A DNA stretch of 64,000 nt, taken from the NCBI RefSeq assembly GCF_000757825.1, contig NZ_CP009451.1, forward strand, positions 3,906,001 to 3,970,000. Direction: 5' to 3'. The position numbers and the translations under genes are program-made. Shown piece by piece: positions 1 to 64,000 of this stretch. Below the pieces are notes generated by a model. That model did not search any database, was not told the DNA's origin, and saw only the letters and a program-made list of their open reading frames with translations. The stretch is from Cedecea neteri (GTDB lineage: Bacteria > Pseudomonadota > Gammaproteobacteria > Enterobacterales > Enterobacteriaceae). Position 1 is the first letter of the stretch. Each line of letters begins with the position of its first letter.

Positions 1-1146
1 GGTGACGTGCTCAACGATACCCGCCAGGTCAATAGCCGCTTCCACGCCGGAGTTCCCGCCGCCGATCACCGCCACGCGCTTGCCTTTAAACAGCGGGCCG
101 TCGCAGTGCGGGCAGTAGGTCACGCCTTTGGTGCGGTACTGATCTTCGCCCGGCACGTTCATGTTGCGCCATTTGGCGCCGGTGGCCACGATAATACTGC
201 GCGCTTTCAGGGTTGCGCCGGACGCAGTTTGAATCTGATGCAGGCCGCCTTCGGTTTTGGCCGGGATCAGCTTGCTGGCGCTTTGGGTGTCGATCACGTC
301 CACGTCGTAGTCGTCCACGTGGGCTTTCAGCGCGCCCGCCAGCTTCTGGCCTTCGGTTTTTGGCACGGAAATGTAGTTTTCGATATCCACGGTATCCAGC
401 ACCTGGCCGCCGAAGCGTTCGCCCATCAGGCCGGTACGGATGCCTTTACGCGCCGCATACACCGCCGCCGCCGCGCCCGCAGGGCCGCTGCCGACGATCA
501 GTACGTCGTAAGCTTCACGCTGGTTCAACGCTTGTGCCGCACGTTTTTCTGCGCCGGTGTCAATTTTGCCCACGATTTCAGCCAACGTCATGCGGCCCTG
601 GCCAAACTCTTTGCCGTTAAGGTACACGGCAGGCACGCCCATCACGTTGCGTTCCTGAATTTCATTCTGGTAAACGCCGCCGTCGATAGCGGTGTGGGTG
701 ATGCGCGGGTTCAGCACGCTCATCAGGTTCAGCGCCTGCACAACGTCCGGGCAGTTGTGGCAGGAGAGGGAATAATAGGTTTCAAAGTGGAAGTCGCCGT
801 CGATCTCACGGATTTGCGCCAGCAGATCCTGAGACTCTTTGGACGGATGACCGCCGACCTGGAGCAAGGCCAGCACCAGGGAAGTGAATTCGTGACCCAG
901 CGGAGAGCCGGCAAAGCGCGGGCCCTGGTTTGAGCCTGGGTTAGTGATTAAAAACGACGGCTTGCGCACCGGCAGGTCGTTATTAATGGTGAATGAAACT
1001 TTGTCAGATAACTCAGCTATTTCTGCCAGCAGTTCTTTTACTTCAGATGATTTCGCGCCGTCGTCCAGCGTGGCAATCAACTCAACAGGTTTCGTTAGTC
1101 TCTCAAGATAGGCTTTGAGCTGGGTTTTCATTGTTGTGTCGAGCAT
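1..1146 (-). CDS. ahpF: Alkyl hydroperoxide reductase subunit F (NADH:AhpC disulfide reductase), 3' end cut by window
   Basis: AhpF is a cytosolic flavoprotein that passes electrons from NADH through FAD and two dithiol centres to AhpC. The visible 382 codons cover the N-terminal thioredoxin-fold region with its redox motif CHNC (about residues 129-132), the FAD-binding glycine motif [10 protein letters not shown] (near 219) and the thioredoxin-reductase motif CPHC (about 345-348). The E. coli protein has 521 residues, so roughly 139 C-terminal residues lie outside the window. The start MLDTTMKTQ follows a good ribosome site (GGGAG). It lies downstream of ahpC on the same strand, with a terminator-like hairpin between the two. 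Confidence 0.97.
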
Positions 1147-1168
1147 GGTCAGTCTCCCTGGTGGCGAG

Positions 1169-1198
1169 AAAAAAACGGCTACCAAAAGGAGTAGCCGT
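1169..1198 (-). terminator. Intercistronic attenuator between ahpC and ahpF
   Basis: Read on the minus strand, an 8-bp perfect stem (ACGGCTAC/GTAGCCGT, arms 1191-1198 and 1175-1182) is followed at once by a run of T. It lies after the ahpC stop and before the ahpF start, so part of the transcription should stop here and give more AhpC than AhpF. Confidence 0.75.
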
Positions 1199-1227
1199 AA
1201 AATAAAAGAGGGTAACGCGGGTAAAAC

Positions 1228-1791
1228 TTAGATTTTGCCGACCAGGTCCAGAGATGGAGCCAGAGTCGCTTCGCCTTCTTTCCATTTAGCCGGGCAAACT
1301 TCGCCTGGGTGAGAAGCTACGTACTGGGCAGCTTTCACTTTGCGCAGCAGGTCAGAAGCGTCACGGCCAATGCCTTCGGCGGTCACTTCGATAGCCTGGA
1401 TGATGCCCTGTGGGTCAACAACGAAGGTTGCGCGGTCTGCCAGACCTTCGTCTTCACGCATGTTTTCGAAGTTACGGGTCAGCGCGCCGGTTGGGTCGCC
1501 GATCATCGCGTATTTGATTTTAGCGATGGTTTCAGAGCTGCCGTGCCACGCTTTGTGGGTGAAGTGGGTGTCGGTAGAGACGGAATAAACGTCTACGCCC
1601 AGCTTCTGCAGTTCTTCGTAATGGTCAGCCACGTCGCCCAGTTCGGTCGGGCAAACGAAAGTAAAGTCAGCCGGGTAGAAGAAGAAAACGCTCCAGCGGC
1701 CTTCGGTATCTTTTTCCGTGACTTCAACGAATTCGCCGTTTTTAAAAGCCTGGTTTTTGAATGGTTTGATTTTGGTATTAATTAAAGACAT
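1228..1791 (-). CDS. ahpC: Alkyl hydroperoxide reductase subunit C (2-Cys peroxiredoxin)
   Basis: AhpC reduces hydrogen peroxide, organic peroxides and peroxynitrite in the cytosol and is recycled by AhpF. At 187 residues it has the normal family length. The peroxidatic cysteine is Cys47 in the motif FVCPTE and the resolving cysteine is Cys166 in EVCPAKW, typical of decameric AhpC1-type peroxiredoxins. Start [11 protein letters not shown] follows a GGAGG ribosome site. The upstream region holds an OxyR-type site and a -10 hexamer placed as expected for peroxide induction. Confidence 0.98.
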
Positions 1792-1830
1792 CTAAACTTC
1801 CTCCGTTTTGCGATGGGAGAAAGGTACCGA

Positions 1831-1886
1831 ATTTTAGCCCGGGGCTCTAATGGGTAGGTTTTATTGAATCAAGAGGTAATACCTAA
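1831..1886 (-). promoter_or_regulatory. ahpC promoter with OxyR-type binding site
   Basis: On the minus strand two elements resembling the OxyR consensus ATAGnTnnnAnCTAT lie at 1872-1886 (8 of 10 key bases) and 1850-1864 (7 of 10), separated by exactly 7 bases as the consensus requires. The -10 hexamer TAAAAT (1831-1836) follows 13 bases later, so the site overlaps the -35 region. This predicts a start near 1824 and a leader of about 33 nt. Matches were made by eye. Confidence 0.6.
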
Positions 1887-1904
1887 CAGCCTTTTCTGCG
1901 GGCA

Positions 1905-1934
1905 TAAAAAAGGCCACCCGTTGCGAGGGTGGCC
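1905..1934 (-). terminator. Minus-strand terminator upstream of the ahpC promoter
   Basis: A perfect 8-bp stem (GGCCACCC/GGGTGGCC, loop 7) is followed on the minus strand by six T. No recognised minus-strand gene lies upstream of it, since opgB is divergent, so what it terminates is unknown. It would shield ahpC from upstream transcription. Confidence 0.65.
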
Positions 1935-2022
1935 GGTGTTGCGCGTTACAATTCCACTTTAAAAAATTATAACAGCGGCGAAATTACAGCATTTTAGCGC
2001 CAAAAAGGTCAATTCCCCGGTC

Positions 2023-2081
2023 CGTTGTAGTAGCGATGGTTGTAATAGCTGGAAACTATTAAAGGCCGTTAGTCCTAAAAT
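2023..2081 (+). promoter_or_regulatory. Second OxyR-type site with a promoter facing opgB
   Basis: The half-site at 2045-2059 matches ATAGnTnnnAnCTAT perfectly (ATAGCTGGAAACTAT, itself palindromic). A weaker half (5 of 10) lies 7 bases away at 2023-2037. Sixteen bases after 2059, on the plus strand, is a TAAAAT -10 hexamer (2076-2081), the same geometry as in the ahpC promoter. In E. coli the gene divergent from ahpC is the OxyR-controlled dsbG; here it is opgB. A possible minus-strand promoter (TTGACC at 2007-2012, TGTAAT at 1983-1988) also lies next to this site. Confidence 0.45.
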
Positions 2082-2225
2082 GCACCTCAGTTGCTGAAAA
2101 CCCGACGTCGTGCGCAAAGTAATGTCAGGTGAATTGCAGCCATGTGACAGTGAGGTTAAATTACCGGCTGTTATTTTTCTGCATGAAAAATCGCGCCGGG
2201 CTGCGCGATGACTGAGGTACTGGCG

Positions 2226-4514
2226 TTGTCCGAATTGCTTTCTTTGATGCTGTTTTTGGCGGCTATTGCCGTGTATGCGGTAAAAGCCGGTCGAAATATC
2301 TGGTGGCTGACGATCATCCTGCTGATGCTCGGCCTGTTTATCGTGCTTAACGTGACCCTGCTTGCCAGTAACTATTTTACCGGCGAGGGCATTAACGACG
2401 CGGTGCTCTACACGCTCACCAGCAGCATGACCGGCGCAGGCGTCGGCAAATACATTCTGCCCGGGCTGGGGCTGGCCGTCGGGTTGATTGCCATATTTGG
2501 CGGTCTGACCTGGATTTTACGCCGAAAGAACCATCCTCATCATTTGGGCTACAGCGCCCTGGCGCTGTTCCTGGCTCTGTTTTCGATAAAAACAACGCCC
2601 GCTTATCAGCAGGTGGTGTCGTTGATTAAGTCCCAGACTCGCACCGGCACGTCTGACTTTGCCGACTGGTATAAAGTGCCGGAAGGTACCATTAAGCAGC
2701 CGAAGCTGAACCTCGTCTATATCTACGGCGAAAGCCTGGAGCGCACTTATTTTGATGAGCAAGCGTTTCCTGACTTAGCGCCCGAGCTGAACGCCCTGAA
2801 AAGCCAGGCTATAGATTTCAGCCACACCAGCCAGATGGCGGGCATGAATTACACCATCGCGGGTATTGTGGCCTCGCAGTGCGGTGTCCCGCTGTTTGCC
2901 CCGTTTGAGGGCAACTCTTCGGCGTCGATGTCGAGCTTCTTCCCGAAGAACATCTGCCTCGGCGATATTCTTAAGGCATCGGGCTATCAAAACTACTTTA
3001 TTCAGGGCGCGGACCTGCGCTTTGCCGGCAAAGACATTTTCCTGCAGTCCCACGGCTTCGAGCATATGTACGGCGCGCAGGAGCTGAAGGGGATGGTGGC
3101 CGACCCGAATTACAAGAATAACTGGGGCTTTTACGATGATACGGTGCTGGACGAAGCTTATGACAAGTTTATCGAGCTTTCTAAAGCCGGGAAGCGCTTC
3201 TCGCTGTTTACGCTGACGGTCGACACCCATCACCCGGACGGCTTTATTTCGCGCACCTGTAACCGCCGCAGCTACAGCTACGATGGCAAAGAAAACCGCT
3301 CTTTTAGCGCCGTCTCCTGTAGCCAGGAGCATATCGCGGCGCTAATAGACAAAATCAAAGCCTCGCCTTATTTCCGTAATACGGTGATCGTGGTTTCTTC
3401 CGATCATCTGGCGATGAACAACACGGCGTATAAATACCTGACCAAGCAGGACAGGCAGAACCTGTTCTTTGTGATTCGCGGCGACAAACCGCAGGCGGAA
3501 ATAAAAGCCGTGAAGCGCAACACGATGGATAACGGCGCCACGGTGCTGGATATTCTCGGCGGCGGGAACTACATCGGCCTGGGGCGCAGCAGCCTGTCCG
3601 GCGAGTCGCTGTCGATGGTCTTTACCAACCTGAAAGAGAAGGTCACCGAGTGGAAGCCGGACGTGATCGATCTGTGGAACTTCCCGAAAACCATCAGCCG
3701 CTACAGCATCGACCAGAAGAAGAATACGTTCAGCTACTCCGGCGCGCACTTCAAGCTGCCGCTGCTGCTGAAGATCGGTAAAGGTAAAATTGAGCCGCTG
3801 CCGGAAAGTGAATATTCCGCCCCATTGCGCTATCAGCTGGCTGATTTTAAAAGTGACGATAGGTTTATCTGGGCCGACCGCTGCTACAAAATGGCGCGCC
3901 TGTGGGAGCCACAGCTCGCGCTTTCTACCGGGCTCTGTGTGGCTCAGGGGCAGCTGGGCGGCGAGCCAACGGTAAGGCGGGTGGACAAGCCGCTGGACGA
4001 GTACAACGTGCAGTTTGACGGGCAAACGCTGAGTAACGAGCGTTTTAAAAACAACGTTGCCTTGCTGAAGGCGGATGAAAACAGCATTCGCTACCAGGCG
4101 GACAGCTTCATCTTCAACGTGGCCGGGGCGCCGCAGAGCGTGAAGCAGTTCAGCGGCATTTCGCGCCCGGAAGCCTGGGGCCGCTGGTCAAACGCCAACA
4201 TGGCCCCGGCTGTGACGATTGAGTATCAGGATCCGCTGCCGGCAACGTTCGATCTGGTGCTGGTGGCGAAAGCCTTCGGCCCGAACGTCGGCGAGCCGAT
4301 TTCGGTGAAGGTCGGTGATGAAGAGCAGACCATCACCTTTGGCGACCAGCTCTCTACAGTCACGCTGCGCTTTGATAACCCTGAAGGCAGCAAGGTGCTG
4401 ACCATTGAGCCACCGAAGCCGCAGCTGTCCAACGAGGGCAATATTCTGGGGCACGATCCGCGTAAGCTTGGCGTGGGGCTAGCTGAGCTGAAAATTGTGC
4501 CGGTGAGCGGCTAA
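2226..4514 (+). CDS. opgB: Phosphoglycerol transferase I, osmoregulated periplasmic glucan decoration
   Basis: OpgB (MdoB) moves phosphoglycerol from phosphatidylglycerol to osmoregulated periplasmic glucans at the outer face of the inner membrane. The protein has about four N-terminal membrane segments (first ~120 residues), then a large periplasmic sulfatase/alkaline-phosphatase-like domain with the metal-site motif [10 protein letters not shown] and motifs [13 protein letters not shown] and SSDHLAMNN. About 762 residues against 763 in E. coli. I prefer the TTG start at 2226, 8 nt after GAGG, because it gives the conserved N-terminus SELLS; an in-frame ATG at 2208 has no ribosome site. Its position beside ahpC differs from E. 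coli, where opgB lies in another part of the chromosome. Confidence 0.93.
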
Positions 4515-4545
4515 CCCGCTCCCGGAAGGGAACGGGCGGGGCAGG

Positions 4546-4902
4546 TTAGAGGATCTCGAGCACCTGCTCAGGCGGGCGGCCAATACGGGCTTTCCCATTG
4601 GCGAGAACGATAGGGCGCTCGATAAGCTTCGGGTGCTCAACCATGGCGTTAATAAGCGCTCCTTCGCTGAGGCTGGCGTCATCCAGCTTTAGCTCTTTGT
4701 ACAGGTCTTCTTTGCGGCGCATCAGTTCACGCGCGCTGGTGAAGCCCAGCTTCTTCAGCAGCGACTGGATGGTCGCTGCGTCCGGTGGGGTTTCCAGATA
4801 AAGCACCACCTCCGGCTCGGCGCCGTTTTCCTTTAGCAGGTTCAGCGTTTCGCGGCTCTTGGAGCAGCGTGGGTTGTGGTAAATTTCGACCTTCTTGGAC
4901 AT
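4546..4902 (-). CDS. yfgD: ArsC-family oxidoreductase YfgD
   Basis: A 118-residue member of the ArsC/Spx thioredoxin-fold family. The N-terminal motif YHNPRCSKSR carries the single family cysteine (Cys13), and RPIVLANGKARIGRPPE is the conserved C-terminal signature. It is nearly identical to E. coli YfgD and keeps the same neighbour, bepA, from which it is separated by 11 bp, so the two are probably cotranscribed. True glutathione-linked arsenate reductase activity is possible from the family, but no arsenic genes are nearby and the substrate is unproven. Confidence 0.93.
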   Translation of the reverse strand: MSKKVEIYHNPRCSKSRETLNLLKENGAEPEVVLYLETPPDAATIQSLLKKLGFTSARELMRRKEDLYKELKLDDASLSEGALINAMVEHPKLIERPIVLANGKARIGRPPEQVLEIL

Positions 4903-4913
4903 ACGGACTCCTG

Positions 4914-6377
4914 TTACATCTTCATATAAGGTTTAAAGCGCTGCTGTAGCTGGCGCAGCTGATCGATACGGGCGTCGTACCTGGCCTGCTGCAGGCTGCC
5001 AAGCTTCACCTGCGAGCTGGCGCTGCCGAGCAGCGAAATGGCCTGATCCAGGCGGCCGTTTAGCGCCATGACTTCGGCGCGCGCCGCCAGCTCCTGATCG
5101 CGGTTGCCTAGTTTGCCCTGCGCCTGAGCCAGCAGATCCCAGCCGTTGGTATCGTCTGGATGGGCGAAGGTGTAGCGGTTAAGCAGCGTTGCCGTTTCGG
5201 CGGGCTGCCCGCCTTCAAGATAAGCGTTGGCGAGGTTCAGCTGCAGCACCGGGTTGTTCTTCAGGTCCGGGGCGTTTTTCAGCCGGTTGATAGCGTCGTT
5301 TGCCTTGTGCTGGCCGAGGTCGATATCTGTCGCCAGGTCGAGATACCAGGGGTTTGCCGGCTGGGCGGTAAGCAGCGGCTGAAGCGCTTTTCTTGCTTCG
5401 TCATATTTATCCGCCTGCAACGCCTGTAGCGCTCGCCCGTACTGCGCCGCGCTTTGCTCACGCACGTTGCCTTTTGACCAGGTATCCAGCAGGTCCGGGG
5501 TCAGTTGATTCCGCCCTGAGTTATACATCCCGAGGGTGCGAACCTTTGCCATATAGAAGTTTTCTGAGGACTGCACAACTACCGGGCGCATTTGGTTGGC
5601 ACGGTTGCGGGCGTCCGCCAGGCGGCTTTCCGGCAGCGGGTGAGTCAGCAGAATTTCAGGTGGGCGAGAAGAGTAGCGAGCCTGGTCGAGCAGTTTTTCG
5701 AGGAAGCCCGGCATTGCCTGTGGATCAAAGCCCGAACGCTGCAGCACCTGAATGCCAATTCGGTCTGCCTCCTGCTCGTTCTGCTGGGTAAAGCTGATCA
5801 TGCCTTGCTGAGTCCCGGCCAACGTACCGGACAGCGCGGCCATCCCTGCCTGTGGGCTCGCCATCGCCAGCAGGATCGAGCCCAGCGCGCCCACCCAGGT
5901 CAGCGGCGCATTTTTCTTCTGGTCTTCCATCGCACGCGCCAGGTGGCGCTGGGTCACGTGGGAAATCTCGTGAGCCATAACCGAAGCCAGCTGGCTTTCT
6001 GAGTCGGCATAGCGGAACAGCGCCGAATGCAGCACCACGTTGCCGCCAAAGAAGGCGAAGGCGTTAATTTCGTCGTTGTTGATTAAGAAGAAGTGGAAAG
6101 GCGTTTTCACCGAGTTGGCGTGGCTGACCAGCCGCATCCCCAGCGAGTTAATGTACTGCGTGAGTAACGGATCGTTAATCAGCGGGGCGCTGCCTCGCAG
6201 CTGACGGACGTAAAAATCGCCCATCTGCATTTCCTGGGCGATAGACAGCGTGCTGCCCGCGGATGTCCCCATGTCGGGAAGCTGGTCAGTCACATCCGCC
6301 TTTACAGGGAGTGCGCTTCCCGCCAGCAGTGCGGCCGTAAGTGTTGCAATCAGGGTCTTTTTCAACTGCCTAACCAT
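4914..6377 (-). CDS. bepA: Periplasmic M48 metalloprotease/chaperone BepA
   Basis: BepA helps mature LptD and degrades stalled outer-membrane proteins at the BAM complex. It starts with a cleavable signal peptide (about 27 residues, cleavage after VKA). The zinc motif HEISH (His136, His140) lies in the M48 domain with the third ligand region QEADRIG near 200, and the C-terminal half is a TPR region. Length 487 equals the E. coli protein. In E. coli it belongs to the sigma-E regulon; upstream I see only a poor sigma-E-like match. Operon with yfgD, divergent from perM. Confidence 0.96.
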
Positions 6378-6580
6378 AACTACTGTCCCGTTTAGTCGTT
6401 GTCAGATTTTGACACGAGGAGTACAAGTTTGTTCGCTTAAAGAAGTGTACTGTAGGGCGTTGAAGCTGCGAAGATTTTATTTGGTTGATTATCCCTTTGT
6501 AATCCGCCGTAAAAAGCAAAGTCTTTACGGTGACATTTCGATACAATTCGCCATCAAAAAAAACTTCACGGAAGGGATGT

Positions 6581-7657
6581 ATGCTCGACATGTTGTTGCA
6601 GTGGTATCGCCGTCGTTTCAGCGATCCGGAGGCGATTGCGCTGCTGGTTATTCTTGTGGCGGGCTTTTGCATTCTGTTCTTCCTTCATGGCCTGCTGGCG
6701 CCGCTGCTGGTGGCTATTGTTCTGGCCTATTTGCTTGAGTGGCCGACGGTGCGCCTGGAGCGTGTCGGCTGTTCCCGAACGTGGGCGACGACTATCGTGC
6801 TGGTGCTGTTTGTCGGCATTTTGCTGCTGATGGTGCTGTTTGTGGCCCCCGTCGCCTGGCAGCAGGGGATCAACCTGATTCGCGATATGCCGGGAATGCT
6901 CAACAAGCTTTCTGATTTTGCCGCCACGCTGCCGAAGCGCTACCCGGCGCTGGTGGACGCGGGCATTATCGACGCCATGGCCGAAAACGTGCGCGGGCGG
7001 CTGTCAGGCATGGGCGACCAGGTGGTGAAATTCTCCCTGGCGTCGCTGGTTGGGCTGCTGACGCTGGCTATCTATCTGATTCTGGTTCCGCTGATGGTGT
7101 TCTTCCTGGTGAAGGATAAAGAGCAGATGCTGAACGCCGTGCGCCGCGTTTTGCCGCGCAACCGTGGCCTGGCGGGGCAGGTCTGGCTGGAGATGAACCA
7201 GCAAATCACCAACTATATTCGTGGCAAAGTGCTGGAAATGATCGTCGTTGGCGTGGCGACCTATATCGGCTTTATTGTCTTCGGGCTGAACTATTCGCTG
7301 CTGCTGGCGGTGCTGGTGGGCTTCTCGGTGCTTATTCCGTACATCGGCGCGTTTGTGGTCACCATTCCGGTTATCTGCGTAGCGCTGTTCCAGTTTGGCC
7401 TCGGCACTGAGTTCTGGACGCTGTTTGGGGTGTACCTGATTATTCAGGCGCTCGACGGCAACCTACTGGTGCCGGTGCTGTTCTCGGAGGCGGTCAACCT
7501 TCATCCGCTGGTGATTATTCTGTCGGTGGTGATTTTCGGCGGGCTGTGGGGATTCTGGGGCGTGTTCTTCGCTATCCCGCTGGCAACGCTGATTAAAGCC
7601 GTCGTTCATGCCTGGCCGGATGCTTCGCTGGTGGATGACGCGGTCACCCGGGAATAA
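6581..7657 (+). CDS. perM: AI-2E family transporter PerM
   Basis: PerM is an inner-membrane protein of the AI-2 exporter (TqsA/PerM) family with about eight hydrophobic segments over 358 residues; its substrate is not established. The start MLDMLLQWYRRRF matches the E. coli N-terminus and follows GGAAGGG; an ATG-like extension upstream would add 17 unsupported residues. The C-terminal half (residues 230-350, with VLIPYIGAFVVTIP and FGGLWGFWGVFFAIPLATL) is strongly conserved. The coding end merges into three tandem 9-bp GGGAATAAC units that contain the stop codon. Confidence 0.95.
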   Translation: MLDMLLQWYRRRFSDPEAIALLVILVAGFCILFFLHGLLAPLLVAIVLAYLLEWPTVRLERVGCSRTWATTIVLVLFVGILLLMVLFVAPVAWQQGINLIRDMPGMLNKLSDFAATLPKRYPALVDAGIIDAMAENVRGRLSGMGDQVVKFSLASLVGLLTLAIYLILVPLMVFFLVKDKEQMLNAVRRVLPRNRGLAGQVWLEMNQQITNYIRGKVLEMIVVGVATYIGFIVFGLNYSLLLAVLVGFSVLIPYIGAFVVTIPVICVALFQFGLGTEFWTLFGVYLIIQALDGNLLVPVLFSEAVNLHPLVIILSVVIFGGLWGFWGVFFAIPLATLIKAVVHAWPDASLVDDAVTRE

Positions 7658-7672
7658 CGGGAATAACGGGAA

Positions 7673-7704
7673 TAAAAAAGCCGACTGAGACGTCGGCTTT
7701 TTTG
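7673..7704. terminator. Bidirectional terminator between perM and bcp
   Basis: Stem AGCCGAC/GTCGGCT with loop TGAGAC is flanked by a run of A on the left and T on the right, so it can stop transcription from both converging genes. Confidence 0.85.
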
Positions 7705-7711
7705 TGTGTTC

Positions 7712-8182
7712 TTAGGCGTTTTCTGTCAGCCAGTTCACAACGATATCGTGGTGGTTACTGGTTTTGAAATCATCAAAGACCTTTTCCACTTTACCGTCGC
7801 CGTCCAGCAGGAAGCTGATACGGTGAATGCCGTCATAGGTTTTGCCCATGAAAGATTTCTCGCCCCACACGCCAAACTGATTGCAGACCTGATGGTCTTC
7901 GTCAGAAAGCAGGGTGAAGTTAAGCAGCTCTTTCTCGGCAAAACGGGAAAGTTTTTCCGGCTTGTCGGTGCTGATGCCCAGCACTTCCACGCCACGCTTT
8001 TTCAACTCATCCATGTTGTCGCGCAAACCACATGCCTGCACGGTGCAGCCTGGTGTCATCGCTTTTGGATAGAAATAAACCAGAACTCTCTGTCCCTGGA
8101 AGTCGGTTAAATTTACTTGTTCGCCGTCCTGATCGGGCAAGCTAAATTTCGGTGCACTATCACCGGCTTTCAGTGGGCTCAT
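7712..8182 (-). CDS. bcp: Thiol peroxidase Bcp (peroxiredoxin Q)
   Basis: Bcp is a cytosolic thioredoxin-dependent peroxidase of the PrxQ/BCP class that reduces hydrogen peroxide and alkyl hydroperoxides. The motif PGCTVQAC holds the peroxidatic Cys46 and the resolving Cys51, five residues apart as in the alpha-helical type. Length 156 equals E. coli. The ATG at 8182 gives the conserved start MSPLKAGD; a GTG one codon earlier is possible. It lies 15 bp downstream of gcvR on the same strand, as in E. coli. Confidence 0.97.
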   Translation of the reverse strand: MSPLKAGDSAPKFSLPDQDGEQVNLTDFQGQRVLVYFYPKAMTPGCTVQACGLRDNMDELKKRGVEVLGISTDKPEKLSRFAEKELLNFTLLSDEDHQVCNQFGVWGEKSFMGKTYDGIHRISFLLDGDGKVEKVFDDFKTSNHHDIVVNWLTENA

Positions 8183-8197
8183 CACTACTCTCCGTCT

Positions 8198-8752
8198 TTA
8201 ATCATCTTGCTGTGGGTTAACCACGTTAATAGTGCCTTCTGCTTTCAGTTCTGTACATAGGGCTTTAAACGCTTGCTCGATAATTGTCGCATCCTGTGAA
8301 CCTGGGCTGTGGGCAGTTATCTGGATATACAGACGCGGCCCCACGTCGTTCTCAGCAGGCTGAGTGCGGGAAACCAGCTCGGCAATGTTCATTTGATGGG
8401 TGTCAAACAGGTGGGTAAATCGCTCAATCAGGTGCGGCGAGTCTGCCACTTCAACCTGTACCCAAACCGTGGCCGGGGTGGCCGGTCTTTCCTGGGCGGT
8501 TGTGCGTTTCATCACAATTAACAGATCGAGTTCCGCGCCCTTCAGCGGCAGGGTAGATTCGATCAGGGTTATCGCGTTCCAGCTGCCGGAAAGCAGCATG
8601 ATAAAGGTGAACTCTTCACCCAGCATGGCAAGCCGGCTGTCTTCGATGTTGCAGCCGCAGCTGCTCACGTGGCGGGTAATAGTATTGACGATACCAGGAC
8701 GGTCCGCCCCCAGGGCTGTGATAACCAAATAATGGTGTGATGAGGGTGTCAA
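8198..8752 (-). CDS. gcvR: Glycine cleavage system transcriptional repressor GcvR
   Basis: GcvR has two ACT domains (about residues 8-85 and 95-175). In E. coli it has no DNA-binding domain of its own and represses the gcvTHP operon by binding GcvA when glycine is low. The N-terminal half (LVITALGADRPGIVNTITRH) is almost unchanged from E. coli, and the C-terminus is shorter. I choose the TTG at 8752 (start MTPSSHHYLV, after AGGAA), which matches the E. coli N-terminus; an ATG at 8770 would add six residues. A hairpin with a U-run lies 46 nt upstream. Confidence 0.93.
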   Translation of the reverse strand: MTPSSHHYLVITALGADRPGIVNTITRHVSSCGCNIEDSRLAMLGEEFTFIMLLSGSWNAITLIESTLPLKGAELDLLIVMKRTTAQERPATPATVWVQVEVADSPHLIERFTHLFDTHQMNIAELVSRTQPAENDVGPRLYIQITAHSPGSQDATIIEQAFKALCTELKAEGTINVVNPQQDD

Positions 8753-8797
8753 GCGTGTTCTTCCTGTCAATCGGTGAGATTCACATTAGGAAAGCAT

Positions 8798-8840
8798 AAA
8801 AAAAGTAAGCTGCCAACCGCTTAGCGCCTTCTGGCGGCTT
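8798..8840 (-). terminator. Terminator-like hairpin in the gcvR leader
   Basis: On the minus strand arms AAGCCGCC (8833-8840) and GGCAGCTT (8807-8814) pair with one mismatch and are followed by TAC and seven T (8804-8798). It sits between the divergent dapA and gcvR starts, upstream of gcvR, so it is either an attenuator of a long gcvR leader or a stop for antisense transcription out of dapA. Confidence 0.45.
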
Positions 8841-8898
8841 GCTTTTGCTATGGCACCAAACGTAACATTGGAGAACATGTTTGCACAGAGGGTGGCTA

Positions 8899-9777
8899 AT
8901 GTTTACGGGAAGTGTTGTCGCGATAATTACGCCGATGGATGAGAAAGGTAATGTCTGCCGGTCCAGCCTGAAAAAACTGATTGATTACCATGTCGCCAGC
9001 GGAACATCGGCGATTGTCTCGGTAGGGACTACCGGCGAATCGGCTACCTTAAGCCACGACGAACACGTCGACGTAGTGAAGCTTACCGTTGAACTGGCCG
9101 ACGGGCGTATCCCGATTATTGCCGGTACCGGTGCTAACGCGACTTCCGAAGCGATTTCCCTGACGCATCACCTGCAGGACAGCGGCATTGTGGGCTGCCT
9201 GACGGTCACCCCTTATTACAACCGTCCTACCCAGGAAGGGCTGTTCCAGCACTTTAAAGCGATTGCTGAAAGCACCCATCTGCCGCAGATGCTGTATAAC
9301 GTGCCGTCTCGTACCGGCTGCGACATGCTGCCGGAAACCGTTGGCCGCCTGGCGAAAATCAAAAATATTATCGGTATCAAAGAAGCTACCGGGAACTTAA
9401 GCCGCGTAAACCAGATCAAAGAGCTGGTTGAAGATGACTTCATCCTGGTGAGCGGCGATGACGCCAGCGCGCTGGACTTTATTCAGCTTGGTGGCCACGG
9501 CGTAATTTCCGTGACCGCAAACGTAGCCGCGCGTGAGATGGCGGAAATGTGTAAACTGGCCACCTCAGGGCAATTTGCACAGGCTCGCGAAATTAATCAG
9601 CGTCTGATGCCGCTGCACCATAAATTGTTTGTAGAACCCAACCCTATCCCGGTGAAATGGGCCGCCAGGGAGTTGGGTCTTGTGGCAACCGATACCTTAC
9701 GCCTGCCGATGACGCCGCTGACCGACGCAAGTCGCCCGGTGATTATTAGCGCGCTTAAGCATGCCGGTCTGCTGTAA
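8899..9777 (+). CDS. dapA: 4-hydroxy-tetrahydrodipicolinate synthase
   Basis: DapA condenses pyruvate with aspartate semialdehyde, the first step specific to lysine and diaminopimelate synthesis, in the cytosol. The Schiff-base lysine is Lys161 (GIKEATG); Thr44-Thr45 (VGTTGES) and Tyr133 (LYNVPSR) complete the active site. Length 292 equals E. coli. The ATG at 8899 follows GAGGG. bamC begins 16 bp after the stop on the same strand and is probably in the same operon. The lysine allosteric region looks intact. Confidence 0.98.
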
Positions 9778-9793
9778 AGCTTAGGGAGATTTG

Positions 9794-10828
9794 ATGGCTT
9801 ACTCAGTACAGAAGTCGACGGTGGCAAAAGTTGCTGTTGTTTCGCTCGCCATGCTGTTAGCGGCGTGCAGTTCCGATCAGCGTTACAAGCGTCAGGTTAG
9901 CGGCGATGAGTCCTACCTGGATGCGACCCCACTTGCGGAAATCCACGCTCCGGCGGGGATGATCCTGCCGATTCAGAATGGCGATTACAACATTCCGGTC
10001 ACTAACGGCAGTGGTGGAGTAGGCAAGCAGCTGGATATTCGCCCACCGGCACAGGCGCTGGCATTAGTGAACGGGGCTCGCACCCAGTTCACCGGTGATA
10101 CCGCCACGCTACAGGTTGAAGCCAACAAGGCGAGCGGCCTGTGGTCTCAGGTGGTGAGCATTCTGCAGTCCGAGAACTACGCGATCGCTCAACGTAACGA
10201 TGCCGGCCAAACCCTGACTACCGACTGGGTACAGTGGAACCGCGCTGACGAAGACGTGCAGTACCGTGGACGTTACCAGATTAGCGTGCAGCCGCAGGGC
10301 TACCAGCAGTCGGTCGTTGTCAAACTGCTGAACCTTGAGCAGGGCGGCAAACCGGTCGCGGATGCTTCGGCTCTGCAGCGCTACAGCGCGCAAATGCTGA
10401 ACATCATCAGTGCCGGCCTCGATAAGTCTGAAACCTCGCGCCAGAATGCGCAGGAAAACCGCAGCTCTGCCCAGCTTGACGTGCAGAGCGCCGCGGATGA
10501 CACCGGCCTGCCAATGCTGGTGGTGCGTGCACCGTTCAACGTCGTGTGGACCCGCCTGCCGGCCGCGCTTGAAAAAGCAGGCATGAAGGTGACCGATACC
10601 ACCCGTTCTCAGGGCAGTATCGCGGTGACCTACAAGGCGTTGTCTGACGGCAGCTGGAGCGACCTCGGGGCGAAAGATCCGGGTCTGGTGAACGGTGACT
10701 ATAAGCTGCAGGTTGGCGACCTCGATAACCGCAGCAGCCTGCAGTTCATCGACCCGAAAGGGCATCCGCTGACGCAGTCTCAGAACGATGCGCTGGTCGC
10801 TGTCTTCCAGGCAGCATTCAGCAAGTAA
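9794..10828 (+). CDS. bamC: Outer-membrane assembly lipoprotein BamC
   Basis: BamC is a lipoprotein subunit of the BAM complex that inserts beta-barrel proteins in the outer membrane. The signal sequence ends in the lipobox LLAAC with the lipidated Cys25, followed by [14 protein letters not shown], the unstructured segment that contacts BamD, and two helix-grip domains (about 100-215 and 230-344). 344 residues, as in E. coli. The ATG at 9794 follows GGGAG. Cotranscription with dapA is likely from the 16-bp spacing. Confidence 0.97.
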
Positions 10829-10835
10829 CACTCAG

Positions 10836-10864
10836 GGGCCGGTTAATTCCGGCCCTTGTTATTT
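10836..10864 (+). terminator. Terminator after bamC
   Basis: Perfect 7-bp stem GGGCCGG/CCGGCCC with loop TTAATT, followed by a T-rich tail. It ends the dapA-bamC transcript just before the ERIC element. Confidence 0.7.
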
Positions 10865-10877
10865 AGGCCTATGTAGA

Positions 10878-10984
<107 letters not shown>

Positions 10985-11030
10985 AACCCCTCCGATTGCG
11001 CAAGCGATCGCTATACCTGGAGTAAGAAAG

Positions 11031-11744
11031 ATGCAAAAGCAAGCTGAGTTGTATCGCGGCAAAGCGAAGACCGTTTACAGTACGGAAAACCCGGATCTGT
11101 TGGTGCTCGAATTCCGTAACGATACGTCAGCAGGTGACGGTGCACGCATCGAGCAGTTCGACCGTAAAGGCATGGTAAACAACAAGTTTAACCATTTCAT
11201 TATGGCCAAACTGGAAGAAGCGGGTATTCCGACCCAGATGGAAGCGCTGCTGTCTGATAACGAAGTGCTGGTGAAAAAGCTCGACATGGTGCCGGTGGAG
11301 TGCGTGATTCGTAACCGCGCCGCGGGTTCTCTGGTGAAGCGCCTTGGCATTGAAGAAGGTATCGAGCTGAACCCACCGCTGTTCGATCTGTTCCTGAAAA
11401 ACGACGCCATGCACGACCCGATGGTCAATGAATCTTACTGCGAAACCTTTGGCTGGGTGAGCAAAGAGAATCTGGCCCGCATGCGCGAGCTGAGCTACAA
11501 AGCTAACGACGTGCTGAGCAAGCTGTTTGATGACGCTGGCCTGATCCTCGTGGACTTCAAGCTGGAGTTTGGCCTGTTCAAAGGCGAAGTGGTGCTGGGC
11601 GACGAGTTCTCCCCGGACGGCAGCCGCCTGTGGGACAAAGAAACGCTTGATAAGATGGACAAAGACCGTTTCCGCCAGAGCCTGGGTGGCCTGATTGAAG
11701 CGTATGAGGAAGTTGCTCACCGTCTCGGCGTTAAATTAGACTAA
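11031..11744 (+). CDS. purC: Phosphoribosylaminoimidazole-succinocarboxamide synthase
   Basis: PurC (SAICAR synthetase) joins aspartate to CAIR with ATP in de novo purine synthesis, in the cytosol. The N-terminal [11 protein letters not shown] is the ATP-binding loop; [12 protein letters not shown] and DFKLEFG are family signatures. Length 237 equals E. coli. Start ATG follows GGAG. No convincing PurR operator is visible upstream; the best match at 10998-11013 fits 10 of 16 consensus positions. An ERIC element fills most of the upstream gap. Confidence 0.98.
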
Positions 11745-11771
11745 CCACGCAATCGTTTACGTTGCGCAATG

Positions 11772-11800
11772 GGGTGCGTTTTTTGCGCACCCTGTTTTTT
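11772..11800 (+). terminator. Terminator after purC
   Basis: Stem GGGTGCG/CGCACCC (11772-11778, 11786-11792) with a T-rich loop is followed by TGTTTTTT. Confidence 0.85.
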
Positions 11801-11878
11801 CGCTGCCTGTTCTTATGGTAATCCTGCCGGTAACCACCTACGATCTATCCATTACAAGTTGTGAATGAGGATGAACGT

Positions 11879-12757
11879 ATGCGTTGGCAAGGACGTCGCG
11901 AAAGCGACAACGTAGAGGACAGGCGCAATGACGCCTCCGGCCCCGGCATGAGCATGGGCGGCGGCGGATTCCGCATACCTCGGGGTAAAGGTGGCCTGGT
12001 GCTGCTTGTCGTGGTTATTGTGGCAAGCTATTACGGCGTCGATCTTACTTCCTTCCTGTCCGGCGAGCCGCAAGTCTCCCAGCAATCTTCCCAGCAGCGT
12101 ACCATCAGTCCGAAAGACGACGAGGCCGCTAAGTTTACCTCGGTAATTCTGGCGACAACCGAAGATACCTGGGGTGAAATTTTCCAGAAAATGGGCCGCA
12201 CCTACCAGCAACCTAAGCTGGTGATGTATCGCGGGGCAACGCGTACCGGCTGTGGTACCGGCCAGTCCGTGATGGGGCCGTTCTACTGCCCGGCGGACAG
12301 TACCGTCTATATCGACCTCTCTTTCTACGACGATATGCGCAATAAGCTAGGTGCAGGCGGCGACTTTGCCCAGGGCTACGTGATTGCTCACGAAGTGGGT
12401 CACCACGTGCAGAAGCTGCTGGGCATTGAGCCGAAGGTGCGCCAGCTCCAGCAGAATGCGTCTCAGGCCGAAGGCAATCGCCTGTCGGTGAAAATGGAGC
12501 TTCAGGCCGACTGCTTCGCCGGCGTCTGGGGTAACAGTATGCAGAAACAGCAGGTGCTCGACTCGGGCGATCTGAAAGAGGCGCTCAACGCTGCCGAAGC
12601 CATCGGGGACGATCGCCTGCAGCAGCAAAGCCAGGGGCGCGTGGTGCCGGACAGCTTTACCCACGGCACTTCAGAGCAGCGCTACACCTGGTTCAAGCGT
12701 GGTTTTGACGGCGGCGATCCGTCCCAGTGCAACACCTTCGGCAATGCGCTCCGTTAA
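11879..12757 (+). CDS. ypfJ: Putative neutral zinc metallopeptidase YpfJ
   Basis: A 292-residue membrane-anchored protein of the YpfJ/KPN_00255 zinc metallopeptidase family. A Gly/Arg-rich N-terminus is followed by one membrane segment (about 38-55) and a peptidase domain with HEVGHH starting at His171 and the downstream [11 protein letters not shown] motif that supplies further ligands. The ATG at 11879 gives the conserved [16 protein letters not shown] start. It ends 3 bp before tmcA, so the two are cotranscribed. Its substrate is unknown. Confidence 0.94.
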
Positions 12758-12760
12758 TCA

Positions 12761-14791
12761 ATGACCGCAGGGACGATAGAGCAGCTGCAGCTGGCGACGA
12801 CGCAAATGCAGCAAACGGGCATTCGTCGGCTGATGGTGCTGGCCGGCGAAAGTGAATGGAGCAGCCAGCAGGTTGCCACGCTGTCGGCTTCTTTACCCGG
12901 AGACTGGCTGTGGGTTGGCCCTTCGCCTGAGCTGCCTTTTCACTGTGTCCCCTCGGCGGTGCGTAGCATGCTGGGACGTGAGTTCCAGCATGCCGTATTC
13001 GATGCCAGGCTCGGGCTGGATGCCGCCGCGCTCGCGGCGCTTTCCGGCATGCTTAAAGCGGGCAGCTGGCTGCTGTTGCTGACGCCAGACTGGCCGCTTT
13101 GGCCTTCGCTTCCCGATGAAGATTCCTGCCGCTGGAGCGATACTCCCCGGGCGATCCCTGTGCCTCATTTTGTTTCCCATCTGCAGCGCTGCATGCGGCA
13201 GGACTCAGAGTCCGTGCTGTGGCAGCAGCATGAGCCGGTAGTCCTGAATCGTTTTGCTTTTCGTCCTGACTGGCAGCCCGCGAGCGGTGCGCCTGAGCAG
13301 GAGCAGGCTGCCATTCTTGCCGAGTTGGCGGATCTGCAACAGGGCGTGGCGGTGGTGACGGCGGCCAGAGGGCGGGGCAAGTCTGCTCTGGCCGGTATGT
13401 TGGTTGGCCGCAGCCCTGGCGATTCTCTGGTCACCGCTCCGGCAAAGGCCGCTACCGACGTTTTGGCTCGCTATGCGGGAGAATCTTTCCAGTTTATGGC
13501 TCCGGACGCGCTGGCTGCCGAACACGATCTGCCGGCGTATGACTGGCTGGTTGTTGATGAGGCGGCTGCGATTCCAGCTCCGCTATTACGCCAGTTGATC
13601 GAACGCTTCCCGCGCGTTTTGCTGACCACGACCGTGCAAGGGTACGAGGGAACGGGGCGCGGTTTTTTACTGAAGTTTTGCGCAACGCTGCCGTCACTCA
13701 GGCGCTTCACGCTTGATACGCCGATCCGCTGGGCGCAAAACGATCCGCTGGAACAGGTCGTTGACCGGATCATGCTGTTCGATGAGCCGGATCTTGAGCA
13801 CTTCCCGCAGGGCGATCCGGTATTACAGGTCGTGGATCAGGCTGGCTGGTCGCAAAAACAGGAACGGCTGCAGCAGATGTACCGGCTGCTCTCCGGCGCA
13901 CATTACCGTACCTCCCCCCTCGACTGGAGGCGCATGCTTGATGCTCCCGGCCAGCATTTCATCGCGGCCAGCGCAGGAGATCTATGCGCAGGGGCATTAT
14001 GGATGGTCGAAGAGGGCGGGCTGGATGAAAACCTGAGCCGGAACGTGTGGGCCGGATTCCGTCGCCCCAAAGGCAATCTGGTGGCGCAATCGCTGGCGGC
14101 GCATGGTGGCAGCCCGCTTGCCGCTACGCTGCGTGGGCTGCGCATCAGCCGCATTGCCGTTCATCCTCAGCGCCAGCGCGAACATATTGGCGCCAGCATG
14201 ATTCAGCTTGCTCTGCAGGCCGCGAAGGCCCGATATGACTATCTCTCGGTCAGCTTCGGCTACACCGATGAGCTATGGCGCTTCTGGCAGCGCTGCGGGT
14301 TTGAGCTGGTGCGTATCGGCAGCCATAAAGAAGCCAGCAGCGGCTGCTACAGCGCGATGGCGCTATTGCCGCTCACGCCGGAAGGCGAGGCGTTAACAAG
14401 CCATGAGCGGCAGCGGCTACAGCGAGACTGGCCATGGCAAAAAATCTGGCTGGAATTGTCTTTGCCGCTGACCACGGATAGCCCAACAGAATTGTTGGCA
14501 GCAGACTGGGAAGAGCTGTCCGGCTTTGCTTTCGCGCATCGTCCGCTGGAAGCCTGCCTGGGCGCGTTGAATCGCCTTCTGCTGGCGAGCCCTTTACCGC
14601 TTCACGCCCTGCGCGGTCGCCTCGAGCGGCGTGAAAACAGCGAAGTCCTTAGCCAGCGGCTGGGGCTTTCTGGCAAAAAAGCGTTGCTTGCGCTGATGCG
14701 TGAGGAAGCTCGAAGCGCGCTGGAAAACCTGGATCAGGCAAGGACAGAGGCGCTGCGAAACGGTATTTTGCAATTGCAAAAATTCCACTAA
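12761..14791 (+). CDS. tmcA: tRNA(Met) cytidine acetyltransferase TmcA
   Basis: TmcA makes N4-acetylcytidine at the wobble position of elongator tRNA-Met, using acetyl-CoA and ATP/GTP. Domains: N-terminal region (1-180), RecA-like helicase domain with Walker A GRGKS (204-208) and Walker B VVDEAAAIP, a GNAT acetyltransferase domain (RISRIAVHPQRQREHIGASM), and a C-terminal tRNA-binding tail. 676 residues, close to the E. coli length. The start lies 3 bp after the ypfJ stop. Confidence 0.96.
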   Translation: MTAGTIEQLQLATTQMQQTGIRRLMVLAGESEWSSQQVATLSASLPGDWLWVGPSPELPFHCVPSAVRSMLGREFQHAVFDARLGLDAAALAALSGMLKAGSWLLLLTPDWPLWPSLPDEDSCRWSDTPRAIPVPHFVSHLQRCMRQDSESVLWQQHEPVVLNRFAFRPDWQPASGAPEQEQAAILAELADLQQGVAVVTAARGRGKSALAGMLVGRSPGDSLVTAPAKAATDVLARYAGESFQFMAPDALAAEHDLPAYDWLVVDEAAAIPAPLLRQLIERFPRVLLTTTVQGYEGTGRGFLLKFCATLPSLRRFTLDTPIRWAQNDPLEQVVDRIMLFDEPDLEHFPQGDPVLQVVDQAGWSQKQERLQQMYRLLSGAHYRTSPLDWRRMLDAPGQHFIAASAGDLCAGALWMVEEGGLDENLSRNVWAGFRRPKGNLVAQSLAAHGGSPLAATLRGLRISRIAVHPQRQREHIGASMIQLALQAAKARYDYLSVSFGYTDELWRFWQRCGFELVRIGSHKEASSGCYSAMALLPLTPEGEALTSHERQRLQRDWPWQKIWLELSLPLTTDSPTELLAADWEELSGFAFAHRPLEACLGALNRLLLASPLPLHALRGRLERRENSEVLSQRLGLSGKKALLALMREEARSALENLDQARTEALRNGILQLQKFH

Positions 14792-14863
14792 CTTGTTCAA
14801 TGAAACGGCATGGTCATCCCCTGACGGCGGCGTATAGTTGTCTCCATCAACCAGGAGAAAACC

Positions 14864-15559
14864 ATGAAACATGACCATTTTGTTGTCCAAAGCCCAGCCA
14901 CACCGGCCAGCCAACTGATACTGCTGTTCCACGGCGTGGGTGACACGGCGAAAGCGATGGGCGAAATCGGCAGCTGGTTTGCTCCGGAATTTCCTGACGC
15001 ACTGGTGGTCAGTATTAGCGGCCCGGACCAAAGCGGCGCTGGCCGGGAATGGTTCTCCGTGGCGGGCGTGACGGAGGAAAACCGCCAGCGGCGGGTGGAT
15101 GCCGTGATGCCAGCCTTTATTGAAACCGTGCGCTACTGGCAGCAGCATAGCGGCGTGCCGCCAACGGCCACCGCGCTGATCGGCTTTTCGCAGGGGGCCA
15201 TCGTGGCACTGGAAAGCATTAAAGCGCAGCCAGGCCTTGCGGCGCGCGTCATCGCCTTTAGCGGGCGTTACGCGGAGCTGCCGCAGCAGGCGTCTACCAG
15301 CACCACGATTCACCTGATTCACGGCGATAATGACAAAGTGATCCACGCGACGCATTCGGTAGATGCCGCCGAGAAATTACTTAGCCTGGGTGGGGACGTC
15401 ACGCTGGATCTGATTGATTCCCTGGGGCATGCGATCGACGACCGCAGCATGAAGGCGGCGCTGGATCACCTGCGCTACACCGTGCCGAAGCACTATTTTG
15501 ATGAGGCTTTGAGCGGCGGCGGAGCACCGAAAGATGATGATCTGATTGAGCTACTGTAA
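14864..15559 (+). CDS. ypfH: Esterase YpfH
   Basis: A cytosolic serine esterase of the alpha/beta-hydrolase carboxylesterase/phospholipase family. The nucleophile is Ser109 in GFSQG; Asp and His of the triad lie in HGDNDKVIHATHS and SLGHAIDD. The oxyanion-loop motif LLFHGVGD is near residue 21. 231 residues against about 232 in E. coli. A good ribosome site (AGGAG) precedes the start. It converges on ypfN through a strong bidirectional hairpin. The natural substrate is not known. Confidence 0.94.
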   Translation: MKHDHFVVQSPATPASQLILLFHGVGDTAKAMGEIGSWFAPEFPDALVVSISGPDQSGAGREWFSVAGVTEENRQRRVDAVMPAFIETVRYWQQHSGVPPTATALIGFSQGAIVALESIKAQPGLAARVIAFSGRYAELPQQASTSTTIHLIHGDNDKVIHATHSVDAAEKLLSLGGDVTLDLIDSLGHAIDDRSMKAALDHLRYTVPKHYFDEALSGGGAPKDDDLIELL

Positions 15560-15564
15560 ATATG

Positions 15565-15596
15565 CGCCTCACTCCGGAATCGCCCGGAGTGAGGCG
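15565..15596. terminator. Bidirectional terminator between ypfH and ypfN
   Basis: Perfect 13-bp stem (15565-15577 with 15584-15596; arm CGCCTCACTCCGG) and a 6-nt loop between the two converging stops. The flanking T-runs are weak, but the stem is very stable. Confidence 0.75.
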
Positions 15597-15601
15597 TCTG
15601 G

Positions 15602-15790
15602 CTATTTCTTCTTAGGCCAGTCGTCCTCGTCGTCCCACTTATCGTTAAAATCACGATGCGGCGGAAGCTCGGGTTTGTCTGCCATGTACTTCTTCGGATC
15701 TATCCGGCTCAGGTCTTTAATGACGTTAATAAACATCCCCACCAATAACACCAGGACGATAATCCACCAGTAATGCGATAGCCATTCCAT
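15602..15790 (-). CDS. ypfN: Small membrane protein YpfN (UPF0370)
   Basis: A 62-residue protein with one N-terminal membrane segment ([17 protein letters not shown]) and a very acidic, then basic tail ([15 protein letters not shown]). It matches E. coli YpfN; the function is unknown. The ATG at 15790 follows GAGGT and gives the conserved MEWLSHYWW start; an upstream ATG at 15829 would overlap the dapE stop. It lies 28 bp after dapE and is probably cotranscribed. Confidence 0.9.
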
Positions 15791-15818
15791 GCTGATACCT
15801 CGTTCAGTTGACTGCCCG

Positions 15819-16946
15819 TCAGGCGACAAGCTGTTCCATAATGCGCTGGTACATCCGGGCCAGCAGCTGCAGGTCGGCGGCGTTTACGCATTCATTGATT
15901 TTATGAATGGTGGCATTCACCGGCCCCAGCTCAACAACCTGAGCCCCCATGCGCGCGATAAAGCGCCCGTCAGATGTACCGCCCGTGGTTAACAGCTGCG
16001 GTTTAATCTCATTATAGTGCTCAACGGCGTTCACTACCGCATCCACCAGCTTACCGCGTGAGGTCAGGAACGGCTGGCCGGAAAGCCACCACTCGACGGT
16101 ATAGCGCAGTTCGTACTTATCCAGCAGGGCGATAACGCGCTGCTTGATGTCTTCATCGGTCAGCTCGGTGCTGAAGCGGAAGTTAAACTGGACGAACATG
16201 TCGCCTGGGATAACGTTGTTGCTGCCGGTCCCGGCCTTCACGTTGGCAATCTGCATGCTGGTGGCCGGGAAGAACTCGTTGCCTTTGTCCCATTCAATAC
16301 CCGTCAGCTCTGCGAGCATCGGGGCTGCGCGATGCACCGGGTTATCCGCCAGATGCGGGTAGGCAACGTGGCCCTGCACGCCGTGAATAGTCAGGTTACA
16401 GGTCAGAGAGCCGCGACGGCCGTTTTTCACCACGTCGCCGACGATTTCAGTACTGGACGGCTCGCCTACGAGGCAGTAGTCCAGGCGTTCGCGACGCGCC
16501 ATCAGCGCCTCAACGACCTTAACCGTGCCGTTGGTCGCGCTGGCTTCTTCATCGGAGGTGATGAGAAACGCCAGGCGGCCTTTATGGTTTGGATGCTGGG
16601 CGACGAAACGCTCTGCGGCCACCACCATCGCGGCCAGCGAACCTTTCATGTCTGCGGCACCGCGGCCAAACAGCATCCCGTCGCGAATGGTGGGTTCAAA
16701 CGGTGGGTTGATCCAGCGGTCGGCATCGCCTGACGGGACCACGTCGGTATGCCCGGCAAACGCCAGCGTTTCGCCCTGTCCACGCCAGGCCCAGAAGTTC
16801 TGGGTATCGCCAAAATCCATGTGTTCAACGGTAAAACCAATCGCGCGCAGGCGTTCAATCAGCAGCGCCTGGCAACCGGCATCATCCGGGCTCAGGGAAG
16901 GGCGACGAATAAGCTGTTGCGTCAGCTCAATAACCGGGCAGGACAT
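15819..16946 (-). CDS. dapE: Succinyl-diaminopimelate desuccinylase
   Basis: DapE hydrolyses N-succinyl-LL-diaminopimelate to LL-diaminopimelate and succinate in the lysine/peptidoglycan pathway, in the cytosol. It is a dizinc M20 peptidase: FAGHTDVVP carries the first His and Asp, [12 protein letters not shown] the bridging Asp, [12 protein letters not shown] the catalytic Glu pair, and NATIHKINE the last His. 375 residues, the normal length. The start is 4 bp after the yffB stop, so yffB-dapE-ypfN form an operon. Confidence 0.98.
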
Positions 16947-16950
16947 AAGA

Positions 16951-17307
16951 CTATACCTCGTTGATAAACTGCTGATAGTGAGTTTCGTTGAAACCCAGCA
17001 GCATAGGCTGACCGGGCGCGCAGAGCAATGGGCGTTTGATGATTGCCGGCATCTCCAGCATCAGCGCTGCCGCGCTTTGTGCGTCGTTGATGGACGCGCG
17101 ATGGGCTTCATCCAGCTTGCGCCAGGTGGTTCCGCGCGTATTAAGCAGCGCTTCCCAGCCGAGTTCTGCGATAAACCCGTTCAGCAGCGCGGCGTCCAGC
17201 CCGTCAACGCGGTAGTCGTGAAACTGGTAATCGACGCCCTGAGCTTCCAGAAAGCGGCGCGCCTTTTTGATGGTGTCGCAGTTTTTAATGCCGTACATGG
17301 TGATCAT
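16951..17307 (-). CDS. yffB: ArsC/Spx-family protein YffB
   Basis: A 118-residue thioredoxin-fold protein of the ArsC family. The motif [13 protein letters not shown] carries the family cysteine (Cys10), and [10 protein letters not shown] and [10 protein letters not shown] are YffB signatures. Structural work on the family suggests glutathione binding, but no arsenate reductase activity is proven. It is the second ArsC-like gene in this window (see yfgD) and heads the yffB-dapE-ypfN operon. Confidence 0.94.
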
Positions 17308-17455
17308 GGTGGCGGTCGGTCCTGTTTTAATTTTTCAGAGGGCAACCATTTTGCCGCAGGTAAGGGGAATTATCGAGCCGCGATTTCAGGCTAAATCATT
17401 ATTCTGCTAACAATATATTTGTGAAGGCGCTCAAGACTTCACCGCTCAAAAAGGG

Positions 17456-17484
17456 TTCAATCGCAGAATATATCCGCGTATAAT
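17456..17484 (+). promoter_or_regulatory. Candidate promoter of ypfM
   Basis: A perfect TATAAT -10 (17479-17484) lies 17 bp after a weak -35 TTCAAT (17456-17461). The predicted start is about 20 nt before the ypfM ATG. Confidence 0.55.
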
Positions 17485-17509
17485 TGCACCAACATCAAGA
17501 GAGGCGGTT

Positions 17510-17569
17510 ATGATCGAGCATGAATTAGGGCAGTGGAAAGACTTCATCGAAGATATGTTGCGCAAATAA
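17510..17569 (+). CDS. ypfM: Small protein YpfM (19 residues)
   Basis: A 19-codon frame that reads MIEHELGQWKDFIEDMLRK. It differs at only a few positions from what I recall of E. coli YpfM, a small protein found in the same place between yffB and acrD. A ribosome site (GAGAGG) precedes the ATG, a good promoter lies upstream and a strong terminator downstream, so it is an independent small unit. The product is amphipathic and charged, without a membrane segment; its role is unknown. Confidence 0.85.
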   Translation: MIEHELGQWKDFIEDMLRK

Positions 17570-17631
17570 GCGTTCCGGCATAAAAAGCAACGGCGCGATA
17601 TTCTGTTACTGAATACTCAGCGAACATCAGT

Positions 17632-17662
17632 AAAAGGCGACCCTTTAGAGGTCGCCTTTTTT
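17632..17662. terminator. Bidirectional terminator between ypfM and acrD
   Basis: Stem GGCGACC/GGTCGCC (17636-17642, 17650-17656) with four A on the left and six T on the right serves both converging units. Confidence 0.88.
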
Positions 17663-17683
17663 GTGGCCGAAGATCTGCGGCGC

Positions 17684-20600
17684 TTAGTCGTGATGCTCTT
17701 TCAGCGGGAAGCGTCTGCGCACCAGCACAAAGAACAGCGGCACAAAGAAGATGGCCAGCACGGTGGCGGAGATCATCCCGCCCATGACGCCCGTGCCTAC
17801 CGCATGCTGGCTGCCGGAGCCCGCTCCGGTGCTGGTCGCCATCGGCAGCACGCCGAAAATAAACGCCAGTGAAGTCATCAAAATAGGGCGCAGGCGCTGG
17901 CGGCAGGCCTCAAGCGTGGCGGCGACCAGGTCCTGGCCTTTGGCGTTCAGGTCATTGGCAAATTCGACGATCAGAATGGCGTTCTTCGCCGAAAGCCCAA
18001 TCACCGTCAGCAGCCCGACCTGGAAATAAACGTCGTTCTCCAGGCCGCGCATCCAGGTGGCGAGCAGGGCGCCGATCACCCCAAGCGGAACGACGAGCAT
18101 GACGGAGAACGGCACCGACCAGCTCTCATACAGCGCGGCAAGGCACAGGAACACCACCAGTAGCGAGATAGCATACAGGGCAGGGGCCTGCGCGCCGGAG
18201 AGGCGTTCCTGGTAGGACATGCCCGTCCACTCGAGACCAAAGCCGTTTGGCAGCTTGCTCACCAGCTGTTCCATGATGTCCATGGCGGTGCCGGTACTTA
18301 ATCCCGGCGCGGCTTCCCCCACAATTTCCAGCGCGGAATAGCCGTTGTAGCGCTCAAGGCGAGGTGAGCCCGTTTCCCAGCGGGAGGTAGCAAAGGCGGA
18401 GAAAGGCACCATGCCGCCGGTTTTATTGCGCACGTACCAGCTGTTGATGTCGTCCGGCAGCATGCGGTATTTGGCCGCAGCCTGGACATATACCTTTTTC
18501 ACGCGCCCGCGATCCATAAAGTCATTCACATAGCTTGAGCCCCAGGCGGTTTGCAGGGTGTTGTTGATATCGTCAATAGAGACGCCGAGCGCCTGGGCTT
18601 TACGCTGGTCGATATCGATTTGCAGCTGCGGGCTGTCGTCCAGGCCGTTGTGGCGCACGCGGGTGAGCTGTGGGTCACTACTGGCCATTTCCAGCAGCTG
18701 GTCACGCGCCTGCATTAACGCGTCGTGCCCGGCACCGGCGTGATCCTGCAGCTCCATATCAAAGCCTGCCGCGTTGCCCAGGCCGTTAATCGCTGGCGGG
18801 CTGCTGGCAATGACTCGTGCTTCCTTAATCTTATTAAAGGCTTTGGTCGCCCGTTCGATAATCGCAAACGAGCTGCCGTCCGCGCTGCGCTCATCCCAGT
18901 CCTTCAGGCGGATAAACATTCGGGCGACGTTTTGCCCGTTTCCGCCGGGGCCCGCGCCGATGGTCGAGAACACCGAAACGACGTTGTCTTTCTCTTCGGT
19001 CAGGTAATAGCGCTCAACCTGCTGCACCACTTTTGTGGTCTGCTGCTGGGTTGCTCCGCTGGGGAGCTGCACGGAGGTGGTGAACACGCCCCGGTCTTCC
19101 TGCGGGAGGAACGAAGTTGGCAGCTTGAGGAACAGGAACACCATGCCGCCGAGCAGCAGGACATAAATCAACATCCAGCGCACGCTGCGGGCGAGAATTC
19201 TGGCCACGCCATTTTCATAGCGTTCGGCGCTGCGGTTAAAGGTGCGGTTAAACCAGCCGAAGAAGCCTTTCTGGCCGTGATGCTCGCCTTTGTGCAGCGG
19301 CTTGAGGATCGTGGCGCACAGGGCTGGCGTGAGGATCATCGCGACCAGCACCGACAGCACCATGGCGGCAACAATCGTGACCGAGAACTGGCGGTAAATT
19401 GCGCCAGTGGTGCCGCCGAAGAAGGCCATCGGCACAAACACGGCGGACAGCACCATGGCGATGCCAACCAGCGCGCCCTGGATTTGGCCCATCGATTTGC
19501 GGGTTGCCTCCCGAGGGGAGAGGCCTTCCTCGCTCATAATACGCTCGACGTTTTCTACCACCACGATGGCGTCATCCACCAGCAGGCCGATGGCCAGCAC
19601 GGTGGCGAACATCGTCAGCGTGTTAATGCTGTAGCCGAAGACATACAGCACGGCGAAGGTGCCGAGCAGAACCACCGGCACCGCAATGGTCGGGATCAGC
19701 GTGGCGCGGAAGTTTTGCAGGAACAGGTACATCACCAGGAACACCAGCAGAATCGCTTCCAGCAGCGTTTTCACCACGTCGGTAATCGAGGCTTTCACAA
19801 ACGGGGAGGTTTCGTAGGCGATTTTTGCCTCAAGGCCGTGCGGGAAGAACTGCGAAAGCTCTTCAATTTTGGCGCGGGCCAGCTTGTCGGTTTCCATCTC
19901 GTTGGCGCCGGAAGCCAGCTTAATGCCCAGCCCGGAAGCGGCCTGGCCGTTATAAGTGCTCAGAAAATCGTATTTTTCCGCCCCCATTTCAACGTCTGCC
20001 ACATTCCCCAGGGTGACCAGCGAGCCGTCCTGATTCACCCTCAGGGTAATGTCTTTGAACTGCTGCGGCGTTTGCAGGAGCGACTGGGCATTAATGGTGG
20101 CGTTTAGCGCCTGCTTATCCAGCGCCGGAGTGCCGCCGAGCTGGCCGACGGCAATTTGCGCATTCTGGGATTTGATGGCGGTGACCACGTCCTGGGTCGT
20201 CATCTGGTAGTTAGTGAGCTTGTTCGGATCCAGCCAGATGCGCATGGAATACTGCGAGCCGTAGGCATCCACGCTGCCGACGCCGTTCACGCGGCTCATC
20301 GGGTCCTGCACGTTACTGGCGACGTAGTCGGCAATGTCCTGCTTATCCATGCTGCCGTCGGTGGACACAAACGCCACCATCAGGATGTTGGTATCACCGG
20401 TTTTATTCACCGTAACGCCCTGAGTCTGCACATCCTGCGGTAATTTTCGCACCGCTGACTGCAGCTGGTTTTGCACCTGCTGGACCGCAGAGTCCGGGTC
20501 GGTCCCGGCCTTAAAGCTCAGGGTGATGGTGGCCTGACCGGCGCTGCTGCTCTGGGAGGACATGTACATCATATTGTCCAGGCCGGTCATGCTTTGTTCT

Positions 20601-20794
20601 ATGACCTGGGTAACCGTGTTCTCCAGGGTTTGGGCGGAGGCGCCAGGATAGTTCGCGGTGATCCTCACATTTGGCGGCGCGAGGTCGGGATATTGCTCAA
20701 CGGGCAGCGAAAAAATAGCCAATGCCCCGGTCAGGCAAAGTAAAATTGCCAGTACCCAGGCAAAAATGGGGCGAGATATGAAAAAATTCGCCAT
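17684..20794 (-). CDS. acrD: RND efflux pump AcrD
   Basis: AcrD is the inner-membrane proton antiporter of a tripartite pump with AcrA and TolC; in E. coli it exports aminoglycosides and other hydrophilic drugs. 1036 residues, with the usual 12 membrane segments in two halves and two large periplasmic loops. The proton-relay pair DD lies in [18 protein letters not shown] and the conserved Lys in [16 protein letters not shown]. The C-terminus [12 protein letters not shown] and the overall sequence fit AcrD better than AcrB, and no acrA lies beside it. The 153 bp to narP hold its own promoter region; I could not identify a BaeR or CpxR box. Confidence 0.95.
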
Positions 20795-20947
20795 GCGGTC
20801 AGGACCCCTTTAAAAGCTTCTAATTGTTATCAATAACCGCATCACTGTAGCTTTAACCGCGTAGCCAAACGTGGAGAAATTTAGGAGATCGTGTAAATAA
20901 GCTTTGTAATTGGCAGGATTTGTAACCGTACCTTTTATTGGGTCGAT

Positions 20948-21589
20948 TTAACTCTTATTTTCCAAAAAAAGTACGGTGGCCGCAACGCGAGACCTGACCT
21001 GCAGCTTACGAAGCAGGTTGCGAATATGCACTTTTACCGTCTCTTCGGAAATATGCAGGCCGCTGGCGATTTGCTTGTTCGACAGGCCGCGAGCCACCTC
21101 AGACAACACGTCCAGCTCGCGCTCGGTGAGGATAGCAAAGGGATCGCTACTCTGCCGCTCGCTGCCGCGGTTATTCAGATACTCGCGAACCTGCTCGCTG
21201 AACGCCTTTTCACCCTTCAGGCAGTGATGAATTTCCTGCAGCAAAACGTCCGGATCGCTGTCTTTCAGCAGGTAGCCATCGGCCCCGGCATCAATCAGCG
21301 TAAAGATATCGCTGCGGGCGTCGGAAACGGTGAGGATCACCACCCGTGCGCTAATGCCGTCCCGGCGCAGGGCGTTGAGCGTATCAAGGCCGCTCAGCCC
21401 TTTCATATTCAGGTCAAGCAGAATGAGGTCCGGTGCCAGCCGGTTAGCTAAACTGATGGCCTCTGCGCCGCCGCTGGCTTCTCCCACGACGGAAAAAGTG
21501 TCGTCCAGCTCAAGAAGCTGGCGGATCCCGCGCCGCATCAGCGGATGATCGTCGACGATTAAAACCTGGTATACCGTTTTTTCTGACAT
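20948..21589 (-). CDS. narP: Nitrate/nitrite response regulator NarP
   Basis: NarP is a cytosolic DNA-binding regulator that activates nap and other genes when nitrate or nitrite is sensed. Receiver domain (1-120) with Asp59 as phosphoryl acceptor (LILLDLNMKG), then a LuxR-type HTH (about 145-205, LTERELDVLSEVARGLSNKQIA). 213 residues against 215 in E. coli; sequence is closer to NarP than NarL. The ATG at 21589 follows AGGAG, 19 bp after the narQ stop, so it is cotranscribed with its kinase. In E. coli narP is separate from narQ. Confidence 0.92.
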   Translation of the reverse strand: MSEKTVYQVLIVDDHPLMRRGIRQLLELDDTFSVVGEASGGAEAISLANRLAPDLILLDLNMKGLSGLDTLNALRRDGISARVVILTVSDARSDIFTLIDAGADGYLLKDSDPDVLLQEIHHCLKGEKAFSEQVREYLNNRGSERQSSDPFAILTERELDVLSEVARGLSNKQIASGLHISEETVKVHIRNLLRKLQVRSRVAATVLFLENKS

Positions 21590-21608
21590 TGCTAACTCCT
21601 GAATAAAG

Positions 21609-23318
21609 CTAATTATTGTTATGGCCGCCGGCATCCGCCGGGGGAGTGGAGGTGAAATGAACCTCCACAAGCGTTCCGCCCTGCGGCGGACGAGATATTG
21701 TTAGTTCCCCGCCAAGGCGGCCCGCGCGCTCGTGCATGATATTCAGCCCGTAATGCCCCTCGGGTTCTTCCAGACTGGCAATGCCGTGGCCGTTATCAAA
21801 CACCGAAGCGTAATGCTCGCCGCCTGCCGTCGAGCGGCAAACGATCTCAATGCGGCCCGCATTCGCGTGTTTAATGGCGTTTAGCGCCGCTTCACGAATG
21901 ATTTGCAGCAGGTGTATTTGCTGGGAAGCATCCAAAGCCTGGGTCGGCATGCTGCACGCCAGGCTTATCTCCGCCTGGGTTTGCTCGCGCAGCGGCTCAA
22001 GCAATTCCTGCAGCGCGGAAGGAAGATCGGCCTGCTGCAACGTCAGGCGGAAGGTAGTGAGCAGTTCGCGCAGCTGGCGGTAAGCGTCATTTAAGGCCTG
22101 GGAAAAATCCCCGACAATCCGCTGAGCGGGCAGATTGTCTTCCGGCACCGCGCGCTTTAGCAGCGTGAGTTGGATGCGAAGATAAGAGAGCACCTGAGCC
22201 AGCGAGTCGTGCAGTTCCCGGGCAATGGTGGCTCGCTCTTCCATCAGCAGCAACTGCTGGTAGTGCTTCTGCGCCTGATTAAAGTAAACGCCTCGCCCCA
22301 GCATGGTGGCAACGCTTTTCATCAGCTGAGGGGAGGGTTCTTCACCCTGAGACTGCCAGCGCAGCGTCCCGAGCGCGCTGTCCTGCTGAACCAGCGGCAG
22401 GGCATGCCATTTTTCGTCTGCCGCCGGAGAACCCTCTGTCAGGCACCAGTTTTCTCCGACCTGCATTTCCAGCGCGCTGACCGCCTCGTGCTGGTGAATT
22501 ATTTTCAAAATCTGCACGAAGCAATCGCGGTTGATGGTACTGACGTTCAGCGCCTGAGAGCAGCTGTAAAGCACCTCGAGCATGCGGTTCGCTTCTTGCA
22601 GGCGCAGGGTTTTTTGCTCAACCTGCTGCTCTAAAGAACGATAGAGTTTTTGCAACTCGTCCGCCATGCGTATAAAAGCCTGCGCCAGCGAACCCAGCTC
22701 GTTGGGCAAGGAGCGGTCGAGCGTCGGTAGCCTGAACTCACCGCGCTCAATGGCCTGACTGGCTTCGACCATCGTATTCAGAGGCGCGACCACCTGCTGG
22801 CGAATACGGCGTAAGGTGAAAAACATGAGGGTGAAAATTGCCATAAAACCGATAACCGAAGCCGCGACAACCTGCATCATTTTTCGCTCGGCATAGTGTT
22901 GCAGCGCCAGCACAAACAGGTCGATTTGTTCCACGTAGGCGGCGATGTTGTAGCGGTACCAGTCGGTATCTTCGTTCTGAATGTGCTTTTGCATTTGCTG
23001 CCAGGCATCCTGCAGCGAGTTATAGCGCGTCTTAACCTCGTCGGGCACCCAAAAGCGGTTGAGCTGCTGCAACGTGGGGGAATCCAGCGACTGCTGGTAC
23101 TGCTGCAAATGTGCCGCAATAGCTTTGGGGTCACCCTGCAGATCGTAGCCAAGACGGTAGCTCTGCATGCGCAGCGAGCCCGCAATATTGACCGCTTCCG
23201 CATCCTTCAGGCTGCTGGCGAGCGTCAGCATCGCGATGCCGGTGGAGAGCAACGACAGCAGGACAATCGAAAAGAAAGCGCGGGCGAGGCTGGTGGAGAC
23301 CGAGCGTTTGACTGTCAC
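21609..23318 (-). CDS. narQ: Nitrate/nitrite sensor histidine kinase NarQ
   Basis: NarQ senses periplasmic nitrate and nitrite and phosphorylates NarP (and NarL). Two membrane segments (about 13-35 and 148-170) frame the sensor domain, whose ligand-binding P-box SLRMQSYR includes Arg50. Then come a HAMP domain, a GAF-like cysteine-containing region, and the HisKA_3 motif ERATIARELHDSLAQ with His370, followed by the ATPase domain. I choose the GTG at 23318 (MTVKRSVSTS), like the GTG start of E. coli narQ; this gives 569 residues against 566. Operon narQ-narP, divergent from nap. Confidence 0.94.
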   Translation of the reverse strand: MTVKRSVSTSLARAFFSIVLLSLLSTGIAMLTLASSLKDAEAVNIAGSLRMQSYRLGYDLQGDPKAIAAHLQQYQQSLDSPTLQQLNRFWVPDEVKTRYNSLQDAWQQMQKHIQNEDTDWYRYNIAAYVEQIDLFVLALQHYAERKMMQVVAASVIGFMAIFTLMFFTLRRIRQQVVAPLNTMVEASQAIERGEFRLPTLDRSLPNELGSLAQAFIRMADELQKLYRSLEQQVEQKTLRLQEANRMLEVLYSCSQALNVSTINRDCFVQILKIIHQHEAVSALEMQVGENWCLTEGSPAADEKWHALPLVQQDSALGTLRWQSQGEEPSPQLMKSVATMLGRGVYFNQAQKHYQQLLLMEERATIARELHDSLAQVLSYLRIQLTLLKRAVPEDNLPAQRIVGDFSQALNDAYRQLRELLTTFRLTLQQADLPSALQELLEPLREQTQAEISLACSMPTQALDASQQIHLLQIIREAALNAIKHANAGRIEIVCRSTAGGEHYASVFDNGHGIASLEEPEGHYGLNIMHERAGRLGGELTISRPPQGGTLVEVHFTSTPPADAGGHNNN

Positions 23319-23508
23319 TGCGTAATAACCCCTTAAAGCATATGGTGGGCGAAACCTACCAGAATCTGCCTTACAGGCAAACGCCTGGCGGCGACTTTTT
23401 CGCTCTGGCGCTAAAAATGGCGTCTCATTTAACGCACGCTTTGCCACATTATAACGCCCTTCTTACATCTAACGGGGTGCGACTTATTGCGCCTGACTCG
23501 CCGCCTCT

Positions 23509-23572
23509 TTGATCCGACAACGGCATTTACCCCTTTAGGGGGATGCTTTTGTAACCCTCCGTCACATACCTT
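23509..23572 (+). promoter_or_regulatory. napF promoter with FNR-type and NarP (7-2-7) sites
   Basis: A NarP-type inverted heptamer pair TACCCCT-TT-AGGGGGA lies at 23528-23543 (second half one mismatch). Its centre is exactly 20 bp from that of an FNR-like site at 23509-23522, which has a good TTGAT half and a poor second half. A -10 TACCTT (23567-23572) predicts a start near 23580, which puts the sites at about -64.5 and -44.5, the published arrangement of the E. coli napF promoter. Confidence 0.72.
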
Positions 23573-23669
23573 AAACACGGTAAAAAACCGCAGTAAATAC
23601 GCGGATAAAAAGAAGAACGTTTTTACCCGGAGGTGACCCGACCGGGTATTTTGAGCAAGGATCTGCCCA

Positions 23670-24161
23670 ATGGCTAAACTGACCCGTCGCGGCCTGCTGA
23701 CCGGTGGCTGGCACAGCCTTACCCCTGTAATTCGTCCTCCCTGGAGCGGCGATGAAACGCATTTTCTGCTGGACTGCACGCGCTGCGATACCTGCATTAC
23801 CGTCTGTCAAAGTCGGGTGCTTCGCCGTGGGCAGGGCGGCTACCCTGAAATCGACTTCAGCCCGGGCGAATGCACTTTCTGCTACGCGTGTGCTGAAGCC
23901 TGCCCTGAGCAGCTTTTTGCGCCGCAATCCTCCAAACCCTGGGCACTGACCTTACAGCTGGCCGAAACCTGCCTTGCCTTGCATCAGGTGGAATGCCGCA
24001 GCTGTGAAGATGCCTGCGAGCCGCGGGCGATTCGTTTTTTACCCACTCTTGAGGGCGTTTCCCGTCCACAGATTTCTTCGTCTGCCTGTCACGGCTGCGG
24101 CGCCTGCGTTGCCGGGTGCCCGACGTCAGCCATAACCCTGAGGCCACAAGATGCACACTGA
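23670..24161 (+). CDS. napF: Ferredoxin-type protein NapF
   Basis: NapF is a cytosolic iron-sulfur protein that binds NapA precursor and helps its cofactor assembly before export. Three four-cysteine clusters are visible: CTRCDTCITVC (near 36), CTFCYACAEAC (near 69), and CHGCGACVAGC (near 139), plus CRSCEDAC. 163 residues against 164 in E. coli. The start follows AAGGA. It is the first gene of napFDAGHBC and overlaps napD by 11 bp. A 7-bp leader hairpin lies just upstream. Confidence 0.95.
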   Translation: MAKLTRRGLLTGGWHSLTPVIRPPWSGDETHFLLDCTRCDTCITVCQSRVLRRGQGGYPEIDFSPGECTFCYACAEACPEQLFAPQSSKPWALTLQLAETCLALHQVECRSCEDACEPRAIRFLPTLEGVSRPQISSSACHGCGACVAGCPTSAITLRPQDAH

Positions 24162-24414
24162 CTGGCACGTATGCGGCCTGGTGGTTCAGGCCAAACCTGA
24201 ACACGTTGCTGCCGTTCGCAGCGCGATTAATGCCCTGCCGGGCAGCGAGGTTGCGGTCGACGATACCGACAGCGGCAAGCTTGCGGTAGTTATCGAGGCA
24301 GCCGAGAGCAGCACGCTGCTCGAACAAATTGAGCGGGCACGCAATATCTCTGGCGTGCTGGCGGTGTCGCTGGTTTACCACCAGCAGAATGAACAAGGTG
24401 AGGAAGCACCATGA
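24151..24414 (+). CDS. napD: NapA signal-peptide-binding chaperone NapD
   Basis: An 87-residue cytosolic chaperone with a ferredoxin-like fold that binds the twin-arginine signal peptide of NapA and holds back export until the molybdenum cofactor is in place. The ending [20 protein letters not shown] is characteristic. It overlaps napF by 11 bp and napA by 4 bp, a sign of tight translational coupling. Confidence 0.95.
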
Positions 24415-26897
24415 AACTCAGTCGTCGTAGCTTTATGAAAGCGAATGCCGTTGCCGCAGCTGCCGCGGCGGCGGGCCTAAGCGTACCGGGCGTAGCTCAT
24501 GCGGTGGTGGGCAAGCAGGATGCCATCAAATGGGACAAAGCCCCCTGCCGCTTCTGCGGTACGGGCTGTGGCGTGCTGGTGGGCACCCAAAACGGTCGCG
24601 TAGTCGCCAGTCAGGGGGACCCGGAAGCGCCGGTCAACCGCGGTCTGAACTGCATTAAAGGCTACTTCCTGCCAAAAATTATGTACGGAAAAGATCGTCT
24701 GACCCAGCCGCTGCTGCGCATGAAAGACGGGCAGTACCACAAAGAAGGTGAATTCCAGCCGGTCAGTTGGGATAAAGCCTTCGACGTGATGGAAGAAAAA
24801 TTCAAGGCCAGCCTGAAAGAGAAAGGCCCGGACGGCATCGGCATGTTCGGCTCCGGCCAGTGGACGGTCTGGGAAGGCTACGCCGCCGCGAAGCTGTTCA
24901 AAGCGGGCTTCCGCTCTAACAACATCGACCCGAACGCGCGTCACTGCATGGCGTCGGCGGTGGTGGGCTTTATGCGCACCTTCGGCATGGACGAGCCGAT
25001 GGGCTGCTATGACGATATCGAGCAGGCGGACGCCTTCGTGCTTTGGGGCTCCAACATGGCGGAAATGCACCCGATCCTCTGGTCGCGCATCACTAACCGC
25101 CGTCTGTCTGACGAGAACGTCAATGTGGCGGTGCTCTCCACCTTCCAGCACCGCAGCTTTGAGCTGGCGGACAACGGCATGGTGTTTACGCCGCAAAGCG
25201 ACCTGGTCATTCTGAACTACATCGCCAACTACATTATCCAGAACAACGCGGTTAACGAGTCGTTCTTCAAACAGCACGTTAACCTGCGCCGGGGCGTCAC
25301 GGATATTGGCTACGGCCTGCGTCCGACCCATCCGCTGGAGAAAGCGGCGAAGAATCCGGGGTCGGATGCCTCTGAGCCGATGAGCTTCGACGAGTACAAG
25401 GCGTTCGTCGCGGAATACACGCTGGAGAAAACCGCTGAGATGAGCGGGGTGCCAAAAGATCAGCTTGAGGCGCTGGCGAAGCTTTATGCCGACCCGAACA
25501 AGAAAGTGATTTCCTACTGGACGATGGGCTTTAACCAGCACACGCGCGGCGTGTGGGCTAACAACCTGGTTTATAACCTGCACCTGCTGACCGGGAAAAT
25601 CTCCCAGCCGGGCTGCGGGCCTTTCTCTCTGACCGGGCAGCCGTCCGCGTGCGGCACCGCGCGCGAGGTGGGGACATTTGCCCACCGTTTACCGGCAGAT
25701 ATGGTCGTCACCAACGAAAAGCACCGCGAAATCGTCGAAAAAACGTGGCAGCTGCCGGCCGGGACTATTCCAGCCAAAGTCGGGCTGCATGCGATTGCCC
25801 AGGACCGGGCGCTGAAGGACGGCAAGCTCAACGTTTACTGGGTGATGTGTAACAACAACATGCAGGCCGGGCCAAACATTAACGAAGAGCGTATGCCGGG
25901 CTGGCGCGATCCGCGCAACTTCATCATCGTCTCCGATCCTTACCCGACCATCAGCGCGCTGACGGCCGACCTGATCCTGCCGACCGCCATGTGGGTGGAA
26001 AAAGAGGGCGCCTACGGTAACGCCGAACGCCGCACGCAGTTCTGGCGCCAGCAGGTTAGCGCGCCGGGTGAGGCAAAGTCCGATCTCTGGCAGCTGGTGA
26101 CCTTCGCAAAACGCTTCAAGGTAGAAGATGTCTGGCCTGCCGACCTTATCGATAAGAAACCTGAGTACCGGGGCAAGACTCTGTTCGACGTGCTGTTTGC
26201 CAGCGACGCGGTTCGCAAGTTCCCGCTGACTGAACTGACAGATCGGCAGCTAAACGACGAGTCTCGCGAGCTGGGCTTCTACCTGCAAAAAGGTCTGTTC
26301 GAAGAATACGCCAGCTTTGGACGCGGGCACGGGCACGATCTCGCCCCGTTTGATGACTACCACAAAGCGCGGGGTTTGCGCTGGCCGGTGGTGGACGGGA
26401 AAGAAACCCAGTGGCGCTACAGCGAAGGCCACGATCCTTACGTTAAGGCCGGGGAAGGCTACAAGTTTTACGGCAAGCCGGACGGGAAAGCGGTGATCTT
26501 TGCGCTGCCGTTCGAGCCGGCGGCGGAAGCGCCGGATCAAGAATACGACCTGTGGCTCTCTACCGGGCGAGTCCTTGAGCACTGGCATACCGGCAGCATG
26601 ACGCGCCGCGTGCCGGAGCTGCATCGTGCTTTCCCGGAAGCCGTAACGTTTATTCATCCGCTGGATGCGCAGGAGCGTGGCCTGCGCCGCGGTGACAAAG
26701 TGAAAGTGATCTCTCGCCGTGGCGAAGTGATTTCTATTGTCGAAACTCGTGGCCGTAACAAACCGCCTCGGGGCCTGGTTTACATGCCGTTCTTCGACGC
26801 CGCGCAGCTGGTGAACAACCTGACGCTCGACGCTACAGATCCGCTTTCTAAAGAGGCGGATTTCAAGAAGTGCGCCGTGAAGCTGTCGAAGGTGTAA
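24411..26897 (+). CDS. napA: Periplasmic nitrate reductase catalytic subunit NapA
   Basis: NapA reduces nitrate to nitrite in the periplasm with a bis-MGD molybdenum cofactor. The Tat signal has SRRSFMK (residues 4-10) with cleavage after VAHA. The [4Fe-4S] cluster is bound by [10 protein letters not shown] and the later CIKGY cysteine (about 46-81). The cysteine of ARHCMASAV (near 180) coordinates molybdenum. 828 residues, the same length as E. coli. Molydopterin-binding domains run to the C-terminus. Confidence 0.98.
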
Positions 26898-26903
26898 CGC
26901 GCA

Positions 26904-27599
26904 ATGTCCCGCGCCGACAAAACTCAACCGGCACGCCGCCGCTTTTTGCGTGATGTTGCGCGGGCGGCGGCAGGGCTGACGGCCGTCGCCGTGGTTCTGG
27001 GGTTGCAGCAGCAAACTTCCAGAGCGCAGGGCGTGCGGCTGCGTCCACCGGGCGCGCTGGATGAAGAGGCGTTTTCACGCGCCTGCATTCGCTGCGGGCA
27101 GTGCGTGCAGGCTTGTCCTTACGACACCCTGAAGCTGGCCACGCTTGCTTCCGGGCTTGCGGCGGGCACGCCGTACTTTGTTGCGCGGGATGTGCCCTGT
27201 GAAATGTGCGAAGACGTGCCGTGCGCCAAAGTGTGCCCAAGCGGCGCGCTGGACGCGGATATCGCCTCGATCGACGACGCGCGAATGGGGCTGGCGGTTC
27301 TGCTGGATCATGAAAACTGCCTGAACTATCAGGGGCTGCGCTGCGACGTCTGCTATCGCGTTTGTCCGTCTATCGACCGGGCCATCACCCTTGAGATGGA
27401 GCGCAATCTACGTACCGGCAAACACGCCCGCTTCTTGCCGACGGTACACAGCGATGCCTGCACCGGCTGCGGCAGGTGTGAGCAGGCCTGCGTGCTGGAC
27501 CTGGCGGCAATCAAAGTACTGCCGCGCTCGCTGGCAAAAGGGGAGTTAGGCAAGCATTACCGTTTTGGCTGGCTGGAGGCGACCGATGGCAAACCATAA
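26904..27599 (+). CDS. napG: Ferredoxin-type quinol dehydrogenase component NapG
   Basis: NapG is a periplasmic protein with four [4Fe-4S] clusters that, with NapH, passes electrons from ubiquinol to NapC/NapB. It has a twin-arginine signal ([15 protein letters not shown]) and cysteine groups [32 protein letters not shown] and [11 protein letters not shown]. 231 residues as in E. coli. The start is 6 bp after napA and the end overlaps napH by 14 bp. Confidence 0.95.
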
Positions 27600-28449
27600 G
27601 CAGGATGCAGGGCACGATGCCGCAGCGAAAAAGGGCTGGTGGCATAGCCGAAAATGGCTGCTGATGCGCCGTTTTTCGCAGGCGTTGGTTTTAAGTTTTT
27701 TTCTCTGCGGTCCGCTTTTCGGCGTGTGGGTTTTGCATGGCAATTACAGCGGCAGCCTGCTGCTGGACACGGTGCCGCTGAGCGATCCTCTGCTGGTGCT
27801 GCAAAGCCTGTTGGGCGGCCACTTGCCTTCAGCTTTGGCGCTAATTGGAGCGGGAATTGTGGTGGCCGGGTACGCGCTGCTGGGCAAAAGGATGTTTTGC
27901 GGATGGGTCTGTCCACTCAATCCGTTAACGGATCTGGCTGCCTGGCTGAGGCGAAAAACGGGCTTCAACGCTTCGGCTTCGCTGCCGCGCTGGCTGCGCT
28001 ACCTGCTGCTGGTGATGGTGCTGGCGGGCAGCGCGCTGACCGGCACGCTTCTATGGGAATGGGTGAATCCTGTTTCACTGATGGGGCGAGGGCTGATATT
28101 CGGCTTTGGAACCGGAATCTGGCTGCTGGTTGCGCTGTTTCTCTTCGATTTATTGCTGGTTGAACACGGCTGGTGCGGCCATCTCTGCCCGCTTGGGGCA
28201 CTCTATGGCGCAGTCGGCAGCAAAGGTGCTTTTGAAGTTAGCACCGATGGGCGGGAGCGCTGCACCCGCTGTATGGATTGTTTTCACGTTTGCCCGGAGC
28301 CGCAGGTGCTGCGCGCGCCGGTACTGGATAAGCACAGCCCGGCGCGGGTCACGAGCCGCGACTGCCTGAACTGCGGTCGCTGCATCGACATCTGCCCGGA
28401 GGATGTTTTCAAAATAACAACACGATGGAGCTCGGGAGCTAAATCATGA
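27586..28449 (+). CDS. napH: Quinol dehydrogenase membrane component NapH
   Basis: NapH is an inner-membrane iron-sulfur protein with four membrane segments and two ferredoxin-type clusters ([11 protein letters not shown] and [14 protein letters not shown] at the C-terminus), plus the CGWVCPLNP and CGHLCPLGA cysteine pairs on loops. It works with NapG as a quinol dehydrogenase. The ATG at 27586 follows GGAGG and gives the conserved MANHKQDAG start; 287 residues equal E. coli. The ending [10 protein letters not shown] is conserved. Confidence 0.95.
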
Positions 28450-28895
28450 AAAGCCATGGCCTGACAAAGGCGTTATTTCAATGGGGAGCGGCATTAACTC
28501 TGGTCGTCAGCGGCGCGCTTTGGGCGGCAAACGGCGTAGATCTTAACCAGTCGCCGGAAGTTTCTGGCACGCCGGAAGGCGCGGTGCGTATGCCGAAGCA
28601 GCAGGAGCGGATGGCGCTGAACTACGTTAACCAGCCGCCGATGATCCCGCACAGCGTGGACGGCTACCAGGTCACGACGACCAGCAACCGCTGCCTGCAG
28701 TGTCACGGCGTTGAAAGCTATCGCGCCACGGGCGCGCCGCGCGTCAGCCCAACGCACTTTTTAGACAGCGACGGTAAAGTTCTGTCGAACGTGGCTCCGC
28801 GCCGCTATTTCTGCCTGCAGTGCCATGTGCCGCAGGCGGACGCCGCGCCGATTGTTGAAAATACCTTCACGCCATCCAAAGGGTTTGGGAAATAA
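28446..28895 (+). CDS. napB: Diheme cytochrome c subunit NapB
   Basis: NapB is the periplasmic diheme c-type cytochrome that passes electrons to NapA. It has a Sec signal peptide (to about residue 28) and two heme sites CLQCHG and CLQCHV, with further histidine ligands (IPHS, PTHF). 149 residues, as in E. coli. It overlaps napH by 4 bp. Cytochrome c maturation genes (ccm), which follow napC in E. coli, are not present here and must lie elsewhere. Confidence 0.96.
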   Translation: MKSHGLTKALFQWGAALTLVVSGALWAANGVDLNQSPEVSGTPEGAVRMPKQQERMALNYVNQPPMIPHSVDGYQVTTTSNRCLQCHGVESYRATGAPRVSPTHFLDSDGKVLSNVAPRRYFCLQCHVPQADAAPIVENTFTPSKGFGK

Positions 28896-28898
28896 GTT

Positions 28899-29501
28899 AT
28901 GGATAAATCAACTCGTAAACCCGGCGTGATTAAGCGCGTGTGGCAGTGGTGGCGCAGGCCAAGCCGGTTAGCGCTCGGAACGTTGCTGCTTATCGGTTTT
29001 GCCGCCGGGATAATTTTCTGGGGCGGTTTCAACACCGGAATGGAAATGTCCAACCGCGAAGAGTTCTGTATCGGCTGCCACGAAATGCGCAACAACGTGT
29101 ATGAAGAGTACATGGGCACGGTGCATTACAACAACCGCAGCGGCGTGCGCGCCACCTGCCCGGACTGCCATGTGCCGCATGAGTGGGTGCCGAAAATGAT
29201 CCGTAAAATTCAGGCCAGCAAAGAGCTGTACGCCAAAGCTTTTGGCCTGATAGACACGCCGCAGAAGTTCGACGATCACCGCCTGGCGATGGCGCAAAAC
29301 GAGTGGCGGCGCATGAAGAACAACAACTCGCAGGAGTGTCGAAACTGCCACAACTTCGACTATATGGATTTTACGGCACAGAAAACCGTGGCCGCCAAAA
29401 TGCATGATGAAGCGATCAAAGACGGTAAAACCTGTATCGACTGCCACAAAGGGATAGCGCATAAGCTGCCGGATATGAGAGAGGTTGAGGCGGGATTTTG
29501 A
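28899..29501 (+). CDS. napC: Tetraheme quinol dehydrogenase NapC
   Basis: NapC is a NapC/NirT-family cytochrome anchored in the inner membrane that oxidises menaquinol and reduces NapB. One N-terminal membrane segment (about 27-47) precedes four heme-binding motifs: CIGCH, CPDCH, CRNCH and CIDCH. 200 residues, as in E. coli. It starts 3 bp after napB and is the last gene of the operon; no ccm genes follow. Confidence 0.97.
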   Translation: MDKSTRKPGVIKRVWQWWRRPSRLALGTLLLIGFAAGIIFWGGFNTGMEMSNREEFCIGCHEMRNNVYEEYMGTVHYNNRSGVRATCPDCHVPHEWVPKMIRKIQASKELYAKAFGLIDTPQKFDDHRLAMAQNEWRRMKNNNSQECRNCHNFDYMDFTAQKTVAAKMHDEAIKDGKTCIDCHKGIAHKLPDMREVEAGF

Positions 29502-29571
29502 TCAATGTTCTGGATTTCTTACTTCTGTAAGCCAGGCATATTTCCGTTCACTCATAGAGCGATTTTCCCTG

Positions 29572-29682
29572 CACGTTCACAATACGGTGAACGTGTCCGG
29601 GGGATAACGCCATCCCCCGAACAGCCCCGGCACCCGGCGAGCTCATCGCCGCCTGAGTTGGGTCATAACCGGGGGCGATGAG
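29572..29682. repeat. Cluster of perfect hairpins downstream of napC
   Basis: Three inverted repeats lie in a row: CACGTTCAC/GTGAACGTG (29572-29595, loop 6), CGGGGGAT/ATCCCCCG (29598-29619, loop 6) and CTCATCGCC/GGCGATGAG (29642-29650 with 29674-29682). None has a clear T-run. With the 100-bp palindromic element that follows they make the 508-bp gap between napC and nudK highly structured. The rest of the gap (29801-30009) shows no gene I can support. Confidence 0.6.
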
Positions 29683-29700
29683 AGCCGGGAACCAATCTTC

Positions 29701-29800
29701 CCCTCACCCCAGCCCTCTCCCAGAGGGAGAGGGGGAAAACAGACGATGGGGTACATTGTTTATTCCCTCTCCCTTCCAGGGAGAGGGTCAGGGTGAGGGT
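29701..29800. repeat. 100-bp palindromic intergenic repeat, copy 1
   Basis: Ends CCCTCACCCC and GGGTGAGGGT are inverted, and two internal hairpins (CCCTCTCCC-AGA-GGGAGAGGG and CCCTCTCCCTTCCAGGGAGAGGG-like) flank a short A/T-rich centre. A second copy at 37351-37450 has the same length and differs at only five positions. There is no open frame, so it is a non-autonomous REP/MITE-like element. Confidence 0.85.
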
Positions 29801-30009
29801 AAAAATAAGAAGCGAGGCTCGGTTCCGGCTTAAATCGCCTCCGTTTTCGCTCCGACTGGCCAGGGTCCGGACGTCGGGAACAGCCTCCGGCCTGCATAGA
29901 GAACATTTTTATCGTCTACATCGAAAGACAAAACACACCTCACGCCACGCGACAACGCTCACAGAACGTCATATGATTATCGGCTCCCTTACCGCCTTGT
30001 GGAGACCGT

Positions 30010-30585
30010 ATGTCGTTACGTATTGAAGTCATCAAAGATAAAGTCCTGTCTGATAACTACTTCATCCTGCGCAATATTACCTATGACCTGTCTCGTAACG
30101 GGGCTGAAAGCGTGCGTCATAAACGCGAAGTTTATGACCGGGGCAACGGCGCGACCATCCTGCTTTACAACCGTGAAAAGCAAACCGTAGTGCTTACCCG
30201 GCAATTCCGCGTCGCAACCTGGGTCAACGGCAATGAAGATGGCATGCTGATTGAAGCCTGCGCCGGACTGCTGGATGCCGACGAGCCGGAAGTCTGCGCC
30301 CGCAAAGAGGCGATGGAGGAAACCGGCTTTCAGGTCGGAGACGTCGAGAAAGTCTTTGAGCTGTATATGTCTCCCGGCGGCGTGACCGAAATCGTCTATT
30401 TCTATCTGGCCGAGTACAGCGAGGCGCAGCGAGAAGGGGCCGGCGGTGGCGTGGAGGATGAAGATATCGACGTGCTGGAAATCCCCTTCAGCCAGGCGAT
30501 GGCGATGGTACAAAACGGTGAAATTCGTGACGGTAAGACGGTGATACTGCTGCAGCAGCTGCAGTTACGCAATGTGATGGAATAA
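30010..30585 (+). CDS. nudK: GDP-mannose pyrophosphatase NudK
   Basis: NudK is a cytosolic Nudix hydrolase that cleaves GDP-mannose to GMP and mannose 1-phosphate. The Nudix box spans [20 protein letters not shown] (about 85-104) with the catalytic KEAMEETG core, and [12 protein letters not shown] and MSPGGVTE are family signatures. 191 residues as in E. coli. The ATG follows GGAG. In E. coli the neighbour on this side is aegA; here it is the nap operon. Confidence 0.95.
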
Positions 30586-30729
30586 AGCGCCTTAAAATCA
30601 GCTTATTGCGATTTTTAATATTGCTATAAATCTATCCGACAAATCCGATTGAGCAGGCCGACTCGTGAGCCGAAGATACGTGCCACCATCGTACGTTTTT
30701 CACGCTTCGCTTTTTAGGGCCAGCCTTCA

Positions 30730-31773
30730 ATGTTCTATCGGATATCCCCTTTGCTTATGTTTGCGCTGCTGGTGGCTAATGCTGCGTTTGCCGCGCCGGC
30801 GCAAAAGCAGTTTTCCGACTGGCAGGTGACCTGCAATAACCAAAATTTCTGTAGCGCCCGTAATACCGGGCTGCATCAGGGGCTGGTGATGACGCTTTCT
30901 CGCGGCGCGGGGGCGCGCAACGACGTTAACCTGCGCATCGACCTCGGAAATCTGGAGAGTGCGGACGTTAAAGTCCCGCCCGTTGAACCACGCTTAAGGC
31001 TGGACGGGGAGCCTATTGTGCTCCAGCAAAATGAGTGGAAAATCTCTCCTCACCATCTGATGACCAACGGCGCGGATGCCATTAACGGTTTGCTAAACGC
31101 CATCGGTAACGGCGATAAGGTCACGCTTGCTGACGGTGCCGGGGTGATTTCTCTCAGCGGTTTCAAAGCGGCGCTGCTGTTTATCGACAGCCAGCAAAAA
31201 CGCACTGGCAGTGAAACCGCGTGGGTTAAGAAAGGTGACGCCCCGCCGCTGAGCGTACCTCCGGCTCCGCCGCTAAAAGAAGTTACTGCCTCAATGGTCG
31301 CGCCAGGGCCGCTTTCACATGATGAGCTTAACGATCTGCTGGATTACGGCACATGGCGGATGAATAACAGCCAGTGCTCTCTCGATCCTCTGCGCCGTGA
31401 AGTGCGCGTTTTCCCTCTGACCGACGACAAAGCGCTGATGCTCACCAGCTGCGAGGCCGGAGCCTATAACGTGGTGTACCTGGCCTGGGTTGTTTCCCGG
31501 CAGAAGCCTTTTGTGGCCAGAGCGATTCGCCTGCGCCTGCCCTTTATGCCGGACAGCGGCAGCACCGACCTGGAATTAATGAACGCGGGGTTTGACGAGC
31601 ACGGCAAAGAGTTAACGACTTTGGCTAAAGGCCGTGGGCTGGGGGATTGCGGCGTGGCAACGCGCTGGCGGTACGACGGGCAGCGTTTCCGTCTCGTTCG
31701 CTATGCCGAAGAGCCGGCCTGTGACGGCTGGCATAAAGCGGGCGGCTGGCCCACGCTGTGGGTTACCAAATAG
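30730..31773 (+). CDS. ypfG: DUF1176 periplasmic protein YpfG
   Basis: A 347-residue exported protein with a signal peptide (about 22 residues, cleavage after AFA) and the DUF1176 domain. Conserved features include FSDWQVTCNN near the N-terminus and several cysteines likely to form disulfides (CNNQNFC, SCEAG, GDCG). Same length and place (beside nudK and tktB) as E. coli YpfG. The function is unknown. Confidence 0.92.
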   Translation: MFYRISPLLMFALLVANAAFAAPAQKQFSDWQVTCNNQNFCSARNTGLHQGLVMTLSRGAGARNDVNLRIDLGNLESADVKVPPVEPRLRLDGEPIVLQQNEWKISPHHLMTNGADAINGLLNAIGNGDKVTLADGAGVISLSGFKAALLFIDSQQKRTGSETAWVKKGDAPPLSVPPAPPLKEVTASMVAPGPLSHDELNDLLDYGTWRMNNSQCSLDPLRREVRVFPLTDDKALMLTSCEAGAYNVVYLAWVVSRQKPFVARAIRLRLPFMPDSGSTDLELMNAGFDEHGKELTTLAKGRGLGDCGVATRWRYDGQRFRLVRYAEEPACDGWHKAGGWPTLWVTK

Positions 31774-31789
31774 GGTCGATGCATTGATC

Positions 31790-31822
31790 TAAAAGAATGC
31801 CCTCTCCCCGAAAGAAGAGGGC
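31790..31822 (-). terminator. Terminator after tktB
   Basis: Stem GCCCTCT/AGAGGGC (31799-31805, 31816-31822) with a T-rich tail on the minus strand, 13 bp beyond the tktB stop. It also lies just after the converging ypfG. Confidence 0.65.
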
Positions 31823-31835
31823 TGCAAGAGCAGGA

Positions 31836-33836
31836 CTATTTTCTCGCCAGCGATTTTTTCGCCGTGGCCACGATGTTCTCTACCGTAAAGCCAAAGAATG
31901 GGAACAGCTTCCCGGCAGGGGCGGACTCGCCGAAGGTTGTCATGCCGACAATACCGCCCTTAAGGCCAACGTATTTGTACCAGTAATCGGCAATACCAGC
32001 CTCTACCGCCACGCGAGCCCGCACTTCATAAGGCAGAACGGACTCCTGATACTCCTCGTCCTGGGCGTCGAAAACGTCGGTGGACGGGATAGATACCACG
32101 CGAACTTTATGCCCCTCCTGGCTCAACACCGCAGCGGCTTCGACGGTTATCTCGACCTCTGAGCCGGTAGCAATCAGGATGATATCCGGCTTGCCGTCGC
32201 TGTCCTTCAGAATATAGCCCCCGCGGCTAATGGCCTTCAGCTGCTCGGGCGTACGCTCCATCTGGGCAAGGTTCTGGCGAGAGAGGATTAACGCCGTAGG
32301 CCCGGTCTGGCGCTCAAGCGCGGTTTTCCAGGCGACGGCGGCTTCAACCTGGTCGCAAGGGCGCCATGTGCTGAAGTTTGGCGTCAGGCGCAGGCTGGCA
32401 AGCTGCTCAACGGCCTGGTGCGTCGGGCCATCTTCCCCAAGGCCGATAGAATCATGGGTATACACCATTATCTGCCGCGCTTTCATCAGCGCCGCCATAC
32501 GTGCGGCGTTACGGGCGTATTCCACAAACATCAGGAAGGTGGCGGTATAAGGGATAAAGCCACCGTGCAGGGCAATGCCGTTGGCGATGGCGGTCATGCC
32601 GAACTCGCGCACGCCGTAGTGGATGTAATTCCCGGCGGTATCTTCTTTAATCGACTTTGAGCCTTTCCAGATGGTCAGGTTGCTCGGGGCCAGGTCGGCG
32701 GAACCGCCCAGCAGTTCCGGCAGCGATGGGCCGAAGGCGTTGAGCGCATTTTGCGAAGCCTTACGGGTAGCAATTTTGTCCGGGTTGGCCTGCAGCTGTT
32801 CGATGTACTGCTGGGCGATTTTCTGCCAGTTATCCGGCAGCTTGCCTTCGGTACGACGCTTAAATTCGGCGCTCAGGGTAGGGTGAGCTTTGGCGTAGGC
32901 GGCAAATTTCTCTTTCCAGGCCGCTTCGGCTTTTTCACCCGCCTCTTTGGCATTCCAGGCATGATAAACGTCTTTAGGGATTTCAAACGGCGGGTATTTC
33001 CAGCCCAGTTGCTTCCGCGCCAGGGCAACTTCTTCTTCACCGAGCGGCGCGCCGTGAGCCTCTTCCTTGCCCGCTTTGTTTGGTGAGCCAAAACCAATCA
33101 CGGTGCGGCAGATTATCAGCGAAGGTTTGTCCTTCACGCTCTGCGCTTCTTTGATGGCTTTTTTCAGCGCTTCCGGGTCGTGACCGTCTATCTCATGGAC
33201 CACGTGCCAGTGATAGGCCTCGAAGCGTTTGGCCGTGTCGTCGGTAAACCAGCCGTCGGTTTCCCCGTCGATGGAAATTCCGTTGTGGTCGTAGAAGCCA
33301 ATCAGCTTGCCCAGGCCCAGCGTACCGGCCAGCGAAGAGACTTCGTGGGAAATCCCTTCCATCAGGCAGCCGTCGCCCATGAATACGTAGGTGTAGTGGT
33401 CCACGATGTCATGGCCGGGTTGGTTAAACTGCGCGGCCAGCGTGCGCTCGGCAATGGCCATCCCCACGGCGTTAGCTAACCCCTGGCCAAGAGGGCCGGT
33501 GGTGGTTTCCACGCCGGGGGTATAGCCGACTTCCGGGTGGCCCGGCGTTTTGGAGTGAAGCTGGCGGAAGTTTTTCAACTCCTCCAACGGCAGGTCATAG
33601 CCGCTCAGGTGCAGCAGGCTGTAAAGCAGCATCGACGCATGGCCGTTCGACAGGACAAAGCGGTCGCGGTTGGCCCAGTGCGGGTTAGACGGATTATGGC
33701 TGAGGAAGTCATTCCACAGCACTTCGGCGATGTCGGCCATGCCCATGGGCGCGCCGGGGTGGCCGGAATTGGCTTTCTGGATCGCATCCATACTGAGGGC
33801 GCGAATAGCGTTGGCAAGCTCTTTACGTGATGACAT
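31836..33836 (-). CDS. tktB: Transketolase 2
   Basis: TktB moves two-carbon units between sugar phosphates in the non-oxidative pentose phosphate pathway with thiamine diphosphate. The cofactor motif [36 protein letters not shown] region (starting GDG near residue 155) and the transketolase signatures ([27 protein letters not shown]) are present. 666 residues against 667. The start follows a good AGTG/GGAG region. It lies 18 bp downstream of talA; in E. coli this pair is induced by RpoS. Pairing with talA favours tktB over tktA. Confidence 0.95.
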
Positions 33837-33854
33837 GTTTCACTCCAGGTCTTG

Positions 33855-34805
33855 TTAAAGTTTGGCGGCGAGCAGGTCTTCCAGTTTGCGTTGGTCTATG
33901 GCGAACAGGCGGATCCCTTCGGCCAGTTTTTCAACGGCCATAGCGTCCTGATTGTGTTCCCAGCGGAATTCAGCTTCGCTCAGTGGGGCCGGGCGGCGGA
34001 AGCCCTGTGAGAATGGGATCAGCTTACGCACAACCTCTTCTTCGCTGTCCTGCAGCTTTTGCAGCAGGTTTGGCGCGATGGTCAGCCTGTCGCAGCCCGC
34101 CAGCGCAAGGATTTGCTCGGTGCGGCGGAAGCTGGCGCCCATGACGATGGTTTCATAGTTATGTTGCTTGAAATAGTCGTAGATATTGCGCACGGATTTC
34201 ACGCCCGGATCTTCTTCTACCACATAAGGATCCATCGGCTTGCGTGCCTGATACCAGTCGTAAATGCGTCCCACGAACGGGGAAATCAGGAAGACGCCAG
34301 CCTCTGCGCAGGCGCGTGCCTGAGCAAACGAGAACAGCAGAGTCAGGTTGCAGTTGATGCCTTCTTTCTGCAGCTCTTCCGCCGCGCGGATCCCTTCCCA
34401 GGTTGAAGCCAGCTTGATAAGAATGCGGGACTTGTCGATCCCCTGCTCGGCGTACAGCTCAACCAGGCGACGAGCCTTGCTGATACTTTTTTCTTTGTCA
34501 TAGGACAGACGGGCATCCACTTCGGTGGACACGCGCCCCGGAATGCTTTTCAGAATTTCCGCACCCACGTTGACCGCCAGTTTGTCACTGGCTTCGGCCA
34601 CAATTTGCTCCCTGCTGCCGCCGCGCTGCTTGCCATAGGCCAGTGCGTCGTCAATAAGTGGCTGATATTGCTCAAGTTCTGCGGCTTTCAACAACAGTGA
34701 AGGGTTGGTGGTGGCGTCTTCAGGCTGGTAGTGGCGAATAGAGTCGATATCACCGCTGTCGGCAACCACGGTGGTGTACTGCTTAATACTGTCTAGCTGA
34801 TTCAT
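33855..34805 (-). CDS. talA: Transaldolase A
   Basis: TalA moves a dihydroxyacetone unit from sedoheptulose 7-phosphate to glyceraldehyde 3-phosphate. The Schiff-base lysine is Lys131 ([11 protein letters not shown]), and the N-terminal [27 protein letters not shown] signature is present. The ATG at 34805 follows AAGGAG and gives 316 residues, the same as E. coli TalA; an upstream start would add seven residues. First gene of talA-tktB, divergent from maeB across 256 bp in which no further gene is seen. Confidence 0.95.
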
Positions 34806-35061
34806 TACTATCTCCTTGAAAAGCAACGTCTTACCTGAGCGTTCCGTGTCGCTCGCCGTGAAAATTCATTCTTTGCATAACCCAAAAGCATAGCAGATGG
34901 GCGGCGATGACGGGGCGGCCGCTAACATTGGTTCTATAGTTAGCTAACAATAATTACGCCTAATCTTAATAGTATGGCTACCTTCAAAGTTTGCGAAACG
35001 TGCCCGCGGGATACTACGTGGCTGACGTAACAATAAAGAAGAGCCAAAAAGGAACGATGCA

Positions 35062-37341
35062 ATGGATGAACAACTGAAGCAAAGTGCCCTCGATTTCCAT
35101 GAATTTCCGATCCCGGGGAAAATCCAGGTTTCTCCGACCAAACCGCTGGCCACCCAGCGCGACCTGGCGCTGGCGTACTCACCTGGCGTAGCGGCACCTT
35201 GCCTTGAAATTGAAAAGGATCCGCTGGCCGCCTACAAGTACACCGCGCGTGGCAACCTCGTTGGTGTCGTCTCGAACGGCACCGCGGTGCTGGGGTTAGG
35301 CAACATCGGCGCGCTGGCGGGCAAGCCGGTGATGGAAGGCAAGGGCGTTCTGTTTAAAAAATTTGCCGGTATCGACGTCTTCGATATCGAAATTGATGAG
35401 ATGGATCCGGACAAGCTGGTCGACATTGTTGCCGCGCTGGAGCCAACCTTTGGCGGCATCAACCTGGAAGATATCAAAGCGCCTGAGTGCTTCTACATCG
35501 AGCAGAAGCTGCGCGAGCGGATGAACATTCCGGTATTCCACGATGACCAGCACGGTACCGCGATTATTTGTACCGCGGCGGTGCTTAATGGCCTGCGCGT
35601 AGTGGAAAAGAACATTTCCGACGTGCGGCTGGTGGTATCAGGCGCGGGAGCTTCCGCTATCGCCTGTATGAACCTGCTGGTTGCGCTGGGCATGCAGAAA
35701 CACAACATCGTGGTCTGCGACTCGAAGGGCGTTATCTATAAAGGCCGCGAAGAGAACATGGCGGAAACCAAAGCCGCCTATGCCGTGGAAGACGGCGGCA
35801 AGCGCACGCTGGACGACGTGATTGAGGGCGCGGATATCTTCCTCGGCTGCTCCGGCCCGAAAGTGCTGACCCAGGATATGGTGAAGAAGATGGGCAAGGC
35901 GCCGCTGATTCTGGCGCTGGCTAACCCTGAGCCTGAAATTCTGCCGCCGCTGGCAAAAGAAGTGCGCCCTGAAGCGATCATCTGTACCGGCCGTTCTGAC
36001 TACCCGAACCAGGTGAACAACGTGCTGTGCTTCCCGTTCATCTTCCGTGGCGCGCTGGACGTTGGCGCGACGGCGATTAACGAAGAGATGAAGCTGGCTG
36101 CGGTTCACGCGATTGCCGAGCTGGCTCACGCCGAGCAGAGCGACGTTGTCGCCTCCGCCTACGGCGAGCAGGAGCTGACGTTTGGCCCGGAATACATCAT
36201 TCCTAAGCCTTTTGATCCACGTCTGATCGTCAAGATTGCACCGGCTGTGGCGAAGGCGGCGATGGACTCTGGCGTGGCCACACGTCCTATTCAGGATTTC
36301 AACGCCTACAGCGAGAAGCTGGAAGAGTTTGTCTACAAAACAAACCTGTTTATGAAGCCTATTTTCTCCCAGGCGCGCAAAGAGCCGAAGCGCGTGGTGT
36401 TAAGCGAAGGGGAAGAAGCTCGCGTGCTGCACGCGACGCAGGAACTCATCACCCTGGGGCTGGCGAAACCAATCCTGATTGGTCGCCCAAGCGTTATCGA
36501 AATGCGCATCAAAAAGCTGGGGCTGCAAATTCAGCCGGGCAAAGATTTTGAGATCGTGAACAACGAATCCGATCCGCGCTTTAAAGAGTACTGGCACGAG
36601 TACTACAACATCATGAAACGCCGGGGGATCACCCAGGAACAGGCGCAGCGCGCGGTGATCAGCAACACCACGGTGATCGGGGCGATCATGGTGCATCGCG
36701 GCGAGGCGGATGCCCTGATTTGCGGGACTATCGGCGAGTACCACGAGCACTTTGACGTGGTCGAGAAGCTGTTCGGCTACCGCGAAGGCGTGAAAGCGGC
36801 CGGGGCAATGAACGCGCTGCTGCTGCCGAGCGGCAACACCTTTATCGCCGACACCTACGTGAACGATGACCCAACGCCGGAAGAGCTGACGGAAATTACC
36901 CTGCTGGCGGCGGAAACGGTGCGCCGCTTCGGCATTGAGCCGAAGGTTGCGCTGCTGTCCCACTCCAACTACGGCTCATCCAACAGCAAAGCGGCCTGCA
37001 AAATGCGCCAAACTCTGGAACTGGTTCGCGAGCGCGCGCCGGAACTGGAAATTGACGGAGAGATGCACGGGGACGCGGCGCTGGTCGAAAGTATTCGTCA
37101 TGAGCGCATGCCGGACAGCCCGCTGAAAGGTTCGGCCAACATTCTGATCATGCCGAACGTTGAGGCCGCGCGCATCAGCTATAACCTGCTGCGTGTTTCA
37201 AGCTCTGAAGGGGTAACCGTTGGGCCGGTGCTGATGGGCGTGGCGAAGCCTGTTCACGTGCTGACGCCGATTGCTTCTGTACGCCGTATCGTGAATATGG
37301 TGGCGCTGGCGGTCGTGGAGGCGCAAACCGCACCGCTGTAA
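35062..37341 (+). CDS. maeB: NADP-dependent malic enzyme MaeB (malic enzyme-phosphotransacetylase fusion)
   Basis: MaeB decarboxylates malate to pyruvate and makes NADPH. Malic-enzyme N-terminal and NAD-binding domains fill about residues 1-425 (signature [20 protein letters not shown], dinucleotide motif [10 protein letters not shown]). A phosphotransacetylase-like regulatory domain follows (about 430-755), which in E. coli binds acetyl-CoA. 759 residues, as in E. coli. The start follows AGGAA. In E. coli the eut operon follows maeB; here hemF does, after a 100-bp repeat. Confidence 0.97.
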
Positions 37342-37350
37342 TTGAATTCC

Positions 37351-37450
37351 CCCTCACCCCGGCCCTCTCCCAGAGGGAGAGGGGGAAAACAGACGATGGG
37401 AAACATTGTTTATTCCCTCTCCCTTCCAGGGAGAGGGTTAGGGGGAGGGT
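37351..37450. repeat. 100-bp palindromic intergenic repeat, copy 2
   Basis: Same length as copy 1 at 29701-29800 and in the same orientation; differences are at element positions 11, 51, 52, 89 and 94. It fills almost the whole 116-bp gap between the converging maeB and hemF, where E. coli carries the eut operon. The two strong hairpins could also act as a terminator for both genes. Confidence 0.85.
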
Positions 37451-37457
37451 AAAAAAA

Positions 37458-39241
<1,784 letters not shown>

Positions 39242-39457
39242 GCGGATGAATTATTTATCTTATGGAGTCCAGATGGGAAGTTATAACGTATCGGCACCAG
39301 GCAAACGACACTCTGGAGTCAGAAATGTATATCCATTCGTTTCATTTCGTGACTGGTCGGAGATTATGCCATTTTTTTCGCGCTTTTGCGGCAGTTATTG
39401 GCTTAACGGACGGTTAACGCCATAATCAACCTTTTACGGCTTAAGGTGGCTAATACC

Positions 39458-39883
39458 ATGGAAATTCGCGTTTTTCGCCAGGAAGATTTCGAAGAGGTCA
39501 TCACCCTTTGGGAGCGCTGCGATTTACTGCGCCCATGGAATGACCCTGAAATGGACATTGAACGTAAGCTGCACCACGATGCGGATCTGTTTCTGGTCGC
39601 GGAAGTGGGCGGCGAAATCGTCGGCTCGCTGATGGGCGGCTATGACGGGCATCGTGGCTCTGCTTATTACCTGGGCGTGCATCCGGAGTTTCGGGGCCGG
39701 GGCATTGCTAACGCGTTGCTGAACCGGCTGGAAAAGAAGCTGATTGCCCGTGGCTGCCCGAAAATCCACATCATGGTGCGCGAAGAGAACGATCTGGTTA
39801 TCGGCCTCTATGAAAAGCTCGACTATGAGCACCAGGACACCATTTTGCTCGGCAAGCGGCTGATTGAAGATCAGGAATATTAA
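39458..39883 (+). CDS. ypeA: GNAT acetyltransferase YpeA
   Basis: A 141-residue GNAT-family N-acetyltransferase. The acetyl-CoA loop is [20 protein letters not shown] (Q/RxxGxG/A type, about 73-92). The N-terminus [21 protein letters not shown] is almost identical to E. coli YpeA. The ATG at 39458 is chosen; a GTG four codons earlier is possible but lacks a ribosome site. Divergent from amiA. The 216 bp in front (39242-39457) hold no supportable gene. Substrate unknown. Confidence 0.94.
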
Positions 39884-39903
39884 TTTTCAGATGTGTTTAT
39901 GCC

Positions 39904-40341
39904 ATGTATCCGCCTGCTGATTACGACTCACAAGGCAACCTAAAAGCACCGCTGCTGTTCTGGGCGGTGTTGTTATTACAGGCCCGTACCTGGGTTTTGC
40001 TGGTGCTTGCCGGGGCTTCTCGTCAACAGGGCGACGCGCTACTGGGCCTGTTTTATCCCGATCGAGATAATTTCTGGCTGGGGCTGATCCCCGGCATTCC
40101 TGCCGCTTTGGCCTTTATGCTCAGCGGGCGACGCCACCTGTGGCCGGGATTCTGGCGGGCGTTCCGCTGGCTGCTGGTCGCCGCTCAGGTTGGGCTGCTG
40201 GTATGGCAGCTTGCGTTACTGGCCGGGGACGAAGCGCTGACCGGCACCACAATTGTTTTGCTGGCGGCCGATCTTTTTGCGCTCTGGTGGCTGCTGGCTA
40301 ACCGCCGGCTGCGGGATTACTTTGCCCTGAAAAACGATTAA
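39904..40341 (+). CDS. yfeZ: Inner-membrane protein YfeZ (DUF2919)
   Basis: A 145-residue integral membrane protein with four hydrophobic segments (about 18-38, 58-75, 88-108, 113-132) and the DUF2919 motif NFWLGLIPGIPAALAFMLSG. It follows ypeA by 20 bp and precedes yfeY, as in E. coli. Function unknown. The yfeY sigma-E-like promoter begins right after its stop codon. Confidence 0.9.
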   Translation: MYPPADYDSQGNLKAPLLFWAVLLLQARTWVLLVLAGASRQQGDALLGLFYPDRDNFWLGLIPGIPAALAFMLSGRRHLWPGFWRAFRWLLVAAQVGLLVWQLALLAGDEALTGTTIVLLAADLFALWWLLANRRLRDYFALKND

Positions 40342-40344
40342 GGC

Positions 40345-40372
40345 GGCACTTTTTACCTTCCCCGGACTCCAA
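40345..40372 (+). promoter_or_regulatory. Sigma-E-type promoter of yfeY
   Basis: A -35 GGCACTT (6 of 7 against GGAACTT) is separated by 16 bp from TCCAA, close to the sigma-E -10. It predicts a leader of about 27 nt. E. coli yfeY is a known RpoE-controlled lipoprotein gene, which supports the match. Confidence 0.55.
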
Positions 40373-40405
40373 AGGCCATTACCATTTTTTGAAAAGGAAT
40401 CATCA

Positions 40406-40981
40406 ATGAAATCTCTGCGCCTGATGCTGTTAGGCCTGCCGCTGGTTCTGAGCGGCTGTTCCACGCTGTCTGCCGTTAACTGGTCGTCCGCTTATCCGTG
40501 GAACTGGTTTGGATCTTCCGTTGAAGTGAGCGAGCAGGGCGTGGGCAAACTGACCTCCGCTACCGCGATGGATGAGAAGGCCGTGAGCGAGGGATTAAAC
40601 GATAACTATCGCCTGCGCAGCGGCATGAAAACCGAAAATGGCACCATCGTGCGTTACTTTGAGGCGATGAAAGACAAAGACGTCAAGCTGGTGGTGAACG
40701 GCGAAAAAGGCAGCGTCAGTCAGGTTGATGTCATGGATGAGGACGTTAAAACCGCCAGCGGCGTAAAAATTGGCACGCCTTTCAGCGACCTTTATGACAA
40801 AGCGTTCGGGGCCTGCGAAAAGGGCACCGGCGACGATGCGGAAGGGGTTATCTGTCAGGCACCGAACAGCCAGCATATTAGCTACCTGTTTAAGGGCGAG
40901 TGGCACGGGCCGGAAGGGTTAATGCCGTCGGATGATACGCTGAAGAAATGGACGCTTAACAAAATTATCTGGCGTCGATAA
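40406..40981 (+). CDS. yfeY: RpoE-regulated lipoprotein YfeY (DUF1131)
   Basis: A 191-residue lipoprotein. The signal ends in the lipobox LSGC with the lipidated Cys18; the following residue is Ser, consistent with outer-membrane sorting. The DUF1131 domain fills the rest (GVKIGTPFSDLYDKAFGAC). Two cysteines (CEKGTGDDAEGVIC) may form a disulfide. AAAAGGA precedes the start. Its role in envelope stress is not defined. Confidence 0.92.
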   Translation: MKSLRLMLLGLPLVLSGCSTLSAVNWSSAYPWNWFGSSVEVSEQGVGKLTSATAMDEKAVSEGLNDNYRLRSGMKTENGTIVRYFEAMKDKDVKLVVNGEKGSVSQVDVMDEDVKTASGVKIGTPFSDLYDKAFGACEKGTGDDAEGVICQAPNSQHISYLFKGEWHGPEGLMPSDDTLKKWTLNKIIWRR

Positions 40982-41033
40982 AATTTGCGCCGCCGCAAGT
41001 CGGCGTGAATGAATCAGGTTAAAATAGCCCGAT

Positions 41034-41089
41034 AAATGCCACCGTCTGGTGGCATCATATTTATGTGCCACCAGACGGTGGCATTTTTT
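41034..41089 (+). terminator. Perfect 21-bp inverted repeat with T-run directly before yfeX
   Basis: Arms 41034-41054 and 41066-41086 are exact reverse complements with an 11-nt loop, followed by TTT. Each arm also contains its own small hairpin (GCCACC-GTCT-GGTGGC and GCCACC-AGAC-GGTGGC). It acts as the terminator for yfeY, but ends only 2 nt before the yfeX ribosome site AGGAGG, so it may also control yfeX. Confidence 0.75.
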
Positions 41090-41100
41090 CAGGAGGAATC

Positions 41101-42000
41101 ATGTCTCGGGTTCAAAGCGGCATTCTGCCGGAACATTGTCGTGCCGCCGTTTGGCTGGAAGCTTCTGTCCAGGGCGACTTCAGCGCGCTGAGCGCAGGGT
41201 GCAAAACCTTTATTGATGCGCTGAATGCTTTCCAGGAAAAATTCCCTGACGCAATGCTCGGGGCCACCATCGGTTTCGGGCACGATCTGTGGCGTGACCT
41301 CAGCAAAGGCGAAGGTGCCGCAGAGCTGAAAAACTTTACGCCATTGGGCAAAGGCCTGGCGCCAGCTACCCAGCATGATGTGATGATCCACATTCTTTCT
41401 CTGCGCCATGACGTGAACTTCTCCGTGGCTCAGGCCGCGCTGGCCGCGTTCGGCGATGCGCTGAAAATTGAAGAAGAGATTCACGGCTTCCGCTGGGTGG
41501 AAGAGCGCGATCTGAGCGGCTTTGTGGACGGAACCGAAAACCCAAAAGGTGAAGAAAATCGCCGCCTGGTTGCCGTTATCAACGAAGGCGTGGATGCCGG
41601 CGGCAGCTACGTGCTGGTGCAGCGTTGGGAACATAACCTGAAGCAGCTTAATCGCCTGAGCGTCCACGACCAGGAGATGATCTTTGGCCGCACCAAACAG
41701 GAAAACGAAGAGATCGACGGCGACGCGCGTCCGGCCACTTCTCACCTGAGCCGCGTCGATCTGAAAGAAGACGGCAAAGGATTGAAGATTGTGCGCCAGA
41801 GCCTGCCTTACGGCACCGCCAGCGGCGTGCACGGCCTCTATTTCATCGCCTATTGCGCGCGTCTGCATAACATTGAGCAGCAGCTGCTGAGCATGTTCGG
41901 CGACACAGACGGCAAGCGCGACGGTATGCTGCGCTTCACTAAGCCGGTCACCGGCGGCTACTACTTCGCGCCTTCGCTCGATAAATTACTGAGCCTGTAA
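41101..42000 (+). CDS. yfeX: Dye-decolorizing-type heme peroxidase YfeX
   Basis: A cytosolic DyP-type peroxidase that binds heme and oxidises porphyrinogens or phenolic compounds; a proposed heme-deferring activity is disputed. The catalytic motif is GFVDGTENP (GXXDG with Asp near 143) and the proximal heme ligand is the His of QRWEHNLKQ (near 215). 299 residues as in E. coli. The start [14 protein letters not shown] follows a strong AGGAGG 5 nt away. Confidence 0.95.
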
Positions 42001-42007
42001 TCCCCTC

Positions 42008-42036
42008 CGGCGTAGCGTTTGCTACGCCGCTTTCTT
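42008..42036 (+). terminator. Terminator after yfeX
   Basis: Perfect 9-bp stem CGGCGTAGC/GCTACGCCG with loop GTTT followed by CTTTCTT. Confidence 0.85.
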
Positions 42037-42157
42037 ATATCCCTTTCTTCTTGTAAATCGCCAAACGGTATATAAAAGCGTTACAGCTTTATCGCTCGTT
42101 ATAAATACACTGAACGTCAGTTAATCATGACTATCATCACATTTATAAGGGCGAAGC

Positions 42158-43174
42158 ATGGCAATCAGGTCAGTCAAAAAAGTATGGAACGCGCTCGCTG
42201 TCTCTTTGCTGCTGGCAGGCTCTGCCCATGCAACAGAGCTGCTGAATAGCTCTTATGATGTGTCGCGTGAGCTTTTTGCCGCGCTAAACCCGCCGTTTGA
42301 GAAACAGTGGGCGCAGGAAAATAACGGCGATAAGCTGACGATAAAACAATCTCATGCCGGGTCATCAAAACAGGCGCTGGCGATTTTGCAGGGCTTAAAA
42401 GCCGACGTTGTAACTTATAACCAGGTGACCGATGTGCAGATCCTGCACGATAAAGGCAACCTGATCCCGGCTGACTGGCAAAGCCGTCTGGGGAACAACA
42501 GCTCGCCTTTCTACTCCACCATGGCTTTCCTGGTGCGCAAGGGCAACCCGAAGAACATCCACGACTGGAGCGACCTGGTGCGCCCGGACGTAAAACTGAT
42601 TTTCCCAAATCCTAAAACTTCCGGGAACGCCCGATATACCTATCTGGCGGCCTGGGGTGCGGCAGACAAAGCTGACGGCGGCGATAAAGCCAAAACCGAG
42701 CAGTTCATGACCCAATTCCTGAAGAACGTCGAAGTGTTTGATACCGGCGGCCGCGGCGCGACGACTTCCTTCGTCGAGCGTGGGCTGGGCGACGTGCTTA
42801 TCTCTTTTGAGTCAGAAGTGAATAACATTCGCAACCAGTACGCCAAAGACGGTTATGAGGTCGTGGTGCCGAAGGTGAACATCCTGGCCGAATTCCCCGT
42901 TGCCTGGGTAGATAAGAACGTGAAGGCCAACGGCACCGAAAAAGCGGCGAAGGATTACCTGAATTATCTCTACAGCCCGCAGGCTCAGACCATCATCACT
43001 GATTACTACTACCGCGTGAATAACCCGCAGGTAATGGGCAAGCTGAAAGATAAATTCCCGCAGACCGAGCTGTTCCGCGTGGAAGATGCGTTCGGTAGCT
43101 GGCCTGAAGTGATGAAAACGCATTTCGCTACCGGCGGGGAGTTGGACAAGCTGTTGGCGGCGGGGCGTAGTTGA
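42158..43174 (+). CDS. cysP: Thiosulfate/sulfate-binding periplasmic protein CysP
   Basis: CysP is the periplasmic binding protein for thiosulfate (and sulfate) of the CysPTWA ABC importer. Signal peptide of about 25 residues (cleavage after SAHA), then the sulfate-binding signature [17 protein letters not shown] and the N-terminal [13 protein letters not shown]. 338 residues as in E. coli. It opens the cys operon and overlaps cysT by 1 bp. Upstream is a TATAAA-type -10 (42099-42104) without a good -35, as expected for a CysB-activated promoter; I could not define a CysB site. Confidence 0.97.
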
Positions 43175-44007
43175 TGTTTGCCAGTCGCTCAAAACGCGTA
43201 CTGCCGGGGTTTACGCTTAGCCTCGGCACCAGCCTGCTGTTCGTTTGCCTGATCCTGCTGCTGCCGCTGAGCGCGTTGGTGATGCAGCTGGCACAAATGT
43301 CGTTGTCCCAGTACTGGGAAGTTATCACCAATCCGCAGGTGGTCGCCGCCTATAAAGTCACGCTGCTTTCCGCCGCGCTGGCTTCGGTGTTCAACGGCGT
43401 ATTCGGCCTGTTAATGGCGTGGATCCTGACCCGTTACCAGTTTCCTGGCCGTAGCCTGCTTGATGCGCTGATGGATTTACCGTTTGCATTACCGACCGCA
43501 GTGGCAGGTTTAACCCTCGCAGGGCTGTTTTCCGTGAACGGCTGGTACGGCGAGTGGCTGGCGCAGTTCGGCATCAAAGTGACCTATACCTGGCTGGGGA
43601 TTGCCGTCGCGATGGCTTTTACCAGCATTCCGTTCGTGGTGCGTACCGTTCAGCCCGTGCTGGAAGAGCTGGGGCCAGAATACGAAGAGGCCGCTGAAAC
43701 GCTCGGCGCTACGCGCTGGCAGAGCTTCCGCCGCGTGGTGCTGCCTGAGCTGTCTCCGGCGCTGATGGCGGGCGTGGCGCTCTCCTTCACCCGCAGCCTG
43801 GGTGAATTCGGCGCGGTTATCTTTATCGCCGGAAACATCGCCTGGAAGACCGAGGTGACCTCGCTGATGATCTTCGTGCGCCTGCAAGAGTTTGATTACC
43901 CGGCAGCCAGCGCTATTGCCTCGGTTATTCTGGCGGCGTCACTGCTGCTGCTGTTCACCATTAATACGTTGCAGAGTCGCTTTGGTCGGCGCGTGGTAGG
44001 TCACTGA
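43174..44007 (+). CDS. cysT: Sulfate/thiosulfate ABC permease CysT (CysU)
   Basis: One of two membrane subunits of the sulfate/thiosulfate importer, with six membrane segments. The EAA loop that docks on CysA is EYEEAAETLGATRWQSFRRVVLPELSP (about 168-194). 277 residues as in E. coli. The ATG overlaps the cysP stop (ATGA-type coupling). Confidence 0.96.
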   Translation: MFASRSKRVLPGFTLSLGTSLLFVCLILLLPLSALVMQLAQMSLSQYWEVITNPQVVAAYKVTLLSAALASVFNGVFGLLMAWILTRYQFPGRSLLDALMDLPFALPTAVAGLTLAGLFSVNGWYGEWLAQFGIKVTYTWLGIAVAMAFTSIPFVVRTVQPVLEELGPEYEEAAETLGATRWQSFRRVVLPELSPALMAGVALSFTRSLGEFGAVIFIAGNIAWKTEVTSLMIFVRLQEFDYPAASAIASVILAASLLLLFTINTLQSRFGRRVVGH

Positions 44008-44882
44008 TGACGGACGTAACCGCTTTGAAAAGCTACAAACGTTCCCGCATTAACTGGGGGAAATGGGCGCTTATCGCCATCGGCGTGCTGGTCTCTTTCC
44101 TGATTCTGGTGGTGCCGGTCGCGTCTATTTTTGTGGAGGCCTTTTCCAAAGGGCTGATGCCGGCGCTGCAAAATATCGCTAACCCGGACATGCTGCACGC
44201 CATCTGGCTGACGGTGATGATTGCCCTGATTACCGTGCCGGTAAACCTGGTGTTCGGCACGCTGCTTGCCTGGCTGGTGACGCGCTTTAACTTCCCTGGC
44301 CGCCAGCTGCTGCTGACGCTGCTGGATATTCCGTTTGCCGTTTCCCCGGTGGTTGCGGGCCTGGTTTACCTGCTGTTTTACGGCTCTAATGGCCCGCTGG
44401 CGGGCTTCCTTGACGCCCACAACCTGCAGATTATGTTTGCCTGGCCGGGGATGGTGCTGGTGACTATCTTCGTCACCTGTCCGTTTGTGGTGCGTGAGCT
44501 GGTGCCGGTGATGCTAAGCCAGGGCAGCCAGGAAGATGAAGCCGCGATTTTGCTCGGCGCTTCAGGCTGGCAGATGTTCCGCCGCGTGACGTTGCCCAAT
44601 ATCCGCTGGGCGCTGCTTTATGGCGTGGTGCTGACTAACGCCCGCGCTATCGGTGAGTTTGGCGCGGTGTCGGTGGTGTCCGGCTCGATTCGCGGCGAGA
44701 CGTTCTCGCTGCCGTTACAGATTGAATTGCTGCAACAGGATTACAACACCGTCGGCTCGTTTACCGCCGCCGCGCTGTTAACCCTGATGGCGGTTTTGAC
44801 GTTGTTCTTAAAGAGTGCAGTGCAGTGGCGCCTGAATAATCAGGAAAAACGCCTGAAGCAGGAGGAAAATCATGAGCATTGA
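44007..44882 (+). CDS. cysW: Sulfate/thiosulfate ABC permease CysW
   Basis: The second membrane subunit of the importer. Six membrane segments and the EAA loop [29 protein letters not shown] region near 175-200. 291 residues, the E. coli length. The ATG overlaps the cysT stop by one base, and the 3' end overlaps cysA by 11 bp. Confidence 0.96.
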
Positions 44883-45957
44883 TATTGCCAATATTAAGAA
44901 GTCTTTTGGACGCACCCAGGTGCTGAACGATATCTCGCTGGATATCCCTTCTGGTCAGATGGTGGCGCTGCTTGGGCCGTCCGGCTCGGGTAAAACCACG
45001 CTGCTGCGTATTATTGCCGGGCTGGAGCATCAGAACAGCGGCCGCATTAGCTTTAACGGCACCGACGTGAGCCGCATGCACGCCCGTGACCGTAAAGTGG
45101 GCTTCGTGTTTCAGCATTATGCGTTGTTCCGCCATATGTCGGTTTTCGACAACATTGCCTTTGGTTTAACCGTTTTGCCTCGTCGCGAGCGTCCTTCCGC
45201 CGCGGGAATCAAGCAGAAGGTCACCAGGCTATTAGAGATGGTGCAGCTTGCCCATCTTGCTGACCGCTACCCGGCGCAGCTTTCCGGCGGGCAGAAGCAG
45301 CGCGTGGCCCTGGCGCGAGCGCTGGCGGTTGAGCCACAGATTCTGCTGCTGGACGAGCCGTTTGGCGCGCTGGATGCTCAGGTGCGTAAAGAGCTGCGCC
45401 GCTGGCTGCGCGAGCTGCATGAAGAATTAAAGTTCACCAGCGTGTTTGTGACCCACGACCAGGAAGAAGCGATGGAAGTTGCTGACCGCGTGGTGGTGAT
45501 GAGCCAGGGGAATATCGAGCAGGTGGATACCCCTGAAACCGTCTGGCGTGAACCGGCAACCCGCTTCGTGCTGGAGTTCCTGGGCGAGGTTAATCGCCTG
45601 AAGGGCGTGATTCGTGGAAGCCAGTTCCACGTGGGTGCACACCGCTGGCCGCTGGGCTTCACGCCGGCCTATCAGGGCGATGTCGATCTGTTCCTGCGCC
45701 CCTGGGAAGTAGACGTGAGCCGCCGTACCAATCTTGATTCGCCGCTGCCGGTGCAGGTGCTGGAAGTCAGCCCACGCGGGCACTATATGCAGCTGGTGGT
45801 GCAGCCGCTCGGCTGGTACAACGAACCGCTCACGGTGGTTCTGAAAGAGCAGCAAATCCCGCAGCGCGGCGAGCGCCTGTTTGTGGGATTACAAAACGCT
45901 CGCCTGTACGAAGGCGTCAACCGTATTCAGGGTGTAGACCTGGCGCAGTCTGCCTGA
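44872..45957 (+). CDS. cysA: Sulfate/thiosulfate import ATPase CysA
   Basis: The cytosolic ATPase subunit. Walker [10 protein letters not shown] (about 35-43), signature [15 protein letters not shown] (about 134-148), Walker [13 protein letters not shown] and the switch His in [13 protein letters not shown]-terminal regulatory TOBE-type domain follows from about 240. 361 residues, slightly shorter than E. coli (365). A terminator lies 28 bp after the stop, before cysM. Confidence 0.96.
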
Positions 45958-45984
45958 TAATTTACCCCGACAGGACACGCACAG

Positions 45985-46009
45985 GCGGCCCAATGTGGCC
46001 GCTTTTTTC
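45985..46009 (+). terminator. Terminator between cysA and cysM
   Basis: Perfect 6-bp GC stem GCGGCC/GGCCGC, loop CAATGT, followed by six T. It ends only about 20 nt before the cysM start, so it should reduce cysM readthrough from the cys operon. Confidence 0.8.
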
Positions 46010-46028
46010 TTTTATTGCGGGCAGGCAA

Positions 46029-46940
46029 GTGATCACTTTAGAAAGCACAATTGGCAATACTCCTCTGGTTCGACTGCAGCGCAGCGGGCTGACCAACGGC
46101 AGCGAAATCTGGGTCAAGCTTGAAGGCAATAACCCCGCTGGCTCGGTAAAAGACCGTGCGGCGCTGTCGATGATTGTTCAGGCGGAAAAGCGCGGGGACA
46201 TTAAGCCCGGTGACACGCTCATTGAAGCGACCAGCGGCAATACCGGCATCGCGCTGGCGATGATCGCCGCGCTCAAAGGTTACCGCATGAAGCTGCTGAT
46301 GCCGGACAACATGAGCATGGAACGCAAGGCGGCGATGCAGGCCTATGGTGCAGAGCTGATTCTGGTCAGCAAGGCACAGGGCATGGAAGGCGCGCGCGAG
46401 CTGGCCCAGCAGATGGCCGATCGCGGCGAAGGAAAAATTCTCGACCAGTTTAATAACCCGGATAACCCGCTGGCGCATTACGCCACCACAGGGCCGGAAA
46501 TCTGGCGTCAGACCGAAGGGCGTATAACTCACTTTGTTTCCAGCATGGGCACAACGGGCACGATTACCGGCGTCAGCCGCTTTATGCGCGAGCAAAGCAA
46601 GCCGGTGACAATCGTCGGTCTGCAGCCGGAAGAGGGCAGCAGTATTCCGGGCATTCGCCGTTGGCCTGAAGAGTGGCTGCCGAAGATTTTCAACCCTACG
46701 CTGGTGGATGAAGTCATCGATATGGCGCAGACGGAAGCCGAGCAGACCATGCGCCGCCTGGCGATGGAAGAGGGGATTTTTTGCGGCGTAAGTTCCGGTG
46801 GCGCAGTGGCCGGTGCGTTACGAGTGGCGAAAGCAAATCCGGGAGCCGTGGTAGTGGCGATTATCTGCGACAGGGGTGACCGCTATCTCTCTACCGGCGT
46901 GTTTGGCGAGGAAAGCTACGTTCAGGGTGCGGGTATCTGA
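46029..46940 (+). CDS. cysM: Cysteine synthase B (O-acetylserine sulfhydrylase B)
   Basis: CysM makes cysteine from O-acetylserine and sulfide, or S-sulfocysteine from thiosulfate, using PLP. The PLP lysine is Lys41 in [10 protein letters not shown]; the substrate loop [10 protein letters not shown] and the phosphate-cup [10 protein letters not shown] are present. The GTG at 46029 gives the conserved start [12 protein letters not shown] and 303 residues, as in E. coli; an upstream ATG at 45993 would run through the terminator. Placed next to the thiosulfate importer, as expected. Confidence 0.95.
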
Positions 46941-46959
46941 CGCGCCGGAGGAAGGGAAG

Positions 46960-47811
46960 ATGGCTCAGGATAACGATATACAGTCGGTACTGTTTCACGA
47001 CTCGGGCAGGGCGCTGCAGACCGATATTGTCGCGGTACAGTCTCAGGTGGTTTACGGCAGCGTCGGCAACAGCATCGCGGTACCGGCGATTCAGCAGCAC
47101 GGCTGGCGGGTGATGGCGGTGCCGACGGTGTTGTTCAGCAATACGCCGCATTACGATACGTTTTACGGCGGCGTGATCCCGGCAGAGTGGTTCCGCGGTT
47201 ACCTGCGGGCGCTGGAAGAGCGTGACGCCTTACGCGAGCTAAAAGCGGTGACGACCGGTTATATGGGCAGTGCGGAACAGATTCATCTGCTGGCGGACTG
47301 GCTGCGTGAAAGGCGCGCAAGCCATCCTGATTTGCTGATCCTCGTCGATCCGGTTATCGGTGATACGGACAGCGGTATTTACGTCAAACCGGGTATTCCC
47401 GACGCTTATCGTACTGAGCTGTTGCCGTATGCCCAGGGGCTGACGCCAAATCTTTTTGAGCTACATATTCTGACCGGGATGCCGTGCGACACGCTGGAGC
47501 TGGCGGTGATTGCTGCCAGAAGCCTGCTGTCTGACACGCTGCGCTGGGTGGTGATTACCAGTGCGCCGGGGAATAGCGCTGATACGATTTCCGTGGTGAC
47601 TGTGACCGCCGATGCGGTAGATGTGACCAGCCATGAGCGTGTGGTAACCGACCTGAAGGGAACCGGGGATTTGTTCTGTGCCGAGCTGGTCAGCCGTATT
47701 CTGGAAGGGAAGCGGGTTGCGGTGGCGGCAGGTGAGGCGGCGCACAGGGTGTTTGAAGTGATGGCCTGGACCCAGGCTCAGCGCTCAGATGAGCTGATTC
47801 TTCCGCGCTAA
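46960..47811 (+). CDS. pdxK: Pyridoxine/pyridoxal/pyridoxamine kinase
   Basis: PdxK phosphorylates B6 vitamers with ATP in the PLP salvage pathway; E. coli PdxK also accepts hydroxymethylpyrimidine. Ribokinase-type fold with [13 protein letters not shown] near the N-terminus, [13 protein letters not shown] and the catalytic anion hole [14 protein letters not shown]. 283 residues as in E. coli. It follows cysM by 19 bp on the same strand and may be cotranscribed with it; both involve PLP. Confidence 0.95.
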
Positions 47812-47823
47812 ACGGCTGCCAAT

Positions 47824-47849
47824 AAAAAAGGCACCCTGAGGTGCCTTTT
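47824..47849. terminator. Bidirectional terminator between pdxK and crr
   Basis: Stem GGCACC/GGTGCC with loop CTGA, six A before and four T after; it serves both converging genes. Confidence 0.85.
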
Positions 47850-47862
47850 CTCTGCTTGAATC

Positions 47863-48366
47863 TTACTTCTTGATGCGGATAACCGGGGTTTCGCCAACGG
47901 TTACGCTACCAGTCAGTTTGATCAGCTCTTTGATTTCGTCCATGTTGGAGATAACAACCGGCGTCAGGGTAGACTTGGCTTTCTCTTCCAGCAGCGGCAG
48001 GTCGAACTCAATAACCACGTCGCCTTTCTTCACGCGCTGGCCTTCTTCAGCGATGCGCTTGAAGCCTTCGCCTTTCAGCTCAACGGTGTCGATACCAAAG
48101 TGAACGAACAGCTCAATGCCGCTATCGGATTCGATAGAGAAGGCATGGTTGGTTTCAAAGATTTTACCGATGGTGCCGTCAACCGGTGCAACCATTTTGT
48201 TGCCGGTTGGTTTGATAGCAATACCATCACCAACGATTTTTTCAGCAAAAACGACGTCAGGCACGTCTTCAATGTTAACGATTTCGCCAGACAGTGGAGC
48301 AACGATCTCAATGGTTCCGGTGTCGCTATTGCCTTTATCACCGAACAGTTTACTAAATAACCCCAT
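47863..48366 (-). CDS. crr: PTS glucose-specific enzyme IIA
   Basis: EIIA-Glc carries phosphate from HPr to IIBC-Glc and, by its phosphorylation state, controls adenylate cyclase and non-PTS permeases. The phosphorylated His89 lies in [14 protein letters not shown] and the second active-site His74 in [12 protein letters not shown]. 167 residues against 169 in E. coli, two fewer near the N-terminus. Last gene of ptsH-ptsI-crr, 43 bp after ptsI. Confidence 0.97.
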
Positions 48367-48409
48367 TAGCCTTCTCTCCTAAGCAGTAATTTGGGCAGCA
48401 TCTCGTGAA

Positions 48410-50137
48410 TTAGCAGATTGTTTTTTCTTCAATGAACTTGTTAACCAGCGTCATTAACTCGTCCGTTGTCGGTTGAGCAAGAGCCTGCTCTGCTAACACT
48501 TTCGCATCTTCGAAGTTCGTGTTACGAATAATCTTCTTGATACGTGGGATAGAAATGGCGCTCATACTGAATTCGTCCAGGCCCATCCCAAGCAACAGAA
48601 GTGTAGCACGTTCGTCGCCCGCAAGCTCACCACACATACCGGTCCATTTACCTTCTGCATGAGAAGCATCAATAACTTGCTTAATCAGAGTCAGTACGGA
48701 CGGTGACATCGGCTGGTAAAGATGTGAAATCATATCATTACCACGGTCAACTGCCAGGGTGTACTGAGTTAAATCGTTGGTGCCGATGCTGAAGAAGTCC
48801 ACTTCTTTGGCCAGGTGACGAGCAATCGTCGCGGCCGCAGGGGTTTCAACCATTACGCCGATTTCGATAGATTCATCGAATGCTTTCCCTTCGTCACGCA
48901 GTTCCTGCTTGTAGATCTCAATCTCTTTTCTCAGCGCACGCACTTCTTCAACGGAGATGATCATCGGGAACATGATGCGCAGTTTGCCGAAAGCAGAGGC
49001 GCGCAGAATGGCACGAACCTGGTCACGCAGGATCTCTTTGCGATCCATGGCGATACGAATTGCACGCCAGCCCAGGAACGGGTTTTCTTCTTTAGGGAAG
49101 TTCATGTACGGCAGCTCTTTGTCGCCGCCGATGTCCATGGTGCGGACGATGACCGCCTGAGAGCCACAGGCTTCAGCCACGGCTTTGTACGCGGCAAACT
49201 GCTCTTCTTCGGTCGGCAGTGAGTCACGGTCCATGAACAGGAATTCGGTACGATACAGACCTACACCTTCTGCGCCGTTACGCTCAGCACCGTCGATATC
49301 ACGCACGGTACCAATGTTGGCGCACACTTCGACCTGATGGCCGTCAAGGGTGATAGCCGGCAGGTCCTTCAGCTTGGCCAGCTCTGCTTTTTCAGAGGCA
49401 ACCTGCTGTTGAACGGCGCGCAGCTCTTCGATCTGCTCGTTGGTCGGGTTAACGTAAACTTTGTTGTTAACCGCATCGAGGATCAGATAGTCGTCGTTTT
49501 TCACGTCGGAGGTCACGCTACCGGTGCCCACAATCGCTGGCAGCTCAAGGGAGCGGGCCATGATAGAGGTGTGGGAGGTACGTCCGCCGATGTCGGTGAT
49601 GAAACCCAGCACCTTTTTCAGGTTCAGCTGTGCGGTTTCAGACGGCGTCAGATCTTTAGCAACCAGGATAACTTCATCCTTAATGGCGCTTAAATCGATA
49701 ATGTTCAGGCCGAGAATGTTCTGCAGCAGACGCTTACCGATGTCACGCACGTCGGCCGCGCGCTCTTTCAGGTATTCGTCATCCAGCTCTTCGAGAGCCG
49801 TGGCCTGGCCTTCAATCACTTCGTACGCAGCAGCGTCCGCCGTGACCAGCTTGTCTTTGATAAGGGCTATGATTTCCTGCTCGAGCTCTTCGTCTTCCAG
49901 CAACATAATGTGGCCTTCGAAGATAGCTTCCTTTTCTTCACCGAAGGTCTCGCCAGCTTTAATTTTGATCGCTTCTAACTGCTCGGATGCTTTGGCGCGC
50001 CCGCTAATGAAACGTTCAACTTCCTGCTCAACTTTGTCGGCAGAAATCTTCTTCCGGTCGATGACAATTTCATCTTCCTTCAGCAAAAGTGCTTTGCCGA
50101 AAGCGATACCCGGGGATGCTAAAATGCCTGAAATCAT
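48410..50137 (-). CDS. ptsI: PTS enzyme I
   Basis: Enzyme I starts the PTS phosphate chain from phosphoenolpyruvate and phosphorylates HPr. The phosphorylated His189 is in [13 protein letters not shown], and the PEP-binding domain shows [18 protein letters not shown] and the catalytic cysteine region [10 protein letters not shown]. 575 residues as in E. coli. It lies 44 bp downstream of ptsH. Confidence 0.98.
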
Positions 50138-50181
50138 AACCCTACCTTACTTGTGACTGATATTTACGAAGAACCCAGAAC

Positions 50182-50439
50182 TTACTCGAGTTCAGCCATC
50201 AGTTTTACTAAATGTTCAACGGCTTTCTGCTCATCTTCGCCTTCGGCGGAGAGGGTCACTACGGTACCCTGAGTCAGGCCCAGAGTTTGCAGCTTGAACA
50301 GGCTTTTAGCGCTAGCGCTTTTGCCGTTAGAAGTCACGGTGATTTCGGAAGTGAAGCCTTTAGCTTCTTTAACAAACTGAGCAGCAGGGCGGGTATGCAG
50401 ACCGTTCGGAGCGGTAATAGTTACTTCTTGCTGGAACAT
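50182..50439 (-). CDS. ptsH: PTS phosphocarrier protein HPr
   Basis: HPr carries phosphate from enzyme I to the sugar-specific IIA proteins. His15 is the phosphorylation site ([11 protein letters not shown]) and Ser46 is present ([10 protein letters not shown]). 85 residues, identical in length and nearly in sequence to E. coli. The start follows GGGGA. First gene of the pts operon. Confidence 0.98.
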
Positions 50440-50633
50440 TGTATTTCCCCAACTTATAGGTTTAGTGTTGTGGAACTAAAGTCTAGCCTGGCGGCCAAAC
50501 TTTAGCCTGTATCGTTAGCGCCACCGTTGTTGAAACGAAGCACTGGATGCATAGGAATCGCGAATAAAGACGCCAATAGCGTTTCGCCGATTCATAACCA
50601 TTATGCCGTGAAAAGCGAATATGCACCAAATCG

Positions 50634-50648
50634 TTAAATCGATTCAGC
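50634..50648 (-). promoter_or_regulatory. Cra (FruR) binding site upstream of ptsH
   Basis: The minus-strand sequence GCTGAATCGATTTAA fits the Cra consensus RSTGAAWCSNTHHRW at every position. It lies about 195 bp upstream of the ptsH start. E. coli ptsH is a Cra target. The other parts of the 372-bp gap (50440-50811) hold ptsH promoter sequence and the cysK terminator; I could not assign the CRP sites. Confidence 0.55.
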
Positions 50649-50761
50649 AGACCTGACTCACAGCTTGATTAATTTCGCGCATCAAAATAATTGCTGGTTA
50701 AATACCAGACCTGCGGGGGTAAGCGCAATGCCGATGAGGGTGAAAGTTTGATGTATGCCAC

Positions 50762-50790
50762 AAAAAAGCACCCTCGCGGGTGCTTTTTTA
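50762..50790 (-). terminator. Terminator after cysK
   Basis: Stem AGCACCC/GGGTGCT with loop TCGC and T-runs on either side, so it works for minus-strand cysK. Confidence 0.88.
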
Positions 50791-50811
50791 AGCATATATC
50801 AAATACTGGCA

Positions 50812-51783
50812 TTACTGTTGCAGTTCTTTCTCAGTGAACAGATCGGCAAACAAAGCAGTACTCAAATAGCGCTCCCCGGAGGACGGAAGGATAACCACAA
50901 TATTCTTGTTGGTAAAGGCTTCGTCTTCCTGAAGTTTCAGCGCAGCGGCAACGGCGGCGCCGGAAGAAATACCGGCCAGAATACCTTCTTCGTCCATCAG
51001 GCGGCGAGCGGTAGAAATAGCATCGTCATTGCTGATGGTAACGACTTTATCGATAAGCTTAAGGTCCAGGTTACCGGGGATAAAACCCGCGCCGATACCC
51101 TGTATTTTGTGTGGGCCCGGCTTCAGCTCTTCACCGGCCAGCGCCTGAGTAATCACCGGAGAATCCGTTGGCTCTACCGCCACGCTAATCAGCGAGGTTT
51201 TGCCTTTGGTGTTTTTGATGTAGCGGCTGACGCCGGTCAGCGTACCGCCGGTACCTACACCTGCAATAAACATGTCCACTTCACCATCGGTATCTTCCCA
51301 GATTTCCGGGCCGGTGGTTTTTTCATGAATTTCTGGGTTAGCCGGGTTGCTGAACTGCTGCAGCAGCAGGTATTTAGCCGGATCGCTGGCCACGATTTCC
51401 TCGGCCTTCTGGATAGCGCCCTTCATGCCTTTCGCGCCTTCCGTCAGCACCAGGTTTGCGCCCAGGGCTTTTAGCAATTTGCGGCGCTCAATGCTCATGG
51501 TTTCCGGCATGGTTAGCGTCAGTTTATAACCACGCGCTGCCGCGACGTAGGCCAGAGCGATACCGGTGTTGCCACTGGTCGGTTCAACTAACTCCACGCC
51601 TGGTTTCAGCACGCCGCGTTTTTCGGCATCCCAAATCATGTTGGCGCCAATACGGCATTTAACGCTAAAGCTTGGGTTACGGGACTCCACCTTAGCCAGA
51701 ATGCGTCCGTTGCCGATACGGTTCAGGCGAACCAGCGGCGTGTGGCCGATTGTCAGGGAGTTGTCTTCATAAATTTTGCTCAT
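50812..51783 (-). CDS. cysK: Cysteine synthase A (O-acetylserine sulfhydrylase A)
   Basis: CysK makes cysteine from O-acetylserine and sulfide with PLP and binds CysE in the cysteine synthase complex. The PLP lysine is Lys42 in [11 protein letters not shown], the substrate loop is [10 protein letters not shown] and the phosphate site [10 protein letters not shown]. 323 residues as in E. coli. Together with cysM in this window the organism has both isozymes. Confidence 0.98.
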
Positions 51784-51944
51784 GGCTCGTCCTTAACTGT
51801 CTGAATTTTGGGATACCGGTCCAGCATACCCGCTCAGGAAATATGCGGAAGTAAGGAAATAGCATATCTATAGGTGGAAGGGGAATAAGCCAATGCAACA
51901 TGGAATAAGCAATGGCATAAGCGGCTTCCCCTTCCGAAGGGTGG

Positions 51945-52706
51945 TTATTTCCACATGGCGTGTTTTGCCCGGTAGCAGTCCACCCACATTGCCGTCGCGC
52001 CGCATACGGCAACCGGCATGATAAAAAGATTCAGGACAGGGATCAGGGTGAACAGGCTTACCAGCGCGCCAAACTGCATGTTGACGACCTTTTTCTCGCG
52101 AAGCGCCACCCGCATTTGCTTAAACGGTACCTTGTGGTTATCGAACGGGTAATCGCAATACTGGATGACCAGCATCCAGGCGCTGAACAGGAACCACAGC
52201 ACCGGGGCGACGGTCTGGCCGATACCTGGGATAAAGTAGAGCAGCAGCAGGACTATCGCGCGCGGCAAATACCACGCCAGCTTTTGCCATTCACGCTTCA
52301 TGATGCGCGGCAGATCCTTCATGATGCCCAGCACGCCCGTATCCGGCGGCGTTGCGCCCGTAAGTCTGGCTTCAAGCTGCTCCGCCAGCAACCCGCTAAA
52401 CGGGGCGGCGATGATGTTTGCGATAGTCGAAAAGAAGTAACCAAATACCAGCAGCACGGAGAGCGTTACCAGCGGCCAGAGCACGTAGCTTAACCACTGC
52501 ATCCAGCCCGGCACGTGGCTCATCATGGCCGGGATCCAGACATCAAGCCGGGTAAATAACCACCAGAAAGCGCCGCCCATCAAAATAATATTGACCAGCA
52601 GCGGCAGCAGCACGAAGCGCTTGATGCCGGGTTCGCGGACCAGTTTCCAGCCCTGGGAAAAATAATAAACGCCACTGCGCGGTGCGGCTCCGGAAGATGA
52701 AACCAT
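51945..52706 (-). CDS. cysZ: Sulfate transporter CysZ
   Basis: CysZ is an inner-membrane sulfate permease specific for high-affinity sulfate uptake. 253 residues with four main hydrophobic regions (about 33-55, 70-95, 150-180 and 210-235). N-terminal [21 protein letters not shown] and C-terminal [10 protein letters not shown] are family signatures. Same strand as cysK, 161 bp upstream of it, as in E. coli; the gap probably holds the cysK promoter. Confidence 0.95.
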
Positions 52707-52938
52707 AATCTGTGCAGACTCCTTATAAGGTCGATGCAGTTAGCTGCGTGGCTATCATAACTGACTGCATTCAGAAAAACTCACCAGGAATTGTTCGAAA
52801 AAACAGCGAAAAGGTGCCTTTGAGCTATCTTTATGGTGAGAAAACCGTGCTCGCACTTGCACTTGGGCAGATGGGCAAATACTCTTAGTGAGTAAATGTT
52901 TGCCGCGGTGGCAAGGTGTTAGAACAACAGAGAATATA

Positions 52939-53904
52939 ATGATGCAGGATTTGCGTCTGATATTAATCATTGTTGGCGCAATCGCCATAATAGCCTTACT
53001 GGTACACGGTCTGTGGACCAGTCGTAAGGAACGCTCTTCCGTGTTCCGCGATCGCCCATTGAAACGTATGAAGTCGAAGCGTGACGATTACGAAGAAGAG
53101 GACGATGAAGAAGAGGAAGGCGTCGGTGAGGTGCGAGTGCGTCGTACTGCCCCTGCGCCGGAGTCCGTCTCGCGCGAAGCAAGTGCGCCGCGTCAGCCTC
53201 AGGCACCTCAGCACAACTACGAGCCGCCGTACGCGTCAGCAGAACCTCGTCCTGCTGCACCGCCACGTCAGCCTGAGCCTGTTGCTCCGCGCCACGTTGA
53301 ACCCGCTCCTCAATACGTTGAACCTGTGCGCCCTGTAGCGCCTCCGGTACCTGCTCCGGCTGCACCTGTGCCTGAACAGCCTGTTGTGCCAGTTCAGCCT
53401 GCGCCACAGCCGTTCACCGCTGAACCTGAGCCAACGCCAGAACCTGTTGTTGCCGAACCGGCACCTCAGCCTGCACCGGTGAAGAAAGAGACGGTGATCG
53501 TGATGAACGTGGCCGCCCACGCCGGGACTATGCTCAACGGCGAGCTGTTGTTAAACAGCATTCAGCAGGCTGGATTCAAATTTGGTGAGATGAATATCTT
53601 CCATCGCCACCTTAGCCCGGACGGCAGCGGCCCGGTTCTGTTTAGCCTTGCGAACATGGTCAAACCAGGCTCTTTTGACCCTGAGAACATGGCTGATTTC
53701 GCCACCCCAGGCGTGACCATCTTTATGCAGGTTCCGTCCTACGGTGATGCAGTGCAAAACTTTAAGCTGATGCTGCAGTCTGCGCAGCACATCGCCGATG
53801 AAGTCGGCGGCGTGGTGATGGACGATCAGCGTCGCATGATGACTCCGCAAAAGCTGCGCGAGTATCAGGACAGGATCCGCGAGGTTCTTGAAGCCAACGG
53901 CTGA
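52939..53904 (+). CDS. zipA: Cell division protein ZipA
   Basis: ZipA anchors FtsZ to the inner membrane in the divisome. N-terminal membrane anchor (about 5-27, [20 protein letters not shown]), a charged segment rich in Asp/Glu, a long Pro/Ala/Gln/Val linker (about 60-175) and the FtsZ-binding domain (about 180-318, with [15 protein letters not shown]). 321 residues; the linker length differs from E. coli. The ATG at 52939 (MMQDLRLI) is conserved. The 232-bp gap from cysZ shows no gene. Confidence 0.96.
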
Positions 53905-53928
53905 ACCCTGGCCTGAATCTTCCTCCTG

Positions 53929-53953
53929 AACCCCCGCCTGTCGGGGGTTTTTT
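53929..53953 (+). terminator. Terminator after zipA
   Basis: Stem CCCCCG/CGGGGG with loop CCTGT followed by six T, 24 bp beyond the zipA stop and before ligA. Confidence 0.88.
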
Positions 53954-53961
53954 ATCATTGA

Positions 53962-55989
<2,028 letters not shown>

Positions 55990-56205
55990 ATGGACAAAGA
56001 ACAGCTCATTGAGATAGCCAATACGGCAATGCCGTTTGGCAAATACAAAGGCCGGATGCTGATTGATGTACCGGAAGAGTATCTGCTGTGGTTTTCCCGC
56101 AAAGGGGAGTTTCCGCAGGGCCATCTCGGTGAGTTAATGGCCCTGACGCTGCTTATCAAAGTTGAAGGGCTGGACAACCTGGTCCGGCCCCTCAAGCGGC
56201 ACTAG
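55990..56205 (+). CDS. ypeB: DUF3820 protein YpeB
   Basis: A 71-residue cytosolic protein with the DUF3820 signature MPFGKYKGRMLIDVPEEYLLWF. It starts directly after the ligA stop codon. The function is unknown; coupling to ligA hints at a link with DNA metabolism, but that is inference. Its stop codon shares the palindrome CTAG with the stop of the converging yfeH. Confidence 0.92.
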   Translation: MDKEQLIEIANTAMPFGKYKGRMLIDVPEEYLLWFSRKGEFPQGHLGELMALTLLIKVEGLDNLVRPLKRH

Positions 56206-57197
56206 GTTCTGACGGCTGCAGTCTGCTTTTCACCGGCTGCAGCCGCTTTTCTTTGGTAACGTCGGGCCATACCGGCGCACACCATCAGCTGGATCTGGTG
56301 GAAAATCATTAGCGGCAGCACCATCATTCCCACGGCGGCAACCGGAAACAGAATGTTGGCCATCGGAATACCGTTCGCCAGGCTCTTTTTCGATCCACAA
56401 AACACGATGGTAATCTCATCCGCTTTGCTAAAGCCAAAGCGCCGCGCGACAAAAATATTCACCGTCATCACAATCGCCAGCAGCACGATGCTGGAGACGA
56501 CGATAAACAGCAGCGAACCCGCCCCGACCTTATGCCAGATACCGTGCGTGACGGCTTCACTAAAGGCCGAATAGACCACCAGAAGAATTGATGTCTGGTC
56601 GGTTTTGCCGATCCATTTCTTGTTCTTCGCCACCCATGCGCCAATCCACGGCCGCATCAGATGCCCGGCCACAAACGGCACCAGCAGCTGCAGCATAATG
56701 CTGCCCACCTGGTGCAGGCTGCCGCTTGCGCCCTGAACGTGCATCACCAGGCCGACCAGCAAAGGCGAGAGGAAAATACCCAGCAGGCTAGACGCAGAGG
56801 CGGAGCAAATAGCCGCTGCCACATTGCCCCCGGCAATGGAGGTAAAAGCAATGGCCGACTGCACCGTGGCGGGCAAAATGCACAGGTAGAGGAAGCCGCT
56901 GTACAGCTCAGGGCTGACGTTGACCGGCTTCCACCAGCTAAACAGCACGCCAAGTACCGGGAACAGAACGAACGTGCTGCACATTACCCACAGATGCAGC
57001 CGCCAGTGGCTGCTGCCGGAAATCACCGCCTCGCGGGAAAGTTTGGCGCCGTGCATAAAAAACAGCAGGGCGATAGCGGCCGTGGTCAGCCCCTCAAAGA
57101 AACCCACAAAGCTTCCCTCCGCCGGGAAGAAAGAGGCCAGCAGCACGGTACAAACCAGCGTTAAGGTAAAAGGGTCGACAATTCGCAACATTTTCAT
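56202..57197 (-). CDS. yfeH: Bile acid:sodium symporter family protein YfeH
   Basis: A 331-residue inner-membrane protein of the BASS/SBF-like (DUF4137) family with about nine or ten membrane segments. Motifs ATVQSAIAFTSIAGGNVAAAICSASASS and FCGSKKSLANGIPMANILFP are the crossed-helix sodium/substrate regions. The substrate is unknown. The ATG at 57197 (MKMLRIVDPFTL) lies 7 nt after GAGG; an ATG at 57203 is too close to it. Divergent from yfeR, a LysR regulator that may control it. Confidence 0.92.
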   Translation of the reverse strand: MKMLRIVDPFTLTLVCTVLLASFFPAEGSFVGFFEGLTTAAIALLFFMHGAKLSREAVISGSSHWRLHLWVMCSTFVLFPVLGVLFSWWKPVNVSPELYSGFLYLCILPATVQSAIAFTSIAGGNVAAAICSASASSLLGIFLSPLLVGLVMHVQGASGSLHQVGSIMLQLLVPFVAGHLMRPWIGAWVAKNKKWIGKTDQTSILLVVYSAFSEAVTHGIWHKVGAGSLLFIVVSSIVLLAIVMTVNIFVARRFGFSKADEITIVFCGSKKSLANGIPMANILFPVAAVGMMVLPLMIFHQIQLMVCAGMARRYQRKAAAAGEKQTAAVRT

Positions 57198-57287
57198 AGC
57201 CATTCCTCAAAGGTGAATGGCGCTATTGTGTTTCCGCTGGTTTCAGAAATAAAATTGATTTATTGAATGCATTGATGAAGAAATTAG

Positions 57288-58217
57288 ATGAATTATTCCC
57301 TGCGTCAGCTCCGCGTGTTTGTCGCCGTAGCCCATGCCGGCAGCTTTAGCCGGGCAGGGGAAAGCATTGGCCTCAGCCAGTCCGCCGTGAGCCACACCCT
57401 GAAGGAGCTGGAGGCCGAGCTAGGGGTTAAGCTGCTCGATCGCACGACACGGGAAGTGGTGTTAACGCCGGCGGGCGAGCAGCTGGCTCCGCGTCTGGAG
57501 CGCTTGCTGGAGGAGTTAACCACCACGCTGCTAGACGCTCGCGTGGTGGGGCATCAGCTTAGCGGCACGGTCCGCGTGGCCGCCAGCCAGACGTTATCCG
57601 CCCACCTTATGCCGCAGTCTATTGCCGCCAGCGCAGAGGCCTACCCGAATATTCGTTTTGTTCTTCATGACGCCTCCCAGCAGTGGGTGCTGCAGAGCAT
57701 TCGTCAGGGTGAGGTTGATTTTGGCGTGGTTATCGATCCCGTGCAGGCGAGCGATTTGGAGTGTGAAACAGTGCTGTCTGAACCTTTTCTCCTGCTGTGC
57801 CGCAGCGATCATCCTTTTGCAAAAAGTGAGCGGGTGGAATGGCAGGCGCTGCAGGGGCAAAACATGGTGCTGCAGGATTATGCTTCCGGCAGCCGCCCGT
57901 TGATTGATGAGGCTTTTATCCGCCAGGGGATAGCGGTGAATGTTGTCCAGCAAATCGGCCACCCGACCACGCTTTACCCGATGGTCGAAGCCGGTATTGG
58001 CTTAAGCGTTTTGCCTGCGCTGGCGTTGCCGCTGCCCCAGGGAAGGCCGCTGATGGTTAAGCGATTAACGCCGGTGGTAAACCGACAGCTGATGCTGGTC
58101 AGGCGGAAAAATCGTTCGCTTTCACGGGCGGCGGAAGCTATCTGGCAGGAAGTGCGGGAGCAGGCCAGGCTGTTAACCCTGGCCCGTAGGGGCGATCCGC
58201 TATTTATTGACGACTAG
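57288..58217 (+). CDS. yfeR: LysR-type regulator YfeR
   Basis: A 309-residue LysR-family regulator with an N-terminal winged helix (residues 1-60, [38 protein letters not shown]) and a periplasmic-binding-protein-like effector domain (about 90-300). In Salmonella YfeR controls the divergent yfeH and responds to osmolarity, which fits the divergent pair here with a 90-bp shared promoter region. It ends in a CTAG shared with the next gene. Confidence 0.92.
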
Positions 58218-58579
58218 ATATAAATATCAATCTGGTGGTCGTCGGAAGGTTTATTCACGCCGGTCGCTTTTATTTGCTGCTGTTCTTGTTTCTGCTGGGC
58301 TTCTTCAGCCTGTTTGCGCTGGAGCTGGGCCAGCTGGGCCTGCAGCATTTTGATCTCGGCCTGAAGGATCTCGACTTGTTTTTTCTTCTCTGCGGCAGGG
58401 CGATCCGCAGTGCTGGAAACTTCTTTCAGTTTTTCAGTCAACTGAGATATTTTTTTGCTGATTTGGGCAATCTGCGCTGCCGTGCTTTTGTCCGAGCTAC
58501 CGGATGCAGAGGAAGAGCCAGTGGCCGTGCCGGTCGTTAATTGACCGCCCTGAAGCGCATTGCTGGATATTGTAGTCAT
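58214..58579 (-). CDS. FlxA-like coiled-coil protein
   Basis: A 121-residue protein (start at the second of two ATG, 5 nt after AGGAG). Residues 1-35 are Ser/Thr/Gly-rich; then a coiled coil (about 35-100, repeated Gln-Ile-Lys-Leu pattern and a Gln/Glu run) and the ending DDHQIDIYI. This matches the FlxA-like family (PF14282 as I recall), whose E. coli member depends on the flagellar sigma factor FliA. A near-perfect sigma-28 promoter upstream supports the link. Function unknown. It sits where E. coli has xap/yfeN genes. Confidence 0.8.
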
Positions 58580-58609
58580 CATAACTCCTTTGATGGAATG
58601 GTAAGGGAG

Positions 58610-58636
58610 TTATCGGCCCGGCAACGGGGAAGTTGA
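58610..58636 (-). promoter_or_regulatory. Sigma-28 (FliA) promoter of the FlxA-like gene
   Basis: On the minus strand the -10 GCCGATAA (58610-58617) equals the FliA consensus at all 8 positions. It is separated by exactly 11 bp from TCAACTTC (58629-58636), which matches TAAAGTTT at 5 of 8. The predicted start is about 24 nt before the ATG. Confidence 0.75.
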
Positions 58637-58671
58637 TGATTTTTTACGAAGGGGTTTTAAGGTATTGCAGA

Positions 58672-58840
58672 TAGCAAAAAGGCGCCTTTAGGGCGCCTTT
58701 CTACATTGGTGGGAGGATTGTGCAGGATACACTCGTCTCATCCTGAGACTCGCCCTTCGGGCCGTCGCCGCAAACGGCTCCGCTGTCTCACTGCGTTCGA
58801 CTCGAACCTGCAGCAGGTTCTCATCCTGCCGAATTACTCA
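58672..58840 (-). ncRNA. RtT-like repeat unit 1 downstream of the tRNA-Lys gene
   Basis: A 169-bp unit read on the minus strand. It holds GCAGGTTCGA (58802-58811) and ATCCTGCAC (58720-58728), the two halves of the tRNA-Lys T-arm, separated by a 73-nt insert, then CCCACCA (58707-58713) and a GGCGCC/GGCGCC terminator with a T-run (near 58676-58700). The last 40 nt of the insert (58762-58801) differ from unit 2. E. coli tyrT is followed by similar 178-bp repeats that yield rtT RNA. Confidence 0.65.
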
Positions 58841-59010
58841 TAGCAAAAAGGCGCCTTTAGGGCGCCTTTCTACATTGGTGGGAGGATTGTGCAGGATACA
58901 CTCGTCTCATCCTGAGACTCGCCCTTCGGGTCACCGCAAGCGGTGATGCAAAATTGTTCCCGACAATTTTGTCGAACCTGCAGCAGGTTCTCATCCTGCC
59001 GAATTACTCA
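58841..59010 (-). ncRNA. RtT-like repeat unit 2
   Basis: A 170-bp unit identical to unit 1 except in the core 58931-58971. T-arm halves lie at 58972-58981 and 58889-58897, CCCACCA at 58876-58882 and a terminator near 58845-58870. The variable core forms two perfect hairpins: TCACCGC-AA-GCGGTGA and CAAAATTGT-TCCCG-ACAATTTTG. Units 1, 2 and the tRNA-Lys end share the same sequence from CCCACCA through the terminator. Confidence 0.65.
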
Positions 59011-59014
59011 TAGC

Positions 59015-59039
59015 AAAAAGGCGCCTTTAGGGCGCCTTT
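59015..59039 (-). terminator. Terminator after tRNA-Lys
   Basis: Stem GGCGCC/GGCGCC with loop CTAAA and five T on the minus strand. It is the first of three copies; the others end the two RtT-like units. Confidence 0.85.
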
Positions 59040-59045
59040 CTACAT

Positions 59046-59121
59046 TGGTGGGTCGTGCAGGATTCGAACCTGCGACCAATTGATTAAAAGTCAACTGCTC
59101 TACCAACTGAGCTAACGACCC
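59046..59121 (-). tRNA. lysV: tRNA-Lys (anticodon TTT)
   Basis: 76 nt including encoded CCA. Acceptor stem GGGTCGT/ACGACCC, D-loop AGCTCAGTTGGTAGAGC, anticodon loop CTTTTAA and T-arm GCAGGTTCGAATCCTGC are intact. It is the last tRNA of a Val-Val-Val-Lys operon, 2 bp after the third Val gene, as in E. coli valUXY-lysV. Confidence 0.97.
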
Positions 59122-59123
59122 GA

Positions 59124-59199
59124 TGGTGGGTGATGACGGGCTCGAACCGCCGACCCCCTCCGTGTAAAGGAGGTGCTCTACCAACTGAGCTAATCACCC
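59124..59199 (-). tRNA. tRNA-Val (anticodon TAC), third copy
   Basis: 76 nt with encoded CCA; acceptor GGGTGAT/ATCACCC and anticodon loop TTTACAC. This copy has C at the base of the anticodon stem (CACCTCC), so the stem is fully Watson-Crick there. Confidence 0.97.
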
Positions 59200-59232
59200 A
59201 AACTTCGGTACTGCTAATTCTGTAAGAGGAGA

Positions 59233-59308
59233 TGGTGGGTGATGACGGGCTCGAACCGCCGACCCCCTCCGTGTAAAGGAGATGCTCTACCAACTGAGCT
59301 AATCACCC
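59233..59308 (-). tRNA. tRNA-Val (anticodon TAC), second copy
   Basis: 76 nt with encoded CCA. Same as the third copy except T instead of C at the first base of the anticodon stem (CATCTCC), which leaves a U-G wobble pair. Confidence 0.97.
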
Positions 59309-59352
59309 ATCTCTAAATCTCTTACTGTACATTCCGGGTCACTCTTAAAGAG

Positions 59353-59428
59353 TGGTGGGTGATGACGGGCTCGAACCGCCGACCCCCTCCGTGTAAAGGA
59401 GATGCTCTACCAACTGAGCTAATCACCC
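59353..59428 (-). tRNA. tRNA-Val (anticodon TAC), first copy
   Basis: 76 nt with encoded CCA, identical to the second copy, including the U-G pair at the base of the anticodon stem. It is the first gene of the operon, just after the promoter at 59446-59473. Confidence 0.97.
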
Positions 59429-59445
59429 CCGGTTTGTGGAGTCGC

Positions 59446-59473
59446 ATTATAGGGACAGTTGAAAATGAGTCAA
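59446..59473 (-). promoter_or_regulatory. Promoter of the Val-Lys tRNA operon
   Basis: Minus strand: TTGACT (59468-59473), 16-bp spacer, TATAAT (59446-59451), then a GC-containing discriminator GCGACTCC, typical of strong stringently controlled stable-RNA promoters. The rest of the 259-bp gap to gltX holds no gene. Confidence 0.85.
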
Positions 59474-59687
59474 CGCCTTTTCTAAAGTTTTTGTTCGTTC
59501 GTCTTAAAATTAAACGATGCGATCAAGAAACATGCATTGGCGTTTGATTTATCATCAAATTCTTCGCTTTCCTGCTATCTACAGGCATCAACATTGAGGA
59601 ATTAGCGCACAGTGATAGAATGTTGCCTGTTAATTTTCCCTGGCAATTGCCGCTTTGCCGGCAAATATGTGTAACTAAGGCCGTTTA

Positions 59688-61103
59688 ATGAAAATCAAAA
59701 CTCGCTTTGCGCCAAGCCCAACAGGCTATCTGCACGTTGGCGGTGCCCGTACTGCTCTCTATTCCTGGCTTTTTGCTCGTCATAACAAAGGCGAGTTCGT
59801 GCTGCGTATAGAAGACACCGACCTCGAGCGTTCTACCCCGGAAGCCATTGAAGCCATCATGGACGGGATGAACTGGCTGAGCCTGCAGTGGGATGAGGGC
59901 CCGTACTATCAGACCAAGCGTTTTGATCGTTACAACCAGGCTATCGACGAAATGCTGGCGGCGGGGACGGCGTATAAATGCTATTGCTCTAAAGAACGCC
60001 TTGAGGCGCTGCGCGAGGAGCAAATGGCTAATAACGAGAAGCCTCGTTATGACGGCCTCTGCCGCCACAGCCACGAGCATCATGCCGATGACGAACCGTG
60101 CGTCGTGCGTTTTGCCAACCCGCAGGAAGGCTCCGTTATCTTTGACGACCAGATTCGTGGCCCGATCGAATTCAGCAACCAGGAACTGGACGATCTGATC
60201 ATCCGCCGTACCGACGGATCTCCAACCTATAACTTCTGTGTGGTCGTGGACGACTGGGATATGGAGATCACCCATGTTATCCGTGGTGAAGACCATATCA
60301 ACAACACGCCGCGCCAGATCAACATCCTGAAAGCGCTGAACGCGCCGGTTCCGCTTTATGCGCACGTTTCCATGATCAACGGCGACGACGGCAAAAAGCT
60401 TTCCAAGCGACACGGGGCGGTAAGCGTCATGCAGTACCGCGACGACGGCTACCTGCCGGAAGCGCTGCTGAACTATCTGGTGCGTCTGGGCTGGTCTCAC
60501 GGCGACCAGGAGATCTTCACGCGTGAAGAGATGATTGAGATGTTCAGCCTGAACGCGGTAAGCAAGTCAGCCAGCGCCTTCAATACTGAAAAGCTGCAGT
60601 GGCTGAACCACCACTACATTAATACGCTGGAGCCAGAGTACGTGGCGACCCACCTGCAGTGGCACATCGAGCAGGAAAATATTGATACCCGCAATGGCCC
60701 GCAGCTGTCAGAGCTGGTGAAGCTGCTGGGTGAGCGTTGCAAAACCCTGAAAGAAATGGCGCAGACCTGCCGCTACTTCTACGAAGACTTCAGCGAGTTT
60801 GACGCCGATGCGGCGAAGAAACACCTGCGCCCGGTTGCGCGTCAGCCGCTGGAAGTGGTGCGTGACAAGCTGGCAGCGCTGAGCGACTGGACGGCAGAAA
60901 ACGTTCACCATGCTATTCAGGCGACGGCCGATGAACTGGAAGTCGGGATGGGCAAAGTCGGCATGCCGCTGCGCGTGGCCGTGACCGGGGCTGGGCAGTC
61001 TCCTGGCCTGGATGTGACCGTGCATGCGATTGGCAAGCAGCGCTCCGTGGCGCGCATCAATAAAGCGCTCGATTTCATCAGCGAGCGTGAAGCGCAGCAG
61101 TAA
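59688..61103 (+). CDS. gltX: Glutamyl-tRNA synthetase
   Basis: GltX charges tRNA-Glu with glutamate. Class I signatures: [15 protein letters not shown] (HIGH-type, about 9-23) and KKLSKRHG (KMSKS-type, about 235-242). A zinc-site region ([11 protein letters not shown] with later Cys/His) lies near 98-140, and anticodon-binding helical domains fill the C-terminus. 471 residues as in E. coli. Divergent from the Val-Lys tRNA operon. Confidence 0.98.
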
Positions 61104-61118
61104 GCATTCATAGAATGT

Positions 61119-61150
61119 AAAAAGCCGGTGCTGAGTCACCGGCTTTTTTT
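61119..61150. terminator. Bidirectional terminator after gltX
   Basis: Stem AGCCGGTG/CACCGGCT with loop CTGAGT, flanked by A-run and T-run. It lies between the converging gltX and the YfeC-family gene. Confidence 0.88.
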
Positions 61151-61505
61151 ATTTATTCTTTTGAATTCCGAGGCGTTTGAGCAGACCTTCACTTCCTTCA
61201 CGCTCAAGGATCGCGGTCATTTTATGCTGTTCATCTTCGGATAAGGTACGCAGGGCGTTCAGCATCAGCTGTTCCAGCGGTGTTCGAAGGACGCGATAAG
61301 AGGCTACTCTGTCGCTCATATAGCGGGTGTTGTAGATAAACGTTTTCACCTGCTCGGAGATATAAATGAACCTTGCTTTACCTCCCGGTACGCCTTTTTT
61401 TTTACAGGTTTCCCAGTTATGTTTCAGTATCCACTTATTGATCGTCTGGCGGGTGTAACCCGTCATCTCCGCCAGTTCAGCGGCGGTCATTTTTTCCTTG
61501 AACAT
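61149..61505 (-). CDS. YfeC-family DNA-binding protein (yfeD position)
   Basis: A 118-residue protein of the YfeC/YfeD (DUF1323) family with an N-terminal HTH (MTAAELAEMTGYTRQTINKW), the GGKARFIYI strand and a helical C-terminus ending GLLKRLGIQKNK. It is clearly a paralog of the next gene; by place it corresponds to yfeD, but its sequence is nearer YfeC. The ATG at 61505 lies about 7 nt after AAGGAA; one at 61511 is less well placed. Function unknown. Confidence 0.85.
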   Translation of the reverse strand: MFKEKMTAAELAEMTGYTRQTINKWILKHNWETCKKKGVPGGKARFIYISEQVKTFIYNTRYMSDRVASYRVLRTPLEQLMLNALRTLSEDEQHKMTAILEREGSEGLLKRLGIQKNK

Positions 61506-61553
61506 ATGCATTCCTTTACTTTCCCTAACGCCGGCAGGAAATAACAGGCGTAA

Positions 61554-61910
61554 TTACTCGTTATCGCTAATGCCCAGACGTTTAAGTAAACCTGCAATCC
61601 CGTCGCGCAGCAGCATCGCGGACATCTTTTGTTGCTCGCTGTCGGACATTTGCTGCACCGAGTTCACCAGCAGATTTTCAAGCGAGGCATCGGCAGCGTT
61701 ATAGCGCGCGGGATTCTCCGTCACTCGTCGGGTGCTGTTAATAAACTCCCGGACTTGCTCATCAATGTGAATCAGCCGCGCTTTGCCTCCCTGAATGCCG
61801 GGTTTAGGTGAGGTCTCCCAGTTTTCTTTGCGAACCCACTTGTTAATGGTCTGGCGGCTGTAGCCGGTAATAACGGCTAATTCTTCAGGTGTCATTCTTT
61901 CCTTGAGCAC
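61554..61910 (-). CDS. yfeC: DNA-binding protein YfeC (DUF1323)
   Basis: A 118-residue protein with an N-terminal HTH (MTPEELAVITGYSRQTINKW), GGKARLIHIDEQVREFI and a C-terminal GIAGLLKRLGISDNE. It starts at a GTG (61910) placed 7 nt after AAGGAA. The sequence agrees closely with E. coli YfeC. It lies 48 bp upstream of its paralog on the same strand. Its targets are unknown. Confidence 0.9.
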   Translation of the reverse strand: MLKERMTPEELAVITGYSRQTINKWVRKENWETSPKPGIQGGKARLIHIDEQVREFINSTRRVTENPARYNAADASLENLLVNSVQQMSDSEQQKMSAMLLRDGIAGLLKRLGISDNE

Positions 61911-62077
61911 AGTGATTCCTTTTCATTGCGGCCGAAAGGGCTTTATTAGTGGTTCATTTTATTGAACTGCCTAACGTGAAACTGTGACAGAATTAACTAC
62001 AACGGGATGTTATGCAACCTGGAATTGCCTGATGCGATGGCTTTTTAGGCGATTGATCGCGGAAGAACAAATTGCCG

Positions 62078-62106
62078 TTGACACGCTATGTGGGGTTTCA
62101 TATTAT
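62078..62106 (+). promoter_or_regulatory. Promoter of the Ala tRNA operon
   Basis: Perfect -35 TTGACA (62078-62083), 17-bp spacer and -10 TATTAT (62101-62106), with a GC-rich discriminator GCCGCCCG. This is typical of stringently controlled tRNA promoters. Confidence 0.9.
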
Positions 62107-62140
62107 GCCGCCCGTCAACACGACAAGGTCTTTACGGTTT

Positions 62141-62216
<76 letters not shown>

Positions 62217-62261
62217 ATCTTCACCAGCAGATTGGTACCGTAAAATCAGCACCTGTCCGTT

Positions 62262-62337
<76 letters not shown>

Positions 62338-62344
62338 AAATTTG

Positions 62345-62376
62345 AAACCCTCGCTTCGGCGGGGGTTTTTGTTTTT
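62345..62376 (+). terminator. Terminator after the Ala tRNA operon
   Basis: Stem AAACCCTCGC/GCGGGGGTTT (one U-G pair) with a TTCG tetraloop, followed by a T-rich tail. Confidence 0.9.
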
Positions 62377-62574
62377 GTCTCTTCAGACACGCCTCCCCAA
62401 ACGCCCGTCCGGTAAAAAACGCTCCCTTTAGGTCTGCTTGTTCTATTCTTTCTGCTGTAAGGTAAGATTTTGTTTTTGAGCATTTCAGAAACTTGATTCG
62501 CTCAATAAATAAACGTACTCTTGCCGGCGAAAAAATAATATTTCAGCAACTACATAAAGTTAACACAATGGCCT

Positions 62575-64000
62575 ATGATTATTTACAAGACGATAAGAAA
62601 AATAGCGATTGCCCTGACGTTGTGTTTACTCCTCATTCCCTTTTCTCGTTATATTTCACCGACAACGTTTGTTGACGGGCATAAAACCTATCTCGCCTAT
62701 CTGCCGTTAAGCTTTATTATGGCAATGATTATTATTTACGGGCGACAGGCGATTTTGCCGCTGGCAGCAGGGTCGCTGATTATTTATACCTGGCTTCTTG
62801 ATTTACCGCCGTTTCCTCTCGTTGTATTTATTTTCTGTCTGTTATTCCCTTTGCTTATTGCCAGTCTGATTACCCATTACTATTCGGGCCGCCGCTGGCG
62901 CTTTGGCTTACCCAATAAGGGGATGGGGCCGCGCATTTTCTGGCTTGGGTTTGTCGCGCCGTTTACCATCAAGCTGCTGATGTATCTCTCGGGCAATGTC
63001 GTTGAGTACCCGCCTGAGCTTGCGCCGTTCTTCGGCGGCGGCTCGGTTATCTACATGATTGTCGATGTGCTGAACCTGGTCGTGGCTTCATTGATTTTCA
63101 CACCGCTGTTCTATTACCCGCTGCGTATGTTGCTGAACCCGCATTTTGCCGTAGGCTTCTGGCGGCGCTGCGTAAGGCATTACAGGCGGGATAAGCACCG
63201 CTTTTATACGGCGTGCTGGCTGGCGGCCTGGGTACTGTACCTGCTGCTGATGTGCTCGCCGTGGCATAGTGAGCTGATTTCCGGCTACCTGGTTCCCGTT
63301 GTATTTGTGCTGTTTACCCTTGGTATTCGTCGCCTGGGCGGCAGGTTATCTTCTCTGCTGTGGGGCATTTCGGCATGGGTCTTGCTGACCTATAACACCG
63401 GCTTTTTACAAGGCGTGAATACGCAATACTCGCTGTCATTTATTCTTTCGGTCTTTATCTCCTTTACCGTCTGCCTGCTGTACATGGCCGCCTCCTACCA
63501 TAAAAATGAATGGATGAAGCGCATTTATCATTTGCAGGCGCAGACCGATCCTTTAACCACATTACCTAATTTACGCGCGCTTGAAGAGCATATTGGCCTT
63601 TATCCTACGGGCGCACTTTGCTGCCTGAGAATGGCTAATTTTGAGTTTCTTAGCCGACATTACGGCATGATGATGCGCATATACTGTAAAAAAACCATCG
63701 CCAGAGAATTACAGCCGTGGCTGCTTGAGGGCGAGAAAATATTCCAGCTTCCCGGCAGTGAGTTACTTTTATTTTTACGCGGCGGGGAAACTGAAGCACG
63801 GTTAACCTATTTCGTTGAGCAATTGAATAATAAGAAAATCCCGTGGAATAACACCTCGCTTGAAATTGAATACGGGGCTTCCTGGGGGATTGTGGATTCA
63901 CCGGAGGAGCTGCAGCGTACGCTGGGGCAATTAAGTTATCTGGCCGAAAAAGCCAGCGACGTGCAGCGTGTGCTTGGCCTGGACTCAAGGCTGGAGGCGG
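62575..64000 (+). CDS. pdeA: Cyclic-di-GMP phosphodiesterase PdeA (YfeA), 3' end cut by window
   Basis: The visible 475 codons encode an N-terminal MASE1-type membrane sensor (about 1-310, eight or so hydrophobic segments) followed by a degenerate GGDEF domain (from LQAQTDPLTTLPNLRALEE near 330). The GGDEF signature itself is replaced (LPGSELLLFL), so no cyclase activity is expected. In E. coli an EAL domain that degrades cyclic-di-GMP follows, here beyond the window. CCLRMANFEFLSRHYGMMMR matches E. coli PdeA closely, and the place beside alaXW agrees. The ATG at 62575 lacks a clear ribosome site. Confidence 0.93.
   Translation, partial: MIIYKTIRKIAIALTLCLLLIPFSRYISPTTFVDGHKTYLAYLPLSFIMAMIIIYGRQAILPLAAGSLIIYTWLLDLPPFPLVVFIFCLLFPLLIASLITHYYSGRRWRFGLPNKGMGPRIFWLGFVAPFTIKLLMYLSGNVVEYPPELAPFFGGGSVIYMIVDVLNLVVASLIFTPLFYYPLRMLLNPHFAVGFWRRCVRHYRRDKHRFYTACWLAAWVLYLLLMCSPWHSELISGYLVPVVFVLFTLGIRRLGGRLSSLLWGISAWVLLTYNTGFLQGVNTQYSLSFILSVFISFTVCLLYMAASYHKNEWMKRIYHLQAQTDPLTTLPNLRALEEHIGLYPTGALCCLRMANFEFLSRHYGMMMRIYCKKTIARELQPWLLEGEKIFQLPGSELLLFLRGGETEARLTYFVEQLNNKKIPWNNTSLEIEYGASWGIVDSPEELQRTLGQLSYLAEKASDVQRVLGLDSRLEA

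Follow-up and report, generated by a model that had tools for sequence, protein, structure and literature searches.

How does a repeat acquire the end of whichever RNA gene precedes it? This question is posed in concrete form by a frame matched to its host, with an inverted copy of the host's own end, at tRNA-Tyr, tRNA-Lys, tRNA-Pro and tRNA-Phe and at one 5S locus tested, and it is raised here by two units that follow tRNA-Lys in a 64,000-nucleotide stretch of Cedecea neteri DNA (hereafter the window). The operon, on the minus strand, runs from a promoter-like site through three tRNA-Val genes and tRNA-Lys into an alternating series of hairpin, unit, hairpin, unit and hairpin (Table 1).

Table 1. 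Features of the Val-Val-Val-Lys operon and of the two units behind it, in window coordinates.
Feature	Position	Strand	Basis
Promoter-like site TTGACT-16-TATAAT, Val-Val-Val-Lys operon	59446..59473	-	consensus scan, 11/12
tRNA-Val x3 (59353-59428, 59233-59308, 59124-59199)	59124..59428	-	ARAGORN and RF00005
tRNA-Lys, anticodon ttt, host of the copied T-arm	59046..59121	-	ARAGORN and RF00005
Terminator-like hairpin, copy 1	59017..59039	-	repeat search
Proximal unit: inverted T-arm copy, 5' strands of P1 and P2	58983..58999	-	sequence; 15/17
Proximal unit: direct T-arm 5' half GCAGGTTCGA	58972..58981	-	sequence
Proximal core, 74 nt, resembling 5S-linked repeats	58898..58971	-	sequence, core search, folding
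Proximal P3, GGA loop	58949-58971	-	within proximal core
Proximal P6, GGA loop	58904-58918	-	within proximal core
Proximal unit: T-arm 3' half ATCCTGCAC and diverged acceptor copy, end CCCACCA	58876..58897	-	sequence
Terminator-like hairpin, copy 2	58847..58869	-	repeat search
Distal unit: inverted T-arm copy	58813..58829	-	sequence
Distal unit: direct T-arm 5' half	58802..58811	-	sequence
Distal core, 73 nt, mosaic: RtT-type P3/P4, P5/P6 as in proximal unit	58729..58801	-	sequence, Rfam, core search
Distal P6, GGA loop	58735-58749	-	within distal core
Distal unit: T-arm 3' half and diverged acceptor copy	58707..58728	-	sequence
Terminator-like hairpin, copy 3	58678..58700	-	repeat search

The initial annotation of this locus had described two repeats that split the tRNA T-arm around a variable core, an observation that we confirmed; the interpretation built on it is partly supported. 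Both units can be read directly in the sequence 3' of tRNA-Lys, with a spacing of 169–170 bp, and each splits a T-arm copy into GCAGGTTCGA and ATCCTGCAC, with 74 nt between the halves in the proximal unit and 73 nt in the distal unit. The 33 nt adjoining ATCCTGCAC are identical between the units, and the remaining 41 and 40 nt differ. The proposed copying of the tRNA end held for the T-arm halves, which are exact, but not for the acceptor copy after ATCCTGCAC, which has diverged (AATCCTCCCACCA vs GACCCACCA; 4 mismatches in 18 ungapped positions). The copied tRNA end is exact over 9 nt and diverges beyond, compared with the 18–19 bp copy of the upstream tRNA or rRNA gene's 3' end that excerpts of PMC8144298 give as the hallmark of tRNA-linked repeats (TLRs); an exact 3'-end copy is present in a genus-mate locus (L196). 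The repeats had also been said to carry copies of the tRNA terminator. A repeat search found a GGCGCC hairpin followed by five T at three places, 169 and 170 bp apart, and hairpins with T-runs flank each unit on both sides, but a consensus terminator scan flagged none of the three (0 found; shuffles expect 1.4), and we therefore call them terminator-like by eye only. The consensus scan found no promoter of the units' own in the scanned stretch.

Not noted in the initial annotation is that, in both units, the T-arm also occurs in inverted form immediately before the split copy. As this inverted copy precedes the split direct copy, P1 and P2 are predicted to be built from host sequence. The proximal unit folded better than shuffled sequence (z -3.2, 0/200 shuffles as good over 121 nt; z -2.5, 6/200 over 135 nt), as did the distal unit (z -2.2, 4/200 shuffles as good, or z -1.8, 7/200), and the predicted folds place GGA in two hairpin loops of the proximal unit and in one of the distal unit. 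A candidate P0 strand, a possible competitor of P1, was noticed by eye.

Searching with the Rfam RtT model (RF00391) matched both units, the distal one at 59.2 bits, above the gathering cut-off of 45, and the proximal one at 43.5 bits, just below it. These matches place the units beyond chance, bear out the suggested RtT kinship and assign both units to the known class of TLRs (Rfam RtT). The units lie directly behind a tRNA gene, as TLRs do; the host is tRNA-Lys, which does not agree with the NCBI description 'processed from tyrT transcript'. The same description is attached to an RtT sRNA that NCBI annotates behind tRNA-Lys in an E. coli record (L223, NZ_CP021726.1), where it cannot fit, and in the record of E. 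coli O157:H7 no RtT was annotated in the stretches inspected. Excerpts of PMC8144298 count 22 TLRs at ten loci in E. coli K-12, date their first description to 1978 and state that their function was unknown until the work on RrA, RrB and RrF. The parallel with E. coli tyrT/rtT drawn in the initial annotation is sound as kinship and otherwise calls for care, since an early claim for rtT in starvation and stringency was retracted by its authors (PMC8144298, excerpts). In excerpts of other papers, the differences listed by a Salmonella Paratyphi A comparison include a copy-number change of 175 bp at an rtT RNA (PMC2658671), RtT RNA is noted to have a tandem GA motif (PMC7657543), and RtT-family RNAs are located beside tRNA genes in Pasteurellaceae (PMC4986893).

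RF00391 had matches in 84 of 149 family genomes at E<=0.001 and in all eight genus genomes at E<=0.01; among the 20 match-free family genomes listed, out of 65, 16 are <=2.0 Mb. One phage record contained a 38-nt match, and 23 plasmid records were matched, of which 14 among the 15 listed exceed 200 kb, some being chromosome-sized. We rejected a tRNA pseudogene as the origin of the units because units behind different tRNAs have homologous core helices and one layout, and an integrase scar was judged unlikely on the same ground.

To what extent is the frame matched to its host? Removal of 15 candidates without a P5 anchor, 8 duplicates and 5 with N reduced 196 candidate units to 168, and 5 more were removed to leave 163, of which 157 could be scored for the inverted arm and 159 for P1, the rest being too short there. 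The inverted T-arm of the unit's own host was matched at >=13 of 17 alignment columns in 116/157 units, compared with 3/157 for a direct T-arm control at the same bar and a shuffled mean of 7.5 columns. The mean score was 13.30 with the own host and 12.12 with hosts permuted (sd 0.074). The bar was reached by 10/10 Pro-TGG, 19/20 Pro-CGG, 63/86 Tyr and 24/37 Lys units. The P1 5' strand fitted its own tRNA best, or tied for best, among the genome's isoacceptors in 133/159 units and strictly best in 87/159, compared with 0/163 strictly best for a control stretch. Where the tRNA has CCCGC in place of CCUGC, as in six Lys units, this strand reads GUGG (GUGGG in one register); the other Lys units carry mostly GCAGG, GAAGG or GUAG, and two carry GCGG. 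These matches are not uniform, and the misses count against our favoured explanation set out below: the inverted arm falls below the bar in all four Ser units and in 13/37 Lys units, and P1 matches in none of four Arg units and fails in 14/20 Pro-CGG units.

Beyond these hosts, the inverted 5S end was matched at 16/17 in one of three 5S-linked repeats and at 9/17, near shuffled, in the other two. Behind tRNA-Phe an inverted acceptor-plus-T-stem copy scored 8/10 compared with 5.3 for shuffles, with the ungapped T-arm at only 11/17. Within this genome we found 81 tRNA genes and examined 75 for a copy of their own 3' end (<=4 mismatches in 18, within 450 nt); 14 had one (Lys 3, Arg-ACG 4, Tyr 2, Ser-GGA 2, Pro-TGG 1, Phe 1 and Asn 1, the last taken as chance). 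Among the eight 5S genes, six of the seven inspected were followed by a copied 5S end, as judged by eye.

In the helices of the tRNA-linked units, with relatedness uncorrected, double changes occurred in 7/9 pairs of P1, 3/7 of P2, 4/5 of P3, 5/6 of P4, 1/4 of P5 and 3/3 of P6. The wobble-strand test gave a mixed result in these units, with G-U in 151 locus-level cells vs A-C in 100 and a reversal in P3 (4 vs 32). The P5 loop was GNA in 147/160 units, forming C-GNA-G triloops.

Inside the frame the core appears to be a separate, exchangeable part. Searched against this genome at E<=1, the proximal core matched, apart from its own place, the distal unit (90% over 45 nt) and, beyond the array, nothing but two 5S-linked repeats (80% and 79%), whose position is that of the CsrA-binding RrA/B/F RNAs in E. 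coli. A core of the 5S type matched eight places in the genome, each of them at the 3' end of a stable-RNA gene: four are 5S loci, one is this Lys locus, and the remaining three, at Phe, are on the other strand from the tRNA. Sequence comparison assigns the proximal cassette to the rRNA-linked RrA/B/F kind, and the distal unit reads as a mosaic of RtT-type P3/P4 with a GGA-type P6. A similar core was present in 24/149 family genomes at E<=1e-5, and a partial match in 1 of 5426 E. coli genomes at E<=0.01. Among 46 distinct cores, GGA occupies the P3 loop in 42, the P6 loop in 42 and both in 40, a share biased upward because the query itself has GGA loops; the P4 and P5 loops vary more. The stems of these cores covary, with double changes in 15/22 predicted pairs, and G-U outnumbered A-C by 25 to 11.

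A host could be assigned to 34 of these cores, and 28 of them are in sense (Lys 16, 5S 10, Pro-TGG 2), the antisense ones lying behind Phe (5) and near one Tyr array (1). For the further 12 cores no host was assigned, and a scan of 11 loci, comprising host-unassigned ones and one partly masked, gave no tRNA or 5S above the cut-offs. Units found through RF00391 had two GGA loops in 7/168 cases, all within this genus, but the core search found two-GGA cores in other genera, and the RF00391-found sample is therefore biased by the Rfam model. Behind tRNA-Phe, both in this genome (L216, G000:C1:3323900-3325100) and in a sister species (L211, G149), the cassette is inverted and in tandem copies within a Phe-matched frame. 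At L246, both ERIC primer sequences match with one mismatch each, and the core comes directly after. Six core matches were listed in one genome (G020) and five in another (G011), and near the loci examined there neither a tRNA nor a 5S gene was found. Searching the loci for a literal pattern gave no match. The excerpts of the literature covered here contain no mention of an inverted host T-arm in TLRs, of an RrB-type core behind a tRNA or of the cassette in ERIC-like sequence; we make no claim of priority.

Several further loci stood out. As judged by eye, the cassette at L247 directly follows ERIC-like sequence, and L239, L240, L242 and L245 hold related cores beside further GGA-loop hairpins, with no tRNA or 5S detected in their vicinity; these are possible multi-GGA RNAs or repeats. 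Elsewhere in this genome, two tRNA-Ser(GGA) genes (L017, G000:C1:998600-1001200) are followed by four units, each with GGA in two hairpin loops, and by eye a coding stretch resembling an insertion sequence lies within the last trailer.

Comparison of the orthologous lysV locus provided a second view of exchange. Within the genus, one genome (G071) has no unit and a bare tRNA-terminator end, one (G149) has a single GGA unit, two (G152 and G154) have one unit with another core, one (G150) has a double-core unit and a second unit, and the present genome has two units; in G151 and G153 contig ends interrupt the locus. Among the matches listed were 80 named gltX loci; by GltX the closest of these to the window were a record named Enterobacter sp. 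Cy-643 (100%) and Cedecea neteri, strain RIT693 and Cedecea davisae (99% each). Of the 80, 13 lacked tRNA-Lys and 3 ended <=51 nt past it, leaving 64 readable lysV loci. By our criterion, 26 of these listed loci had no unit, 32 had one and 6 had two, and a two-GGA-loop unit was found at 6 of the 38 that bear units: in Cedecea davisae, Enterobacter sp. 10-1, Citrobacter sp. 18056, a record named Chryseobacterium sp. 18061 and two Buttiauxella. The Chryseobacterium record (L286, CACSKA010000009.1) carries an enterobacterial gltX-lysV locus and therefore looks mislabelled or contaminated. The lysV core is RtT-type in E. coli (L303) and a mosaic with GAA in P6 in Buttiauxella sp. A111 (L261). Decay in relatives, the fate that would have spoken against the initial annotation, is thus not what we saw in any simple form, but absence is frequent. 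The module exchange it suggested is well supported, since the proximal core's outside matches in this genome are 5S-linked repeats and the cores at orthologous lysV loci differ. For processing by tRNA enzymes, its other suggestion, the closest published evidence is the RrB 3' end, mapped 3 nt past the copied 5S end (PMC8144298, excerpts). A CsrA-type core replacing the usual one in a tRNA-linked repeat amounts to a natural swap experiment, in which locus and frame are constant and two cores are compared across named species. We have high confidence in the frame-plus-cassette anatomy and its exchange, as read from sequence.

We read each unit as an exchangeable hairpin cassette held in a frame that is derived from the host tRNA and consists of an inverted T-arm followed by a split direct T-arm. 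In the mechanism that we propose, RNA polymerase would read past the first terminator of the Val-Val-Val-Lys operon, and the read-through RNA would fold into a P1-closed domain whose P1 3' strand is the copied tRNA end, at which the RNA may be trimmed. The GGA loops on P3 and P6 would bind CsrA weakly, and the CsrA signal would therefore track stable-RNA transcription. Recombination at the copied tRNA end would maintain the cassette, with unequal crossing-over making the array grow and shrink. A csrA gene is present in this genome; it lies (G000:C1:3567875-3568350) ~330 bp upstream of a Ser-Arg-Arg-Arg-Arg tRNA array that itself has linked repeats. Taken whole, as tRNA-linked repeats with an exchangeable cassette and a read-through RNA with CsrA-type hairpins, this favoured explanation stands at an even balance in our judgement. 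That the read-through RNA binds CsrA in a selected role, with whatever benefit this would bring, is a tentative proposal that falls somewhat below even. A broader version, which we regard as speculative and unlikely, is that a ~73 bp cassette with two CsrA-type loops circulates in Enterobacteriaceae among rRNA and tRNA 3' ends and ERIC-like elements, that its frame, behind a stable RNA gene, consists of an inverted plus a split copy of the gene's last stem, and that its sense copies would jointly act as a distributed CsrA sponge, coupled to growth and supplied by read-through of terminators.

Precedent for such RNAs comes from RrA, RrB and RrF, which are located between two terminators of rRNA operons and are bound by CsrA and Hfq, although their phenotypes are only modest and a CsrB/C predictor gives scores <0.01 to the 19 TLRs of E. 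coli tRNA operons (PMC8144298, excerpts); the low scores and the modest phenotypes argue against the RNA reading. In E. coli O157:H7, reads over the Rfam-RtT loci numbered 3357 for RtT_1 and 3 to 30 for RtT_2 to RtT_4 (PMC5331693, excerpts).

The chief rival to a read-through RNA is a DNA-level passenger, a palindromic cassette that would spread among stable-RNA 3' ends and ERIC-like elements with no role for its RNA, and that gene conversion and template-switch correction of palindromes would keep matched to its host. The inverted, tandem cassettes behind tRNA-Phe here and in the sister species fit this reading, and the five distinct antisense cores behind Phe, with the cassette near one Tyr array, speak against an RNA. 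The passenger would likewise sit easily with the cassette beside ERIC-like sequence and with the genomes with five or six listed matches, the examined ones away from any tRNA or 5S found. The mixed wobble counts and the frequent absence at lysV support it as well and weigh against the RNA reading. The prevalent triloops of P5 also speak for the passenger, C-GNA-G being a loop class very stable in DNA. Three observations point the other way and favour the RNA reading: 28 of the 34 host-assigned distinct cores are in sense, the GGA-type cores have more G-U than A-C, and their GGA loops persist through changes in the stems. We regard the passenger as a serious possibility, if a rather less than even one.

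A processing or transcript-end module, in which the copied tRNA end and hairpins would direct cleavage by RNases, stop 3' exonucleases or limit read-through behind a strong operon, whatever the core, would account for the location behind stable-RNA genes, the terminator-like hairpin after each unit here, a core sequence free to change and the mapping of the RrB 3' end 3 nt past the copied 5S end (PMC8144298, excerpts). This reading leaves loop conservation unexplained, however, and the 26 of 64 readable lysV loci, among those listed, that manage without a unit, like the bare tRNA-terminator end of the sister genome G071, make it improbable. Coding of small basic peptides, one of which (Tpr) was reportedly once proposed for E. 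coli tyrT, is very improbable: the units hold minus-strand ORFs of 45 aa (58857-58994) and 28 aa (58738-58824), but the two ORFs differ because the core differs, and ribosome coverage values in E. coli O157:H7 are 0.07 for the best-covered RtT and 0.69, 2.00 and 2.89 for the three poorly covered ones (PMC5331693, excerpts).

Returning to the favoured read-through RNA, we compared the window units with known systems. With the CsrB and CsrC sponge RNAs they share GGA in hairpin loops, but those RNAs have ~18 and 9 CsrA motifs (PMC8144298, excerpts), compared with two GGA loops in the proximal unit and one in the distal unit. ERIC and BIME elements are enterobacterial palindromic repeats too, a related cassette adjoins ERIC-like sequence at L246, and a similarity to rtT has been noted for attenuator candidates belonging to BIMEs (PMC2965389, excerpts); in contrast to these elements, the window units lie behind a stable RNA gene and inside a host-copied frame. 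The E. coli TLRs typified by tyrT/rtT (RF00391) share the position behind a tRNA, the copied tRNA 3' end, the tandem units, P1, P5 and the hairpin order, but the window units have tRNA-Lys as host and a diverged acceptor copy, and the proximal core is not RtT-type and falls under the Rfam cut-off. RrA, RrB and RrF differ in lying behind 5S rather than behind tRNA-Lys in a T-arm frame, and the CsrA binding reported for them is predicted for the window units. The proximal unit has the same kind of core as the 5S-linked repeats of this genome, with GGA loops on two hairpins; RrA, RrB and RrF lie between terminators, and the window units are flanked by terminator-like hairpins.
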